A stretch of DNA of 64,000 bases from Silvimonas amylolytica (GTDB lineage Bacteria; Pseudomonadota; Gammaproteobacteria; Burkholderiales; Chitinibacteraceae). The notes beneath the pieces were generated by a model, which searched no databases, had not been told where the DNA came from, and worked only from the letters and a program-made list of their open reading frames with translations. Location of the stretch: positions 329,939 through 393,938 of the forward strand of contig NZ_BMLY01000001.1 of the NCBI RefSeq assembly GCF_014645555.1, given 5' to 3'. Position 1 is the first letter of the stretch. Each line of letters opens with the position of its first letter. Shown here piece by piece: positions 1 through 64,000 of the stretch. The position numbers were made by a program, and so were the translations under genes.

Positions 1-882
1 ATACTTGCCTTTGAGTGCATCGGGAAACTCGGTGTACTCCAGCAGTCCTTCAGACAAGACCTGATCCAGTGTCAGCACCGACTTGCCTTCGTGCTGACGG
101 AACGTGTTGATGACGGACGTCGCCACATCGTTGAATGGCTGGGCACGGCCAGTCCCGACGTTGTAGACGCCGCAGACCTCAGCGTTATCCAGGAACCACA
201 GATTGACCTTGACCACGTCTTCCACCGACACAAAGTCGCGGGTGTGGCCGCCGGCCGGGTAGCCGCCGTATTCACCAAACAGCTTGACCTTCCCATTCTG
301 GCGATACTGGTTGTAGTGATGGAAAGCCACGGACGCCATGCGCTCCTTGTGCCATTCGCGATCACCATACACGTTGAAATAACGGAAGCCGACAGCCTGG
401 GCCGAGAGGTCATCCCAGCGCTGACGCAAGACCTGATCAAACAGCAGCTTGGAATAACCGTATACGTTCAGCGGCGATTCGCATTCCGGATCTTCATGAA
501 AACCATTCGTGCCCGCGCCATAGGTTGCCGCGCTGGAGGCATACAAAAACTGGACTTCCTCCGCCTGGCACCATTCGAACAGACCCAGCGTGTACTGATA
601 GTTGTTTTCCATCATGTACTTGCCGTTGTGCTCCATGGTGTCAGAACATGCGCCCTGGTGCAGGATGGCGGTAATCTGGCCATCCCAGCGACCACTGGCC
701 AGTTCGGCAATGAAGTCGTTCTTGTCGACGTAGTGCGAGATCTGGCAATCGACCAGATTGCGGAACTTGTCGCCGCGCGTGAGGTTGTCCACGGCGATGA
801 TGTCGGTTTCGCCTCGCTCGTTGAGCGCCTTGACGAGATTGGAACCGATAAAACCGGCCGCGCCGGTAACCACGATGGTCAT
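1..882 (-). CDS. hldD: ADP-L-glycero-D-manno-heptose 6-epimerase, 3' end cut by window edge
   Basis: Makes the L-glycero-D-manno-heptose donor for the LPS inner core in the cytoplasm. The 294 visible residues start at the ATG at 882, preceded by an AGGAG. They show the Rossmann GAAGFIG nucleotide motif at residues 7-13, Ser116, and the YxxxK pair Tyr141/Lys145 (YGYSK), as in the extended SDR heptose epimerases. E. coli HldD is 310 residues, so only about the last 15-40 codons lie outside the window. The start lies 3 nt downstream of the GH9 stop codon, so the two genes are probably cotranscribed. Confidence 0.95.
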
Positions 883-885
883 TGC

Positions 886-2574
886 TTACTCCTTGTTGAT
901 TCGACTGCACAGCGCCAGGAATAACCAGGCGCCATGCGGCATCCATTGTTCGGTCCAGCGCCAGCTGTTCGCCATGGTCGCTACCTCGGACTTCTTGAAA
1001 TCGATGTCCGTTTCATCCTCAAGCCCGCTGGTGATGCCGTTGCACACACCGCCTGGCGCATTGTAGTAACCAGGCTCGTAGCGCGGATTATTGCGGCCCC
1101 AGCCTTGCAACATGCAACTGTCAAACGGATTGTGGCCCAGAATCCAGTCCAGTGCAGCCTGCGCGTAGCCATCCAGGTCTGCGGCAAAGTTCGTTTCTTC
1201 GCTGAACAACCGGTTGGCGCGCGATGCGGCGGCGGCAATGGAACCCAACCGCGCATTCTCGCCCTGCCACCAATACCCGGTCCCGTTGTCATGCGGAATG
1301 AAAAACTGCGTCTTCCCTGCTTTTCCGGGCTGCAACACATACTGCCGCGGATAGCGGAACGGATTGTTTACTTCATCATGGGTAATGCGCAAGGCATATT
1401 CGAATGACTGGCGCAGTGCAGCACGAATTCTACCTGCCAGCGGGCTGGCCGGGACGACTTCCAGATAACGCATCAGCGCAATTTCCGGCAAACCGGCATC
1501 AGCCGCATGGAAGAACGACCGCGCACCGGTTTCGTCAGCCCTGAACCAGCCGTCATCGTGTTGACGAACCAGCAAATTGTTAACCCGCCGTACGGCCGCA
1601 TCCGCGTAAGCGCCCTCGCCCGTCACCGCCAAAAGTTCCGTGGCCGCCAACAGCGCGCAGTAATCGTCGATGATGTTTTCTACGCCATCATCCAGGTACT
1701 GCAGATTGTGCTCTTGCAAGTGCGCAAAGCCATTTTGTGCCGCCTCCAGATATCGCGCGCGGACGAACTCGCCATCACGCGGCAGCTGGCTGGCGCGGGC
1801 CAGTGCAGCAATGGTCACGCCGCCACCCTGACGGAATGCGGCTTGATACCGGTCAGACTTGATACCCTGCTGCGTGGCGTAGGCACACAGATCACGCTGG
1901 TGTTCGTCCTTTGACCACTTGTCAAACAAGGTCATATAGAAGAAGCCGGCAGGATCTTGCATGCGCATCAGAAAATCCGCGCCATGCAAGGCTTCATCGA
2001 CCATGCGCTCATTAAACCACTTGAGTTGCGGTGGTAATTGGGCGTGGCCGTCGATCAAATTCCACACCACTTGCGGTGTTTGCTGCGGGTTCATGAAATT
2101 GGCGACTGACAGATGCGACAGATATTTGGAGCAATCGCCCGAGGCATCGAACCAGCCGCCGTGTACATCGCGGTGCTCATCGCTCGCAAATTTGGGCCGA
2201 CTGCGGTCGGCGTTGTCATAAAGGCCAGTACAACGCTGACCTTTGATGTAGTGAACAATGTCCGACAGCATCTGGCCGCCAAACAGATCGGCATCGATCG
2301 CAAAGGTATGCGACACCAGCGGCGGCACAATGCCATCAGCAACGATGAAATACTCGCCCGGCTCGGTCAGTGCGGACAAATCCGCCTGCCAGAAATGCCA
2401 GTTTTTCCATTGGTCGACCGTACCGCTGGCGGTGATCGGTCCCGCAAGTACCTTCTGCCGAGTCAGTGCGTTGTACAGACTGAACGTCAACAAACCACAT
2501 TCTGCTGGCGCTTCAATGGTGATGACTTTGCGGGCATGCGGCGTGAAGCCAAGATGGTTGAACAGGAATTTCAT
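886..2574 (-). CDS. Glycoside hydrolase family 9, probable cytoplasmic exo-beta-D-glucosaminidase type
   Basis: Predicted GH9 hydrolase of 562 residues with an N-terminal Ig-like cellulase domain (about 1-95) and a catalytic (alpha/alpha)6 domain. The GGWFDASGD motif supplies Asp143 and Asp147, with the spacing of the nucleophile-activating pair. A late Glu (about 542, in WRWTEQW) is the likely acid. In Vibrio and Photobacterium, GH9 proteins with this D-A-S-G-D motif act on glucosamine-containing chitin disaccharides rather than cellulose. I assign that specificity by analogy. There is no signal peptide, so the enzyme is probably cytoplasmic. I chose the ATG at 2574 because GGAGACGAA precedes it; the longer frame to 2622 begins with an implausible tail. 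It sits downstream of a ROK kinase and abuts hldD. Confidence 0.85.
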   Translation of the reverse strand: MKFLFNHLGFTPHARKVITIEAPAECGLLTFSLYNALTRQKVLAGPITASGTVDQWKNWHFWQADLSALTEPGEYFIVADGIVPPLVSHTFAIDADLFGGQMLSDIVHYIKGQRCTGLYDNADRSRPKFASDEHRDVHGGWFDASGDCSKYLSHLSVANFMNPQQTPQVVWNLIDGHAQLPPQLKWFNERMVDEALHGADFLMRMQDPAGFFYMTLFDKWSKDEHQRDLCAYATQQGIKSDRYQAAFRQGGGVTIAALARASQLPRDGEFVRARYLEAAQNGFAHLQEHNLQYLDDGVENIIDDYCALLAATELLAVTGEGAYADAAVRRVNNLLVRQHDDGWFRADETGARSFFHAADAGLPEIALMRYLEVVPASPLAGRIRAALRQSFEYALRITHDEVNNPFRYPRQYVLQPGKAGKTQFFIPHDNGTGYWWQGENARLGSIAAAASRANRLFSEETNFAADLDGYAQAALDWILGHNPFDSCMLQGWGRNNPRYEPGYYNAPGGVCNGITSGLEDETDIDFKKSEVATMANSWRWTEQWMPHGAWLFLALCSRINKE

Positions 2575-2639
2575 TTCGTCTCCGGTTGCCTTTGTCGGCA
2601 TAGCGCCAGTGCGGGCTGGCATTCTCTATGTATGCAGGC

Positions 2640-3524
2640 TCAAGCGGGCGAACTGGAAAGCCACCAGTTGCGGGCAGCGCCAATCATGCCGGCGTGATTG
2701 CCCGCGCTGGCCAGGCAAATTTCGGTTGTGCCACGAAAATCCTCCTCCAGCACATCATCGATGCTCTGGCTCAGTTCCTGCCGGAACCGTGCGCCGCGCG
2801 CGCTGATACCGCCGCCAACAATCACCCGTTGAGGATTGAAAGCGTATATCAGGTTGGCAATACCGGTCGCCAGTAAATGGCGCCATTGCGCAATGACGGC
2901 ACAAACCACGGCGTCACCCGCGTCATAGGTGGCCATGATGCGTTCGCCACGCCAATCGCCCTCGCCTGTTGCGGCTTCGATAGCCCGTATCAGCGCAGCG
3001 GTGGACGCATGACGCTCCCACACCTTGCCATCGATGCGCATATAACCCCATTCGCCTGCTGCGGCCCGCGCGCCTCGATACAGCGAATTGTTGATGACAA
3101 TGCCACCTCCAATACCAGTACCCACCGTCAGCGCAATGAAATGCGCGCACCCCTGACCTGCACCAGTCCAGCCTTCAGCCAAGGCCACGCAGTTGACGTC
3201 GTTTTCTACTGTGACGCGCAGGCCAAAAGCACGCTCAAGCACGATTTTTGGTGAACACCCGGGGTAGTCGGGAATCGCCTCGGCCGCGCCAAGAATAGTG
3301 CCGGTCTCTGGTGCGACCAGACCCAGTGTGCTGAACGCGATCCCGATCGGGGTAGCCTCTCGCACCAGCGGCGCAGCCAGCGCACACACATGGTCGAGCA
3401 CAAAAGGCCCGCCTTGCGCGGCTGGCGTTGGAACGGTCTGCACATGGCTGACGCGACCATCCGGCCAGACCAGGCCGTACTTGATCTGCGTGCCGCCAAT
3501 ATCGAAGGCAAGAATGGAGGACAT
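2640..3524 (-). CDS. ROK-family sugar kinase without the zinc motif
   Basis: ATP-dependent sugar kinase of 294 residues. It has the phosphate-binding DIGGT (8-12), the catalytic Asp in ENDVNC (Asp109) and the LTVGTGIGGG loop (132-141). The segment after GEWGYM (158-162) lacks the CxCGxxGC zinc site found in classical ROK glucokinases and GlcNAc kinases. In this it resembles the BglK-like branch. It lies 65 nt upstream of the GH9 gene, so its likely role is to phosphorylate the glucosamine or GlcNAc that enzyme releases. The substrate is inference. No clear Shine-Dalgarno sequence precedes the ATG. Confidence 0.85.
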   Translation of the reverse strand: MSSILAFDIGGTQIKYGLVWPDGRVSHVQTVPTPAAQGGPFVLDHVCALAAPLVREATPIGIAFSTLGLVAPETGTILGAAEAIPDYPGCSPKIVLERAFGLRVTVENDVNCVALAEGWTGAGQGCAHFIALTVGTGIGGGIVINNSLYRGARAAAGEWGYMRIDGKVWERHASTAALIRAIEAATGEGDWRGERIMATYDAGDAVVCAVIAQWRHLLATGIANLIYAFNPQRVIVGGGISARGARFRQELSQSIDDVLEEDFRGTTEICLASAGNHAGMIGAARNWWLSSSPA

Positions 3525-3612
3525 GGTTTCGTTTCGCTGCGGTGGTGGTCATGCCGCAGTGTGCCGGTTGATCCGGTCTGGTCTGCGGTTGCGTTGCGTG
3601 AAGCCTGCTGTC

Positions 3613-4290
3613 TCAGGAAGTAGCCCAGTCGATGACTGGGCGACGATGTTCCTGCAAATAACGATTGGCCGAAGAAAAGTGGCCGTTGCCAATAAACCCG
3701 CGGTGCGCGGACAGCGGCGAAGGATGCACGGACTCCAGCACCAGATGTTTGCTACGGTCGATGAGCGCAGCTTTTTTCTGTGCATGGCTACCCCACAACA
3801 TAAAGACAATGCCGGACTCATGGAGGGCCAATTGGCGAATGATCTCGTCGGTCAGGACCTCCCAGCCGCGTTTGGCATGAGAAGCGGCGCAATCAGCTTC
3901 GACAGTCAACACCGTGTTGAGCAACAGCACGCCTTGATCGGCCCAGCCGGTCAGCGAACCATCCTGCGGCGGCGTCAGCCCCAGATCCCGGGCAATTTCT
4001 TTCCAGATATTATTGAGTGAAGGTGGTTTTTTAATGCCAGGCGGCACGGAGAAACTCAATCCGTGGGCTTGGCCAGCCCCGTGGTATGGGTCTTGCCCAA
4101 GGATGACCACTTTGACCTGATCAGGAGCGACATGCGCCAGCGCCGAAAACCATTGACTACGTGGCGGGTAGATTGTCTTGCCTGCGGCAAGTTCGCCATT
4201 CAGAAACTGGCCCAGTTCATGCAAGATCGGGCTTTGACGCAGCGCGTCCAACAAAGGTTGCCACGCAGCGGGAATTGCTTCAAAAATCAA
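3613..4290 (-). CDS. ung: Uracil-DNA glycosylase
   Basis: Removes uracil from DNA to start base-excision repair. It has 225 residues, the family length, with the water-activating GQDPYHG motif (Asp67) and the C-terminal HPSPLSAHRGF loop that carries the catalytic His. The start codon is TTG at 4290. It overlaps the stop of the upstream gene (TTGA) and is preceded by GGAG at the right distance, so translation is probably coupled to the upstream small gene. Confidence 0.95.
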   Translation of the reverse strand: MIFEAIPAAWQPLLDALRQSPILHELGQFLNGELAAGKTIYPPRSQWFSALAHVAPDQVKVVILGQDPYHGAGQAHGLSFSVPPGIKKPPSLNNIWKEIARDLGLTPPQDGSLTGWADQGVLLLNTVLTVEADCAASHAKRGWEVLTDEIIRQLALHESGIVFMLWGSHAQKKAALIDRSKHLVLESVHPSPLSAHRGFIGNGHFSSANRYLQEHRRPVIDWATS

Positions 4291-4784
4291 GAGTTTGCTC
4301 CACGATTTCGGCGAATATGCTCGCGATGATGACGAAAAACGGTGCGTTCAAAAGCCTCTTTCAGGCCGGGCGAAGGGTAAGACCAGCGAACCAGGATCAA
4401 ATGATCGGCATCCTGGCGAGCCACGTGCTCTACCCGCGCGGGCAGGCTCATCAAGTACGGTAGATGAGGGCTCAGGACGAGACCAACGTAACCTTCTTGA
4501 TCCACCGCCAATGGCTCTGGTTGCGCCCATTGCACGTGCTCGATACCGATCAGACAATCGCGCTCGGGCGGCTTTTGCGGGGTCAGCAGACGCGCTAACC
4601 ACAATAATTGCAGGTCCAGTCGGGATTCCACTTGCGACACCTCTCGCTCTTCGTGAGGGTGTTGTTCCATGGCTTCCAGCACTTCCAGATAACGCTGGGC
4701 CTCCAGCGGATGCTGGACGGGCTCTGCCAGCCAGGTCAGCGGCAGACGCGATTCAAAGAAAAGACCATCCGGAAAATCAGGCAT
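4287..4784 (-). CDS. Hypothetical protein, weakly PilZ-like, coupled to ung
   Basis: A 165-residue protein when read from the ATG at 4784 (MPDFPDG), which has a GGAA upstream. The frame stays open to 4844. It is rich in Glu, Gln and Leu, with a predicted helical N-terminal half, a beta-rich stretch around VGLVLSPHLPYLMSLPARV, and a basic C-terminus (FRHHREHIRRNR). The beta stretch followed by a basic helix recalls PilZ-domain proteins of betaproteobacteria, but I cannot see a convincing RxxxR or D/NxSxxG c-di-GMP motif. It overlaps ung by 4 nt. The function is unknown. Confidence 0.7.
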   Translation of the reverse strand: MPDFPDGLFFESRLPLTWLAEPVQHPLEAQRYLEVLEAMEQHPHEEREVSQVESRLDLQLLWLARLLTPQKPPERDCLIGIEHVQWAQPEPLAVDQEGYVGLVLSPHLPYLMSLPARVEHVARQDADHLILVRWSYPSPGLKEAFERTVFRHHREHIRRNRGANS

Positions 4785-4844
4785 GGGCGGGTTCCACGAG
4801 GTGGTTGCAGCTCTGACGATAGGCTGATTATAGGCTGCTGGCAC

Positions 4845-5621
4845 TTAGCGCAGACGGGTTTGCCGCACACACTCATACAAGCAAATGGCCGCAGCGGCGC
4901 CCACATTCAAAGACTCAATCCCTGGCTGCATGGGGATGGTCAGCCGCAAACTGGCGCGCGCTGCCATATCCGCAGACACGCCTTGCCCTTCCGAACCCAT
5001 AACCAGCGCCAGATCGCCCGTCAGTGTCGCGGCGTAGAGGTCTTGGGCATCTTCCAGCATCAGTGCGGCAATCGGCCCGGCGAACTGATCCGCAAATTGC
5101 AAAAGATCAGCACGCTCCACCAGATCGAGCACAAAGTGGGCCCCCATACCGGCGCGTAACACTTTAGGCGACCACAAATCAGCGCACTGGTCAGACAGCA
5201 AGACCTGATCAACCCCGGCAGCCGCGGCAGTACGCAGGATGGAGCCGACGTTGCCAGGGTCCTGTACGCCATCCAGCAACAGGCACAGCCCCTGTTTGCG
5301 CACCAAGGCATTGTCCGGAATGCTCACCAGCGCAAGCAGCCCGGTCGGACTAGGTAGCTCGGAGAGCGACTTGAAAAGCGCAGGTTCGAGTAGCGTCGGC
5401 GTCACGGCGCTGGTTTTGACCAGCCCGGCGACTTCCGGATTGTCGAGGCCTTCTGGCGTAACCAGCAGTTTTTCTATCACCCAGCTAGCGTCTAGCGCAG
5501 CCGCGACCAGATGCGTGCCATCAAGCAGGGTTTTCTTTTGTTTAAGGCGATCGCGCCGATGCGCTGCCAGCTTGTGACAAAGCTTGTACAGCGCATTTTG
5601 CGGCGAATGTATGACTTCCAT
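4845..5621 (-). CDS. TrmH/SpoU-family RNA 2'-O-methyltransferase
   Basis: SPOUT methyltransferase of 258 residues that methylates a ribose in rRNA or tRNA using S-adenosylmethionine. The N-terminal substrate-binding domain (about 1-95) is followed by the three SpoU motifs: NVGSILRTAAAAG, LVMGSEGQG, and IPMQPGIESLNVGAAAAI, which form the trefoil knot and SAM pocket. The target nucleotide cannot be read from the sequence; this group is often annotated as RlmB-like or TrmH-like. It lies 17 nt downstream of the HDOD gene, at the end of the mot-led unit. Confidence 0.92.
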   Translation of the reverse strand: MEVIHSPQNALYKLCHKLAAHRRDRLKQKKTLLDGTHLVAAALDASWVIEKLLVTPEGLDNPEVAGLVKTSAVTPTLLEPALFKSLSELPSPTGLLALVSIPDNALVRKQGLCLLLDGVQDPGNVGSILRTAAAAGVDQVLLSDQCADLWSPKVLRAGMGAHFVLDLVERADLLQFADQFAGPIAALMLEDAQDLYAATLTGDLALVMGSEGQGVSADMAARASLRLTIPMQPGIESLNVGAAAAICLYECVRQTRLR

Positions 5622-5638
5622 GCCACTCTCAGGAAAAA

Positions 5639-7021
5639 TCAGGCGCGGTTATTGCGCTCGGCCAGCGCGCGGCTGACCAGCAGGCAAACCTGTTTGAACT
5701 GGGTAAAGGTTGTTTCATCCAGCGCTTTAAGCGAGGTGCGTTGTCCGACAAACAGTCCCACCGGGCGTTCGCCCATGAAAATGGACATCGCACAGAAATC
5801 ACCTGCGCCAAAGCGCTGCAGCCAGGTGCCTGGCAACAACTTTTGCAGATTATTGCGGGTGTGTTCGTTCAGCCAGACAGCTTGAGGCTTGGTCATTAGC
5901 CGGGCAAACAGGTGGACGTTATCCATGGGCAAGGCGAAGTCGCGCAGGCGGTCCTGCTCGTCCGGACTTTGCACAAAACGGACACGCAAGATATTGTCTG
6001 CGGCGGAATAAACCATAAAAGCGGCCCGCTGGATCTGCATGCCTTCGGTAAACACACGCAACGCCAGTTCGATCAACTGCGAGGCATTGGCACCTTCTCG
6101 CACTGCGGTATTGAGCGCATGCAGACGTTCAGCAAACAGATTGGTGGTTGGTGCGGGCGGTGCTTCGGGTTCCGGGGCGGCCACGGGCTCCCACGGGCCC
6201 GGCAACATCGGCAAAGCATAGGCGGCTTGCAGCCGACCAGACCGGGCAGTTTCTTTGCGAACAAATTTCAGGATCGCAGTGGTCGCGATATTCCAGCACT
6301 CATCTGTCGAAGCCTGCAGTACGCCAGAAATCACCTGGAGGGCCATTTCGATTTCTGGCTGCCACCAACCGTGGTCCAGCGCGCGGGCCATCTTGAGCAC
6401 TGCCACCTGTAGCGCCTGACGTGGTGTTTCGACCGCGCTGCCTGCTTGCAACTGAATCAACGGTTCAGGGAAATGCCAGGCCACCAGCATGTCATGCGCA
6501 GCAGATTCGGCCTGCGCAGTCCGTGCTTTACCCTGCCCCAGAATGTTGAGTAGCGTCGGCAAACCAGACAATACGGCAGCAATAAAGATCTCATCGAGCT
6601 TGGCATCAAAACGCTGCGTGGCGTACTCGCGGGTCAAACGCGCAGCAAAACGCAAGCTGGTGACCGCTGAATGTAATTCAGCCACGCCCTGCGGATGATC
6701 AGGCAACAAGCTGGCCTCAGCCACCGGCCCATTGGCGAAACGCTCAAGAAAGGGGCCAATGCCATACAGCGCCACACAATTTTCAACCGAGACAACATCG
6801 GCGGACAAACTAGTCCGCTCCCGATGGTTCACCGTTCGCAGCACCTGCGCTGTCAGCAACGGGTCACGCAGGACAATATCGACCAGATCCACAGGTCGCA
6901 CGCGATCCGGCCGACGCAGCATAGGCATCAGCAAGTCCTTGCTGGCTTGCAGCATGGGCAGTGGCCGGTTGGTCCACTCTGCGATCCAGGGTGCAAATGA
7001 GGGTGCTAGATTGACTGCCAT
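5639..7021 (-). CDS. HDOD domain protein with C-terminal GAF-like region
   Basis: Predicted signalling protein of 460 residues. Residues about 10-210 form an HDOD domain: helical, HD-GYP related, with the HD metal ligands absent as is normal for HDOD. A Pro/Ala-rich linker (EPEAPPAP, about 290-305) leads to a C-terminal segment with the size and alternating pattern of a GAF domain. HDOD proteins act in regulation of motility and stress, often as adaptors. It overlaps the upstream methyltransferase by 16 nt, and both lie directly behind motAB, so a role in motility is plausible. The ligand and partner are unknown. Confidence 0.85.
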   Translation of the reverse strand: MAVNLAPSFAPWIAEWTNRPLPMLQASKDLLMPMLRRPDRVRPVDLVDIVLRDPLLTAQVLRTVNHRERTSLSADVVSVENCVALYGIGPFLERFANGPVAEASLLPDHPQGVAELHSAVTSLRFAARLTREYATQRFDAKLDEIFIAAVLSGLPTLLNILGQGKARTAQAESAAHDMLVAWHFPEPLIQLQAGSAVETPRQALQVAVLKMARALDHGWWQPEIEMALQVISGVLQASTDECWNIATTAILKFVRKETARSGRLQAAYALPMLPGPWEPVAAPEPEAPPAPTTNLFAERLHALNTAVREGANASQLIELALRVFTEGMQIQRAAFMVYSAADNILRVRFVQSPDEQDRLRDFALPMDNVHLFARLMTKPQAVWLNEHTRNNLQKLLPGTWLQRFGAGDFCAMSIFMGERPVGLFVGQRTSLKALDETTFTQFKQVCLLVSRALAERNNRA

Positions 7022-7728
7022 ATCAGAAGCTTGCTGTGTTTCCAGTCGTCAATTTCAATGGTCTTGTCCGGATTGTGTCCGGGCACGCCAAAGCTGTTGC
7101 TGATAAGCCGACAACCGGGCCGGCATTCTGCCTGAACCTTTTGCCATAAGCGTGGCATCGGTTCAGGTGACAAATAAGCATAGACCACATCAAACGTGGC
7201 CAGATTCTGGGCAAATGCATCGTCCCGCCGCCAGTCGGCATGTCCGCCCAACCGGCAACGGCCAATCAACCAGGGCAGCAAGGCGGTTTCTACACCGGCC
7301 GTAGTGACATCTGGCCGGTATTTTCTGAGCCAGGCCAGTACCGTGCCCGTACCCGCGCCAAGATCGATCAGGTGTGCATTGGGCGGGATTTCCCGGGACA
7401 GCAAGGCCAGCGTACGCTGGTTGCTCAAATACAAAGGCACCCGGCTCTGGATGGCCCCTGCGGAGAACAGAAACAACACGACAAACGCCACCAGCCAGAG
7501 CCACGATGGCACTTGCCAGCTTAAGGCAATGAGTACCGCAGCGGGAAAACACAAGTGGATGAGACTCCACCAGCGGCCGTCATGCCAGAACCAGGCAACT
7601 GTCGCGGCCAGAATCCCGCCAGCCAGTACCAGTTGCCACACCGGGCTTTGCGGCGCAACCACCCAGAACCCGGCCATCGCGGCCACCGCCAGTAACTGCA
7701 ACAAAACAAAGCGCAGTGGCTGAGACAT
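7006..7728 (-). CDS. Membrane-anchored class I SAM methyltransferase
   Basis: A 240-residue protein. About 100 N-terminal residues hold three to four hydrophobic helices; a Rossmann methyltransferase domain with motif I HLIDLGAGTGTV follows. The cytoplasmic domain is short (about 130 residues) and resembles the DOT1/protein-methyltransferase-like group. The ATG at 7728 is embedded in the motB stop (TGATG), so translation is coupled to motB; a TTG one codon earlier is also possible. The substrate is unknown. Being locked between motB and an HDOD gene is the only functional clue. Confidence 0.85.
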   Translation of the reverse strand: MSQPLRFVLLQLLAVAAMAGFWVVAPQSPVWQLVLAGGILAATVAWFWHDGRWWSLIHLCFPAAVLIALSWQVPSWLWLVAFVVLFLFSAGAIQSRVPLYLSNQRTLALLSREIPPNAHLIDLGAGTGTVLAWLRKYRPDVTTAGVETALLPWLIGRCRLGGHADWRRDDAFAQNLATFDVVYAYLSPEPMPRLWQKVQAECRPGCRLISNSFGVPGHNPDKTIEIDDWKHSKLLIWQSI

Positions 7729-8654
7729 CAATTGGACCCGGAGGCCACCTTGCCAGCAACTTTGGAAGCGACTTCCGAAGCGGGAATGGCATTGGCTTCC
7801 TGATCAATCCCGGCCTGACGGCGGATTTCGGATTCAGCTTCTTTGTTCAGCACCACAATGCTGATCCGGCGGTTCACCGGGGCGTAAATATTGGTGGTAT
7901 CCAGCGGTACCTGATCTGCAAACCCGTTCACACGCAAGATCTTTTCCGTAGACAAACCACCACCCGACAAGAGCTCGCGACGCGACGCATTGGCACGATC
8001 GGATGAAAGCTCCCAGTTGGAATATCCTCGCTGACCAGAGGCAAATTGTTGCGCATCGGTATGCCCGGAGAGCGAGAGATCATTGGGCACGTCATTCAGG
8101 AGTTTACCGATCTCGTCGAGGATGTCCTTGGCATAGGGTTCGAGTTCGCTGCTGCCGGACTTGAACATCGGACGGTTCTGATCATCAACGATCTGGATAC
8201 GCAAGCCTTCGGCCACCATGTCCAGTTTGAGCTGCTTCTTGTACTGCGCCAGCTTGCTGTTGCTCTTGGCCTTGTCTTCCATCAGCGCTTCAAACTTCTT
8301 TTTCAACTCACTGAGGCGACGGCGATCTTTGGCCTGCTCATCTTCCTGAACCGCGCCTTTTTTCATCTGGCCAACTTGCTGGGTCAGATCCTTGCCACCA
8401 CCCTTGATCAGCGAGTCAGCATCACCCGCGCCTTCGCCACCACGGCGCGCAATTTTGAGCGGGTTAGAAAAGTAATCGGCAATCCCCTTGAGGTTGCCCT
8501 TGGATACCGAACCCAAGAGCCACATCAGCAGAAAGAACGCCATCATGGCGGTCATAAAATCGGCGTAAGCAATCTTCCAGGCGCCGCCATGGTGCCCATG
8601 CCCGCCCTTCTTGATGCGCTTGACCACTATGGGGCGCTGGGAGTCGTCGCTCAT
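7728..8654 (-). CDS. motB: Flagellar motor stator protein MotB
   Basis: Peptidoglycan-anchored stator subunit of 308 residues. A basic N-terminus is followed by one transmembrane helix with the essential proton-carrying Asp (YADFMTAMMAFFLLMWL), a plug/linker rich in Lys and Glu, and a C-terminal OmpA-like peptidoglycan-binding domain (SLSGHTDAQ ... NRRISIVV). It follows motA by 38 nt and shares its stop with the next start codon. Confidence 0.96.
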   Translation of the reverse strand: MSDDSQRPIVVKRIKKGGHGHHGGAWKIAYADFMTAMMAFFLLMWLLGSVSKGNLKGIADYFSNPLKIARRGGEGAGDADSLIKGGGKDLTQQVGQMKKGAVQEDEQAKDRRRLSELKKKFEALMEDKAKSNSKLAQYKKQLKLDMVAEGLRIQIVDDQNRPMFKSGSSELEPYAKDILDEIGKLLNDVPNDLSLSGHTDAQQFASGQRGYSNWELSSDRANASRRELLSGGGLSTEKILRVNGFADQVPLDTTNIYAPVNRRISIVVLNKEAESEIRRQAGIDQEANAIPASEVASKVAGKVASGSN

Positions 8655-8692
8655 CGCATATGCTCGTTTTAATCGTCAGGAACGGTGCGGGT

Positions 8693-9553
8693 TTATTTGC
8701 CCTTGGCGTTCTTCACGTAATCTTCCAGTTCCTTGAAGCTGGGGCGTTCAGTGCTCTCAACAGCTTTGCGGCCGAACTCCACTGCCACTTGCGGCGCATA
8801 GCCGTTCAGACTGGCCAGCAACGTGGTTTTGACAGCATTGAAGGCTTGGGTCGCGGCGGCGGCACGCGCTTCCAGTACGGAGGCAATCGGCCCCACAAAA
8901 CCGTAGGCCAGCAAAATACCCATAAAGGTACCGACCAGCGCGGCGCCAATCAGCTTGCCCAACTCAGAGGGGGGCAAATGCAAGGAACCCATGGTGTGCA
9001 CCACCCCCATCACCGCCGCCACGATACCGAACGCGGGCAGGCCGTCGGCCAGCTTGGAGATCACGGTAGAAGGTACTGCAGCCTCATGGTGATGGGTGTC
9101 GATTTCCACATCCATCAGATTTTCAATTTCAAACGCATTCAGGTTGCCGCCGACCATCAATCGCAGGTAGTCGGTCATGAATTCGATCAGGTGATGATCG
9201 TGGGCCACCTTGGGGTATTTGCTGAAGACGGCACTACTGTGCGGGTCATCCACATCTGCTTCAATCGACATCAGACCTTCCTTGCGGATTTTGGTCAGAA
9301 TTTCGAATTGCAGCGCAAACAAATCCATGAAGAAATTTTTGTTGTATGGCGACCCTTTGAAAATCGAAGGCGCAGCCTTGAGCGTGGCTTTCATGGGCTT
9401 GCCGCCATAGCCAACAATCAGTGCGCCGATACCGCCACCAAAAATGATGACGATTTCCGTGGGTTGCCACAGCACGGCCAGTTCGCCGCCGTGCACCGCG
9501 TAGGCGCCGAAAATACAAGCGACCATGAAGATGTAACCAATAATGACAAACAT
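8693..9553 (-). CDS. motA: Flagellar motor stator protein MotA
   Basis: Proton-conducting stator partner of MotB, 286 residues, with four transmembrane helices and a large cytoplasmic loop. The ExbB/TolQ-like C-terminal half is clear (MGVVHTMGSL ... IGAALVGTFMGILLAYGFVGPIA). It begins a four- or five-gene unit: motA, motB, methyltransferase, HDOD and perhaps the SpoU methyltransferase. The Shine-Dalgarno before the ATG is weak (GGGAAAA). Confidence 0.96.
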   Translation of the reverse strand: MFVIIGYIFMVACIFGAYAVHGGELAVLWQPTEIVIIFGGGIGALIVGYGGKPMKATLKAAPSIFKGSPYNKNFFMDLFALQFEILTKIRKEGLMSIEADVDDPHSSAVFSKYPKVAHDHHLIEFMTDYLRLMVGGNLNAFEIENLMDVEIDTHHHEAAVPSTVISKLADGLPAFGIVAAVMGVVHTMGSLHLPPSELGKLIGAALVGTFMGILLAYGFVGPIASVLEARAAAATQAFNAVKTTLLASLNGYAPQVAVEFGRKAVESTERPSFKELEDYVKNAKGK

Positions 9554-9606
9554 GCGCCGTGTTTTCCCGGTATTACAGCTCTGTTATTGGAGGGAGCATC
9601 ACTCTG

Positions 9607-9614
9607 GTATCGGC
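9607..9614 (-). promoter_or_regulatory. Candidate sigma28-type -10 element upstream of motA
   Basis: The minus strand carries GCCGATAC 54 nt upstream of motA, close to the flagellar class 3 (FliA) -10 consensus GCCGATAA. At the expected 15-nt spacing the -35 element is poor (ATAT against TAAA). The match therefore rests on the -10 alone and could be chance, since it also forms one arm of a small hairpin (9610-9624). Confidence 0.3.
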
Positions 9615-9756
9615 TTGGTGCCGACACCCATATTCTTAATCAGCGTATGTGTTGACTGGCCTCATTGCCAGACTCCGGATGCCGCCGGAATATTCATTAT
9701 GAATACGCCTCCCGTACGGCAGTTTAGTTGCAGTACCCGGAGGCGACAACAGGCAG

Positions 9757-10335
9757 TCAATCCCAAAGCGGCATTTGTGCCACGGCCTGACGCACCGGAC
9801 CGAAACTCATACGATGCACGGGGCATGGTCCGAGGGCTTTCAAAGCCGCCAGATGCGCTACAGTAGGATAGCCTTTGTGCTTGGCAAAACCGTAGCCGGG
9901 CCACTGGAGTTCATATTCTGACACTTCGCGATCACGCGCCACTTTCGCCAGAATGGAAGCTGCAGAAATACAGGCATGCAATGCGTCGCCACCCACCACG
10001 GTTTCAACTTCGCACGTGAGTTTGGGTGCGCGATTGCCATCAATGAGCGCTTTGTGCGGAATGGTCTGCAAACCTGCAACCGCCCGCTGCATGGCCAGCA
10101 TGGTGGCCTGCAGGATGTTGATCTGGTCAATTTCTGCATGGGTCGCAAAAGCAATGGACCACGCGAGCGCCCGTTCCTGAATTTGCGGGAACAAACGTTC
10201 ACGTGCGGCTTCGGTCAGCTTTTTGGAGTCGTCCAGCCCGATGAGACCGTGCTCATCCGGCAGGATCACCGCTGCAGCGTAAACGGAACCCGCCAGTGGG
10301 CCGCGCCCTGCTTCATCGACTCCGCATACCAGCAT
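9757..10335 (-). CDS. rnhB: Ribonuclease HII
   Basis: Cleaves RNA in RNA:DNA hybrids and at single ribonucleotides. It has 192 residues with the N-terminal [11 protein letters not shown] motif (Asp7, Glu8), the LDDSKKL motif and the C-terminal catalytic Asp region typical of type 2 RNases H. It starts 2 nt after the lpxB stop, the usual position at the end of the bamA-lpx operon in proteobacteria. Confidence 0.96.
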
Positions 10336-10337
10336 GG

Positions 10338-11516
10338 TTATCTCCGCTTGTTCAACAGGGCCAGTACGGCCTGTGCTGCACGCTCAGCCGCGTTACAGCG
10401 CAATTGCTCATGAAAATCAGTGAAGCATGCATTCAGGCGCGCACCAAATCGCTTGTCGTCAACCATATTGGTGACCGCCTGGACCAGGTTTTCTACGGTC
10501 GCATCGTGCTGCAACAGTTCAGGCACGACAAAACCACCGGCCAATGCGTTGGGCAGACTAACGTAAGGGGTTTTGATCTTCTTTTTGACCATGCGATAGG
10601 TCAAATTGGAGAGCTTGTAGGTCACAACCAGCGGACGCTTGGCCAACATGGCTTCCAGCGCAGCAGTACCGGAAGCCACGATAATGGCATCGGATGCCAG
10701 CATCGCATCATGTGCATGGCCGAACATCAGCCGGAATGGCAGTTCCTGCGCTTCCAGTTGCCACATACGCCGCTCGAACATGTCTCGCGTTTCCCGTGTA
10801 ATGAACGGCACCAGAAATACGGCATGGGGATAACGCTCGGCCAGTTGTTTGGCGGCTTCGATAAACAGCGTGGCGTGCAGTTCAAGTTCGCTCTGCCGCG
10901 AACCCGGCAACATGGCAAAGGCCAGCGCCTTCTCGCTAACCCCCAATTGCTCACGATAAAGCTCGCGATTGGGTTCAACCGGGAACATGTCCGCCAGCGG
11001 ATGTCCGACATAAGTCGCCGGGATACCAGCCTGCCGGTACAAGGGCTCTTCAAACGGGAACAGCAGCAAAACGTGCGAAACCGCTTTGCCGATCTTCTTC
11101 AAGCGTTCACTGCGCCAGGCCCAGATTGACGGGCTGACGTAATGAATGGTGGTAATGCCGGCGGCTTTGGCCGTTGCTTCCAGGCCCAGGTTGAAGTCCG
11201 GCGCATCAATACCGATCACAAGATCAGGCCGTTCACGCACAATGGCCTGCTTAAGCTCACGCCGTATGCGCAAAAGCTCCGGCAAATGACGGATCACTTC
11301 GACGTAACCGCGCACGGCCAGCTTTTCCATAGGCACAACAGAATGTGCACCCAGGGCCTTCATTTTGGGGCCGGCAATGCCGGAAAAGCGCGCGTCCGGG
11401 ATCGCACGCTGTAGCGCTTCGATCAATTGCGCGCCGAGCAAATCGCCCGAGGCTTCACCCGCAACAATGGCAATACGCGGACCGGTACCGGTCTGGGGAA
11501 AGAGTCGATCAATCAT
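10338..11516 (-). CDS. lpxB: Lipid-A-disaccharide synthase
   Basis: GT19 glycosyltransferase of 392 residues that condenses UDP-2,3-diacylglucosamine with lipid X at the inner face of the inner membrane. The N-terminal [13 protein letters not shown] loop and the central PSIWAWR and MLPGSRQSE motifs are diagnostic. It is part of the lpxD-fabZ-lpxA-lpxB-rnhB unit. Confidence 0.97.
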
Positions 11517-11575
11517 CGGCTCAACTGTATCTGGATTAGGGTTGGAAAAGGGCCAGGGACGAGCAAATTACATGC

Positions 11576-12352
11576 TTAGCGGATAATGCCGCGTTCGCTG
11601 CCACGTACAAAACCAGCAAACCGTGCGACCTCTGCGGATTCTGCCGCCAGTGCATCCAGCGCGACGAGAGACTCTTCCAGTGGCAGGCTCTGACGGTATA
11701 ACACACGGTAAGCCTTTTTGATTTGGGCAATCTGTTCAGCGGTAAACCCGTGACGGCGCATGCCCTCACTGTGTACGCCTGCCGGTTTGGCCCGATTGCC
11801 TGCCGCCACAATAAATGGCGGCACATCCTGCGAGATCGCAGCGGTAAACGCCGACATGGCATAGGCGCCGATCTTGCAGAACTGGTGCACCGTGGTAAAT
11901 CCGCCCAGGAACGCGCCGTCGTCCACGAAAACGTGCCCAGCCAACGTCACGTTGTTGGCGAAAATGGTGTCACTACCGATCCGGCAATCGTGCGCAATAT
12001 GCACATAAGCCATGATCCAGTTGTTGTCACCAATACGGGTCAGTCCTTCATCCTGGATCGTCCCGGTGGACACCGTCACATTCTGGAAAAACGAATTACC
12101 GTCGCCAATCACAAGACGTGTCGGTTCGCTTTTATATTTCTTGTCTTGCGGATCGCAACCAATACTACCGAATGAGTAAAACTTGTTACGTTCACCAATA
12201 CTCGTCACACCAGAAATGACCACATGCGCATCGACCACGGTGTCAGCCCCGATCGTGACATCCGGCCCGATGACGGCATAGGGGCCGACTGTGACGCTGT
12301 CATGCAATTTTGCCTTGGGGTCTACTACCGCTGTCGGATGGATGTTTGCCAT
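11576..12352 (-). CDS. lpxA: UDP-N-acetylglucosamine O-acyltransferase
   Basis: First step of lipid A synthesis. The 258-residue protein consists of left-handed beta-helix hexapeptide repeats up to about residue 185 and a helical C-terminus ending GIIR. The catalytic His lies in AYVHIAHDCRIG. I chose the ATG at 12352 (MANIHPTAVV) because it matches the start of known LpxA proteins; the frame stays open 17 codons further with unrelated sequence. A 107-nt gap separates it from fabZ, longer than elsewhere in this operon. Confidence 0.97.
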   Translation of the reverse strand: MANIHPTAVVDPKAKLHDSVTVGPYAVIGPDVTIGADTVVDAHVVISGVTSIGERNKFYSFGSIGCDPQDKKYKSEPTRLVIGDGNSFFQNVTVSTGTIQDEGLTRIGDNNWIMAYVHIAHDCRIGSDTIFANNVTLAGHVFVDDGAFLGGFTTVHQFCKIGAYAMSAFTAAISQDVPPFIVAAGNRAKPAGVHSEGMRRHGFTAEQIAQIKKAYRVLYRQSLPLEESLVALDALAAESAEVARFAGFVRGSERGIIR

Positions 12353-12459
12353 ATCCGTCGATCCTGGAAAAAATTCTGGCGGGCCTGATGCCCGCCGGTA
12401 CATAACCGCCCGTCTTCACTAACCACGCCCGTGGCGCTGGCTAGTGAACGTTGCAATAC

Positions 12460-12912
12460 TTATTTGTTGACCTTGCGCTCTGCACACATCAGATCAGCTT
12501 CTGCCGCGAGTTCATCACCCACGTAAGCCTTGGCCTGATATTTGTAGATACCGCGTTTCTGGGCCACCATCTCGACGCACAATGTCAGTTGATCACCTGG
12601 CAACACCTGGCGCTTGAAGCGGGCATTATCAATACCGGCAAAGAAATACAATGTGCCATCAGAAGGCATGCGACCTTCAGACTTGAACGAGAGCACGCCA
12701 GCAGCTTGTGCCAGCGCTTCCATAATCAGCACACCGGGCATGACCGGGTACCCCGGAAAGTGCCCCTGGAAGAATGGTTCATTGATAGTCACATTCTTGA
12801 TTGCCTTGATCGACTTGCCCAATTCCAGTTCGACCACGCGGTCAACCAGCAAAAACGGGTATCGGTGCGGCAGATACTTGACGATATCGTTGATATCCAT
12901 CGTCTCGCTCAT
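12460..12912 (-). CDS. fabZ: 3-hydroxyacyl-ACP dehydratase FabZ
   Basis: Dehydrates 3-hydroxyacyl-ACP in fatty-acid elongation and competes with LpxA/LpxD for their substrate. It has 150 residues and a hot-dog fold. The motif [20 protein letters not shown] holds the catalytic His and the Glu contributed across the dimer. The ATG overlaps the lpxD stop by one base (TAATG) and has AGGAGG upstream. Confidence 0.97.
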
Positions 12913-13949
12913 TATTCCTCCTGCGTGTCGCGCGCCAGCAAGGCGGCGACCTGTTTCTCGAGTTGTTTGACCTTGTTGTTCGTGACTTCAAGGCGCCGTA
13001 GATGCACGGCATTTTTTGCCCACTGGTCTTGCGGGGCTGCCGGGATGGGGCCGCCGTAGACGCCGGGCTCACGTATGCTTTTGGTTACTGCAGTGGCCGC
13101 CAGAATGATCGTGCCGTCTGCAATATCCAGGTGACCGCCAATCATGGCCGCGCCGCCAATCTGGCAACGCGCGCCAATTCGTGTTGAGCCAGCAATGCCC
13201 ACACACGATGCCATGGCGGCGTGTTCACCGATCTGGCAGTTGTGACCAATCATGATCAGGTTATCGATGCGGGCACCGTTAGCGACAATGGTGTCTTCCA
13301 GTGCGCCGCGATCAATGGTGGTATTCGCGCCAATCTCGACATCATCACCAATAATGGCACGGCCCAGTTGCGGAATTTTTTCCCAATGGTCATCGGCCCA
13401 GGCATTTCCAAATCCGTCTGCGCCAATGACTGCACCCGGATGCAAAATAACCCGCTCGCCAATGATGCACTCGGCCATGAGGCACGATTGCGGATACATG
13501 CGTGCACCCGCACCAACCTGGGCACGCTCGCCCACATAGGCCTGCGGCATGATGACAGCGCCGGCACCAATCACCGCACCAGCACACACCGTCGCGCCCG
13601 GACCAACTTCAGCGTCAGCGGCCACCACAGCGGTCGCATCAACATATGCGGCCGGGTGAATGCCCGCGCGCACCGCCGGAGCGGGATGCAACAGCGCCGC
13701 AGCACGCGCATAGTAAAGGTAAGGGTTATCGGTGACGATATGCGGCACGGTCACGTCTTGCGCATCCGCAGCCTTGAGCAGCACGCAAGCGGCTTTGCAA
13801 TCCACCAGCAAGTTCTTGAACCTGGGATTGGTCAGAAACGTCAGCGCGTCCGGCGTGGCGCCATCCAGCGAAGACACACGAGTGACTTCAGCATCGGCAC
13901 CATGCAGCTCACCACCCAGTTTTTCTACGAGTTGGGACAAACGCATCAT
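12912..13949 (-). CDS. lpxD: UDP-3-O-(3-hydroxyacyl)glucosamine N-acyltransferase
   Basis: Third step of lipid A synthesis. The 345-residue protein has an N-terminal uridine-binding domain (about 1-100), then many hexapeptide repeats (IGAGAVI, VGAGARM and similar) forming a trimeric beta-helix with the catalytic His in [13 protein letters not shown]-terminal helix ends it. Two adjacent ATG codons (13949 and 13946) are possible starts. The gene starts 8 nt after skp. Confidence 0.97.
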
Positions 13950-13957
13950 CAGATCAC

Positions 13958-14461
13958 TTACTTGTCTGCCAAGGCCTTGAGCACCTTGTCGGTAATATCG
14001 ATACGCGGGCTGTGGAAAGCCGCTTCCTGCAGGATCAGATCAAATTTCTCGGTATTGGCGATCTGCTGCACAGCATTATTGACGCGCTCCTGAATGCCGG
14101 CCAATTCTTCGTTGCGGCGTGAATTCAGATCTTCGTTGAGTTCACGCGACATGCGCTGGTAGTCCAGGTTGAGCTTGACCAGTTGACGCTCTTTGTCTTT
14201 GCGGTCCGCGTCGGTCAAGCCCCCTTTATCAAGTACCAGTTGCAACGACTTGCCTTGATCAGCGATTTTTTGCACGTCAGCACGACGGCCTTCGAACTCT
14301 TTCTCCAGGCGCTTGGTCGCGCGCTGCGCCGGGGCCGAATCACGCAGGATGCGGTCAACGTCTACAAAACCAATCTTCAGCGCAGGGTCGGCCGCGCGGG
14401 CCACGCCGCAAGCCAGGAGCAAAACACACAGAAAGATACCAGGCAGTCGTGCAAATTTCAT
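13958..14461 (-). CDS. skp: Periplasmic chaperone Skp/OmpH
   Basis: Trimeric periplasmic chaperone that escorts unfolded outer-membrane proteins to BamA. It has 167 residues with a signal peptide (residues 1-23, cleavage after ARA), then LKIGFVDVDRIL and a long Lys/Arg/Glu/Gln-rich helical arm. It lies between bamA and lpxD as in most proteobacteria. Confidence 0.95.
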   Translation of the reverse strand: MKFARLPGIFLCVLLLACGVARAADPALKIGFVDVDRILRDSAPAQRATKRLEKEFEGRRADVQKIADQGKSLQLVLDKGGLTDADRKDKERQLVKLNLDYQRMSRELNEDLNSRRNEELAGIQERVNNAVQQIANTEKFDLILQEAAFHSPRIDITDKVLKALADK

Positions 14462-14486
14462 GCTTTAACCTCGTTCAAACCCGAAA

Positions 14487-16775
14487 TCAGAAGATATTCC
14501 CGATCTGGAACTGGAAGGATTCCATCTTGTCGGACTCGTCTTTCTTGAGCGCCTTGGCCAGCGAGAATTTCAACGGGCCAATTGGGGAAACCCAGGAGAA
14601 CGACGCGCCAGTGGAATAACGCAGCGTACCGGCAGGCACATCATCCGTCGGACCGCGCACAAGACCGGAATCCAGGAACAGCGACAAACGCGTGCTCTTG
14701 TCATTCTTCAGGCCCGGCATCGGGAAGAACAGTTCCAGACTATTGGTCAGCATGCGATTACCACCCATGCCGTCACCGTTCTCATCCTTTGGACCAATTG
14801 TACCGTAGGCAAAGCCACGTACCGAATTCACACCACCCGCGTAGTAATTCTTGAAGAACGGATAGGTCGAGTTGCCATAGGTGCCACCATACCCGCCTTG
14901 CAGGTTCCATTCCAGCGCTGTGCCTTCATCGCCAAACGGAATCCAGTACTGACTGGTCGCACCGAGGCGATAGTACTTCAGATCAGATGACGGAATCGCC
15001 GCTTCGGCCGAGGTGCTGAAGTTCCAGCCCCGTGTCGGATACGATGCGCTATCACGCGTATCGCGGCCGAATTTCATGTTGACGCTGAATGTCCCGGTTT
15101 TGGAACCGTATTCGTTCACGAACTCGTTCACATACTTCGGCGTATTGCTGTTGGTGATGATCTCGAGGTTGTCATAAGCCAGGCCCATGCCCACCGAGTT
15201 GAACTCAGTCACCGGCAAACCAAAGTTCAGCGCACCACCCCACCCGCTGGTGGTGTAGTTACCCAGGCTGTTGTATGAGGGGTCTGTGTCGCGTTTATAG
15301 AAGTTCCAACCCATCGAGATGCCATCCGGCGTCGCGTACGGGTCGCTCAGACCCAGCGAGTACACGCGCTGGGCTGAGCTATTGTTGAATTCTGCAGAGA
15401 ACGCCTTGCCGCTACCCAGGAAGTTGGTTTGCGATACCGACGCGATCAACACAACGCCTTCGGATTGACCATAACCCGCACCGATATTGAACTGGCCGGT
15501 CTTTTTCTCGGTCACTTTGACGTTCATGTCTACCTGGTCCGGAGACTCCGGAACGGGCGGCGTATCAATGGTGACTTCCTGGAAATAATCCAGCTGGTTC
15601 AAGCGTTGCTTGGAACGATCAACCTTGGAGGCATCGTATTGTGCGGATTCAAGCTGACGCAATTCGCGGCGTACCACTTCATCACGCGTCATGGAGTTGC
15701 CGGTGATGTTGATATTACGCACGTATACCTTGCGACCCGGATCAACATAGAACGTGAACGACACGGTGTGATTCACCTTGTCGACTTCCGGTACGGCATT
15801 CACGTTGGCAAACGCATAACCATCATTCCCGAGCTTGCCGGAAATGGTCGTCGTAGCCTTGGTGATTTTGGAGCGATTGAAGATCTCGCCCGGCTTGATG
15901 TTAACGATTTTTTCCAGCTCGGCCTGGGTCAGCGTGCTTTCGCCAGCAAACTTGACGTCACTGACGGTATATTGCGGACCCTCGGTCAAGTTGATCGTCA
16001 GGAAGACGCTTTCCTTGTCTTCACCAATGGCCACCTGGGTCGAGTCAATGTTGAACTCCAGATAACCGCGGTCCATGTAATACGAACGCAAGGTTTCCAG
16101 GTCAGCGGTCATTTTCTGGCGCGAGTACTGATCGTCACGCGTGTACCAGCTGAACCAGCCCGGCGTGGACATGCTCATTTCATCCAGCAGCTTGCTTTCC
16201 TTGAAGACGTTCGCGCCCACCAGGTTAACCTGCTGGATCACCGCCGTAGCGCCTTCAGAGATATCAAACTGGACACCAACACGATTACGCTCAAGGCGCG
16301 TTGTCGATGTCTTGATTTGCAGGGAGTAACGACCGCGCGAGTAATACTGCTGTTTCAGTTCTTGCACGGCGGCATCAAGCACGCCCTGATCGAAGATGCG
16401 ACCTTCCGCAAAGTTCTGGCTCTTGAGTGCGGTCTTGATCTGGTCTTTATCCAGCAGCTTGGCACCGTTGATGTTGATCTGGGCAATGGTCGGACGTTCG
16501 TCCACCGTCACGATCAGCACATCACCGCTGCGCTCCAGACGCACATCGTTGAAAAAGCCGGTTGCATACAGAGCCTTGATGGCCTGCTGCGCCTTATCGT
16601 CATCCAGGCTCTCGCCTACCTTTACAGGCAGATAGTTGAAGACCGTGCCGGCGTCAGTGCGCTGCAGGCCCTCTACCCGGATATCCTTCACCACAAAAGC
16701 ATCGATGGCCCAGACAGGAAGTGCACTGAAAGACAATGCTGCGCCAAGCATCAAGGAAAGCGGTTTTAATTTCAT
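14487..16775 (-). CDS. bamA: Outer-membrane protein assembly factor BamA
   Basis: Essential Omp85 insertase of 762 residues. After a signal peptide (cleaved near PVWA) come five POTRA domains (about 24-420) and a 16-strand barrel ending in the C-terminal Phe signature (FQFQIGNIF). The barrel carries VRGFAYGTIGP, the conserved VRGF/Y motif of loop 6. It follows rseP at 26 nt. Confidence 0.98.
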   Translation of the reverse strand: MKLKPLSLMLGAALSFSALPVWAIDAFVVKDIRVEGLQRTDAGTVFNYLPVKVGESLDDDKAQQAIKALYATGFFNDVRLERSGDVLIVTVDERPTIAQININGAKLLDKDQIKTALKSQNFAEGRIFDQGVLDAAVQELKQQYYSRGRYSLQIKTSTTRLERNRVGVQFDISEGATAVIQQVNLVGANVFKESKLLDEMSMSTPGWFSWYTRDDQYSRQKMTADLETLRSYYMDRGYLEFNIDSTQVAIGEDKESVFLTINLTEGPQYTVSDVKFAGESTLTQAELEKIVNIKPGEIFNRSKITKATTTISGKLGNDGYAFANVNAVPEVDKVNHTVSFTFYVDPGRKVYVRNINITGNSMTRDEVVRRELRQLESAQYDASKVDRSKQRLNQLDYFQEVTIDTPPVPESPDQVDMNVKVTEKKTGQFNIGAGYGQSEGVVLIASVSQTNFLGSGKAFSAEFNNSSAQRVYSLGLSDPYATPDGISMGWNFYKRDTDPSYNSLGNYTTSGWGGALNFGLPVTEFNSVGMGLAYDNLEIITNSNTPKYVNEFVNEYGSKTGTFSVNMKFGRDTRDSASYPTRGWNFSTSAEAAIPSSDLKYYRLGATSQYWIPFGDEGTALEWNLQGGYGGTYGNSTYPFFKNYYAGGVNSVRGFAYGTIGPKDENGDGMGGNRMLTNSLELFFPMPGLKNDKSTRLSLFLDSGLVRGPTDDVPAGTLRYSTGASFSWVSPIGPLKFSLAKALKKDESDKMESFQFQIGNIF

Positions 16776-16801
16776 TGTGTCGGATCGGAAACTGGCAGTA
16801 C

Positions 16802-18151
16802 TCAGCCAGAGATAAGTCGGAAGAAATCGTTATATAGCGCTAGCGCCATTAACCCGGCAATAAACGCAAGGCCCAACCGCATGCCAAACGCTTGTACCCG
16901 CTCAGGGACCGGCCGTCCGGTCACCAGTTCGGCGGTATGATACATCAAATGGCCGCCATCCAGCAGCGGCACGGGAAGCAGGTTAAGAACAGCCAGAGAA
17001 AGACTGATCCGCGCCAGATTTTCAATAAAGGGCAACAAGCCCATTTCGGCGGAACGGCCCGCCAGATCCGCCAGTGTGACCGGCCCGCCAATCTGTTTGA
17101 CAGAGACGTGGCCCACAATCATCCGGCCAAACATCTGCAAGATGAATTTGACCGTATCGACAACCTTACCCCCAGCCGCGCCGATCGCTTCAACCGGCCC
17201 GTACTGCAACTGCATTTGTTGCGCTTTCCAGCGAGCCTCATCAAGCCTGGGCGCCAATCCCAACTGGCCGATATGCTGCCCTTTGACGACAACTTCATGT
17301 GGCGTCACAGTTTTGCTGATCTGCTCTCCATGCCGATCCAGCACCAATTGCACTGGCACAACCGGATAACGCGCCACAGCTTGCTGCAATGCGCTCCAGC
17401 TTTGCAGCGGCTTGCCGTTCAGCTGCACAACGCGATCACCTGCCTTGATGTCCGCATGCGCCGCCGCACTATCAGGCGCCACCTGCCCGATCACTGCAGT
17501 AATGGGCAACGGAGAGATACCAAACCGGTCAATCAGGTTTGCATCAATTTCGCCCAGACTGGTTCTTGCAGGGTCAACCTGCAAAGTGACATCACCGGCC
17601 TGGCTGTGCACCGCAATTTCAAATGGTTCGCGTTTGCTGGCGGAATCGATCAGGTTCTCTGCAAGGTCATCCCAGGTGCTCACCGGACGATGGCCAATCG
17701 CATCAATGCGGTCACCCGCACGCAAGCCAATCTGTTGTGCAGGAGACCCCGTCATCACATCGGCAATAACAGGCTTGAGCGTGGTGACACCACAGACAAA
17801 CAACACCCAATAGAACAGCAAGGCCAGCAAAAGGTTGGCCACCGGCCCCGCTGCGGCGACTGCCATTTTCTTTAGTGGATGTTGTTGATTGAATGAACGT
17901 GGCAGATCTTCAGGCTCAACCGGACGCTCCCGTTCATCGAGCATGCGAACATAGCCACCCAATGGAATGGCGGCAAGTTGCCAGGTGGTTTCGCCACGCT
18001 GCCAGGACACCAGCTTTTTGCCAAAACCAATGGAAAACGTGAGCACCTTGATGCCACAACGCTTGGCTACCCAGTAATGACCCAACTCGTGGAAGGTCAC
18101 CAGAATGCCTATCGTCACCACGAAGGCCAGCACGGAGATCAGTACGCTCAT
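16802..18151 (-). CDS. rseP: Site-2 intramembrane metalloprotease RseP
   Basis: Inner-membrane zinc protease that releases the envelope-stress sigma factor from its anti-sigma factor and clears signal peptides. It has 449 residues with HELGH at 21-25 (His21, Glu22, His25), two central PDZ domains (about 105-290), and the LLPVPLLDGGHL motif supplying the third zinc ligand. The gap to dxr is 4 nt. Confidence 0.97.
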   Translation of the reverse strand: MSVLISVLAFVVTIGILVTFHELGHYWVAKRCGIKVLTFSIGFGKKLVSWQRGETTWQLAAIPLGGYVRMLDERERPVEPEDLPRSFNQQHPLKKMAVAAAGPVANLLLALLFYWVLFVCGVTTLKPVIADVMTGSPAQQIGLRAGDRIDAIGHRPVSTWDDLAENLIDSASKREPFEIAVHSQAGDVTLQVDPARTSLGEIDANLIDRFGISPLPITAVIGQVAPDSAAAHADIKAGDRVVQLNGKPLQSWSALQQAVARYPVVPVQLVLDRHGEQISKTVTPHEVVVKGQHIGQLGLAPRLDEARWKAQQMQLQYGPVEAIGAAGGKVVDTVKFILQMFGRMIVGHVSVKQIGGPVTLADLAGRSAEMGLLPFIENLARISLSLAVLNLLPVPLLDGGHLMYHTAELVTGRPVPERVQAFGMRLGLAFIAGLMALALYNDFFRLISG

Positions 18152-18155
18152 GGCG

Positions 18156-19361
18156 TCAGCTTTGGGACGCCAGCCAGCGCTGTGCGGTCAACCTTGCCAG
18201 TGCATCGGCCTGCTGCAGGGCGTCGAGCGAGTCGGATTTACAGTCACCCACGCATGTCGCCAGCACCTCTTCAATCAGCACCGGAATCTGCGTGTAACCC
18301 AATTGACGATCAAGGAAGGCAGCCACCGCGACTTCATTGGCGGCATTCAGCACAGCGGTCGCCGCACCCTCGGCGCGAAGCGCTTCAAATGCAAGACGCA
18401 GGCAAGGCGTGCGAACCAGGTCTGGCGCCTCGAAATCCAGACGGCCAACACTAAAAAGATCGAGCGACTTCACGCCAGATTCAACGCGTTGCGGGTAAGA
18501 CAAGCCATAAGCAATCGGCGTGCGCATATCTGGCGTACCCAGTTGTGCCAGCACCGAGCCATCCGCGTATTCAACCATGGAATGAATGATGCTCTGGGGG
18601 TGTACCACCACAGTGATTTCATCTGGCGCGGCATTGAACAACCAATGCGCCTCAATGACCTCAAGCCCTTTATTCATCATGGTGGCCGAGTCGACCGAAA
18701 TTTTCCGACCCATAGACCAGTTAGGATGCTTTACGGCCTCTTCTGGCGTGACATTGGCCAATGTTTCCAGTGAGCGAGTCCGAAACGGGCCGCCCGAAGC
18801 AGTCAGCAGAATGCGTTTAACCCCGGCCTGAGCCAGCGTGCCGCGATAGGGGTGTTCACGATGCGCACGAGGCAACACCTGAAAGATCGCATTATGTTCG
18901 CTATCAATCGGCAACAACTCTGCGCCGCTGGCATTCACCGCATCCATGAACAGTTTGCCAGCCAGCACCAGTGTTTCTTTATTGGCCAGCAGCACGCGCT
19001 TGGCGGCTCTGGCCGCAGCCAGCGTTGGGCGCATACCGGCCGCACCGACAATGGCCGCCATAACCATGGTGACTTCCGGCGCAACAGAAACCTGTTCCAG
19101 CGCAGCTTCACCACAAAGCACCTCTGTCTGGCACCCGGTCTGTTTAAGCAGGCCACGCAGTGTCTCAGCAGATTGGTCGTCCAGAACAACCGCATAACGA
19201 GGTGCGTGCTGGCGGCATTGCTCTGCCAGTTTCTCCAGCTGGGTTGCGCCGGTCAGCGCATAAACGCGAAATTGGTCTGCGTGACGGGCGACCACATCAA
19301 GGGTACTGACACCGATGCTGCCGGTGGAGCCCAGCACGGTCAGCGTTTGGATTGCGCTCAT
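18156..19361 (-). CDS. dxr: 1-deoxy-D-xylulose-5-phosphate reductoisomerase
   Basis: Second enzyme of the MEP isoprenoid pathway, NADPH-dependent. It has 401 residues with the N-terminal nucleotide motif LGSTGSIG, metal ligands in [10 protein letters not shown], and the SGGPFR flexible loop. It supplies isoprenoid precursors for UppS, encoded two genes upstream in the same unit. Confidence 0.97.
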
Positions 19362-19416
19362 GGTTACTGCCCGAAATTCGTTTTATCGATATGGATCGGC
19401 AAGATAGCGTACGCGC

Positions 19417-20223
19417 TCAAGCCTGCATCAGCCATGGCCAGGCCAGCGCAGCCACCGGCAACAATGCGAGCAGACTATCCACACGGTCAAGTACGCCGCC
19501 ATGTCCCGGCAGCAATTGACTGCTGTCTTTGATTCCAGCCTGACGCTTGAACAGCGACTCCATCAAATCACCAACAATGGATACCGCCGTCAGGCACCAA
19601 CCCGCCAACAGCATCTTCCACCAGGAGATACCGACGAGATGCCCCATCACCAAGACATAGATACCGACAGCGACCATTGCACCGGCCACGCCTTCCCACG
19701 TCTTGCCCGGGCTGATAGCGGGCGCCAGTTTATGCTTGCCAAACGCCTTGCCGGAAAAATAGGCCGCCGTATCGGCCACCCAGGCCACAACCATAATCGC
19801 CAGCAGGCCGGATGCATCAGCCTGCGCCCTCAATGCCGCCAGCGCAATACCTGCGGCAACAAGCAACAAGATGCCCGGTAACGTGCCTTTGAGTGCGGTG
19901 CCTTGTAAACTCCAGCGAAAACGCAGCCACAGTGGCGCGACAACGAGCCAGAAAGCTGCGGCAACCGAAAGTACCGGCAACACCCAGGGCTGGTGGAATA
20001 CAAAAAATTCACCAGGCGCGAGTGCGAACACAAGCGCCCCCACAATCACCCCCAACCCAATGCGTCCAAAACGGGGCAAATTGCACAAACCGCCCCACTC
20101 CCACGCACCCAATGCGGTGACGATCGCGGCAAATGCAACCCAGCCGGAATGTGGCAGCAAATAAAGCGCGCACAAAACCAGCGGTATCAATACCAGTGCA
20201 GTCAGAACTCGGGTAATCAGCAT
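19417..20223 (-). CDS. cdsA: Phosphatidate cytidylyltransferase
   Basis: Makes CDP-diacylglycerol from phosphatidate and CTP in the inner membrane. It has 268 residues, about seven to eight transmembrane helices, and the family signature KRQAGIKDSSQLLPGHGG followed by DRVDS near the C-terminus. The start is the ATG at 20223, one base after the uppS stop (TGAAATG). The frame stays open a further 116 codons upstream, inside uppS, with no family similarity. Confidence 0.96.
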   Translation of the reverse strand: MLITRVLTALVLIPLVLCALYLLPHSGWVAFAAIVTALGAWEWGGLCNLPRFGRIGLGVIVGALVFALAPGEFFVFHQPWVLPVLSVAAAFWLVVAPLWLRFRWSLQGTALKGTLPGILLLVAAGIALAALRAQADASGLLAIMVVAWVADTAAYFSGKAFGKHKLAPAISPGKTWEGVAGAMVAVGIYVLVMGHLVGISWWKMLLAGWCLTAVSIVGDLMESLFKRQAGIKDSSQLLPGHGGVLDRVDSLLALLPVAALAWPWLMQA

Positions 20224-20224
20224 T

Positions 20225-20995
20225 TCAGGACGCCGCGCTTTGTGGATGCAATTGTTCGCTAATGCGCCCGAACCGGCGTTCACGCCCCTGATACCAGGCG
20301 ACAGCCTCAGCCATGGCATCAAAATCGAAATCGGGCCAGAGCATGTCTGTGAAATAGAGTTCAGCGTAGGCCAGTTGCCACAACAGGAAGTTGCTGATGC
20401 GGCGTTCGCCGCCAGTGCGGATAAACAGATCAGGCTCAGGCGCGTAGGCCATGGCGAAGTATGGCGCGAGATCGGATTCTTCAATCCGCTGACCCAATAA
20501 CTCCGGGCGATCCTTGAGCATAAGCTCCGTAGCCTGCAGGATATCCCAACGACCGCCGTAGTCCGCCGCAATAGACAGTGTCACACCGGTATTGCCGGCA
20601 GTGCGTGCTTCTGCAGATTCAATCCATTGCACCAGTTCTGGTGCGAAGTGGCTGCGATCGCCCACAATTTTCAGGCGAATACCATTCTCATGCATGCGAT
20701 CCACTTCAGATTGCAGGACCTTGAGAAACAACCCCATCAGAAAAGAGACTTCATCTGCCGGGCGGCGCCAGTTCTCGCTACTGAACGCAAATACGGTCAG
20801 GTATTTAACGCCCAGTTTGTCGCACGCCTTGACGGTTGCGCGGAGCGCATCAACGCCTTTTTTGTGACCAAAAACACGCGGCATCAGGCGCTGTTTGGCC
20901 CAGCGCCCGTTGCCATCCATGATGATTGCAACGTGACAGGGAATGCCGGACTGTTCATCCGGTGTATCCAGCGTGGAACTACGAAAAATACTCAC
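20225..20995 (-). CDS. uppS: Undecaprenyl diphosphate synthase (cis-prenyltransferase)
   Basis: Makes the C55 lipid carrier used for peptidoglycan and O-antigen, and for ArnC in this window. It has 256 residues with the catalytic Asp27 in [21 protein letters not shown], and the C-terminal [15 protein letters not shown] motif. It is coupled to cdsA downstream. Confidence 0.97.
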
Positions 20996-21043
20996 CCGTC
21001 ACCTCTACGAAGACTCTCGACAACCACCACGGCCCCTGCAGAC

Positions 21044-21601
21044 TTAAACAGTCAGCAGTTCCTTCTCTTTTTCCGCCAGAACCTTGTCGATTTCAGCGAT
21101 GTACTTGTCGGTCAGCTTCTGGACTTCGTCCTGGCCACGACGATCTTCATCTTCAGAAATTTCCTTGTCTTTCAACAGGTTCTTCAGATCGTTGTTGGCA
21201 TCACGACGGATATTACGGGTAGAGACGCGAGCACCTTCTGCCTCGTTACGCACAACCTTGATCAGGTCTTTACGGCGCTCTTCAGTCAGCATGGGCATAG
21301 GCACACGAATCTGATCACCATTCGTTGCCGGGTTCAGCCCCAGATCCGAATCGCGAATAGCCTTTTCAACCTTGCCAACCATCGTCTTTTCATACGGCTG
21401 AACGCTGATCGTGCGCGCGTCTGACAAGGAAATGTTGGCCACCTGGTTCACCGGCACCGGCGAACCGTAGTAATCAACCTGAATGTGATCCAGCAAGCCA
21501 GTATGGGCGCGGCCGGTACGCACTTTCATGAGGTCGGTTTTCAACGCCTCAAGGGTTTTTTGCATCCGGGTTTCGGTATCTTTTTTTATGTCAGCAATCA
21601 T
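21044..21601 (-). CDS. frr: Ribosome recycling factor
   Basis: Splits post-termination ribosomes together with EF-G. The 185-residue, fully helical/beta two-domain protein has the family blocks [11 protein letters not shown] and [13 protein letters not shown]. It lies 125 nt downstream of pyrH in the usual rpsB-tsf-pyrH-frr order. Confidence 0.97.
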
Positions 21602-21726
21602 GATTTCAACCTCATCAAGAGTGACGAAGACTATCCGGAGTGGATACGGTCAGTCACTCCAAATCAAAAACCGGCCGCGCAACCACCGCAGCCGGCGAAA
21701 AACAATGGGTCTGGCCCCGAAGTAAC

Positions 21727-22491
<765 letters not shown>

Positions 22492-22560
22492 TCATGGCCA
22501 GCCGGAGTATGCACTTTGCAATGCTTTAACAACATGGCAAAGCACACACCAGGCGAACAA

Positions 22561-22584
22561 ACGCCGCGCGTCGCCGCGCGGCGT
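22561..22584 (-). terminator. GC-rich hairpin after tsf
   Basis: Perfect 10-bp arms ACGCCGCGCG/CGCGCGGCGT with a 4-nt loop, about 110 nt beyond the tsf stop. On the minus strand it is followed by TTTGTTCG, a weak U-tract. It is probably the end of the rpsB-tsf transcript, but could be a partial terminator. Confidence 0.55.
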
Positions 22585-22692
22585 TGTTGTGTGATGCTAC
22601 CGACAAGCATAGACGCCGTCGGTTACGCCCGCCCGCACCTTTGTCTGAGCCTTTATAGCACAGCCAATGGCAAGGCGAACGTGGTACGGATA

Positions 22693-23568
22693 TCAGACCT
22701 TGGCAGCGGCAGCCACTTCAGCGGCGTAGTCCACAACCTTTTTCTCGATACCTTCGCCAACGACGAACATGGTGAATGCGTCAACCTTGGCGCCGTTCTC
22801 GGCCAGCAGCTTTTCAACGGTCTGGTCAGGGTTCTTTACGAACGGTTGACCCAGCAGGGTTACTTCAGCCAGGTACTTGGTGACGCGACCTTCAACCATC
22901 TTGGCAACGATGTCAGCCGGCTTGCCGGATTCAGCAGCTTGCGCGGTGTAGATCTTGCGCTCGGATTCCAGCAACTCAGCCGGAACCTGATCCTTGGATA
23001 CACATACCGGCTTGGAAGCGGCGATGTGCATGGCAATGTCCTTGCCCAGTTGTTCGTCGCCACCTTGCTGGGCAACCAGAACACCAATCTTGGAGCCGTG
23101 CAGGTAAGCAGCCAGTTGACCGGTGGTTTCGTAACGCACAGCACGACGCAGGGTGATGTTTTCTGCCAGCTTGGAGATCACAGCCTTGCGGTGTTCTTCA
23201 ACGGTGGCACCATCAACAGTCACGTTGGCCAGGGCTTCAACATCGGTCACGTTCGATTCTGCAACAGCCTTCACAGCCAGTGCAGCAAACGCCAGGAAGT
23301 TGGCATCCTTGCCCACGAAGTCGGTTTCGCAGTTCACTTCGATCAGCGCGCCGTGCTTTTTGTCGGCGGAAATGAATGCAGCTACGGTACCTTCAGCAGC
23401 GGTACGGCCAGCCAGCTTGGAGGCCTTGTTGCCGGACTTGATACGCAGGGCTTCTTCAGCAGCCTTGATATCGCCGTTCGCTTCAACCAGTGCCTTCTTG
23501 CACTCCATCATGCCCATGCCGGTCAGTTCGCGCAGTTCGCCGACCAATTTTGCGGTAATTTCCGCCAT
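22693..23568 (-). CDS. tsf: Elongation factor Ts
   Basis: Nucleotide exchange factor for EF-Tu. The 291-residue protein has the N-terminal UBA-like domain with [16 protein letters not shown] and the TDFV motif (CETDFVGKD). I chose the ATG at 23568 because AGGAGAATCACA precedes it; the open frame runs 18 codons further with no family similarity. Confidence 0.97.
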
Positions 23569-23607
23569 TGTGATTCTCCTGAAATTCGAATGTGACTGGA
23601 TACTTGC

Positions 23608-23634
23608 GAAAAAGGGGCGCAACGCCCCTTTTTC
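23608..23634 (-). terminator. Intergenic attenuator between rpsB and tsf
   Basis: A perfect inverted repeat with 12-bp arms (GAAAAAGGGGCG and its complement) and a CAA loop. On the minus strand it ends in TTTTTC. It lies in the 89-nt rpsB-tsf gap, where a partial terminator is known in E. coli and sets the S2/EF-Ts ratio. Confidence 0.75.
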
Positions 23635-23657
23635 ATGCAGATTCTAGCGAGCTGAAA

Positions 23658-24377
23658 TTACGCTTGCGCTTCAGCAGCAGCTTCCACAACTTCCTGCACA
23701 GCCTGGTTACGACCTTCCAGCACGGCATCAGCCACGCCACGGGCGTACAGACGGATAGCGCGGGAGGAGTCATCGTTACCCGGGATGATGTAGTCGATGC
23801 CTTCCGGGTTGTTGTTGGTATCAACAACACCGATCACCGGAATGCCCAGCTTCTGGGCTTCAACGATGGCACCCTTCTGGTAGCCAGTGTCGATCACGAA
23901 AATCGCGTCCGGCAGACCCTTCATATCCTTGATGCCGCCCAGCGAGCGCTCGAGCTTTTCAACTTCGCGCTTGATGTCCAGCAGTTCTTTCTTGCCGTAG
24001 CCGTTGTTTTCATCAGCCAGAATAGCGGTCAGATCTTCCAGACGCTTGATGGACTGCTTGACGGTCTTGAAGTTCGTCAGCATACCGCCCAACCAGCGGT
24101 GATCAACGAACGGCATGCCAGCGCGCTGAGCTTCTTCAGCCAGGATTTCGCGCGCTTGACGCTTGGTACCAACAAACAGGACAGTACCCTTGTTAGCCGA
24201 CAGACGACGCACATACTTCAGCGCCTCTTCGAACAACGGCAGGGTCTTTTCCAGGTTGATGATGTGAATCTTGTTGCGTGCACCGAAAATATACTGGCCC
24301 ATCTTGGGGTGCCAGTAACGGGTTTGGTGACCAAAGTGGACGCCCGCTTCGAGCATCTGACGCATGCTGATAGACAT
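23658..24377 (-). CDS. rpsB: 30S ribosomal protein S2
   Basis: Ribosomal protein of 239 residues with [22 protein letters not shown] at the N-terminus, the [10 protein letters not shown] block and [14 protein letters not shown]. First gene of the rpsB-tsf unit. It has a strong sigma70 promoter and a structured leader about 125 nt long. Confidence 0.98.
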
Positions 24378-24410
24378 AATACTAAACTCCGATAAGGGTT
24401 ATGGCCTACC

Positions 24411-24476
24411 GTCCGCGTTGCACGCCAGAGTCACTTTAAATCGTTGACTCCATGTGGCGCACCCTTAATGGCGGAC
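24411..24476 (-). ncRNA. Structured rpsB 5' leader (candidate S2 autoregulatory RNA)
   Basis: Between promoter and start codon the minus-strand RNA can form nested helices. The outer stem pairs GTCCGC (24471-24476) with GCGGAC (24411-24416). A middle stem pairs 24455-24459 with 24423-24427 (CGCCA/TGGCG). A hairpin with 6-bp arms pairs 24445-24450 with 24428-24433 (GAGTCA/TGACTC, 11-nt loop). All arms are exact complements. Leaders of rpsB in other proteobacteria bind S2 and repress translation; that function here is inference. Confidence 0.6.
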
Positions 24477-24509
24477 CGGGAAGATTTCCGCGAAATGCGA
24501 AAGCGCAAG

Positions 24510-24539
24510 ATTATAGCCTGATTGTGCCAACCGGCTCAA
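24510..24539 (-). promoter_or_regulatory. rpsB sigma70 promoter
   Basis: On the minus strand TTGAGC (24534-24539), an 18-nt spacer, and a perfect TATAAT (24510-24515). Transcription would start near 24503, about 125 nt before the rpsB start codon. Confidence 0.7.
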
Positions 24540-24571
24540 GCCACCCGGCACCACTAAATGCCAAAGCCGAT

Positions 24572-25396
24572 TCAACGGGCCGATGCCGCCTCACAAGCGG
24601 GTGCAGAGACCGCCTCACAGACACTGCGTAAACGCACGCGGGCATCCTGGCCGAGCACCTGATCAGACAAAGCCTCTGCCAGCGCAAGTTGCAAGGCAAA
24701 GTCATCGGCCAGCCAGACTGGATTGGCTAGTACCCGATCCAGTGCAATCCCTTGCTGCAGGGACTGCCAGCCCGCCGCGGGCCGATTTTGTTGCAACTGG
24801 ATCTGCGCGATCAGACGCAAGGCATGAGCACGTTCAACGGCCGGCACTCCCTCGCCTTTGGCGAGCACACCGTTGGCAAGCGCCAACGCACTTGAAGCAT
24901 CGCCTTCTTGCAAGTAGATACGCGCAGTCAGGTTATCCAGTTGCGGCGTAATGGCACAATCAACGCCACAAACAGAACGAGCCCGCTGCAGTGCTGCGGT
25001 AGCCGCATGCGTGTCCGGCATGGCGAGTAATGCAAGTTGATAGCTGGCCTGCCCGCGCTGCGCGGGCCTGAACAAGCTCGAATCCATGGGAGCGAGCGTC
25101 TTTGCTGCCGCTGCGGACTGGTGCATTTTTGACTGTGCGTAGGCCAACCCCAGCCGGGCCTCTCCTTGCCCATCCCAGTCATCCATGGCCTGAAATAACC
25201 TCAACGCCATTTGCCATTGCGCTGCGGCATCCTCCCAACGTTGTTGTTGGCTGGCTCGATGGGCGCTCACCATCGCCTCATGCGCCTGTGTGGCCAGAAC
25301 TGAAGCGGGTGTTTGCGGAGCAGCAGCAGAACCACATGCGGTCAGCAAGAAGACAAGCACCGTGCTGGCCGCGATGTCGGTCAAAAAATGGCGCAT
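24572..25396 (-). CDS. Outer-membrane-type lipoprotein with TPR-like repeats, MCE operon
   Basis: Predicted lipoprotein of 274 residues with a type II signal sequence and lipobox LTAC (Cys21; Gly at +2 favours outer-membrane sorting). The mature part is almost all short Ala/Leu/Gln-rich helices in a TPR-like pattern (for example WEDAAAQWQMALRLF and GDASSALALANGVLA). MCE transport operons usually end with an auxiliary lipoprotein of another fold, so this one is unusual. It starts next to the MCE stop, with GGGGGAG spanning that stop. The role is unknown; it may anchor the complex in the outer membrane. Confidence 0.85.
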   Translation of the reverse strand: MRHFLTDIAASTVLVFLLTACGSAAAPQTPASVLATQAHEAMVSAHRASQQQRWEDAAAQWQMALRLFQAMDDWDGQGEARLGLAYAQSKMHQSAAAAKTLAPMDSSLFRPAQRGQASYQLALLAMPDTHAATAALQRARSVCGVDCAITPQLDNLTARIYLQEGDASSALALANGVLAKGEGVPAVERAHALRLIAQIQLQQNRPAAGWQSLQQGIALDRVLANPVWLADDFALQLALAEALSDQVLGQDARVRLRSVCEAVSAPACEAASAR

Positions 25397-25399
25397 GAC

Positions 25400-26377
25400 T
25401 CACTCCCCCCGACTTTCCGGCACAGGTGCCGAGGCATCTGGCGCGCTCACCCAGTTGCGAAACGGCCAACTGCGCTGAGCACCAGTCACCAGTTCATTAC
25501 CACCCTGTACAAGGTCGCCGGTATTACGCACGATGGAGGGCAGCTGCGGCGCCACCCCGTCCACCGCCTTGCGCGCCGTCGTCGCCAGGGCCGCCGCTTC
25601 ACTGGCCGTGCGACTGGTGTTCTCGAGAATCACCGGTAGATGTGTCGCCACCTCTGATGCTGCGCGATCTGCCTGCGCCAGCACCTGATCAGCACGACGG
25701 GCAGCCTGAGTGGCCTGGTCCAGCGTGGCGGGCAAATCTTTGGCTGCCACCTGATCCAGATGCTGCAGGACTTGATCCAGCGTCTTGCGGGTATCGCGCA
25801 ATTCGGCACTAAACTGGTTCAGATTGGCAACCGTTGCCCGCACATCGCCCTTTGGGTCGTTCAGGTATTCCAGCGTGTCGTGAATGGAGTCAATCACTGG
25901 AATGGTGCGCTGGCGCAGGTCAGCGGCGATTTCAGACAAACCCATCGCTGGTGCAAATACCAGCTTGCCACCCTCCTGGATCGGTAATGCGGTCGCGGTA
26001 CCGCCAGCGATTTCGATGTAGTGATCGCCCAGAAACCCATCCTGCTGCAGCAACGCGACCGAATCAGGCTTGACCCACTTGAGATAGCGGTTTTCCACCA
26101 GCAACTCGACATCCACCTTGGCCTGGTCGTTCAACGCCACACGATCAACAACACCGATCTTGAAGCCCGAAAAACGCACTTGCATGCCAGTGCTCATGCT
26201 ATTACCGCTTTCTGCCACAAAAGAAAGGCGGGTTTTGGGCGTGAAATAACCCTGGCGAATCGCCAGCAACACCACCAACGCAACAAAGCACAAAAAACCA
26301 GCGGCAATAAAAACACCCACCCGCCAGCCCAGCCACTGAAAGCGTGCGTCGGTGTCTTTGAGATATTTAATGGGCAT
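25400..26377 (-). CDS. MCE/MlaD-family substrate-binding protein
   Basis: A 325-residue inner-membrane-anchored MCE protein. One transmembrane helix (VGVFIAAGFLCFVALVVLLA) is followed by a single MCE domain, about residues 40-120 (RLSFVAESGNSMSTGMQVRFSGFKIG). A long helical, coiled-coil C-terminus carries repeated TLDQV and A-rich segments. MCE proteins form hexameric rings that ferry lipids between membranes. I preferred the ATG at 26377 over a TTG at 26395. A 116-nt AT-rich gap separates it from the ATPase gene. Confidence 0.88.
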   Translation of the reverse strand: MPIKYLKDTDARFQWLGWRVGVFIAAGFLCFVALVVLLAIRQGYFTPKTRLSFVAESGNSMSTGMQVRFSGFKIGVVDRVALNDQAKVDVELLVENRYLKWVKPDSVALLQQDGFLGDHYIEIAGGTATALPIQEGGKLVFAPAMGLSEIAADLRQRTIPVIDSIHDTLEYLNDPKGDVRATVANLNQFSAELRDTRKTLDQVLQHLDQVAAKDLPATLDQATQAARRADQVLAQADRAASEVATHLPVILENTSRTASEAAALATTARKAVDGVAPQLPSIVRNTGDLVQGGNELVTGAQRSWPFRNWVSAPDASAPVPESRGE

Positions 26378-26493
26378 CCTGTGTCCAGCAATCAAAACTG
26401 CGGTTCTGCCGCCCGAAAGGGACGGACCGTTTTATCTTCGACTTATATATATCCGTATATCCACCAGCGGGCCTGTATGTGCCCATGCCGGGG

Positions 26494-27066
26494 TTAGTAC
26501 GCTGCCGTTTGTGGCATCGGGATGATTTCCTGCAATTGCATTGAAAGCGCGGGTGCACCAACACCCACCACCACCAAAGGCGCCGACTGCGCGAGGTGCG
26601 CAAACACTTCCTGGCAGGCATGGGGCGCAGCATGGGTAATCCAGTCATACCAGTCCTGATCAGCCAGCAAGAACCTGGCCTGTTGCACATAAGCCCGCAC
26701 CAGCACCAGTTGCCGCTTGCGCTCGCGGTCCAGTCCTGGCGGCAATGCAGCAGCCAGACGCTTCAACGCATCCCCTTCCAGACCTAGCTGCCCAAACACC
26801 GCTTCAAAGCGCGACTCCAGTTGCGCCATCGACTGGGGCTGGTGGTACCACACGGGCAAGATCATGTTTTCCCACACACGCAGATTGCTCAACAATCCGC
26901 CGGCGCCTTCCAGCGCGCCAACTGCACCCGGCGCCAGCGCATTGAGCACTTCGGCACAGGCATCGAAGCGTTGCTGCATTTGCTGCTCATGCCCGCACAC
27001 CAGCCAGTAACGCTGACCGGGCTCCAGTGCTTGCTCAATGCCATCTGCCAGCTTCAGGACAACCAT
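26494..27066 (-). CDS. Degenerate ABC ATPase (pseudo-ATPase) of an MCE transporter
   Basis: A 190-residue protein that aligns by eye with MlaF-type ATPases (GGLLSNLRVWENMILPVWYH corresponds to the Q-loop region) but has lost the nucleotide motifs. Where Walker A should be it reads WLVCGHEQQMQQ (21-32). The LSGG signature is LPPGLD (108-113), Walker B plus catalytic Glu is FLLADQDWYDW (132-142), and no H-loop His is evident after LVVVGVG. The reading frame is intact and it overlaps the permease gene by 13 nt, so it is probably a functional non-catalytic subunit rather than a pseudogene. GTG at 27075 is an alternative start. Confidence 0.8.
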   Translation of the reverse strand: MVVLKLADGIEQALEPGQRYWLVCGHEQQMQQRFDACAEVLNALAPGAVGALEGAGGLLSNLRVWENMILPVWYHQPQSMAQLESRFEAVFGQLGLEGDALKRLAAALPPGLDRERKRQLVLVRAYVQQARFLLADQDWYDWITHAAPHACQEVFAHLAQSAPLVVVGVGAPALSMQLQEIIPMPQTAAY

Positions 27067-27755
27067 AGCGACCACATGAAATCGAGAACAAAAATGGCGC
27101 TAAGACCCCGCACCACAGCGCGCGATGAAGCCTTGGGAATATCTGTCACGTAAGGGCCTACGCGCAGACCTACATGGCAAGCCAGCAAACTGGTTCCCAT
27201 CCCAAAGAGCGCCGCCTTGGCCATGCAGGTCAGTACCTGCTCGAGCGTCAACATGCGATCGAACTCGATCACCTGGTAGGTCACTTCCGCACCGGCCCCC
27301 AGCATGGCACCGCCCAATTGAGCCGCCACAGCCAGATAAAAAGACAGACCAATACATGCGATGGTCATCCCCAATACGCGCGGCATGATCAGATATGCCC
27401 CAAGCGGAATACCCATGCGATACAACGAGCGGATTTCGCCATGCACTTGCATGGTCGCCAACTCACTGGCCACCGCCGAAGAAGAACGCGCCACCAGGAT
27501 AATCGCCGCCAGCAAAGGGCTGATTTCCTTGAAGCCCAAAGAGGCCAGCAGGCGCAAGGCGGCCTCCTGACTCTGGCCGTACTGGCCGTGCAGCATAGCC
27601 ACGACTATGCCGCCCAGCGCAAACCCCACCAGCAACACCAGAAGCGCCGCTTCGTTGCCGGTAAAGTAAATCTGCTTGAGCAATACGCGGCGCGCCGGTG
27701 CGTGCCGCAGGCCGGACAAGGGATCAAGCAAGGGAGAGAACAGGCGGCGCAACAT
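27054..27755 (-). CDS. MlaE-family ABC transporter permease
   Basis: Inner-membrane permease of 233 residues, the usual MlaE length, with about five to six hydrophobic helices. It has the conserved FALGGIVVAMLHGQYG, ARSSSAVASELATMQVHGEI (the EQ-type loop region) and IPLGAYLIMPRVLG blocks. It starts the four-gene MCE operon and overlaps the pseudo-ATPase gene. I chose the ATG at 27755 because it fits the family and lies 28 nt after a predicted transcription start; the frame stays open 61 codons upstream. Confidence 0.88.
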   Translation of the reverse strand: MLRRLFSPLLDPLSGLRHAPARRVLLKQIYFTGNEAALLVLLVGFALGGIVVAMLHGQYGQSQEAALRLLASLGFKEISPLLAAIILVARSSSAVASELATMQVHGEIRSLYRMGIPLGAYLIMPRVLGMTIACIGLSFYLAVAAQLGGAMLGAGAEVTYQVIEFDRMLTLEQVLTCMAKAALFGMGTSLLACHVGLRVGPYVTDIPKASSRAVVRGLSAIFVLDFMWSLWLS

Positions 27756-27789
27756 GCGACAGGGAAAGGCCTCAGGAAAGACAGCGAAC

Positions 27790-27819
27790 ACTATAACTTG
27801 CCTTTGTAGCTTGTCACAA
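27790..27819 (-). promoter_or_regulatory. Candidate promoter of the MCE operon
   Basis: On the minus strand TTGTGA (27814-27819), an 18-nt spacer and TATAGT (27790-27795). It lies in the divergent region shared with trxB and would give a 5' leader of about 28 nt. Confidence 0.4.
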
Positions 27820-27976
27820 AGCGCAGTAGACATGCAGTACTGGAAAAGCTGACAGTCAGCCCCAAGTTGATTTTTATTGCCGGCCAGGCCAATCAAGCCA
27901 CCTCGGGTTTGCGGCGCGCCAATCGAGATCATAGTCAATTTCGATTAGATCGCTCCTGCCGAATGAATTAGACTAA

Positions 27977-28969
<993 letters not shown>

Positions 28970-28990
28970 GTCGCACAGGTTCAAAACGCA

Positions 28991-29021
28991 AAAGCCGCAT
29001 CGCTTCGATGCGGCTTTTTTC
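28991..29021 (+). terminator. trxB Rho-independent terminator
   Basis: Perfect 9-bp stem GCCGCATCG/CGATGCGGC with a CTT loop and a run of six T, 25 nt after the trxB stop. Confidence 0.9.
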
Positions 29022-29116
29022 ATTGATGCGCTTTGCGCACGCATGAGTTCGATGCTGGATAGATCGGCCCGCCCTGCCGTGGTATGTTCGGCGCATTCCC
29101 GTTTTATTCCTGCGCC

Positions 29117-29746
29117 ATGAGTTCCGATCCGAAACAGCGCCTCAAAGAGATCAAAAAGACGCTCAAACAGGCTGCAGCCGCTACACCAAAGCCAATACCG
29201 GTCAAACCGCCGGAACCCACCGACCATGAACTTTTCCTTGCCGCAACCAAAGGTGTGGTGCCACTTTACCGCCCTGCACTGGTAGAACATCCGCGCGCCA
29301 AACCCAGTCCATGGCCGCGTCAGCGGGAAAAAGACGAAGCCGCCGTGATGGCTGAGGCCATGACCGACCTGTGGCCATGGGATGAACTGGAAAGCGGCGA
29401 GGAATTGCTGTTTATTCGGCCCGGCCTGAAGCTGGAAACCCTGCGCAAGCTGCGACGCGGTGAATGGGTGGTTCAAGCTCAGCTGGATCTGCATGGACAC
29501 AACTCTGATACCGCCCGGCTGGCGGTCGCTGAGTTTCTGCTGCAATGCCGCCGCACCAACAAGCGTTGTGTGCGTATTATTCATGGCAAGGGTTTAGGCT
29601 CAAAAAACCGTGAGCCCGTACTCAAGCTCAAACTGAAGAACTGGTTGGCCCAGCGCGACGAGGTACTTGGTTTCAGCCAGGCGCGGCCGGTGGATGGTGG
29701 TGCGGGTGCAGTGCTGGTTCTCCTCAAAGGCTGGCGCGAAAAGTAA
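29117..29746 (+). CDS. Smr-domain protein
   Basis: A 209-residue protein. The basic N-terminus (KQRLKEIKKTLKQ) is followed by a linker and a C-terminal Smr domain (about 120-205) with the signature LDLHGHNSDTARLAV and IHGKGLGSK. Smr domains are endonucleases acting on RNA or branched DNA; in E. coli the SmrB type cleaves mRNA at collided ribosomes. Whether this one is SmrA- or SmrB-like cannot be decided here. No good ribosome-binding site is seen before the ATG at 29117. Confidence 0.9.
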   Translation: MSSDPKQRLKEIKKTLKQAAAATPKPIPVKPPEPTDHELFLAATKGVVPLYRPALVEHPRAKPSPWPRQREKDEAAVMAEAMTDLWPWDELESGEELLFIRPGLKLETLRKLRRGEWVVQAQLDLHGHNSDTARLAVAEFLLQCRRTNKRCVRIIHGKGLGSKNREPVLKLKLKNWLAQRDEVLGFSQARPVDGGAGAVLVLLKGWREK

Positions 29747-29780
29747 GCGCCCTCGCCTTGTAAAAGTCTGTAACAGGCGG

Positions 29781-29824
29781 CTTAAGCTTGCCCTAAGCCC
29801 TGCACGCGGCCATTCAGGTACAAT
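29781..29824 (+). promoter_or_regulatory. PmrA/BasR-like box and -10 element of the arn operon
   Basis: CTTAAG, 5 nt, CCTAAG (29781-29797) matches the PmrA box YTTAAK-N5-YTTAAK at 11 of 12 positions. A TACAAT -10 element (29819-29824) follows 21 nt later, and arnT begins 27 nt beyond. In enterobacteria PmrA activates arn in response to polymyxin, Fe3+ or low pH. Regulation here is inference from the motif. Confidence 0.5.
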
Positions 29825-29851
29825 GCCGCGTTTTCACATTAGCGTGGTCCG

Positions 29852-31495
29852 ATGAACGCCTTCTTTTCCCGCCCGGGATTCCGGGTACTGATCGTCGTGC
29901 TGTTTGCGGTTCTTTGGTTCGGCACGCTGGGCTACCGCAAGGTCATTACGCCGGATGAAGGACGTTACGCCGAGATCGGCCGCGAGATGGCGGTGTCTGG
30001 CGACTGGGTCACGCCCCGCCTCAATGGCATCAAGTATTTTGAAAAACCGGCACTGCAATACTGGGCCACGGCTGCCAGCTTCAAGCTGCTGGGCGAATCT
30101 GAATTTGCCGCCCGCCTCTGGCCCGGCCTGACCGGTTTTCTGGGCGTTCTCTTTGCGTTCTTTGTGTCGCGCCGTTTCTGGGGTGATCGCGTCGCGTGGC
30201 TCACTGGCAGCATCCTGGCCACCTGTGTGTGGTGGATGGCCAACGGCCACTTTCTGACGCTGGACATGGGGGTCAGCTTTTTCATGTCCGTCGGCATGGG
30301 CGCCTTTATGCTGGCGCAGCGCCAAGGTGCTACCGAAGATGAAAACCGGAACTGGATGGTGGCCTGCTGGGCAGCCATGGGTCTGGCCATTCTGTCCAAA
30401 GGCCTTATCGGTATCGTACTGCCCGGCGCGGTACTGGTGCTCTACTCGATCATCCAGCGTGATGCCCGTCTGTGGCTGCGGCTACATATCGGTAAGGGTT
30501 TGCTGGTCATGTTGGCCGTAACCGTGCCGTGGTTCTGGTTTGTTTCCCGTGCCAACTCTGAGTTCCTGTGGTTTTTCTTTGTCCACGAGCACTTCCAGCG
30601 CTTTACGACGACTGAACACAATCGTCTTGGCCCGATCTGGTATTTCATCCCGATTCTGATTGCGGGCATGCTGCCGTGGACCTCCCTGTTGCCGCAAGCA
30701 TTGAAGCTGGGTTGGCAGAAAGTGGAGCACGAACGTTTTCAGGCCAACCGGTTCTTGTTGATCTGGGCGGTCTTCATTTTCGCGTTTTTCTCCAAGTCAG
30801 ACTCCAAGCTGCCGTCCTACATCCTGCCGATCTTCCCGGCACTGGCGATGCTGGCAGCCCAGGTACTGGACAAGGTCTCTGCCCGTGCGCTGCGCTGGCA
30901 TCTGGGTTGGGTCAGCATCCTGGGTCTGGCAGTGATCATCGGTGCACATTTCTTTGGTCAGACCGGCAGTGAGCGCACCCCCCAGGAGATCAACCACATC
31001 TATTCGTACTGGCTGATTGCAACGGGCATCGTGCTACTGGCAACCGGGGTCATGACCTGGATACTGGCCAGCCGTAACAACAAATGTGCGGCCATTGCGG
31101 CGACGGTCATCGGCAGCGCGATCGGCTTTCAGATTCCGATGCTGGGTCATGAATCGTTTGCGGTCACCAACTCGAGCTATTACCTGGTCGAGGCCATGAA
31201 GCCGCACATCACCCCAAGCACCACACTGTACGCCGTGGAGTATTACGATCAGAGCCTGCCGTTCTATCTGAAACGCACTTTGCAGTTTGTTGATTACGTG
31301 GATGAATTCGAAACGGGCCAGAAAGCAGAGCCAGACAAACTCATTCATATGGATGAATTTGTCCGCCGCTGGCAGTCTGACCAGGCACCAATGGCGGTGG
31401 TGACCCGCACCACGTATGAAAAGCTGCAAAAACTGAATTTATCCATGACCATTATTACCAGCGACCCGCGTCGCCTAGTGATCGCCCGACCATGA
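29852..31495 (+). CDS. arnT: Undecaprenyl phosphate-L-Ara4N lipid A transferase (ArnT, GT83/GT39 family)
   Basis: Polytopic inner-membrane glycosyltransferase of 547 residues that transfers 4-amino-4-deoxy-L-arabinose from undecaprenyl phosphate to lipid A phosphates, giving polymyxin resistance. It has about 11-12 transmembrane helices in the first 430 residues. The periplasmic loop 1 carries PDEGRYAEIGREM and KPALQYW, the catalytic region of ArnT, and a soluble C-terminal domain follows. First gene of the six-gene arn operon; its stop overlaps the next start (ATGA). Confidence 0.9.
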   Translation: MNAFFSRPGFRVLIVVLFAVLWFGTLGYRKVITPDEGRYAEIGREMAVSGDWVTPRLNGIKYFEKPALQYWATAASFKLLGESEFAARLWPGLTGFLGVLFAFFVSRRFWGDRVAWLTGSILATCVWWMANGHFLTLDMGVSFFMSVGMGAFMLAQRQGATEDENRNWMVACWAAMGLAILSKGLIGIVLPGAVLVLYSIIQRDARLWLRLHIGKGLLVMLAVTVPWFWFVSRANSEFLWFFFVHEHFQRFTTTEHNRLGPIWYFIPILIAGMLPWTSLLPQALKLGWQKVEHERFQANRFLLIWAVFIFAFFSKSDSKLPSYILPIFPALAMLAAQVLDKVSARALRWHLGWVSILGLAVIIGAHFFGQTGSERTPQEINHIYSYWLIATGIVLLATGVMTWILASRNNKCAAIAATVIGSAIGFQIPMLGHESFAVTNSSYYLVEAMKPHITPSTTLYAVEYYDQSLPFYLKRTLQFVDYVDEFETGQKAEPDKLIHMDEFVRRWQSDQAPMAVVTRTTYEKLQKLNLSMTIITSDPRRLVIARP

Positions 31496-31863
31496 AAGCA
31501 CTTGAATTCGTATTGATCCTGATTGGCGTGCTGCTTAACGCAGGTGCCCAACTTGCACTCAAGGCCGGTGTTCGCACCATTGGCCACTTCGAGTTTTCTG
31601 CCGCCAACGCGGTCCCTATCGGCTGGCAACTGGCGACCAACCCCTACATCATCACGGGTTTGTCCTGCTACGTGATCAGTGTGGTGGTCTGGATCATGGC
31701 CCTGTCGCGGGTTGAGGTCAGCGTAGCCTATCCGATGTTGTCGATCGGCTACGTTGTCAACGCCGTGCTGGCCTGGCAGTTATTTGGCGAGGCCCTGACC
31801 GCCCAGCGTATTGCTGGCATCGGCGTCATCATTGTTGGCGTTTTCCTGATTGCCCGGAGTTAA
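31492..31863 (+). CDS. SMR-type small membrane protein, ArnE/ArnF-like flippase subunit
   Basis: A 123-residue protein with four transmembrane helices of the small multidrug resistance/EamA fold (LLNAGAQLALKAGVR near the N-terminus, Glu at FGEALTAQRIAG). In enterobacteria ArnE and ArnF form a heterodimer that flips undecaprenyl-phosphate-Ara4N to the periplasm. Only one such gene is present, so it would act as a homodimer. It overlaps arnT by 4 nt. Confidence 0.85.
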   Translation: MKALEFVLILIGVLLNAGAQLALKAGVRTIGHFEFSAANAVPIGWQLATNPYIITGLSCYVISVVVWIMALSRVEVSVAYPMLSIGYVVNAVLAWQLFGEALTAQRIAGIGVIIVGVFLIARS

Positions 31864-31871
31864 GTTTTCCC

Positions 31872-32999
31872 ATGACTGATTTTCTGCCGTTTACCCGCCC
31901 GTCGATCGACGAAGAAACCATTGCTGACGTCGCCAATGTGCTGCGCAGTGGCTGGATTACCAGCGGTCCGAAGGTACAGGCGCTGGAAGCCGGGTTGTCG
32001 GCCTACTTTGGTGGCCGGCCGGTGCGTGTGGTCAACTCGGCCACTGGTGCGATGGAAATCGCCCTGCGACTGATGAAAATCGGTGCAGGTGATGAAGTGA
32101 TTACCACTCCGATGACCTGGGTTGCCACCACCAACATCATTATTAATGCTGGCGCCATGCCGGTACTGGTTGATGTCGACCCGCGCACCCGTAATATCGA
32201 CCTGGACAAGGTGGAAGCTGCGATCACCCCGCGCACCAAGGCCATCTTGCCAGTGGATCTGGCCGGCCTGCCCGTGGACCGCGACCGTCTTTACGAAATC
32301 GCCAAAAAGCACAACCTGCGCGTACTGGAAGACGCCGCCCAGTCACAAGGCTCCACCTGGGGCGGTCGTCGTGTCGGCAGCTTTGGCGACCTGTGCTCGG
32401 TGTCCTTTCACCCGAACAAGAACATGACCACCACCGAAGGGGGTGCGCTGGTCATGAATACGGATGAGGAAGCACGTGAATTTGTGAAATGGCGCCTGCA
32501 GGGGGTGACGCGGTTCCCGGATGGCACCATGGATTGCGACCTGCCTGGTGGCAAATACAATCTGACTGATGTCTCTGCAGCCGTCGGTCTGGGGCAACTG
32601 AAGAAGCTGGATGAGTTCAACGCCCGCCGCGCCGAACTGGCCAAGCGTTATTTCAAACTGATTGACCCTGCGCTGGGTCTGGCGCTGCCGCCAGAGTCGG
32701 ATGACAGCAACTGGCACATGTTCCAGCCGCTGTTGCCGCTGAAAAACATGAGCATCGGTCGCGCTGAGTTTATTGATCGCATGAAAGAAGAAGGCATCGG
32801 CGTAGGCATTCACTACCCGGCGCTGCACTTGTTTACCTTGTACCGTGAACGCGGCTACAAAGAAGGCATGTATCCGCACGCCGAACACATCGGTGCCTCG
32901 ACGGTTAGCCTGCCGCTGTTCCCGGCCATGAAAGACGAAGATGTGGATCGCGTTTGCGCGGCATTGGGCAAGGTGCTCAAGCCGGTACTGAAAGGCTGA
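31872..32999 (+). CDS. arnB: UDP-4-amino-4-deoxy-L-arabinose aminotransferase
   Basis: PLP-dependent DegT/DnrJ/EryC1 enzyme of 375 residues that converts UDP-Ara4-ketose to UDP-Ara4N using glutamate. The PLP Lys is Lys183 in SFHPNKNMTTTEGG. The N-terminal FLPFTRPSIDEETIA and GWITSGPKV blocks match ArnB. It starts 8 nt after the flippase gene. Confidence 0.93.
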   Translation: MTDFLPFTRPSIDEETIADVANVLRSGWITSGPKVQALEAGLSAYFGGRPVRVVNSATGAMEIALRLMKIGAGDEVITTPMTWVATTNIIINAGAMPVLVDVDPRTRNIDLDKVEAAITPRTKAILPVDLAGLPVDRDRLYEIAKKHNLRVLEDAAQSQGSTWGGRRVGSFGDLCSVSFHPNKNMTTTEGGALVMNTDEEAREFVKWRLQGVTRFPDGTMDCDLPGGKYNLTDVSAAVGLGQLKKLDEFNARRAELAKRYFKLIDPALGLALPPESDDSNWHMFQPLLPLKNMSIGRAEFIDRMKEEGIGVGIHYPALHLFTLYRERGYKEGMYPHAEHIGASTVSLPLFPAMKDEDVDRVCAALGKVLKPVLKG

Positions 33000-33146
33000 A
33001 TGTCGCGCCCGGCGGCGCAAAGATCAGTCAGCGCATGTAAATCCGTGATGCAGCGACATCACTAAATACAATTAAAGATTAACAATTAACCGGAAACAGG
33101 CCATGCCGCCCTGGCCACTTCCACTTACAACGATAGCCAATACCTT

Positions 33147-34091
33147 ATGAGCCAACCTGAAGTTACGGTCGTTATTCCTGTCTACAACGAAGAAGCGGGC
33201 CTGCAGGCCCTCTTCGACCGGCTCTACCCCGCGCTGGATGCGCTGGGTAAAAGTTATGAAATCCTGTTTGTGAACGATGGCAGTCGCGATCGCTCCGCCG
33301 GTATGCTGGCCGCGCAATTTGAAAAGCGCCCGGATGTCACCCGCGTGATTTTGCTGAATGGCAACTTTGGTCAACATCGCGCCATTCTGGCCGGGTTTGA
33401 AAACGCAAACGGTTTGCGAATCGTCACCATGGATGCCGACCTGCAAAACCCGCCGGAAGACGTCCGCACACTGCTGGCTGAAATGGACAAAGGCCACGAT
33501 TACGTGGGTTCTATCCGCCGCCAGCGCAATGACTCGATTTGGCGGCACGTCGCCAGCCGCGCCATGAATCACCTGCGTGAGAAACTTACCAAAATCAAGA
33601 TGACAGACCAGGGCTGCATGCTGCGTGCCTATGACCGCCGCATCATTGATCTCATCAATCAGTGCGCCGAAATGCATACATTCATTCCGGCGCTGGCGTA
33701 TTCGTTCTCGCAGAACCCGACTGAAGTTGTTGTGGGTCACGAAGAACGCCATGCCGGCGAATCCAAATATTCGCTCTATAGCCTGATTCGTCTGAATTTT
33801 GATTTGATGACGGGTTTCTCGATTGTGCCGCTGCAGGCGTTCTCCATGCTGGGCATGGTGATTTCCTTCTTCTCGGCCCTGTTGGTGCTGGTGCTGATTG
33901 GTCGCCGCATTTTTGTCGGCCCGGAAGTCGGCGGCCTGTTCACGCTGTTTGCGATTGCCTTCTTCCTGATCGGCATCACACTGTTCGGTATCGGTATTCT
34001 GGGCGAGTATATCGGCCGGATTTACCATGAAGTCCGTCAGCGTCCGCGTTACCTGATCAGCGCGATTCTGGAAAAAAAGGACGAGGTATGA
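33147..34091 (+). CDS. arnC: Undecaprenyl-phosphate Ara4FN transferase
   Basis: GT2 glycosyltransferase of 314 residues that attaches formylated Ara4N to undecaprenyl phosphate. An N-terminal GT-A domain has VVIPVYNEEAGLQ and the DADLQNPPED metal site; two C-terminal transmembrane helices (about 230-295) follow. A 147-nt gap separates it from arnB, the largest in the operon, and may hold an internal promoter. Its stop overlaps the next start (ATGA). Confidence 0.92.
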   Translation: MSQPEVTVVIPVYNEEAGLQALFDRLYPALDALGKSYEILFVNDGSRDRSAGMLAAQFEKRPDVTRVILLNGNFGQHRAILAGFENANGLRIVTMDADLQNPPEDVRTLLAEMDKGHDYVGSIRRQRNDSIWRHVASRAMNHLREKLTKIKMTDQGCMLRAYDRRIIDLINQCAEMHTFIPALAYSFSQNPTEVVVGHEERHAGESKYSLYSLIRLNFDLMTGFSIVPLQAFSMLGMVISFFSALLVLVLIGRRIFVGPEVGGLFTLFAIAFFLIGITLFGIGILGEYIGRIYHEVRQRPRYLISAILEKKDEV

Positions 34092-35005
34092 ATCGGGCCG
34101 TTGTTTTCGCCTATCACAACGTCGGCGTCCGTTGCCTGAAGACCCTTCTGGCGCGCGGCGTTGAGGTCGCGCTGGTGGTCACGCACGAAGACAACCCGAA
34201 CGAAAACATCTGGTTTGGTTCAGTCGCGCAGGTTTGCCGTGAGTACGATATTCCGTACATCACGCCAGAGAACCCCAACACGCCCGAAGTAGAGCAACAG
34301 GTCGCAGCGCTCAACGCCGATTTCCTGTTCAGTTTCTACTACCGCCATATGCTCAAGGGTCCGTTGCTGGAATCAGTCAGCCGCGGTGCGTTTAACATGC
34401 ACGGCTCGTTACTGCCTAAATATCGTGGTCGCGTGCCAGTCAACTGGGCCATTATCAAAGGCGAAACCGAAGCCGGTGCCACCTTGCACGTAATGAACGT
34501 CAAGCCCGATAACGGCCCGCTGGTTGCGCAACAAGCCGTGCCTATCCTGCCAGACGACACCGCGGAAGAGGTCTTTGTCAAAGTGACGGTGGCAGCTGAA
34601 CAGTGCTTGTATGAAGTGCTGCCCAGCTTGCTGGCCGGCACCGCCGTTTTCAAGCCACAAGACCTCAGCCAGGGCGGCTATTTTGGGGGTCGCAAGGCAG
34701 AAGATGGTCGCATCGACTGGCAACAGTCGGCCACGCAGGTTCATAATCTGGTCCGCGCCGTGACCCGGCCCTACCCTGGCGCCTTTACTGATACGCCGCA
34801 TGGCCGACTGATTCTTTGGCGCTCACGCGTGGCAGTGGCTACCGGAACACCAGGCCAGGCCGCGCTCTTTGCCGAGGATGGCAAGTTGTTTGCTCGCACT
34901 GCTGATGGCAGTGTGTTGCGCATTCTGGATGCCGAACTGGCAGGCCAGGCACTCACCGTAGAGATTCTGACGCGTTTACCTGGTCAGACACTACAACTGG
35001 TTTAA
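34088..35005 (+). CDS. arnA: UDP-Ara4N formyltransferase (stand-alone ArnA N-terminal domain)
   Basis: A 305-residue protein corresponding to the formyltransferase half of E. coli ArnA. It has the catalytic block FNMHGSLLPKYRGRVPVNWA (Asn and His) and the Asp in PDNGPLV; N10-formyltetrahydrofolate is the donor. In enterobacteria this domain is fused to the decarboxylase, while here the two are separate adjacent genes, as in some other betaproteobacteria. Confidence 0.92.
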   Translation: MNRAVVFAYHNVGVRCLKTLLARGVEVALVVTHEDNPNENIWFGSVAQVCREYDIPYITPENPNTPEVEQQVAALNADFLFSFYYRHMLKGPLLESVSRGAFNMHGSLLPKYRGRVPVNWAIIKGETEAGATLHVMNVKPDNGPLVAQQAVPILPDDTAEEVFVKVTVAAEQCLYEVLPSLLAGTAVFKPQDLSQGGYFGGRKAEDGRIDWQQSATQVHNLVRAVTRPYPGAFTDTPHGRLILWRSRVAVATGTPGQAALFAEDGKLFARTADGSVLRILDAELAGQALTVEILTRLPGQTLQLV

Positions 35006-35087
35006 AGCGCATTGCGCTGAGCGGCGGGCGCATCAATGCCGGCCCCGATTTTTAATTTGTTGGTTACACCTGAGAAGGACAAAGAAG

Positions 35088-36131
35088 ATGAAAAAAGTGC
35101 TGATTCTGGGCGTGAACGGTTTTATCGGCCACCACCTGACCAAGCGCATTCTGGAGACTACCGACTGGGAAGTGTTCGGTATGGATATGTTCACTGACAA
35201 GATCAGTGAATTCCTGGATCACAAGCGTTTCCACTTCTTTGAAGGTGACATCACCATCAACAAGGAATGGATCGAATATCACGTGAAGAAGTGTGACGTA
35301 GTGCTGCCGCTGGTGGCAATTGCCACACCGTCCACCTACGTGAACAACCCGCTGCGCGTGTTCGAACTCGACTTCGAAGCCAACCTGCCGATCGTGCGTC
35401 AGGCACTGCAATACAAGAAGCATCTGGTGTTCCCGTCCACTTCTGAAGTCTACGGCATGTGCCACGACGATGAATTCGATCCGGAAAACTCCGAACTGAT
35501 CTGTGGTCCGATCAACAAGCCGCGCTGGATTTACTCTTGCTCCAAGCAGTTGATGGATCGCGTGATCCACGCCTATGGCATGGAACAAGGTCTGAACTAC
35601 ACACTGTTCCGTCCGTTCAACTGGATCGGCGCGGGTCTGGACAACATCCACACCCCGAAAGAAGGCTCCAGCCGCGTGATTACCCAGTTCCTGGGTCATA
35701 TTGCACGTGGCGAGACCATCAAGCTGGTCGATGGCGGTCATCAGAAACGTGCGTTCACGTACATTGATGATGGCATTGATGCACTGATGAAGATCATTGA
35801 GAACAAGGATGGCAAGGCATCGGGCCAGATCTACAACATCGGCAACCCGGTCAACAACTACTCCATCCGCGATCTGGCATCGATGATGATCGAACTGGCC
35901 AAAAAATATCCGGAATACGCTGATGGCGTGGCCAAGGTTCAAGTGGTTGAAACGACATCGGGCGAGTACTACGGCAAGGGTTATCAAGACGTACAAAACC
36001 GCGTGCCGAAGATCGATAATACCAAGGCTGACCTGAACTGGGCGCCCAACACCAGCATGGCCGACGCACTCAAGGGTATTTTTGATGCGTACAAGGATCA
36101 AGTTGGCGCTGCGCGCGAACTGGTGGATTAA
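35088..36131 (+). CDS. arnA: UDP-glucuronate decarboxylase (stand-alone ArnA C-terminal domain)
   Basis: Extended SDR enzyme of 347 residues that oxidises and decarboxylates UDP-glucuronate to the UDP-4-keto-pentose. It has GVNGFIGHHL (NAD site), the STSEVYGMC block and YSCSK (Tyr and Lys of the SDR pair), matching the C-terminal half of E. coli ArnA. It has a strong Shine-Dalgarno (GAGAAGGA) and lies 82 nt after the formyltransferase gene. It is the last gene of the operon before the bidirectional terminator. Confidence 0.93.
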   Translation: MKKVLILGVNGFIGHHLTKRILETTDWEVFGMDMFTDKISEFLDHKRFHFFEGDITINKEWIEYHVKKCDVVLPLVAIATPSTYVNNPLRVFELDFEANLPIVRQALQYKKHLVFPSTSEVYGMCHDDEFDPENSELICGPINKPRWIYSCSKQLMDRVIHAYGMEQGLNYTLFRPFNWIGAGLDNIHTPKEGSSRVITQFLGHIARGETIKLVDGGHQKRAFTYIDDGIDALMKIIENKDGKASGQIYNIGNPVNNYSIRDLASMMIELAKKYPEYADGVAKVQVVETTSGEYYGKGYQDVQNRVPKIDNTKADLNWAPNTSMADALKGIFDAYKDQVGAARELVD

Positions 36132-36150
36132 TCGCCAGCTTGCTGCAAGA

Positions 36151-36188
36151 CAATAAAAAACGGGAGGCTAGCCTCCCGTTTTTTATTG
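36151..36188. terminator. Bidirectional terminator, perfect 38-bp palindrome
   Basis: The 38 bases are an exact palindrome: a GC-rich core CGGGAGGCTAGCCTCCCG flanked by A6 on the left and T6 on the right. It serves both the arn operon (plus) and the convergent glycosyltransferase gene (minus). Confidence 0.93.
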
Positions 36189-36201
36189 TCTACCGTTTCA
36201 G

Positions 36202-37962
36202 TCAGTGAGCTGCCCTGATTGCTCCCGGAAAGGGATCGGACGCCGGCCAAAGTGCGTGCACATCTTGCTGCAGCTGATACAGCATGTAGCGCTCTGTGTT
36301 GTCGCCCGGACGATGGCTAACCGCCACGGGTTGCATGCCATTGACCAGAACTGGCAACTGGCCTCCGCGGCTTTGTACCAGTAACCAACGGCAAGACCGG
36401 GCCTCCTGCATGGTTTCCAGGCGTCGCGTGCGCACACCATCGTAGTAATCCAGCAAAGCGCGCTGTGGTTCACCCAGCCAGGCGCTGGCGATGCATTCAT
36501 TCTGTGCTGCGGGTTTATCCAGCGCGGGTTTGAGGGCAACAAACACCTCCCTGTAACGCATACCGAAATCCAGCGCGGGCAACCACAAAGTCGCGATGGC
36601 GCCCCACGTCAGCGTAATCAGGAGCATCCAGCGCCAGGCAAAGCCGGCTGGTGTGTTGCGCGGTACGCGCGGCCACAACAGCAGCACCAGAATCACAATC
36701 ACACCGCAAGCAAGCCAGTGACCAGGGAACCAGGCCGGCGTCCAGCCAGCAAAGACTCTGCGCGTGAGCAAGGCTTCAACAGCTTGCGGTGTACCCGTCG
36801 CCAGGGCGTAGCCGCTGACCACGGCACAGGTCAGCAGCAACGCAGCCAGCACCATAACCAGTGTTGATAAACGGGCCCAACCGGGTGAGCCTTCCCGATA
36901 CATCACCAACCCTGATACCGCAATCAGCACCGTGGGTGCCAATAGTGGCATGGCGTAGAGCTCGCGTGCGTCCGCGGCCAGCACCAGTACCAGACTGTTG
37001 ATTGCAAAAAACAACAACGCTGGCGCAATGGCAGTAAGTGAAAGTTGTATTTGCCCGCGCCAAGCCCGCCATAAACCCCAAACAGCCAGGGGCCAGGCCG
37101 GGAAAGCATACCAGGGCAGTGTTTTCAGATAGAAAAAATGCGTCGCTGCCGGGCCCAGGTGTGCCGTGCCATTGAAACGGCCAAAATTGTTGGTGTTGAA
37201 CCAAAGCTGGAACAAGCCCGGATCACGTGCATAGAGCTGATTCATCCACAACACGGGCAAAGGCGAACCCACCACCAGCGCGATCACAAAAGCCAGCGCG
37301 TATCGACCAGAGCGGTAAGACGGCAAGAACACGGGCAGCAATATGGCGGTTAACCCAAGACACCCAGGACCCAGCAATCCTTTGGCCAGAAAAGCGACCA
37401 TCCCGCCAAGACCCAGCATGACGCCGCCGGCAAGTGGTCGTACAGGGGCCCAGGTCAACCCGCAGATTCCCCAGGCGATCCCTGCCAGCAGGGCCAGATC
37501 AGTCAGCATCTGATGGGCCCGCAAAGGCAAGCCCAGGCAGCCCAATAACAACAGCACCGCCCAGCGGCCGGTACCTTTGCCATAAATACGCCATGCAGCC
37601 AGCGCAGTGCCCAGCATGGCCAGCAGCATCCAGAAACCAGCAGTCAGGCGTGCTGCATCGGGTGCACTGAACGCGCCGCCAAACCCCTGCAGGACCCAAG
37701 CGGCGCTGATGAAGAAGATCGGCGGCTTTTCCATGAAAGGCTCGCCGGCCAGGGTCGGCACCACCCAGTCGCCGGTTTTGGCAATGTGTTCGATAAGGCC
37801 AAAGGTGTAAGCCTCATCCGGCTTCCAGGGTTCATGCCCGATCAAGCCTGGCAGCAGCCAGGCCAACACCAGAATCAGGAACAACCAGCCTGGAATGACG
37901 GGCAGACGGTGTGGCAGATCGCTACTACCACGGGACGAAGACGATAAATTCAGGCTGCGCAT
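36202..37962 (-). CDS. Second ArnT-like (GT39/GT83 type) membrane glycosyltransferase
   Basis: A 586-residue polytopic membrane protein with about 11-12 transmembrane helices and the ArnT-like loop 1 (KPDEAYTFGLIEHI, then EPFMEKPPIFF). The acidic PDE and the MEKPP block are conserved with the arnT product, but the rest is divergent. The donor sugar and acceptor are unknown. It may decorate lipid A or another glycolipid using an undecaprenyl-linked sugar. It is convergent with the arn operon and follows a cobalamin adenosyltransferase gene. The start (ATG at 37962) is uncertain; the frame is open to 38034. Confidence 0.85.
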   Translation of the reverse strand: MRSLNLSSSSRGSSDLPHRLPVIPGWLFLILVLAWLLPGLIGHEPWKPDEAYTFGLIEHIAKTGDWVVPTLAGEPFMEKPPIFFISAAWVLQGFGGAFSAPDAARLTAGFWMLLAMLGTALAAWRIYGKGTGRWAVLLLLGCLGLPLRAHQMLTDLALLAGIAWGICGLTWAPVRPLAGGVMLGLGGMVAFLAKGLLGPGCLGLTAILLPVFLPSYRSGRYALAFVIALVVGSPLPVLWMNQLYARDPGLFQLWFNTNNFGRFNGTAHLGPAATHFFYLKTLPWYAFPAWPLAVWGLWRAWRGQIQLSLTAIAPALLFFAINSLVLVLAADARELYAMPLLAPTVLIAVSGLVMYREGSPGWARLSTLVMVLAALLLTCAVVSGYALATGTPQAVEALLTRRVFAGWTPAWFPGHWLACGVIVILVLLLWPRVPRNTPAGFAWRWMLLITLTWGAIATLWLPALDFGMRYREVFVALKPALDKPAAQNECIASAWLGEPQRALLDYYDGVRTRRLETMQEARSCRWLLVQSRGGQLPVLVNGMQPVAVSHRPGDNTERYMLYQLQQDVHALWPASDPFPGAIRAAH

Positions 37963-38043
37963 GCGTTCGATGACAAAACAGGTAAACCGGGCCCGCAAGC
38001 CCGGTGCAATCAAGATGGATACGCCACTCGGCAAAAAGATGAG

Positions 38044-38598
38044 TTATTGGGCGTTTAAGCCCGGTTGCCAGAGCACATCACCCTGACCTTGTGCCCGGTT
38101 GGCAACACGCGCCAGCACAAACAACAGATCAGAAAGACGATTGAGGTACTGCACGGCGGCATCTGCGACATGCTGTTCTTTACGCAGGCAAACCAGACTG
38201 CGCTCTGCCCGGCGCGCCACGCAGCGGCCCACGTGCAGCAGTGCCGCAGCGCGGGTACCACCCGGCAAGATGAATTCCTTGAGGGGGGGCAGTTCATCGT
38301 TAAAGCCGGCTATTGCTTCATCAAGACGCAATAACTGGGTTTGCGTGATGGCCGTGTGGCCGGGAATACACAACTCGCCACCCAGATCGAACAGATCGTG
38401 TTGCACCCGTACCAGACAATCACGCAGGGCATCTGGCAACGATTCACACAACAGCACGCCCAATTGAGAATTCAGCTCGTCGACCTCGCCCAGCGCGTGA
38501 ATACGCAGGTCATCCTTGCCCACGCGTGAGCCATCGCCCAGGCCAGTGGTGCCGTCGTCTCCCGTACGGGTGGTGATCTTGCTCAGGCGGTTTCCCAT
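38044..38598 (-). CDS. PduO-type cob(I)alamin adenosyltransferase
   Basis: Transfers the adenosyl group of ATP to cob(I)alamin to make coenzyme B12. It has 184 residues, a five-helix bundle with the N-terminal TRTGDDGTTGLGDGSRV nucleotide motif, the DELNSQLG helix and the C-terminal ADAAVQYLNRLSDLLFVLAR block. No other B12 gene is nearby. Confidence 0.94.
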   Translation of the reverse strand: MGNRLSKITTRTGDDGTTGLGDGSRVGKDDLRIHALGEVDELNSQLGVLLCESLPDALRDCLVRVQHDLFDLGGELCIPGHTAITQTQLLRLDEAIAGFNDELPPLKEFILPGGTRAAALLHVGRCVARRAERSLVCLRKEQHVADAAVQYLNRLSDLLFVLARVANRAQGQGDVLWQPGLNAQ

Positions 38599-38634
38599 AT
38601 GTCTTGCTCCATGTGTTCGAGGTCTGTGGCGGGA

Positions 38635-39132
38635 TCAGGGGGCTTCGTCATGGCCGATGGCGACTTCGACCAGATCAGGCTTGAGGATGGCGTGAGCCGT
38701 TTGCGGCGCAATCCCGATCAGAAAGCCACGTTTGCCGCCGTTGAGATAAATCAGGTCCAGATCCATGATGGTTTTTTCCATATAAACCGGCATGGCCTTG
38801 CGAGTACCAAATGGCGATGTGCCACCTACCATGTACCCGGAGTGCTTGTTGGCGATATCCGGCGCGCACGGGCGGATGGTTTTTTTGTGCAACAGGCGCG
38901 CCAGATTCTTGGTCGAGACCTCGCAATCGCCATGCATCAGTACAATTAACGGCTGCTTGTCATCATCTTCCATCACCAACGTCTTGACGACCGCATGTTC
39001 AGGCACGCCGAGTTCACGTGCAGATACTGCGGTGCCGCCCTTTTCTTCGTACTCGTACAGATGCTCGGTAAACACAGCCTTATGCTGACGCAGCACACGA
39101 ATGGCTGCGGTGACGGGGGCTTTTTCGCTCAT
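38635..39132 (-). CDS. ybaK: Cys-tRNA(Pro)/Cys-tRNA(Cys) deacylase YbaK
   Basis: Trans-editing enzyme of 165 residues that hydrolyses Cys-tRNA(Pro). The YbaK/ProX fold shows the KTLVMEDDDKQPLIVLMHGD core with the conserved Lys, and the GGTSPFG loop. I chose the ATG at 39132 (GAGGACTG upstream); the frame extends 24 codons further. Confidence 0.94.
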   Translation of the reverse strand: MSEKAPVTAAIRVLRQHKAVFTEHLYEYEEKGGTAVSARELGVPEHAVVKTLVMEDDDKQPLIVLMHGDCEVSTKNLARLLHKKTIRPCAPDIANKHSGYMVGGTSPFGTRKAMPVYMEKTIMDLDLIYLNGGKRGFLIGIAPQTAHAILKPDLVEVAIGHDEAP

Positions 39133-39370
39133 CCAGTCCTCACTTGTTGCTACCTGGCTTGATACGCGCCAGTACTTGCCGAAACAACACCAGTTATCCG
39201 GCATGCGGAATAACCCGCGAGTTTACCGCGACAGCGAACACTGCGTCTGATTTGTGCACCAGATACGCGCAGACACTTCCGTGGCTCATGCACTTTGCAT
39301 GCGAGGTTTCTGATAAAATACCCGATAGATTCGCTCAACTATTGTGACCCTATTGGTCTGGATTGCACCT

Positions 39371-40840
39371 GTGCCCTACGCTTTTGCTGAGTCCCCGTTC
39401 TCGCCCCGTTTTGCAACGTTGCCACCGCGCTTCTTTGCACACGTGCCACCCACCCCGTTGACCACCCCACAACTGGTGGTATGGAACAGCGCACTGGCCC
39501 GCGATCTGGACCTTCATCCTGATGCACAGGCGCACGCCGGCATCGACGACTATCTGGGTGGCAACCGCATTCTGGAGAACAGCCTGCCCCTGGCCAGCGT
39601 TTATTGCGGCCATCAGTTTGGCGTGTATGTATCGCAATTGGGCGATGGCCGCGCAATTCTGATCGCCGAACTCCCCGATGCGCACGGCCAGACCCAGGAA
39701 ATCCAGCTCAAGGGGGCTGGCCCTACACCATGGTCACGTCACGCTGACGGCCGTGCAGTGTTGCGTTCCAGTATTCGCGAATATCTGTGTTCAGAAGCCA
39801 TGCATGGTTTGGGCATCCCGACGACGCGTGCTTTGGCACTCGTGGCCTCTCCCACACCAGTCTGGCGCGAGACGCGCGAAACTGCGGCCGTAGTGACACG
39901 TGTCGCCCCGACCTTCGTGCGCTTTGGCCATTTCGAGTACTACAGCCATCACGATGAACATGAACATCTGCGCACACTGACTGACTGGACCATCCAGCAT
40001 TTCTACCCGGAGTGTGCTACAGCGCCCTCGCCGGCTTTGGCATTGCTTGAGGCCGTCATTGCGCGCACTGCCAGGATGGTCGCCCAATGGCAGGCCGTAG
40101 GGTTTTGTCACGGCGTAATGAACACAGACAACATGTCTATCCTGGGTCTGACCCTGGATTACGGTCCATTTGGTTTTATGGATGGCTTCAACGCCCGCCA
40201 TATCTGCAATCACAGCGATGAGAGCGGCCGTTACGCCTATAACCAGCAACCGCAAGTTGCGCTGTGGAATCTCAACGCACTGGCTCAGGCCTTATTGCCA
40301 CTCATGGATCGCGAAGCAGCCATCGCCGCTCTGCACGGGTTCCAGGCATTGTTTGAAGAAGCCTTTGCCAGCCAGTTCCAGGCCAAGCTGGGTCTAACCA
40401 GTTGGCAAGATGAAGACTGGACATTGCTAACTGATCTTTTGAACCTGATGCACGCCAGCCGTACCGACTGGACCACCTTCTGGCGCGACCTGGCCAGCGT
40501 GCACGATGGCCGCCCGTTGACCACGCCCTTGCGTGATCGCTTTGTTGATCGCGACACATTTGATGCCTGGCTTGTCACGTATCAAACGCGTGCAGGTGCG
40601 CAAACGGGCATCAACCCCGAGGACGTCGCCACCGGCATGCGCGCGGCCAACCCGCTCTACGTATTGCGCAACCACCTGGCCGAAACCGCAATCCGTATGG
40701 CGCAACAAGGAGACTTTGCCGAAGTAAAACGGCTCCTTGACTGCCTGGCTCAACCATTTAATGAGCGACCGGAATATGCGTCTTATGCCGAGCCAGCGCC
40801 CGATTGGGCCGCCGACTTGTCTGTTTCTTGTTCATCCTGA
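39371..40840 (+). CDS. selO: Protein adenylyltransferase SelO (YdiU family)
   Basis: Pseudokinase-fold enzyme that AMPylates proteins, linked to redox stress. The 489-residue protein has QLKGAGPTPWSRHADGRAVL (ATP-binding Lys), HGVMNTDNMS and LDYGPFGFMD (metal-binding Asn and Asp), and the C-terminal VSCSS seen in Cys-containing bacterial SelO. I chose the GTG at 39371, which has GGA 8 nt upstream. A GTG at 39344 in the same frame would add nine residues. Confidence 0.93.
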   Translation: MPYAFAESPFSPRFATLPPRFFAHVPPTPLTTPQLVVWNSALARDLDLHPDAQAHAGIDDYLGGNRILENSLPLASVYCGHQFGVYVSQLGDGRAILIAELPDAHGQTQEIQLKGAGPTPWSRHADGRAVLRSSIREYLCSEAMHGLGIPTTRALALVASPTPVWRETRETAAVVTRVAPTFVRFGHFEYYSHHDEHEHLRTLTDWTIQHFYPECATAPSPALALLEAVIARTARMVAQWQAVGFCHGVMNTDNMSILGLTLDYGPFGFMDGFNARHICNHSDESGRYAYNQQPQVALWNLNALAQALLPLMDREAAIAALHGFQALFEEAFASQFQAKLGLTSWQDEDWTLLTDLLNLMHASRTDWTTFWRDLASVHDGRPLTTPLRDRFVDRDTFDAWLVTYQTRAGAQTGINPEDVATGMRAANPLYVLRNHLAETAIRMAQQGDFAEVKRLLDCLAQPFNERPEYASYAEPAPDWAADLSVSCSS

Positions 40841-40945
40841 TATTGAGCTGTAATACGCTTGTCAAAAAAACATGCTTATTGTGATTTACGTCACCGTTCA
40901 GGGCTGGGATAATCCCGCCCATCCTGCCTCGGTAATCCCCATCTA

Positions 40946-42439
40946 ATGCCTGATCTTTTCAGCGGTATTCCGCTCCATGTGGCCGTCAGTCTTGCGCTGG
41001 CGCTTCTGTTTGTTCTGTTTTTCGAATTTATCAACGGTTTTCACGATACAGCCAACGCTGTAGCCACGGTGATTTACACCAAGTCGATGCCGCCGCATCT
41101 GGCAGTGGTTCTGTCCGGTATTTTCAATTTCGCAGGTGTATTGCTAGGTGGCCTGGGTGTTGCCTACGCCATCGTTCACTTGCTTCCCGTCGACTTGCTG
41201 ATCAATGTCAGCACCAGCCATGGCCTGATCATGGTGTTCGCGCTGCTGGCTTCCGCCATTTTGTGGAACTTCGGCACCTGGTATCTGGGCTTGCCTGCAT
41301 CCAGCTCGCACACGCTGATCGGCTCCATTCTGGGGGTTGGCCTGACTAATGCCTGGTTGACGCATACCTCGGTCAAAGACGGTATTAACTGGGGCAAAGC
41401 CGTCGAAATCGGCATGTCATTGATTATCTCGCCTATCGTGGGTGTGGTTCTGGCTGGCGCACTGCTACTGGTTTTGAAGAAGATTCGCCCGGATTCGGGC
41501 ATGCACAAGACGCCGGAAGAACGCAAAGGCATTGATGGCAAGAAGCACCCGCCGTTCTGGACCCGCCTGGTGTTGATCCTCTCTGCATTGGGCGTGAGCT
41601 TCGCCCATGGTTCTAACGATGGTCAGAAAGGCATCGGCCTGATCATGCTGGTGCTGATCGGCATCGTGCCGGCCAAATTTGTGGTGGATCTGGATGCCAC
41701 GGCCTATCAGATCGAACACACCCGTGACGCCGCCATTCACCTGCGCCAGTTCTATCAACGCAATGCCGCTACGGTCAATGAACAACAGGTCAAGCTGAGT
41801 GACTACCTGGCACTGGGTAAGGCTCCGACCAGCGAGTTGCCGCCGCGCTACAAGTGCGACCCCGCGCTGACTGAACCCATGATTGCCGATCTCCTGTCCA
41901 CGCTGGACGGCGTGCAGTCGTATCGCGACATTACTCCGGAAGCGCGCAACCGTGTGCGCCGTTCACTGTTGTGTCTGGACGATACCGCCAAGAAAGTCGG
42001 CAGCATGAAAGCGATCGGTTCGGATGAAAAAGCCGACCTTGGCCGGCTGCGCAAAGACCTGACCGGCACCACCGAATACTCGCCTTACTGGGTCATTCTG
42101 GCCGTGGCGCTGGCACTGGGCGTGGGCACGATGATTGGCTGGCGCCGCGTCGTGCAGACTGTGGGTGAAAAAATCGGCAAGCAAGGCATGACCTATGCGC
42201 AAGGCTTGTCTGCGCAGATTACCGCCGCGGTTTCCATCGGCATCGCCAATATTTTCGGTTTGCCTGTATCGACCACGCACGTTTTGTCATCCGGCGTTGC
42301 GGGTACCATGCTTGCCAACCGCAGCGGCCTGCAAGGTGCGACCATCCGCAATATTCTGCTGGCCTGGGTACTGACTCTGCCTGCCGCCATGGCATTGGCC
42401 GCAGGGATGTTCTGGCTGGCCAGTCGCTTCATTCAGTAA
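40946..42439 (+). CDS. pit: Low-affinity inorganic phosphate transporter, Pit family
   Basis: Polytopic PiT transporter of 497 residues (E. coli PitA is 499). The two PHO4 repeats are visible (FINGFHDTANAVATVIYT; GVSFAHGSNDGQKGIGLI), separated by a hydrophilic loop of about 130 residues, and GLPVSTTHVLSSGV is present in the C-terminal half. It probably imports metal-phosphate by proton symport. A terminator follows. Confidence 0.95.
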   Translation: MPDLFSGIPLHVAVSLALALLFVLFFEFINGFHDTANAVATVIYTKSMPPHLAVVLSGIFNFAGVLLGGLGVAYAIVHLLPVDLLINVSTSHGLIMVFALLASAILWNFGTWYLGLPASSSHTLIGSILGVGLTNAWLTHTSVKDGINWGKAVEIGMSLIISPIVGVVLAGALLLVLKKIRPDSGMHKTPEERKGIDGKKHPPFWTRLVLILSALGVSFAHGSNDGQKGIGLIMLVLIGIVPAKFVVDLDATAYQIEHTRDAAIHLRQFYQRNAATVNEQQVKLSDYLALGKAPTSELPPRYKCDPALTEPMIADLLSTLDGVQSYRDITPEARNRVRRSLLCLDDTAKKVGSMKAIGSDEKADLGRLRKDLTGTTEYSPYWVILAVALALGVGTMIGWRRVVQTVGEKIGKQGMTYAQGLSAQITAAVSIGIANIFGLPVSTTHVLSSGVAGTMLANRSGLQGATIRNILLAWVLTLPAAMALAAGMFWLASRFIQ

Positions 42440-42470
42440 CTCAGCGGTGGATTACACAAATTGACAGATC

Positions 42471-42505
42471 AAACGGCGCGAACTAACATCGCGCCGTTTT
42501 CTTTT
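42471..42505 (+). terminator. pit Rho-independent terminator
   Basis: Perfect 10-bp stem AAACGGCGCG/CGCGCCGTTT with a 9-nt loop, followed by a T-rich tract, 31 nt after the pit stop. Confidence 0.85.
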
Positions 42506-42780
42506 TCGGGGTTCTTCCCTTGGAAATCCAGTTACAACCCGGTTTCGCTTTGCCCGTTTGCTGATCCGGCTGGACCGTGCCTTTAGCCATTGTCCTGCCC
42601 AAAACGGCGGGATGGTGTGCGTCCTTGAAGGTTTGTCCTTGCTGGCAAGCCGCGCTTATCCTTCTCCTTGCATTGCGATTATTCCTGATCCTGGCGGCCC
42701 AGACCGCCGCGACGACTCGCACGCTGTCGTCACAACGTCATGACACGTTGCTGTAATGCCGCTCATGACAAGGAGATTGC
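42506..42780 (+). promoter_or_regulatory. Structured region upstream of the mgtC-like gene
   Basis: No convincing gene. The last 90 nt hold three consecutive hairpins: GGCGG/CCGCC (42693-42708), GACGAC/GTCGTC (42711-42731) and CAACGT/ACGTTG (42733-42750). They are followed by a second copy of TCATGACA (42738-42745 and 42763-42770) directly before the AGGAG of the mgtC-like gene. A 43-codon frame from the ATG at 42612 to 42743 runs through the hairpins but has a poor ribosome-binding site. In enterobacteria mgtC has a regulatory leader; the same function here is a guess. Confidence 0.4.
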
Positions 42781-43497
42781 ATGTTCAACGTATTCACCTT
42801 TGATCTGGCTCATTTCGTCCAGTCCCTCGTCGCCCTCGTTGTGGCGTTTGTCCTTGGTACTGTGATCGGATATGAGCGTCAGTTCCGCCAGCGCACGGCC
42901 GGTTTGCGCACCAACACGCTGGTCGCCGTCGCTTCTGCGGCGTTTGTCGATATGGCATTTCGTATCAGCGGGCCAGATGGGGCCATTCGCGTGGCGTCCT
43001 ACGTGGTTTCGGGCGTCGGTTTTCTGGGTGCGGGCGCCATCATGAAAGAAGGTCTGAATGTGCGTGGCCTCAACACGGCCGCCACGTTATGGGGCTCTGC
43101 CGCCGTGGGCGCTGCCGCAGGCGTGCGACAACTTGATGGAGCGCTGCTCACTGCCATTCTGGTGTTGTCCGCCAACACCTTGCTGCGCCCGCTGGTCAAT
43201 GCCATCAACCGTCAGCCGATCAGTGATCGCAGCAGTGAACTGACCTGGCAGTTGCATGTAGTGGTTGATGGTGATCAGCAAAAACATGCGCTGGCACTGA
43301 TCGATGCCTTACTTGATCAGGCCCACTACCCGCTCAGCGATATGGATATTGAGCCTTTTGGTGACGATGATGTCGAACTGACCGCCACGCTGCTGGCGAC
43401 CTCAGCCAATTCTGAAGAACTCGAGCGCATTGCCAAGAAACTCTCCAATCAGCCCTACATCAAACAGGCCTTCTGGAATTCCAGTTCCATGGAGTGA
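42781..43497 (+). CDS. MgtC/SapB-family membrane protein
   Basis: A 238-residue protein. The MgtC domain (about 1-140) has four to five transmembrane helices with the family blocks GTVIGYERQFRQRTAGLRTNTLV and GVGFLGAGAIMKEG; a C-terminal ACT-like cytoplasmic domain (about 155-235) follows. MgtC proteins help survival in low Mg2+ and, in pathogens, inhibit the F-ATPase. AGGAG precedes the ATG. It ends at a terminator shared with argD. Confidence 0.9.
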   Translation: MFNVFTFDLAHFVQSLVALVVAFVLGTVIGYERQFRQRTAGLRTNTLVAVASAAFVDMAFRISGPDGAIRVASYVVSGVGFLGAGAIMKEGLNVRGLNTAATLWGSAAVGAAAGVRQLDGALLTAILVLSANTLLRPLVNAINRQPISDRSSELTWQLHVVVDGDQQKHALALIDALLDQAHYPLSDMDIEPFGDDDVELTATLLATSANSEELERIAKKLSNQPYIKQAFWNSSSME

Positions 43498-43520
43498 GCG
43501 CTGGTCTGGTGCCGCACAAG

Positions 43521-43547
43521 AAAAAACCGCCTCAAGGGCGGTTTTTT
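43521..43547. terminator. Bidirectional terminator between mgtC-like gene and argD
   Basis: Arms AAAAAACCGCC and GGCGGTTTTTT around a 5-nt loop, lying between the convergent mgtC-like gene and argD. The A-tract and T-tract allow termination in both directions. Confidence 0.9.
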
Positions 43548-43573
43548 CTACAACAGTGCAGCGGTACTGCGGC

Positions 43574-44833
<1,260 letters not shown>

Positions 44834-44930
44834 TCATTCTAACTGTCATGACGCAAAGCAAAAACCATAAATGCGAAAAGGTGAGCCGGTTTCACCGCCG
44901 AACGGAACGCCTGGTAAGCGCTGCAAATGA

Positions 44931-44956
44931 AAACGGAGCCCTGGAGGCTCCGTTTT
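44931..44956 (-). terminator. ppsA terminator
   Basis: Hairpin AAACGGAGCC/GGCTCCGTTT with a 6-nt loop, 20 nt beyond the ppsA stop. On the minus strand the stem is followed by a short T-rich tract, and on the plus strand by T8. Confidence 0.8.
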
Positions 44957-44975
44957 TTTTGTGACTGATTGCGAA

Positions 44976-47393
<2,418 letters not shown>

Positions 47394-47722
47394 CAGCGGA
47401 CCTCGTCAGAATGTTGCGTTGCAGAATGGATTCCTCTCATTCTAGGCTGGGGCAAACCGTCGCATAGTTGGCGAAATCCTTTACGGGAAAATCCCGCATC
47501 GGGAAAGCCCCAACTCTCGCCAATAGTCTGATTTTTATTGAGTTTATGTTACGTGTACGCGATATGAACTATCACAATTGTGTGTGTCAATTGCAATATC
47601 TGACACACAGTTGTCGCCCAAACGGTGCGTTTAGGGGTTTCGGCAATATGACACTTTGCTAACTCATTTATGCTGGATAAATTTATCTCTCTGAAATGAC
47701 GGCCCTACGGAGCTGCTGAACC
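47394..47722. promoter_or_regulatory. Divergent ppsA-ppsR control region with inverted repeats
   Basis: A 329-nt region without a gene, AT-rich compared with its flanks. It holds a perfect inverted repeat TGTGTGTCA-N11-TGACACACA (47581-47609), a 12-bp palindrome GATAAATTTATC (47676-47687) 35 nt before ppsR, and a small hairpin CGGGA-AAA-TCCCG (47484-47496) on the ppsA side. The first has the size of an operator for a dimeric regulator. No clear -35/-10 pairs were found. Confidence 0.5.
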
Positions 47723-48541
47723 ATGCCGCGTACCGCGTTTTTTGTCTCAGACCGCACCGGGATTACCGCAGAAATGCTCGGGCATTCGCTTTTGACGCAA
47801 TTTGATGACGTCAATTTCCGCCGCATTGCCCTGCCGTTTATCGATACACCAGAAAAGGCGCTTGAAGCCGCCGCCCGCATCCGCGAACAGGCCGCCGCCG
47901 ATCAATGCCGCCCCATTGTCTTTACCACCATGGTGGATGAATCACTGCGCAAGATCACCCATGTGCCAGAAGCGCTGACGCTGGATTTTTTTGAAATCTT
48001 TATCAGCCCGCTGGAACAGGAATTGGGGCGCGAATCTTCACATACCGTCGGCCGATCTCACGGTATTTCCAATTTCGAGGAATACAAAACCCGGATTGAC
48101 GCTGTTAATTTCGCCATTAGTCATGACGATGGCGTCATGCCGCGAGATTTGAACGAAGCAGACATTATCCTGATTGGCGTTTCGCGCTCGGCCAAAACAC
48201 CCACATGTTTGTATCTGGCGCTGCAATATGGCATCAAGGCGGCCAATTACCCGCTCACACCCGAAGACTTTGGCGCACATACCTTGCCACGCTTGTTGCT
48301 ACCGTATCGCACCAAACTGTTTGGCCTGACGATCGACCCCGATCGGCTGGCGCAAATCCGCGAGGAACGCAAACCTGGCAGCCGTTACGCCGCGCTGGAT
48401 AACTGCCAGTTTGAGGTGTCTGAGGCAGAGGCGCTGATGCGCCACGTCGGCGTGCCGTATCTGAGTTCGACCACGCGCTCGATTGAAGAACTGGCCACTA
48501 CCATCATGCATCGCACCGGGCTGACGCGACGCACTTTCTGA
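47723..48541 (+). CDS. ppsR: PEP synthase regulatory protein, copy 1 (P-loop Gly to Ala)
   Basis: Bifunctional DUF299 family: ADP-dependent Thr kinase and Pi-dependent pyrophosphorylase that switch PEP synthase off and on. The 272-residue protein keeps SDRTGITAE (Asp10) and HDDG, but its P-loop reads [15 protein letters not shown]: the Gly before Lys is Ala157, where the family (and copy 2) has Gly. It lies divergent from ppsA. ACGGAG sits somewhat far upstream of the ATG. The substitution may weaken nucleotide binding. Confidence 0.93.
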
Positions 48542-48569
48542 CCTGTAACGCAGTCCCTTGGGTAGCTTC

Positions 48570-49388
48570 ATGATCCGCACCGCTTTTTTTGTCTCTGGCC
48601 GTACCGCCATCACCGCAGAAATGCTGGGACACAGCCTGATTACGCAGTTCGATGACGTGAATTTCCGCCGCATTGTGCTGCCGTTTATCGATACCGAAGA
48701 AAAAGCACTGCAAGCCGTTGCGCAGATCAAGGCGCAGGCCGCGGCAGATCAGTGCAGGCCGGTTGTGTTCTCTACCTTTATCAGTGAAAACCTGCGCAAG
48801 CTCTTTGTGATTGAAGAAGCGCTGACGCTGGATTTTTTTGAGACCTTTATTGGTCCGCTGGAAAAAGAACTGGCGCGCCAGTCCAGCCACACCGCCGGCA
48901 AAGTACACGCCATCACCAATTTTGAAGAATACAAAGACCGGATCGATGCGGTGAATTTCGCCACCACGCATGATGATGGCGGTATGGCCAAAAACCTGCA
49001 GGACGCGGATGTCATTCTGGTCGGTGTATCACGTGCGGGCAAAACGCCAACGTGTCTTTACCTGGCACTCCAATATGGCATCAAAGCCGCCAACTACCCA
49101 TTCACGCCGGAAGACTTTGCCGATCACCGCTTGCCCAAGCCGCTGCATCCGTTCCGCAACAAGCTGATCGGCATTACCATCGAACCCGCGCGCCTGTCGC
49201 AAATCCGGCAGTCTCGCAAACCGGATAGCCAGTATGCGCAGCTATCAACCTGCGAACAGGAAGTGGCTCTGGCAGAAAGCCTGATGCAGCATGAGAACAT
49301 CCCGTTTTTGAATACCACGCGGCTGTCGATTGAAGAGTTGTCGACTACCATCATGGTCAAGGCAGGGCTGAAGCGTCGCTGCTATTGA
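48570..49388 (+). CDS. ppsR: PEP synthase regulatory protein, copy 2 (SDRT Asp to Gly)
   Basis: Tandem paralogue of the gene before it, also 272 residues and starting 28 nt downstream; 26 of the first 30 residues are identical. The P-loop is canonical ([15 protein letters not shown], Gly157) and HDDG is kept, but the N-terminal SDxT motif reads SGRTA: Asp10 of copy 1 is Gly10. I chose the ATG at 48570, which gives exactly the length of copy 1. The copies thus differ at two otherwise conserved sites, one each. Confidence 0.93.
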   Translation: MIRTAFFVSGRTAITAEMLGHSLITQFDDVNFRRIVLPFIDTEEKALQAVAQIKAQAAADQCRPVVFSTFISENLRKLFVIEEALTLDFFETFIGPLEKELARQSSHTAGKVHAITNFEEYKDRIDAVNFATTHDDGGMAKNLQDADVILVGVSRAGKTPTCLYLALQYGIKAANYPFTPEDFADHRLPKPLHPFRNKLIGITIEPARLSQIRQSRKPDSQYAQLSTCEQEVALAESLMQHENIPFLNTTRLSIEELSTTIMVKAGLKRRCY

Positions 49389-49524
49389 TAAGGCGTGCCG
49401 CCAGTCTTGCAGTGCGCTCCGCCTGTCTACCTCACCCCACTTACAGCAAATGACATCGACAACTTCCGCGCCTGCGCCGGAGGCGGTACACTCTCGCCTT
49501 TGAACGTCCGGCCCGAAGCCATTT

Positions 49525-50250
49525 ATGTCCCGATCCCGTAGCGAAGCCTCTGCTTTTGAATTCAAGAATATCGGGCTCAAACTGCTGACCTTTGTGCCAG
49601 CCACCACCGATATCGCCGCGCTGGAAGCCGCGCTTCAGGCCAAACTGGGCGGCCGGGATCATATGCTGTCTGGCGATCAACTCGCTATTGATTTCAACCA
49701 GTTACCGCAAACTCCCAGTGCAATTGAAGTCACTGCCATGGTCAATGTGCTGCGTCAGTTCAGCTTGCAGCCCGTGGGCGCTTATGGTGGCAATGAAGCG
49801 CAGCAGATTGCCGCGCGTGAAGCTGGCCTTGTGGTGCTGTCGGATGAGGGCGTTAGCCTGCCTGCGGCGACTCCGGCTCCGGCACCCGCTGCGCCGGTCA
49901 TTGCGGAGCGCACGCCCACCATGGTCATCACCCGCCCGGTCCGTACCGGTCAGCAGGTGTACGCCAAAGATGCCGATTTGATCGTCATGGCACTGGTTTC
50001 CAACGGTGCCGAAGTCATCGCGGACGGCAATATCCACGTGTATGCACCCTTGCGCGGTCGCGCACTGGCTGGTGCCCGGGGTGATGCCAACGCCCGTATT
50101 TTCACCACCTGCATGGAAGCAGAGCTTGTTTCCATTGCCGGTATCTATCGCACGCTGGACGAATCTTTGCCGGCCTCGCTCAAATCGAAGCCGGCGCAAG
50201 TGTTGCTAAACGAAGACAAACTCGTGATTGAAACACTGACGCTGTCGTAG
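49525..50250 (+). CDS. minC: Septum site-determining protein MinC
   Basis: FtsZ polymerisation inhibitor of 241 residues. The N-terminal FtsZ-binding domain (about 1-105) and an Ala/Pro linker (PAATPAPAPAAP) are followed by the C-terminal beta-helix (GQQVYAKDADLIV, GRALAGARGD, AELVSIAG) that binds MinD. It starts the minCDE operon. Confidence 0.96.
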   Translation: MSRSRSEASAFEFKNIGLKLLTFVPATTDIAALEAALQAKLGGRDHMLSGDQLAIDFNQLPQTPSAIEVTAMVNVLRQFSLQPVGAYGGNEAQQIAAREAGLVVLSDEGVSLPAATPAPAPAAPVIAERTPTMVITRPVRTGQQVYAKDADLIVMALVSNGAEVIADGNIHVYAPLRGRALAGARGDANARIFTTCMEAELVSIAGIYRTLDESLPASLKSKPAQVLLNEDKLVIETLTLS

Positions 50251-50332
50251 GCAAAGCCAGCAACTTATATACATGTACAGTCGGATTGCCGACTGCATCA
50301 CTGACCGAATCCAGACCTACAGGGGATTTTTT

Positions 50333-51142
50333 GTGGCCAAAATCATTGTTGTCACCTCCGGCAAGGGCGGCGTGGGTAAAACCACTACCAGCGCTAGCTT
50401 TGCATCCGGGCTTGCGTTGCGCGGCTTCAAAACTGCCGTGATCGATTTTGACGTGGGCCTGCGTAACCTTGACCTGATCATGGGTTGCGAACGCCGCGTG
50501 GTGTATGACTTCGTGAACGTCATCCAGGGTGAAGCCACCCTGCGTCAGGCGCTGATCAAAGACAAGAACTGCGACAACCTGTTTATCCTGCCTGCCTCGC
50601 AAACACGCGACAAAGAAGCGCTGTCCAAAGAAGGCGTGGAAAAAGTCCTCAAGGAACTGACCCACGACGGTTTTGACTACATCATCTGCGACAGCCCGGC
50701 TGGTATTGAGACCGGTGCCTTCCTGGCGCTTTACTTTGCCGACGAAGCCATTGTGACCACCAATCCGGAAGTCTCCTCGGTCCGTGACTCTGACCGGATC
50801 ATCGGTATTCTGGATGCCAAGTCCCGCAAGGCCGAAGAAGGTGGTAGCGTGAAGACGCATCTGTTGATCACCCGTTATTCGCCCAAGCGTGTGGATAGCG
50901 GCGAGATGTTGTCGCTGGATGATGTTCAACACCTCTTGCGCATTTCGCTGATTGGCGTGATTCCGGAATCCGAATCCGTGCTGCAAGCATCCAACGCGGG
51001 TACGCCGGCCATTCATAACGAAGGTACGGATGTCTCGGAAGCCTACAAAGACGTCGTTGCCCGTTTCCTGGGTGAAGACAAGCCGCTGCGTTTTATCGAA
51101 GTCCCGAAGCAGCCGTTCTGGAAGCGGTTGTTCGGAGGTTAA
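50333..51142 (+). CDS. minD: Septum site-determining ATPase MinD
   Basis: Membrane-associated ATPase that recruits MinC to the poles. The deviant Walker A SGKGGVGKTT holds Lys11 and Lys16. The C-terminal amphipathic helix ends FWKRLFGG. It has 269 residues from a GTG start at 50333, preceded by AGGGG; the frame is open 20 codons upstream, but the family starts at this GTG. Confidence 0.97.
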   Translation: MAKIIVVTSGKGGVGKTTTSASFASGLALRGFKTAVIDFDVGLRNLDLIMGCERRVVYDFVNVIQGEATLRQALIKDKNCDNLFILPASQTRDKEALSKEGVEKVLKELTHDGFDYIICDSPAGIETGAFLALYFADEAIVTTNPEVSSVRDSDRIIGILDAKSRKAEEGGSVKTHLLITRYSPKRVDSGEMLSLDDVQHLLRISLIGVIPESESVLQASNAGTPAIHNEGTDVSEAYKDVVARFLGEDKPLRFIEVPKQPFWKRLFGG

Positions 51143-51145
51143 GCC

Positions 51146-51406
51146 ATGTCGATCCTGAGCTATTTCTTTGGCGAGAAGAAAAAAACCGCCAGCGTGGCGC
51201 GAGAGCGTCTGCAAATCATTCTGGCGCACGAACGCGCTGGTCGTGATGCACCGGACTATCTGCCCCAGTTGCAAAAAGAGTTGATCGACGTCATCTCCAA
51301 ATATGTCGCCATCAACGCCGATGACATCAAGGTACAACTCGAGAAGAAAGATGATTTCGAGGTACTGGAAGTGAACATCGTGTTGCCTGAACCCGCGCGC
51401 CGCTAA
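51146..51406 (+). CDS. minE: Cell division topological specificity factor MinE
   Basis: Drives MinCD pole-to-pole oscillation. The 86-residue protein has the N-terminal membrane/MinD-binding segment ([29 protein letters not shown]) and a C-terminal dimerisation domain. It starts 3 nt after minD. Confidence 0.96.
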
Positions 51407-51456
51407 GCACGCCGCGCCTGACAGGCATAAAATAAGTCACTGTTAACGTGACCGGC

Positions 51457-51480
51457 AGAGAGGCGATCGCCTCTCTTGTC
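51457..51480 (+). terminator. minE terminator
   Basis: Perfect 20-bp palindrome AGAGAGGCGATCGCCTCTCT followed by a T-rich but short tract (TGTCTTTTG), 50 nt after minE. Confidence 0.75.
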
Positions 51481-51527
51481 TTTTGCGCAGCGGGTAAACC
51501 CGCTGTGCCGATGTGGGAATACACACT

Positions 51528-52337
51528 ATGTCAGTAGCCATCAGAACACCGGAAGAAATCGAAAAAATGCGCGTAGCCGGCCGGCTCGGCGCGGAATTGC
51601 TCGATTTCATCACCCCGCACGTGCAGCCAGGCGTGACCACCGAAGAGCTGGATCGCTTGTGCCATGAGTACATGGTCAACGTGCAAAAAACCATCCCTGC
51701 CCCGCTGGGTTACCAGCCGCCGGGGTATACGCCGTACCCAAAGTCCATCTGCACGTCGGTCAACAACGTGATCTGTCATGGCATTCCCAATGACAAACCG
51801 TTGAAAAATGGTGACACCGTAAACATCGACGTCACGGTGATCAAAGACGGCTACCACGGCGATAACAGCCGCATGTTCATGGTGGGCGACAAAGTCCCGG
51901 CCCATGCCAAACGACTGGCGCAGGTCACCTTTGACAGCATGTGGATCGGCATTGAGCAGATCAAACCGGGCGCACATCTAGGCGACATCGGCGAGGCCAT
52001 CCAGCGTTATGCCGAGAAAGCCGGTTATTCAGTCGTGCGTGAGTTCTGCGGCCACGGCATTGGCGATCACTTTCATGAAGATCCGCAGGTACTGCACTAC
52101 GGCAAAGCGGGGACGGGTATTGAGCTGAAACCGGGCATGATCTTTACCGTGGAGCCCATGATCAATCTGGGCAAGCGCGAAATCCGCGCCATGCCGGATG
52201 GCTGGACCATCGTCACCAAAGACCGCTCGCTCTCCGCCCAGTATGAACACACCGTGCTGGTGACTGAAACCGGTTACGAAATCCTGACCATGTCGGCAGG
52301 CGTACAGCCCAAACCTGAAAAATACCTGCTCGGATAA
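51528..52337 (+). CDS. map: Methionine aminopeptidase, type I
   Basis: Removes the initiator Met co-translationally. It has 269 residues and the pita-bread fold, with metal ligands in NIDVTVIKDGYHGDNS (two Asp), CGHGIGDHFHEDP (His) and the late Glu in FTVEPMI. I chose the ATG at 51528 (GGGAA upstream) over one five codons earlier. It lies 11 nt before glnD. Confidence 0.96.
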   Translation: MSVAIRTPEEIEKMRVAGRLGAELLDFITPHVQPGVTTEELDRLCHEYMVNVQKTIPAPLGYQPPGYTPYPKSICTSVNNVICHGIPNDKPLKNGDTVNIDVTVIKDGYHGDNSRMFMVGDKVPAHAKRLAQVTFDSMWIGIEQIKPGAHLGDIGEAIQRYAEKAGYSVVREFCGHGIGDHFHEDPQVLHYGKAGTGIELKPGMIFTVEPMINLGKREIRAMPDGWTIVTKDRSLSAQYEHTVLVTETGYEILTMSAGVQPKPEKYLLG

Positions 52338-52348
52338 CCGGAACGCTC

Positions 52349-54916
52349 ATGACCGCCCTGCGCTCAGTCATCGCCCTGCGCGAACATCACGCGGCCCAGA
52401 AAGCCGAACTGCACCGCAAGTTCAGTAACCCGGCCAAAGCGGCACCACTGTTGCAGGCGCTGGCGCATCTGACTGATCGCACCCTGATCGAGTTGTGGGA
52501 CCGACACGGGTTTGAATCTGACATGTTGCTGGTGGCGGTGGGGGGTTACGGGCGCGGCGAGTTATACCCGTATTCGGATATTGATCTCTTGATGCTGTTG
52601 CCAGATCAGCCCTCCCCGGCCTTGCTGGAAAAGCTGGAAATCTTCATCGGCGAGTTGTGGGATATTGGCCTGGAAGTGGGCCATAGCGTGCGTACCCTGC
52701 CCGATTGTCTTGCGGAAGCGGAAAAAGACATCACCGTGCAGACGGCATTGCTGGAGTCCCGTTGTCTCACGGGTGATCGGCAACGCTTTACCGAGTTTCG
52801 CGATACGGTGCACCGGCATATTGATCCAAAAGAATTTTTTGACGCCAAACTGCTGGAACAACAAGCCCGGTATGCGCGGTTCCAGAATGCCACCTACAAA
52901 CTGGAACCCAACGTCAAAGAAGCACCAGGCGGTCTGAGAGACTTGCATTTGATCGGCTGGATTGGCTCGGCATTGGGCTTGGGCAACAATTGGCGCAAGC
53001 TCGCGGCACTGGGCATGCTCACCCATGAAGAAAGCCAGAAGCTGCGCCGGGCAGAACGTGTGCTGCGTTGTATTCGCATTCAATTGCACTGGACGGCCAA
53101 GCGCCACGAAGACCGCATCCTGTTTGACTATCAGAACCCGATGGCGGCTGATTTTGGGTATGTCGACAACCAGAAGCAGCGCGCCAGCGAACAGTTGATG
53201 GCGCAGTACTATCTGGCCGCGCGTATCGTTAGCCAATTAACGCCGTTGCTGGTGCGAGCGTTGCGTACGCAGATTTTTTCGCAGATTGGGGTTGAGGTCA
53301 CGCCACTGAACGAGCGGTTCCAGTTGCGTGGTCCGGTGCTGGAAATCACCCGCCCGGATGTTTTCCAGCAAGACCCATCGGCCATTCTTGAATTGTTCCT
53401 CGTTTTCGAGCAAGAAAACTACGCGGCCGACATTGCGCCCGAGACGCTGCGCGCGCTGTGGCATGCCCGATCACGCATTGACGATGAATTCCGCGCCAAT
53501 CCACGCAACAAAGAACTGTTTATCGATTTATTCCGTCAGCCTGCGGGGCTGACACGCATCATGCGGCGCATGAACCAGTACGGCGTGCTGGGGCGGTACA
53601 TCCCCGAGTTTGGCAAGATTGTCGGGCGTATGCAGCATGACCTCTTTCACGTGTACACCGTGGACGAACACACGCTCATGGTGCTGCGTAACGTGCGCCG
53701 CTTTGCGGTTGCCGCATTCACGCACGAATATCCGTTCTGCTCCCGGCTGATTGCCGAGTTCGACCGACCCGAAACCCTTTATATTGCCGCCTTGTTCCAT
53801 GATATCGGCAAAGGCCGTGGCGGCGACCACTCTGAACTGGGCGAGAAAATTGCCGCAGACTTCTGTAACGAGCACCCGATTGATCCGGAAGACCGCAAAC
53901 TGATTCCGTGGTTGGTGAAGCATCATCTGGTTATGTCATCGTTCGCGCAGAAACGTGACGTGTACGATCCGGAAGTCGTGGAAGAATTTGCCAATCTGGT
54001 CGGCGATCAGCGCCACCTGGTTGCGCTCTATCTGCTGACGGTCGCCGATATTCGCGGCACCAGTCCCAAGGTGTGGAACGCCTGGAAAGCCAAGCTGCTG
54101 GAAGACCTGTACAAAGCCACCCAACGTTTCCTCTCTGCCCGCAGCATGCCTGTGCAATCCTGGCTGGAAGACCGCCAGGCCGAAGCGCTTCGCCTGTTAC
54201 GCCTGTATGGGCTGCGTGATGACGCGCATCAGACGTTCTGGGATCAACTCGACACGATCTACTTCCTGCGCCATGACGCGCGCGAAATCGCCTGGCACAC
54301 ACGGCAGCTGTTCTCCCGTATTGATACCGACGTGCCGGTGGTGCGCGCCAAATTGTCAGAATCGGGTGAAGGTCTGCAAGTCCTGGTATACACCAAAGAT
54401 GCCGCAGATCTGTTCGCACGCATTTGCGCTTTTTTTGAGAAAGCCGGTTACTCGATCTTTGATGCACACATCCACACCACACGCCACGGCTACGCGCTCG
54501 ATAGCTTTTATGTGTACATCCCTGATCATCAGAAGGATGGCTATCGCGATCTGATCGGCTATGTCGAGTACGAACTGGCCAACCAGATTGCCCGCCAGGC
54601 CCCCCTGACGCCGCCCGGTAAAGCGCGCTTGTCACGGCAACTCAAACACTTTCCGATTCAACCACGTGTGGAAATCAGCGCGGATGAACGCGGCGGCAAA
54701 TATCAGGTACTGTCAATCACCGCAGGTGACCGCACAGGTCTGTTGTCGACCATCGCCGGCATCCTGGCAGCCAACCGGATTGAGATCCAGTCGGCCAAGA
54801 TCATGACGCTCGGTGAGCGGGCTGAGGATAACTTCCTTATTTCTGGGCAGATTCTGGGCGATGAGCGCTCCGTGCGACACCTCGAAGGTGATTTGCTGGC
54901 GGCACTGCAACTGTAG
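52349..54916 (+). CDS. glnD: Bifunctional uridylyltransferase/uridylyl-removing enzyme GlnD
   Basis: Senses glutamine and (de)uridylylates the PII protein. It has 855 residues, in order: nucleotidyltransferase domain (GGYGRGELYPYSDIDLLM, about 55-75), GlnD-specific domain, HD phosphohydrolase (FHDIGKGRGGDHSELG, about 485), and two ACT domains (about 675-850). It is followed by a strong terminator. Confidence 0.97.
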   Translation: MTALRSVIALREHHAAQKAELHRKFSNPAKAAPLLQALAHLTDRTLIELWDRHGFESDMLLVAVGGYGRGELYPYSDIDLLMLLPDQPSPALLEKLEIFIGELWDIGLEVGHSVRTLPDCLAEAEKDITVQTALLESRCLTGDRQRFTEFRDTVHRHIDPKEFFDAKLLEQQARYARFQNATYKLEPNVKEAPGGLRDLHLIGWIGSALGLGNNWRKLAALGMLTHEESQKLRRAERVLRCIRIQLHWTAKRHEDRILFDYQNPMAADFGYVDNQKQRASEQLMAQYYLAARIVSQLTPLLVRALRTQIFSQIGVEVTPLNERFQLRGPVLEITRPDVFQQDPSAILELFLVFEQENYAADIAPETLRALWHARSRIDDEFRANPRNKELFIDLFRQPAGLTRIMRRMNQYGVLGRYIPEFGKIVGRMQHDLFHVYTVDEHTLMVLRNVRRFAVAAFTHEYPFCSRLIAEFDRPETLYIAALFHDIGKGRGGDHSELGEKIAADFCNEHPIDPEDRKLIPWLVKHHLVMSSFAQKRDVYDPEVVEEFANLVGDQRHLVALYLLTVADIRGTSPKVWNAWKAKLLEDLYKATQRFLSARSMPVQSWLEDRQAEALRLLRLYGLRDDAHQTFWDQLDTIYFLRHDAREIAWHTRQLFSRIDTDVPVVRAKLSESGEGLQVLVYTKDAADLFARICAFFEKAGYSIFDAHIHTTRHGYALDSFYVYIPDHQKDGYRDLIGYVEYELANQIARQAPLTPPGKARLSRQLKHFPIQPRVEISADERGGKYQVLSITAGDRTGLLSTIAGILAANRIEIQSAKIMTLGERAEDNFLISGQILGDERSVRHLEGDLLAALQL

Positions 54917-54950
54917 TCCAGCGGTCCAGCCGTCATTCAAGGCACAAACA

Positions 54951-54981
54951 AAAAAGCTGCATCACCCGATGCAGCTTTTTT
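54951..54981. terminator. Bidirectional terminator glnD/mltF
   Basis: Perfect 13-bp arms AAAAAGCTGCATC/GATGCAGCTTTTT with an ACCC loop, between convergent glnD and the mltF-like gene. Confidence 0.93.
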
Positions 54982-55010
54982 GTTGATGGCGCAACCTTGG
55001 CCAATGATAC

Positions 55011-56465
55011 TCAGCGATCTTTGTCCGCCACGGCCGAGGCAACTTCATCCTGGGGTACAGAAGCAGCATGAGAAGCCCCCTGGTACGCCAGGTAATAGCG
55101 GTTGACGGTAGAGACGTAATCCAGCAGCTTGCCGCCCATCGTTTGCCGGGCGACTTTCTCTACGTTGCCTGACCAGCGATTTGGATCCAGTCCCTGCGCT
55201 TGCGCTTTCTTGCGCAGTTGCTGAACGCGCCCTTCACCCGCATTGTATGCGGCAATCATGAACGCCAGCTGATCATCCGGTTCAATATCTGGCGATTTGA
55301 ACATGTCGCGCAGGTACACCAGATAACGTGCCGCCGCAGTGACGTTTTGCTCATTGTCATGCGGATTGGTCACGCCCATTTTGCGCGCGGTAGACGGGTT
55401 GATCTGCATGATGCCAGTCGGGCCATTCTTGCGGATCACCGGATGCAGCGTGCTTTCACGCTGGCCAATGGCTGCCAGCAACATCCAGTCCATATTGTTG
55501 GCAGATGCCACCAACTGGAACATAGGCGCAAAAAAACCCAGTTTATCCACGGCACTCAACTGATTGGGGTTGCTGATCTTGGCATCACTGGACAAATACC
55601 GCTGGGTTACCTTGAGTGCACGTTGCGCCATGCCGGCACCGCTACCGCTAATGAAACGGTTGAGTTCTGCCAGCAACTGCGGCTTGCTCTGGTCGATCGC
55701 CCACGCTACGTCAATCGATGGCTGAATACAGGCATCGCCACGCAAGCGGGGGTATTTCTTGCCCCACAAATCAGAGACATAACGACTGGAAAGCGTGGCG
55801 ATACTGTCATCGGTCTGGATGCTGCCCAATACGGCCTCTGCAGTCGTGCCGGCTGCGGCATCCCGCGTAATGACTTTGGGATAATCCAGCAACAGACGAC
55901 GGGCATAGCTGCCGCTGGCCAGCGTCAGCGTTTTACCATCTGCATCTTTGATGTCACTCATGACCTGAGTATTCGGGTTTTGTACCACGCACCACTGGTC
56001 GCGCAGATAAGGCTGAGTGAAGGCGACCAGTTGTTTCGAGCCCTCATTCACCGGCATCAACCCGGCCGCGATATCTCCTTTGCCGGCCCGTAGCGAAGGA
56101 ATAAGTTCACCGCTATCTACCGGCACAAACATCAATTTGAGCGGTGATGCGTTTTTGGACCGGTTACGGTTCAGGAATTTTTCCAGTTCCAGCAGCATGG
56201 CGTATTCCACGCCATGCGGACGACCGTTCTGGAAGAAAAAGGTGGAGGGCCCCAGCGCGACCAACACCCGCAACTGGCCAGGCGGGTTGGCTGGATCATA
56301 ATCCTGGTCGCCCAGTTCGGTCTGACTGTTGAGCGCCGGGTGTTCACCTTTCTGGCTGGCCACAGCACGCGCTCTTTTGGGGCTGTGGTTAGCGGCAAGT
56401 GCATTGCCGCTGCCAATAACAAAGATAAACAGCAGTAGGTAAATCAGGGATTTGGCCTGGTTCAT
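55011..56465 (-). CDS. mltF: MltF-like membrane-bound lytic transglycosylase
   Basis: Cleaves peptidoglycan glycan strands to 1,6-anhydro products. From the ATG at 56465 it has 484 residues. A signal or anchor helix (SLIYLLLFIFVIGSGNALA) is followed by an ABC solute-binding-type domain (about 70-300) and an SLT catalytic domain (about 330-460) with the catalytic Glu in IGQRESTLHP and GIMQINPSTARKMG. The domain order matches E. coli MltF. Another ATG lies three codons upstream; neither has a visible Shine-Dalgarno. Confidence 0.92.
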   Translation of the reverse strand: MNQAKSLIYLLLFIFVIGSGNALAANHSPKRARAVASQKGEHPALNSQTELGDQDYDPANPPGQLRVLVALGPSTFFFQNGRPHGVEYAMLLELEKFLNRNRSKNASPLKLMFVPVDSGELIPSLRAGKGDIAAGLMPVNEGSKQLVAFTQPYLRDQWCVVQNPNTQVMSDIKDADGKTLTLASGSYARRLLLDYPKVITRDAAAGTTAEAVLGSIQTDDSIATLSSRYVSDLWGKKYPRLRGDACIQPSIDVAWAIDQSKPQLLAELNRFISGSGAGMAQRALKVTQRYLSSDAKISNPNQLSAVDKLGFFAPMFQLVASANNMDWMLLAAIGQRESTLHPVIRKNGPTGIMQINPSTARKMGVTNPHDNEQNVTAAARYLVYLRDMFKSPDIEPDDQLAFMIAAYNAGEGRVQQLRKKAQAQGLDPNRWSGNVEKVARQTMGGKLLDYVSTVNRYYLAYQGASHAASVPQDEVASAVADKDR

Positions 56466-56605
56466 GCGCCGCATTTTAGGAGGCGATGTAAGTTTTATGC
56501 CAGTACCAAACTCACAAAAGGCCTGTTTTGCGGGATTGCCGCATGCCTTTTGCATGCACCCGACCCATCCGCACGCAGCCCGCAGGCCTGCGCTGATGTG
56601 CTTGC

Positions 56606-56854
56606 CTAGTGGGCAAAATCGACAGCAAAACGGTGCGCCCAGCCGGTATCTCCCTCATCAAAGGTATAACGGCCAGTCTTGCCATCAGCGCGGCGCTGGA
56701 CGGTCAGCCGCGCCATTTGCCCGGCCACCCCGTCCAGCCAGGACTGGCCTTCCAGATGAAAATCGAAATCTTCGTGATCTTTGGAAAGCGTCTGCAACGC
56801 GACATCCAGCGCAATGCGCTGATCCCACGGCAAGTTTTCAACGACATCAGACAT
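56606..56854 (-). CDS. Small protein of unknown function
   Basis: An 82-residue acidic protein (MSDVVENLPWDQRIALDVALQ at the N-terminus) with good coding character and a clear Shine-Dalgarno (GGAGTGATGG). The predicted N-terminal helix is followed by beta-strand-like stretches (ARLTVQRRADG, GRYTFDEGD). No family recognised. It lies downstream of another small gene of similar length on the same strand. Confidence 0.65.
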   Translation of the reverse strand: MSDVVENLPWDQRIALDVALQTLSKDHEDFDFHLEGQSWLDGVAGQMARLTVQRRADGKTGRYTFDEGDTGWAHRFAVDFAH

Positions 56855-56913
56855 CCATCACTCCTTGGGCGGCAATCAGGCCTGGGTGGCCCGTTTTGCC
56901 GGACCGGATATGA

Positions 56914-56946
56914 CATCACCGGCGCCCAGGCGGTGCGCCGGTGATG
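56914..56946. repeat. Strong 12-bp-arm hairpin between two small genes
   Basis: Exact inverted repeat CATCACCGGCGC/GCGCCGGTGATG with a 9-nt loop. Neither strand has a T-run after it, so it is not a typical terminator. It lies in the 124-nt gap between the two small unknown genes and may stabilise the mRNA 3' end or control the second gene. Confidence 0.6.
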
Positions 56947-56978
56947 AGGTAACAACGCCTGAACGTCGCCGGGGTTGA

Positions 56979-57239
56979 TCACATTTGCGAGAAACTACCC
57001 CGCGCCAGATCCGTTTCGAACTCGCGCAACCAGCCTATGGGGCCTTCACTGCCCAGATACATGCGGATGCGGTCAAATCGCGCCACGCTGATTTCGCGCT
57101 GGTGTTCACCTGCGCCATTGAGCAAGGCATCGTTTGCGACCACGTCAAAATCCTCGTACACATAACCATGACGCTCGCAAGCACTGATGAATTCATCCTG
57201 TTCGTTGGGATCGAATTGATAAAACAGTTTTTGGGGCAT
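56979..57239 (-). CDS. Small acidic protein of unknown function
   Basis: An 86-residue protein (MPQKLFYQFDPNEQDEFISAC) rich in Asp, Glu and aromatic residues, with a strong Shine-Dalgarno (GGAGGACTCACC). It looks like a single small domain with mixed helix and strand; no signal peptide or membrane segment. No family recognised. It heads a two-gene minus-strand unit with the 82-residue protein downstream. The 289 nt upstream, to uup, hold no gene that I can support. Confidence 0.65.
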   Translation of the reverse strand: MPQKLFYQFDPNEQDEFISACERHGYVYEDFDVVANDALLNGAGEHQREISVARFDRIRMYLGSEGPIGWLREFETDLARGSFSQM

Positions 57240-57528
57240 GGTGAGTCCTCCAGGTGGGCCATCGGGACCAGCATAGACTACCTGAGGGGTAGCCCGTTGC
57301 CCGACTTGCTGCGGGAGGAGGGTTTTATCCCTCGTCAGAGGGACAGCGACTACCCAGCGAGCTGCACCGGATAACCCGCTTTACCGCGTAAAAGCTTCAA
57401 GTGCGCGAGCGAACAGGTAAAATGGCCAGCCGTGCCTGCCTTGCCATCGCCGCCTGTCGCCTGATGCTGCTGGCCGACAACCGGAACCCGCCACCCATTC
57501 GGCACCCTTAGCTGTCCAGGAATCGTTC

Positions 57529-59430
57529 ATGCCTTTGCTTTATGTAGAAAACGCCAGCCTTGCCTATGGCCACTGGCCCTTGCTTGATCACGCCACATTC
57601 GCTGTCGATGAAGGCGAGCGTGTGGGGCTGATTGGCCGTAATGGTCAGGGTAAATCCACGCTGCTCAAGGCCATTGCCGGGTTGGCGGTGCTGGACGATG
57701 GCGACATCCGGATCGCACAGAACGCGCGAATGGCCTTTGTCGCGCAAGAGCCGGAGTTCCAGCCTGGCCAGACCGTTTTTGAAGCGGTGGCTGAAGGCCT
57801 GGGGGACCTGCGCCAGTTGCTGGTCGACTACCACGCCGTCGCTGATGCCCAGGACGGCAGTGAAGAAAAACTGGCACACCTGATGCAACTACAGCATGAC
57901 CTGGAAGCCAGGGATGGCTGGCGTTTCGATGTGTTGATCTCAGGGACACTCAGCCATCTTGGCCTGCCGCCGCAAACGCCCGTGGCAGATCTATCTGGCG
58001 GCTGGAAGAAACGCGTCGCCCTGGCACGCGCGCTGGTCAGCGAACCGCAGATTCTGCTTCTTGATGAACCCACCAACCATCTGGACGTTAGCGCCATCGA
58101 ATGGCTGGAAGGCCTTTTGAACAATTTCACCGGCAGCGTACTGTTTATTACGCATGATCGACGCTTCCTGGATAACGTGGCCAACCGCATCATTGAACTG
58201 GATCGTGGCCATATCACCAGTTTTCCTGGCAATTTCTCGACCTTTGAAACGCGCAAGGCTGAACTGCTGGCCCAGGAAGAAACGGTCAATCGCAAGTTCG
58301 ACAAATTCCTGGCGCAGGAAGAAGTATGGATTCGCAAAGGTGTTGAAGCCCGCCGCACCCGCAATGAAGGCCGCGTGCGTCGACTGGAGCAACTGCGCAG
58401 GGATCGTGCCGCACGGCGAGAGCGCATCGGTAATGTGTCGTTCCAGCTGGATGCAGGCGATCGGTCAGGCAAGCTGATTGCCGAGTTCGAGCAGGTCAAC
58501 AAGGCCTTTGCCAATAAGGTCATCCTGAAAGATTTCAGTACACGCTTGATCCGTGGCGACAAGATTGGGCTGATTGGCCCCAATGGCGTGGGCAAGACCA
58601 CTTTCTTGAAGCTGGTCCTGGGCGAACTTGAACCCGATACCGGCACGATCCAGCGCGGCACCAAGATTGAGGTCGCGTATTTTGACCAGTTCCGCGAGCA
58701 ACTGGATGAAAACGCGACAGTCGCCGACGTCGTCAGTCAGGGTAACGAGTACGTTGAGATTGGTAACTCGCGCAAACACATCATGGGTTATCTGGAAGAG
58801 TTCCTGTTCCCGGCCGAACGTGCCCGCAGCCCGGTGCGCTCGCTCTCGGGCGGAGAGCGCAATCGCCTGTTGTTGGCGCGATTGTTCACACGCCCCGCCA
58901 ACGTGCTGGTGCTGGATGAACCGACCAACGATCTGGACATCGATACGCTGGAGCTGCTGGAACAACTGTTGATTGATTATCCTGGTACCGTGTTTCTGGT
59001 GTCCCACGACCGGGCATTTCTTGATAACGTCGTCACACAAGTTGTTGCTTTTGAGGGTGAGGGTGTTCTGCTGGAAAACGCGGGCGGATATAGTGACTGG
59101 CAACAAGCGCGCGAACGCATGCTCAAAGCCCGCGCAGCAACGCAACAAGCGGCGGTCCGCAAAGAGCCTGTCGCTGAAAAATCACAAGAACGCAGCCGTC
59201 AGCGCCCTGCCCGGCTAAGCTTTAACGAACAGCGTGAGCTGGATCGGCTACCCGATGAGATTGCCGCGCTGGAACAAGAACAGACTCAGTTGAACGAAGC
59301 GCTGCTTAACCCGGACATTTACCGGACTGACCCACATAAGGCACGTGAGATGCAAATACGGGTAGAAACCATCGAGACCAGTCTGCTGGAAAAGCTGGAA
59401 CGCTGGGAACAGCTGGAAGCACGACGCTAA
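57529..59430 (+). CDS. uup: ABC-F ATPase Uup
   Basis: Duplicated cytoplasmic ABC-F ATPase of 633 residues without membrane domain, linked to ribosome function and to precise excision of transposons in E. coli. It has two Walker A motifs (GRNGQGKST, GPNGVGKTT), two signatures (LSGGWKKR, LSGGERNR) and two Walker B motifs (LLLDEPTNHLD, LVLDEPTNDLD). A basic interdomain linker (RKGVEARRTRNEGR) and a C-terminal coiled coil (about 560-630), typical of Uup, complete it. It lies 8 nt before the sensor kinase. Confidence 0.95.
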   Translation: MPLLYVENASLAYGHWPLLDHATFAVDEGERVGLIGRNGQGKSTLLKAIAGLAVLDDGDIRIAQNARMAFVAQEPEFQPGQTVFEAVAEGLGDLRQLLVDYHAVADAQDGSEEKLAHLMQLQHDLEARDGWRFDVLISGTLSHLGLPPQTPVADLSGGWKKRVALARALVSEPQILLLDEPTNHLDVSAIEWLEGLLNNFTGSVLFITHDRRFLDNVANRIIELDRGHITSFPGNFSTFETRKAELLAQEETVNRKFDKFLAQEEVWIRKGVEARRTRNEGRVRRLEQLRRDRAARRERIGNVSFQLDAGDRSGKLIAEFEQVNKAFANKVILKDFSTRLIRGDKIGLIGPNGVGKTTFLKLVLGELEPDTGTIQRGTKIEVAYFDQFREQLDENATVADVVSQGNEYVEIGNSRKHIMGYLEEFLFPAERARSPVRSLSGGERNRLLLARLFTRPANVLVLDEPTNDLDIDTLELLEQLLIDYPGTVFLVSHDRAFLDNVVTQVVAFEGEGVLLENAGGYSDWQQARERMLKARAATQQAAVRKEPVAEKSQERSRQRPARLSFNEQRELDRLPDEIAALEQEQTQLNEALLNPDIYRTDPHKAREMQIRVETIETSLLEKLERWEQLEARR

Positions 59431-59437
59431 CCGGTTC

Positions 59438-62344
59438 ATGGACTGGCCTTTTAGCTCACGCGGACAAACGTTGCCGCGCCAATCGTCGCTGCGCCCGATG
59501 CGAGTCGGGCTGGTGTCGTTTTACGTCATTCTGCTCTTGGGGTGCAGCATGGCGCTGGCGTGGCTTACCCTGCGTGATTACGACGCCAGTCTGGATGAAG
59601 CGCGCCGACAGAATCTTCTTCTGGCGCGCTCGCTGGACGAACAAACCACTCGCACATTCATCAGTGCAGAACAAGCCATTCAGGGTGCGGTAGACAAACT
59701 TGAGGTCGCAGGCGGTGTCACCAACGCCGACCCGCAAGATGTCTCGCGCGAATTGCGCAACCGGCTCCGGCTCACGCCGCAGGTCAGCGATATTGTGACC
59801 GTCGATGAACACGGCATGGTTCACAGCAGTGGCGCGCATCCGGGCATCCACGACATTGATTATTCGGATCGTGCCTGGCTGCAATACCATCGCGACAGTG
59901 CCGACCCGCGCTTTCTGGTTTCCGCCCCGGTTCTGGGCAAGATTTCAGATAGCTGGATGATCCCTGTGTCGCACCGCGTGGATCGTCCTGATGGCAGCTT
60001 TGGGGGTGTGGTCGCCGCCGGCGTGCAACCCGATTATTTCAATCGCTTTTACCGCTCGCTCAAGCTGCCGCCTGGCACGCATATCAAGCTCCTGCGCAGT
60101 GATGGCATCTTGCTGCTCAACTATCCGCTGGATGCACGCGAACTGGGCCGCAATCTGCGGGCGGGTGATGCCACGCGTTTTGATCAAAGCCGTCAGAACC
60201 ACGGCGCGTTTTATACCGATAACACTCAGCCAGGTAGCGAAAAGCTGGTTACCTTCCTGGTGTCCGAGGGCGAATTACCGCTGATCGTCATGGTGACATC
60301 TGATCTGGATGTCGTGCTGGAGAAATTTCACAGCGACCTGCTGGGGCGTACTGTTTCGGCGCTACTGCTGATTCTGGTCGTCAGCGCCCTGCTGTTCTTG
60401 CTGCTGCGCCAAATCCGCCGGGTCGAGCAGATTGAATCCCGCCTCTATCTGACCCAGTTCACCGTCGATGAAGCACCGGATGTCATCTTGTGGGCAGACC
60501 GCCAGGCATTTGTGCGTTACGCCAACCGGGCCGCCTCTGCCATCACGGGTTATCACCACGACGAACTACTGCGGATGCGCTTTCTGGATCTGTATCCGCA
60601 CATTACCGATCCACAGTGGCAAGAGTTCTGGCAGCGCCTGCGGCTGGAAAAACGCATGGTGCACATTACCCATCAACGTAACCAGGAAGGTGCGTTGCAA
60701 CCGGTGGAAATCACGTTTAACTACGTTGAGTTTTTCCAGGAAGCGTATATCTGCAGCACGGTGCGTGATATCACCGAGCAACAAAATTCCGAGCGCGAAC
60801 TGCGCCGCCACCGCGACCACTTGCAAGACCTGGTGCTGGAACGTACGGCAGAGATCCGGACCGTGCTGGATGCCAGCCCGCTGGCAATCATGCTGTCTGT
60901 GCGCAATACCATTCGACTTGTGAACCCCGCGTTTGAAATCCTGTTTGGGTACGCCGCCAGCGACATCATCGGCCTGCCTACGCGCGTCATTCATGCCTCC
61001 GAGGCGCGCTACAACGAACTGGCCACCACGATCTGGGCCCGTATCAATACAGGCGGCGTGTTCCGCGGAGAAATCGAACTGTTCCGCCGTGATCATTCCG
61101 GCTTCTGGGCCATGTTGTATGCCAAGGCACTGGTCCCAGGCGACCCTTCCAAAGGCATGATCATGGTGATCGAGGATGTCACCGCACAGCGAATCGCCGC
61201 CCAGGCACTACGTCAGTCCGAGCGACTGAAGCGGACAATTATTGATACCACGGCCGATGGTTTCATCCTGATCGATACGCACCGCCATATCGTCGATGTA
61301 AATCATGCGTTCTGCCAGGTATTGGGCCTGCGCCGCGAAGACCTGATTGGTGAGCAGCCTGCCGCCATCTGGGGTGAGCCGGCTGACCGGATTTTCCCGG
61401 CGCCGCTCTCCACCGAAAGCGCCAATGAAAACCGGCTCTCTGAAGTCACCCTGATTGATGCCAATGGCGAGCCGCTGCCGTTCCTCGTTAGCTCTGCGGC
61501 CATTCTGGATGACCAGCACAGACTGGAATATGCCTTTGCATTCCTGACCAACATCTCGCACCTCAAGGACATTGAACGGCGCCTGGTGGAGGCCAAAGAC
61601 TCAGCCGAAGAAGCCAACATCTCCAAGTCGGCCTTCCTTGCCAATATGTCCCATGAATTGCGCACGCCGATGCACGCCATTCTGAGTTTCTCGGAAATGG
61701 GGATATCCAAGGCGCAGCGTGGTGAACCAGGCGCATTGGCCCGGTATTTCGAGCGCATTCACTCCAGTGGCAATCGTCTGCTGGTGCTGCTGAACGATCT
61801 GCTGGATATGTCGCGCCTGGAAGCCAACAAGATGCGCTATGACAAGTCCCGCCACTGCCTGCAGGTGGCGGTACAAGGTGCAGCGGCAGAAATCGCGCCA
61901 TTGCTGAGCTCGCAAAATCTGCGCCTGGATATTGAAGAGGACACGCCAGCGCTCTATGCCGTTTTCGACCAGGCGCGCTTGATGCAGGTTGTGGTTAACC
62001 TGCTATCGAACGCGATCAAGTTCAGCCCGGCCGGGGGCGTCATTGAAATCCGCTTCCTTGGCGAAGCCATGCTGACCGGCGGCGCGTCGGCAGTCGGTTT
62101 GACGGTCCGGGATCATGGCCCGGGTATTCCAGAGGGTGAACTGGAATCCATTTTCGACAAATTCATCCAGAGCACGCGGGTGCGTGCCGAAGCAGGCGGG
62201 ACTGGCCTGGGCCTGGCCATCAGCAAGCAGATCATGGAAGATCACGGCGGCACCGTCACCGCAGGCAATCACCCGGAGGGTGGCGCCGTCTTTACCGTGT
62301 TGCTGCAAACGGAACCACAACTGGCAGCGACCGCCGCCAGTTAG
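59438..62344 (+). CDS. Orphan sensor histidine kinase with dCache and three PAS domains
   Basis: Membrane sensor of 968 residues. Transmembrane helix 1 (about 22-44), a periplasmic double-Cache-type domain (about 45-300; SDRAWLQYHRDS and GFFGGVV-like blocks), transmembrane helix 2 (about 306-328), and three PAS domains (about 345-455, 475-590, 600-715) precede HisKA with the phospho-acceptor His739 (SHELRTP) and HATPase_c (NLLSNAIKFSP, GTGLGLAI). There is no receiver domain and no response-regulator gene nearby. It is cotranscribed with uup by spacing. The signal and partner are unknown. Confidence 0.93.
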   Translation: MDWPFSSRGQTLPRQSSLRPMRVGLVSFYVILLLGCSMALAWLTLRDYDASLDEARRQNLLLARSLDEQTTRTFISAEQAIQGAVDKLEVAGGVTNADPQDVSRELRNRLRLTPQVSDIVTVDEHGMVHSSGAHPGIHDIDYSDRAWLQYHRDSADPRFLVSAPVLGKISDSWMIPVSHRVDRPDGSFGGVVAAGVQPDYFNRFYRSLKLPPGTHIKLLRSDGILLLNYPLDARELGRNLRAGDATRFDQSRQNHGAFYTDNTQPGSEKLVTFLVSEGELPLIVMVTSDLDVVLEKFHSDLLGRTVSALLLILVVSALLFLLLRQIRRVEQIESRLYLTQFTVDEAPDVILWADRQAFVRYANRAASAITGYHHDELLRMRFLDLYPHITDPQWQEFWQRLRLEKRMVHITHQRNQEGALQPVEITFNYVEFFQEAYICSTVRDITEQQNSERELRRHRDHLQDLVLERTAEIRTVLDASPLAIMLSVRNTIRLVNPAFEILFGYAASDIIGLPTRVIHASEARYNELATTIWARINTGGVFRGEIELFRRDHSGFWAMLYAKALVPGDPSKGMIMVIEDVTAQRIAAQALRQSERLKRTIIDTTADGFILIDTHRHIVDVNHAFCQVLGLRREDLIGEQPAAIWGEPADRIFPAPLSTESANENRLSEVTLIDANGEPLPFLVSSAAILDDQHRLEYAFAFLTNISHLKDIERRLVEAKDSAEEANISKSAFLANMSHELRTPMHAILSFSEMGISKAQRGEPGALARYFERIHSSGNRLLVLLNDLLDMSRLEANKMRYDKSRHCLQVAVQGAAAEIAPLLSSQNLRLDIEEDTPALYAVFDQARLMQVVVNLLSNAIKFSPAGGVIEIRFLGEAMLTGGASAVGLTVRDHGPGIPEGELESIFDKFIQSTRVRAEAGGTGLGLAISKQIMEDHGGTVTAGNHPEGGAVFTVLLQTEPQLAATAAS

Positions 62345-62400
62345 CCCTGACGGGGCGTTTGCAGTAGAATGCACGGTTTCGCTCCTCCACCTCGCAGACC

Positions 62401-63993
62401 ATGCCCGATATTGCCCGCGAAGTAGCGCGCCGCCGCACTTTCGCCATCATCTCTCACCCTGATGCCGGTAAAACCACGCTCACTGAAAAGCTGCTGCTGT
62501 TCTCGGGCGCCATTCAGATGGCAGGTACCGTCAAGGGTAAAAAAGGCGGTAAGTTCGCTACCTCTGACTGGATGGATATCGAAAAGCAGCGCGGCATTTC
62601 GGTGGCCTCCTCCGTCATGCAGTTTGATTACCGCGAGCACGTGGTCAACCTGCTCGACACCCCGGGCCACCAGGACTTCTCTGAAGATACCTACCGCGTG
62701 CTGACGGCTGTGGACTCGGCCTTGATGGTAATCGATGCCGCCAAGGGTGTGGAAGATCAAACCATCAAGCTCTTGAACGTTTGCCGTTTGCGTCATACGC
62801 CTATCGTCACGTTCATGAACAAGTACGACCGCGAAGTGCGCGACAGCCTGGAACTGCTGGATGAAGTCGAGTCCGTGCTCAAGATTCGTTGTGCGCCGGT
62901 GACCTGGCCCATCGGTATGGGCAAGACTTTCCGCGGCGTGTATCACATCCTGAATGACCAGGTTTTGTTGTTCACTGCTGGTGCCGAACGTGATAGCGAT
63001 GTCACGGAAGTCATCGACGGTCTGGACAACCCGCGCCTGGATGAACTCTTTCCGCTCGAAATCGAACAAACCCGCATGGAACTGGAACTGGTGCGTGGCG
63101 CCTCGCACCCGTTCAATCTGGAAGACTTTCTGGCGGGCACGTTGACGCCGGTGTTCTTTGGGTCTGCCATCAACAACTTTGGTGTGCGCGAGATTCTGAA
63201 CGCACTGGTCGATTGGGCTCCCGCACCGGGCGCCCGGGATGCTACGGTGCGGCCGGTGGCACCCTCCGAGGGCAAGTTCTCTGCATTCGTGTTCAAGATC
63301 CAGGCCAATATGGATCCGAAACACCGCGACCGCATCGCATTCTTGCGCGTGTGTTCGGGCCACTTTGAGCGTGGCATGAAATTCAAACACCTGCGTCTTG
63401 GTCGTGACATCGCCGCCAACTCCGTGGTGACGTTTATGGCACAAGGCCGTGAGCAAGTCGAAGAAGCCTTTGCCGGTGACATTATCGGTCTGCCTAACCA
63501 CGGCAACATCCAGATTGGCGACTCCTTCTCTGAGGGCGAAGCGCTGGCCTTTACCGGTATTCCATACTTTGCCCCGGAAATGTTCCGCGTGGTTCGTATC
63601 CGCAACCCGCTCAAGATCAAGCAACTGCAAAAAGGCTTGCAGCAGTTGGGTGAAGAAGGTGCGGTGCAGGTGTTCAAGCCACTGAATGGCGCAGATCTGA
63701 TTCTGGGTGCGGTCGGCGTACTGCAGTTTGAAGTAGTTGCCAGCCGCCTGGCCAATGAATACGGCGTAGACGCCATGTTTGAACCGATCACGATCTACAC
63801 CGCCCGCTGGGCTTCTTGCCCGGATGCCAAACGACTGGCGGAGTTTGAGCGTGCGCTGGAAAACAACCTGGCTCGCGATGCGGCTGACAGTCTTGCCTAT
63901 CTGGCCACCAGTCGTGTGAACCTGGAATTGACCCAGGAGCGCTGGCCGGAGATCGTATTTCACGAAACCCGCGAACACGCAGTCACGCTCTAA
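62401..63993 (+). CDS. prfC: Peptide chain release factor 3
   Basis: GTPase that recycles RF1/RF2 after termination. It has 530 residues: GTPase domain with [13 protein letters not shown] (P-loop), DTPGHQDF (G3) and FMNKYDR (G4; most copies read NKLDR), then EF-Tu-like domain II and an EF-G-like domain III. It is complete, ending 7 nt before the window edge. Confidence 0.97.
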
Positions 63994-64000
63994 CCAGTCT

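Follow-up and report, generated by a model that had tools for sequence, protein, structure and literature searches.

Why does Silvimonas amylolytica keep two PEP synthase regulators (PpsR) side by side, each of which lacks a different conserved residue of the DUF299 family? The two genes lie head to tail in a stretch of 64,000 nucleotides (the window; contig NZ_BMLY01000001.1, positions 329,939 to 393,938) and are divergent from ppsA. An initial annotation made from the letters alone described two paralogues of 272 residues, 28 nt apart and next to ppsA, with Asp10 and Ala157 in copy 1, Gly10 and Gly157 in copy 2, and an HDDG motif in both. It proposed that each copy had retained one of the two reaction directions of the enzyme, or that the two form a heterodimer. 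Our coordinates, residue assignments and profile scores agree with the description (Table 1). Both proteins pass the cut-off of the NCBIfam PpsR equivalog NF049928 (350 bits), copy 1 with 396.5 and copy 2 with 376 bits, and match PF03618 with E-values of 1.1e-79 and 8.2e-75, respectively. A profile search of the whole genome found exactly two PF03618 genes and one PEP synthase (E <= 1e-60), which has the RTCHA motif. The HDDG motif occupies residues 134-137 in both copies and is followed by the loop GMAKN in copy 2 versus VMPRD in copy 1. For copy 2 we took the ATG at 48570 as the start; the open reading frame list has an upstream TTG at 48558.

Table 1 Features of the ppsR pair and its surroundings in the window, with related neighbouring copies from other genomes of the class
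Feature	Position	Strand	Remarks
ppsA, presumed target of the pair	44976..47393	-	sole PEP synthase found in the genome; RTCHA motif from residue 425
ppsR copy 1, 272 aa	47723..48541	+	Asp10 intact; P-loop GVSRSAKT with Ala157; HDDG intact
Copy 1 codon 10, GAC (Asp)	47750..47752	+	motif S9-D-R-T12
Copy 1 codon 157, GCC (Ala)	48191..48193	+	P-loop position preceding Lys158
Intergenic gap between copies 1 and 2, 28 nt	48542..48569		
ppsR copy 2, 272 aa	48570..49388	+	Gly10; Ala13; P-loop GVSRAGKT; HDDG intact
Copy 2 codon 10, GGC (Gly)	48597..48599	+	motif S9-G-R-T12
Copy 2 codon 157, GGC (Gly)	49038..49040	+	
minC, constant downstream neighbour	49525..50250	+	TIGR01222 200.9 bits, cut-off 95.25
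minD	50273-51142		beyond minC; methionyl aminopeptidase gene also there
Neighbouring ppsR copies elsewhere in the class, one without Asp10	L142:4040-5898; L144; L145; L146:7259-8191		

PF03618 is present in all 43 genomes of the Chitinibacteraceae, as two copies in 13 and as one copy in 30, and 19 of 24 outgroup genomes of the order have one copy and five have none; one copy is thus usual among genomes that have the gene, as the initial annotation had assumed. The pair occurs in five genera, in the lineages of Silvimonas, Amantichitinum, Andreprevotia, Jeongeupia and Chitiniphilus (named records: Chitiniphilus eburneus, Chitiniphilus shinanonensis, Andreprevotia lacus, Andreprevotia chitinilytica, Andreprevotia IGB-42, Amantichitinum ursilacus, Jeongeupia naejangsanensis and Silvimonas terrae). 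Its members are adjacent and at the same locus in all 13 pair genomes, so the recurrence in relatives that the annotation had proposed to look for is found in 13 of 43. The gene order ppsA, ppsR, (copy 2), minC is identical in the 43 family loci, with minD next after minC wherever the stretch reaches.

The residue pattern is fixed along with the pair. Copy 1 combines Asp10 with Ala157 in 13 of 13 genomes, and copy 2 combines Gly157 with either Gly10 (10 genomes) or Ala10 (3 genomes). Our set of 75 proteins contained these 26 pair members, 30 single-copy proteins of the family and 19 from the order's other families. Asp10 and Gly157 occur together in all 19 outgroup proteins and in 24 family singles, while the other six singles, all from one genus (g5), have Gly10 and Gly157. 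At codon 157, GCC in all 13 copies 1 stands against GGN in all 30 single-copy family members. Because the reciprocal split recurs in every pair genome, we regard it as beyond chance. In genus g5 (L045, L051, L057, L061, L064, L067), the sole PpsR has an independent D10G change together with Val16; in all six genomes its P-loop is intact and ppsA lies next door.

The two substitutions also stand out against the conservation of the protein as a whole. With the six g5 homologues excluded, 45 positions are invariant in the remaining 43 single-copy proteins; just one of these, G157, has changed in every one of the 13 copies 1, and just one, D10, in every one of the 13 copies 2. When the g5 rows are added, the invariant positions number 44; all copies 1 still lack G157, and no invariant position is missing from all copies 2. 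The complementary losses described in the annotation are therefore real and reciprocal, with one invariant position per copy. Lys158, Asp136, Arg155 and the DDG of the HDDG motif are retained by both copies in all 13 pairs. Copy 2 further differs from copy 1 at positions 138, 140 and 142 of the post-HDDG loop and at several C-terminal positions, and Glu215 is missing from copy 2 in 10 of 13 pair genomes.

The pair appears to face a single target. In 42 of 43 family genomes, including all 13 with the pair, the search returned one PEP synthase (E <= 1e-60), and we therefore rejected a second PEP synthase as the reason for the second regulator. The sole exception, G020, has a second PEP synthase gene (contig C66, 69514-71862) and a single ppsR. 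A change in PpsA that matches the pair was likewise rejected: the RTCHA motif is intact in 45 of 46 aligned rows, and the 46th is gapped there. Column 46 of the PpsA alignment alone separates 12 pair sequences from 30 single sequences.

The PpsR of E. coli (PSRP), which belongs to the same NCBIfam equivalog and acts on PEP synthase, is described as a bifunctional ADP-dependent kinase and Pi-dependent pyrophosphorylase (PMC2817694). There, one protein performs both reactions, whereas here two paralogues each lack a different conserved residue. The closest known parallel for paralogous DUF299 regulators with an unequal balance of activities is found in plants, in maize PDRP1/PDRP2 and Arabidopsis RP1/RP2 (PMC6019023). 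These differ from our pair in that their substrate is PPDK and that they are not a bacterial tandem pair acting on PEP synthase. According to the same report, maize PDRP2 is specific to bundle-sheath chloroplasts, PDRP1 is active in the mesophyll, and their catalytic residues are alike (PMC6019023). No report of a tandem PpsR pair was found among the titles and abstract beginnings listed by our searches of open-access texts.

We modelled both proteins with AlphaFold2 (mean pLDDT 88.2 for copy 1 and 87.7 for copy 2), and the secondary structure of the copy 1 model is nearly the same as that of copy 2. The best PDB match of the copy 2 model is maize PDRP with AMP (5d0n; Foldseek E 3.0e-15, TM 0.69/0.68; VIA-align Z 18.5, rmsd 3.2 over 239 aligned residues), far ahead of the next rows (Z 8.9; E 5.4e-3). 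Two residues of the maize protein, Asp277 and Lys299, reportedly have catalytic roles, which were assigned with the maize structure by Jiang in 2016. In an alignment anchored by one numbered peptide of the maize protein (PMC6019023), these correspond to Asp136 and Lys158, Gly157 corresponds to Gly298, and Asp10 to Asp145. Residues 10 and 157 are each predicted to lie in a strand-loop-helix turn; for residue 10 it is the one that follows strand 1 of the N-terminal domain, and for residue 157 it is the P-loop of the C-terminal domain. Given these positions in the models, the pair would be split by domain and not by reaction direction.

The C-terminal half of the copy 2 model resembles a nucleotide kinase (YorR, Z 8.9) and the N-terminal half a periplasmic-binding fold (Z about 7); these scores are middling and carry no weight in our conclusions. 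Homology between the two domains was sought by profile comparison and not found (probability 3.6). A review describes PDRP as superposing structurally on HPrK/P, a member of a different family (PMC9138534). HPrK/P is absent from the best 50 structural matches of our model.

The location of residue 10 bears on the proposal that one copy mainly catalyzes ADP-dependent inactivation and the other mainly Pi-dependent reactivation. A precedent is provided by maize PDRP2, which is described as an active kinase with almost no Pi-dependent activation at normal concentration; however, its catalytic residues are unchanged, and the authors suggest dimer stability (PMC6019023). According to a review, both DUF299 activities reside at one C-terminal active site (PMC9138534), of which both copies retain Lys158 and Asp136 in all 13 pairs, and residue 10 lies outside the C-terminal domain in our models. 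Since single-copy homologues moreover include proteins with Ser157, Ala157 or Gly10, as detailed below, the assignment of one direction to each copy found no support and we consider it improbable. Complementary roles or a heteromer, the broader part of the original interpretation, remain reasonable readings.

The annotation had also implied that Ala157 breaks the P-loop of copy 1. Gly157, which copy 2 has and copy 1 lacks, is the usual residue in the class: the 91 distinct sequences that we obtained by fetching part of the matches of a class sample (29 new loci and 60 regions) have Gly in 87, Ala in three and Ser in one. It does not define the family, as residue 157 is Ser in all 13 DUF299 proteins that we examined from other classes of the phylum (presumably Alphaproteobacteria). 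A scan of GTDB r220 species genomes for the Ala157 codon pattern returned at least 35 stretches, a lower bound since only exact matches to one pattern on contigs of at least 3,000 bases were counted and the host genome was possibly omitted. Eight of these are Chitinibacteraceae pairs, all with an adjacent copy 2 that has Gly or Ala at position 10; 26 are other DUF299 loci, and one (L094) is not DUF299. Of the 26 loci outside the family, 21 have Asp at position 10, one has Asn and four do not show it; a ppsA match of at least 50% identity is present in the stretch seen at 15 of the 26. Their assemblies have one PF03618 gene in 23 cases and two in three, although most are metagenome-assembled genomes (MAGs) in which a second copy could be missing.

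Since Ser or Ala stands at 157 in single-copy homologues, Ala157 need not inactivate copy 1, and the claim of a broken P-loop is not supported; a small residue seems to be enough at this position in those homologues. A lowered activity may nevertheless be considered. The Gly that precedes the P-loop Lys of RhoA, Gly17, presumably occupies the matching position. RhoA-G17A is described as nucleotide-free (PMC9954420), an example of nucleotide binding lost through a Gly-to-Ala change in a P-loop protein. As an analogy from a different protein, this gives only a hint that Ala157 might lower the activity of copy 1. Among the Ala157 loci, those of two Loigolactobacillus species are accompanied in the genome by a second DUF299 gene with Ser157, and that of an Ammonifex MAG by one with Gly157 (L081/L225, L095/L226, L096/L227). 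In an alphaproteobacterial MAG, the Ala157 DUF299 gene (L104:5124-6188) is broken by a TAG stop.

Position 10 is conserved in most sequences of the class: of the 89 in which it is visible, 79 have Asp, five Asn, three Cys, one Gly and one Glu. All 13 proteins of other classes have Asp there. The Asp of the SDxT motif, present in copy 1 and replaced by Gly in copy 2, was therefore not treated as defining. On a tree of 206 rows, from which sequences with 60 or more gaps were excluded, loss of Asp10 amounts to six changes. Because Gly10 stands in the sole PpsR of the six g5 genomes, the loss need not be complemented by a second copy. Both substitutions thus occur in single-copy homologues, which goes part of the way towards the counterevidence that the annotation had named for its own proposal. 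The His of HDDG varies at L009, L023 and many loci of the class sample, with H in 36 and N in 33 of the 91 class sequences; the motif is therefore better read as xDDG.

More than one copy is rare in the class. A match was found in 117 of 274 sampled genomes, and six of the 117, including S. amylolytica, have more than one real copy; G100 and G200 were set aside, as the two matches in each seem to be fragments of a single gene. G133 has two copies on separate contigs, each with Asp10 and Gly157. In G080, G127, G153 and G277, two neighbouring copies lie approximately 0.25-2.3 kb apart, and one of them has Cys or Gly at position 10 and an intact P-loop Gly. The copy without Asp10 is the second in G080 and G127 and the first in G153 and G277. 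Judged by the tree, these losses probably represent two events, because G153 and G277 are congeneric and G080 and G127 have copies that are mutual nearest rows. Loss of Asp10 in one of two copies is thus a recurring event. These genomes resemble our pair in having one copy that lacks Asp10 and keeps the P-loop Gly. They differ in that the copy with Asp10 has Gly157, so there is no reciprocal loss; among the loci examined, Asp10 is lost in one copy and Gly157 in the other only in Chitinibacteraceae.

The four genomes raise the possibility that only one member of the pair works as an enzyme, with its partner serving as a pseudoenzyme or a dominant modulator through binding to PpsA or to the active copy. 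Among the copies lacking Asp10, those of G080 and G127 have a decayed HDDG as well, and in the Chitinibacteraceae dN is greater in copy 2 than in copy 1 in all eight within-genus comparisons. This reading, however, sits poorly with DDG, Lys158 and Arg155 in both copies of every pair and with low dN/dS (copy 1, 0.010-0.095; copy 2, 0.033-0.171; same eight comparisons), and we think it doubtful. Purifying selection acts on both copies; neither appears decayed, and copy 2 is the faster-evolving one.

Selection and divergence also speak to dosage or drift, in which redundant copies would be kept and the substitutions would be near-neutral passengers fixed soon after duplication. Ala157, Ser157 and Gly10 are indeed tolerated elsewhere. 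Yet none of the 13 pairs, which span five genera, departs from the pattern, despite dS that reaches 1.8 even inside one genus, and the substitutions coincide with invariant positions, which makes this explanation very unlikely. Identity between copies 1 and 2 is 0.64-0.70 within a genome, about the same as between genomes (mean 0.669), and there is therefore no sign of homogenisation.

The history of the pair was reconstructed from a PpsR tree and from a tree of four neighbouring proteins, in which the row of S. amylolytica is 34% filled. In the PpsR tree, copy 2 is monophyletic (support 100/99). Copies 1 fall into two pieces: eleven group together (99/96), and the two from Chitiniphilus group with the single genes of G004, G014 and G023 (87/95). 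The same three single-copy genomes join the Chitiniphilus pair genomes in the tree of flanking proteins (100/100), and this group adjoins Andreprevotia (100/97). Presence and absence of the pair require four changes on the flank tree. The placement of copies 1 is weakly resolved: a clade of copies 1 alone (p-AU 0.158) and a clade of copies 1 with the three singles (p-AU 0.134) are both not rejected, and neither forms in the best quick tree. Because copy 2 forms a single clade, its loss is the likelier history of G004, G014 and G023.

The PpsR of these three genomes has Gly157, encoded by GGC. Ala157 consequently matches the presence of copy 2 in all 16 members of the pair clade and in all 43 family genomes. 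The match could have arisen through a single gain followed by one or two reversions, or through repeated gains; either history ties Ala157 to the presence of copy 2, and the independent events are few. A chimeric origin of the three single genes, or gene conversion, found no support at residue 157. In windowed identity they are copy-1-like at 137-204, and only the last window (239-272) is equally close or closer to Chitiniphilus copy 2.

The tie matters for the reading in which the copies are specialised, independent homomers, both active on one PpsA and tuned to differing nucleotide, AMP or Pi levels, with Ala157 and Gly10 shifting affinity or set-point. Two copies can equally persist in this way: Lys158, Asp136 and Arg155 are in place in both, Gly10, Ala157 and Ser157 are each known from single-copy proteins, and both genes are under purifying selection. 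By itself, however, it fails to explain why one otherwise-invariant residue is lost per copy (g5 set aside) and why, within the clade, the genomes without copy 2 also have no Ala157. We consider independent homomers possible, though on the unlikely side.

We tentatively favour the view, without rating it at even chances, that the two copies are retained, interdependent regulators of one PpsA, likely as a hetero-oligomer. The reciprocal losses suggest, at the level of sequence, that the copies now depend on each other. E. coli PSRP is reported to be tetrameric (PMC2817694) and maize PDRP a homodimer (PMC6019023), and the PpsR proteins of E. coli and B. anthina self-associate in two-hybrid assays (PMC10667639). 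Because PpsR proteins self-associate, a hetero-oligomer would be the simplest physical form of such a dependence.

On the interdependent reading, ppsR would have been duplicated in tandem once, in the common ancestor of the lineages of Silvimonas, Amantichitinum, Andreprevotia, Jeongeupia and Chitiniphilus, and the two resulting regulators of one PpsA would have become interdependent. Copy 2 would have kept the usual catalytic P-loop, lost the N-terminal Asp10 and altered its post-HDDG loop, and copy 1 would have kept the N-terminal site and accepted Ala for Gly in the catalytic P-loop. The copies would most likely assemble with each other, as a dimer or tetramer of mixed composition. The nucleotide-dependent chemistry would then fall mostly to copy 2, and N-terminal sensing or PpsA docking to copy 1, perhaps with a weakened second active site. 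A stricter form, in which a bifunctional kinase/pyrophosphorylase that is normally homomeric has been divided by nature into an obligate two-subunit regulator, with a catalytic copy 2 and a sensor or docking copy 1 and with Ala157 viable only beside copy 2, is conceivable but unlikely.

DUF299 enzymes run two opposing reactions, and the pair separates the N-terminal Asp from the P-loop Gly. Paralogues that keep Asp10 or the P-loop Gly are ready-made, evolution-fixed variants for asking which domain senses what. The locus is also a clear example of a tandem duplication whose products may have become interdependent, with sister genomes that lost a copy as a built-in control.

In the surroundings of the pair, no RNA family reached the gathering threshold between 44000 and 53000, and no promoter-like site was found between 47300 and 49700 (shuffle mean 1.7). 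The latter interval contains four terminator-like sites (shuffle mean 2.7). An open frame of 759 codons runs antisense to ppsA at 45252-47531 on the plus strand; it is probably a mirrored reading frame and no gene.
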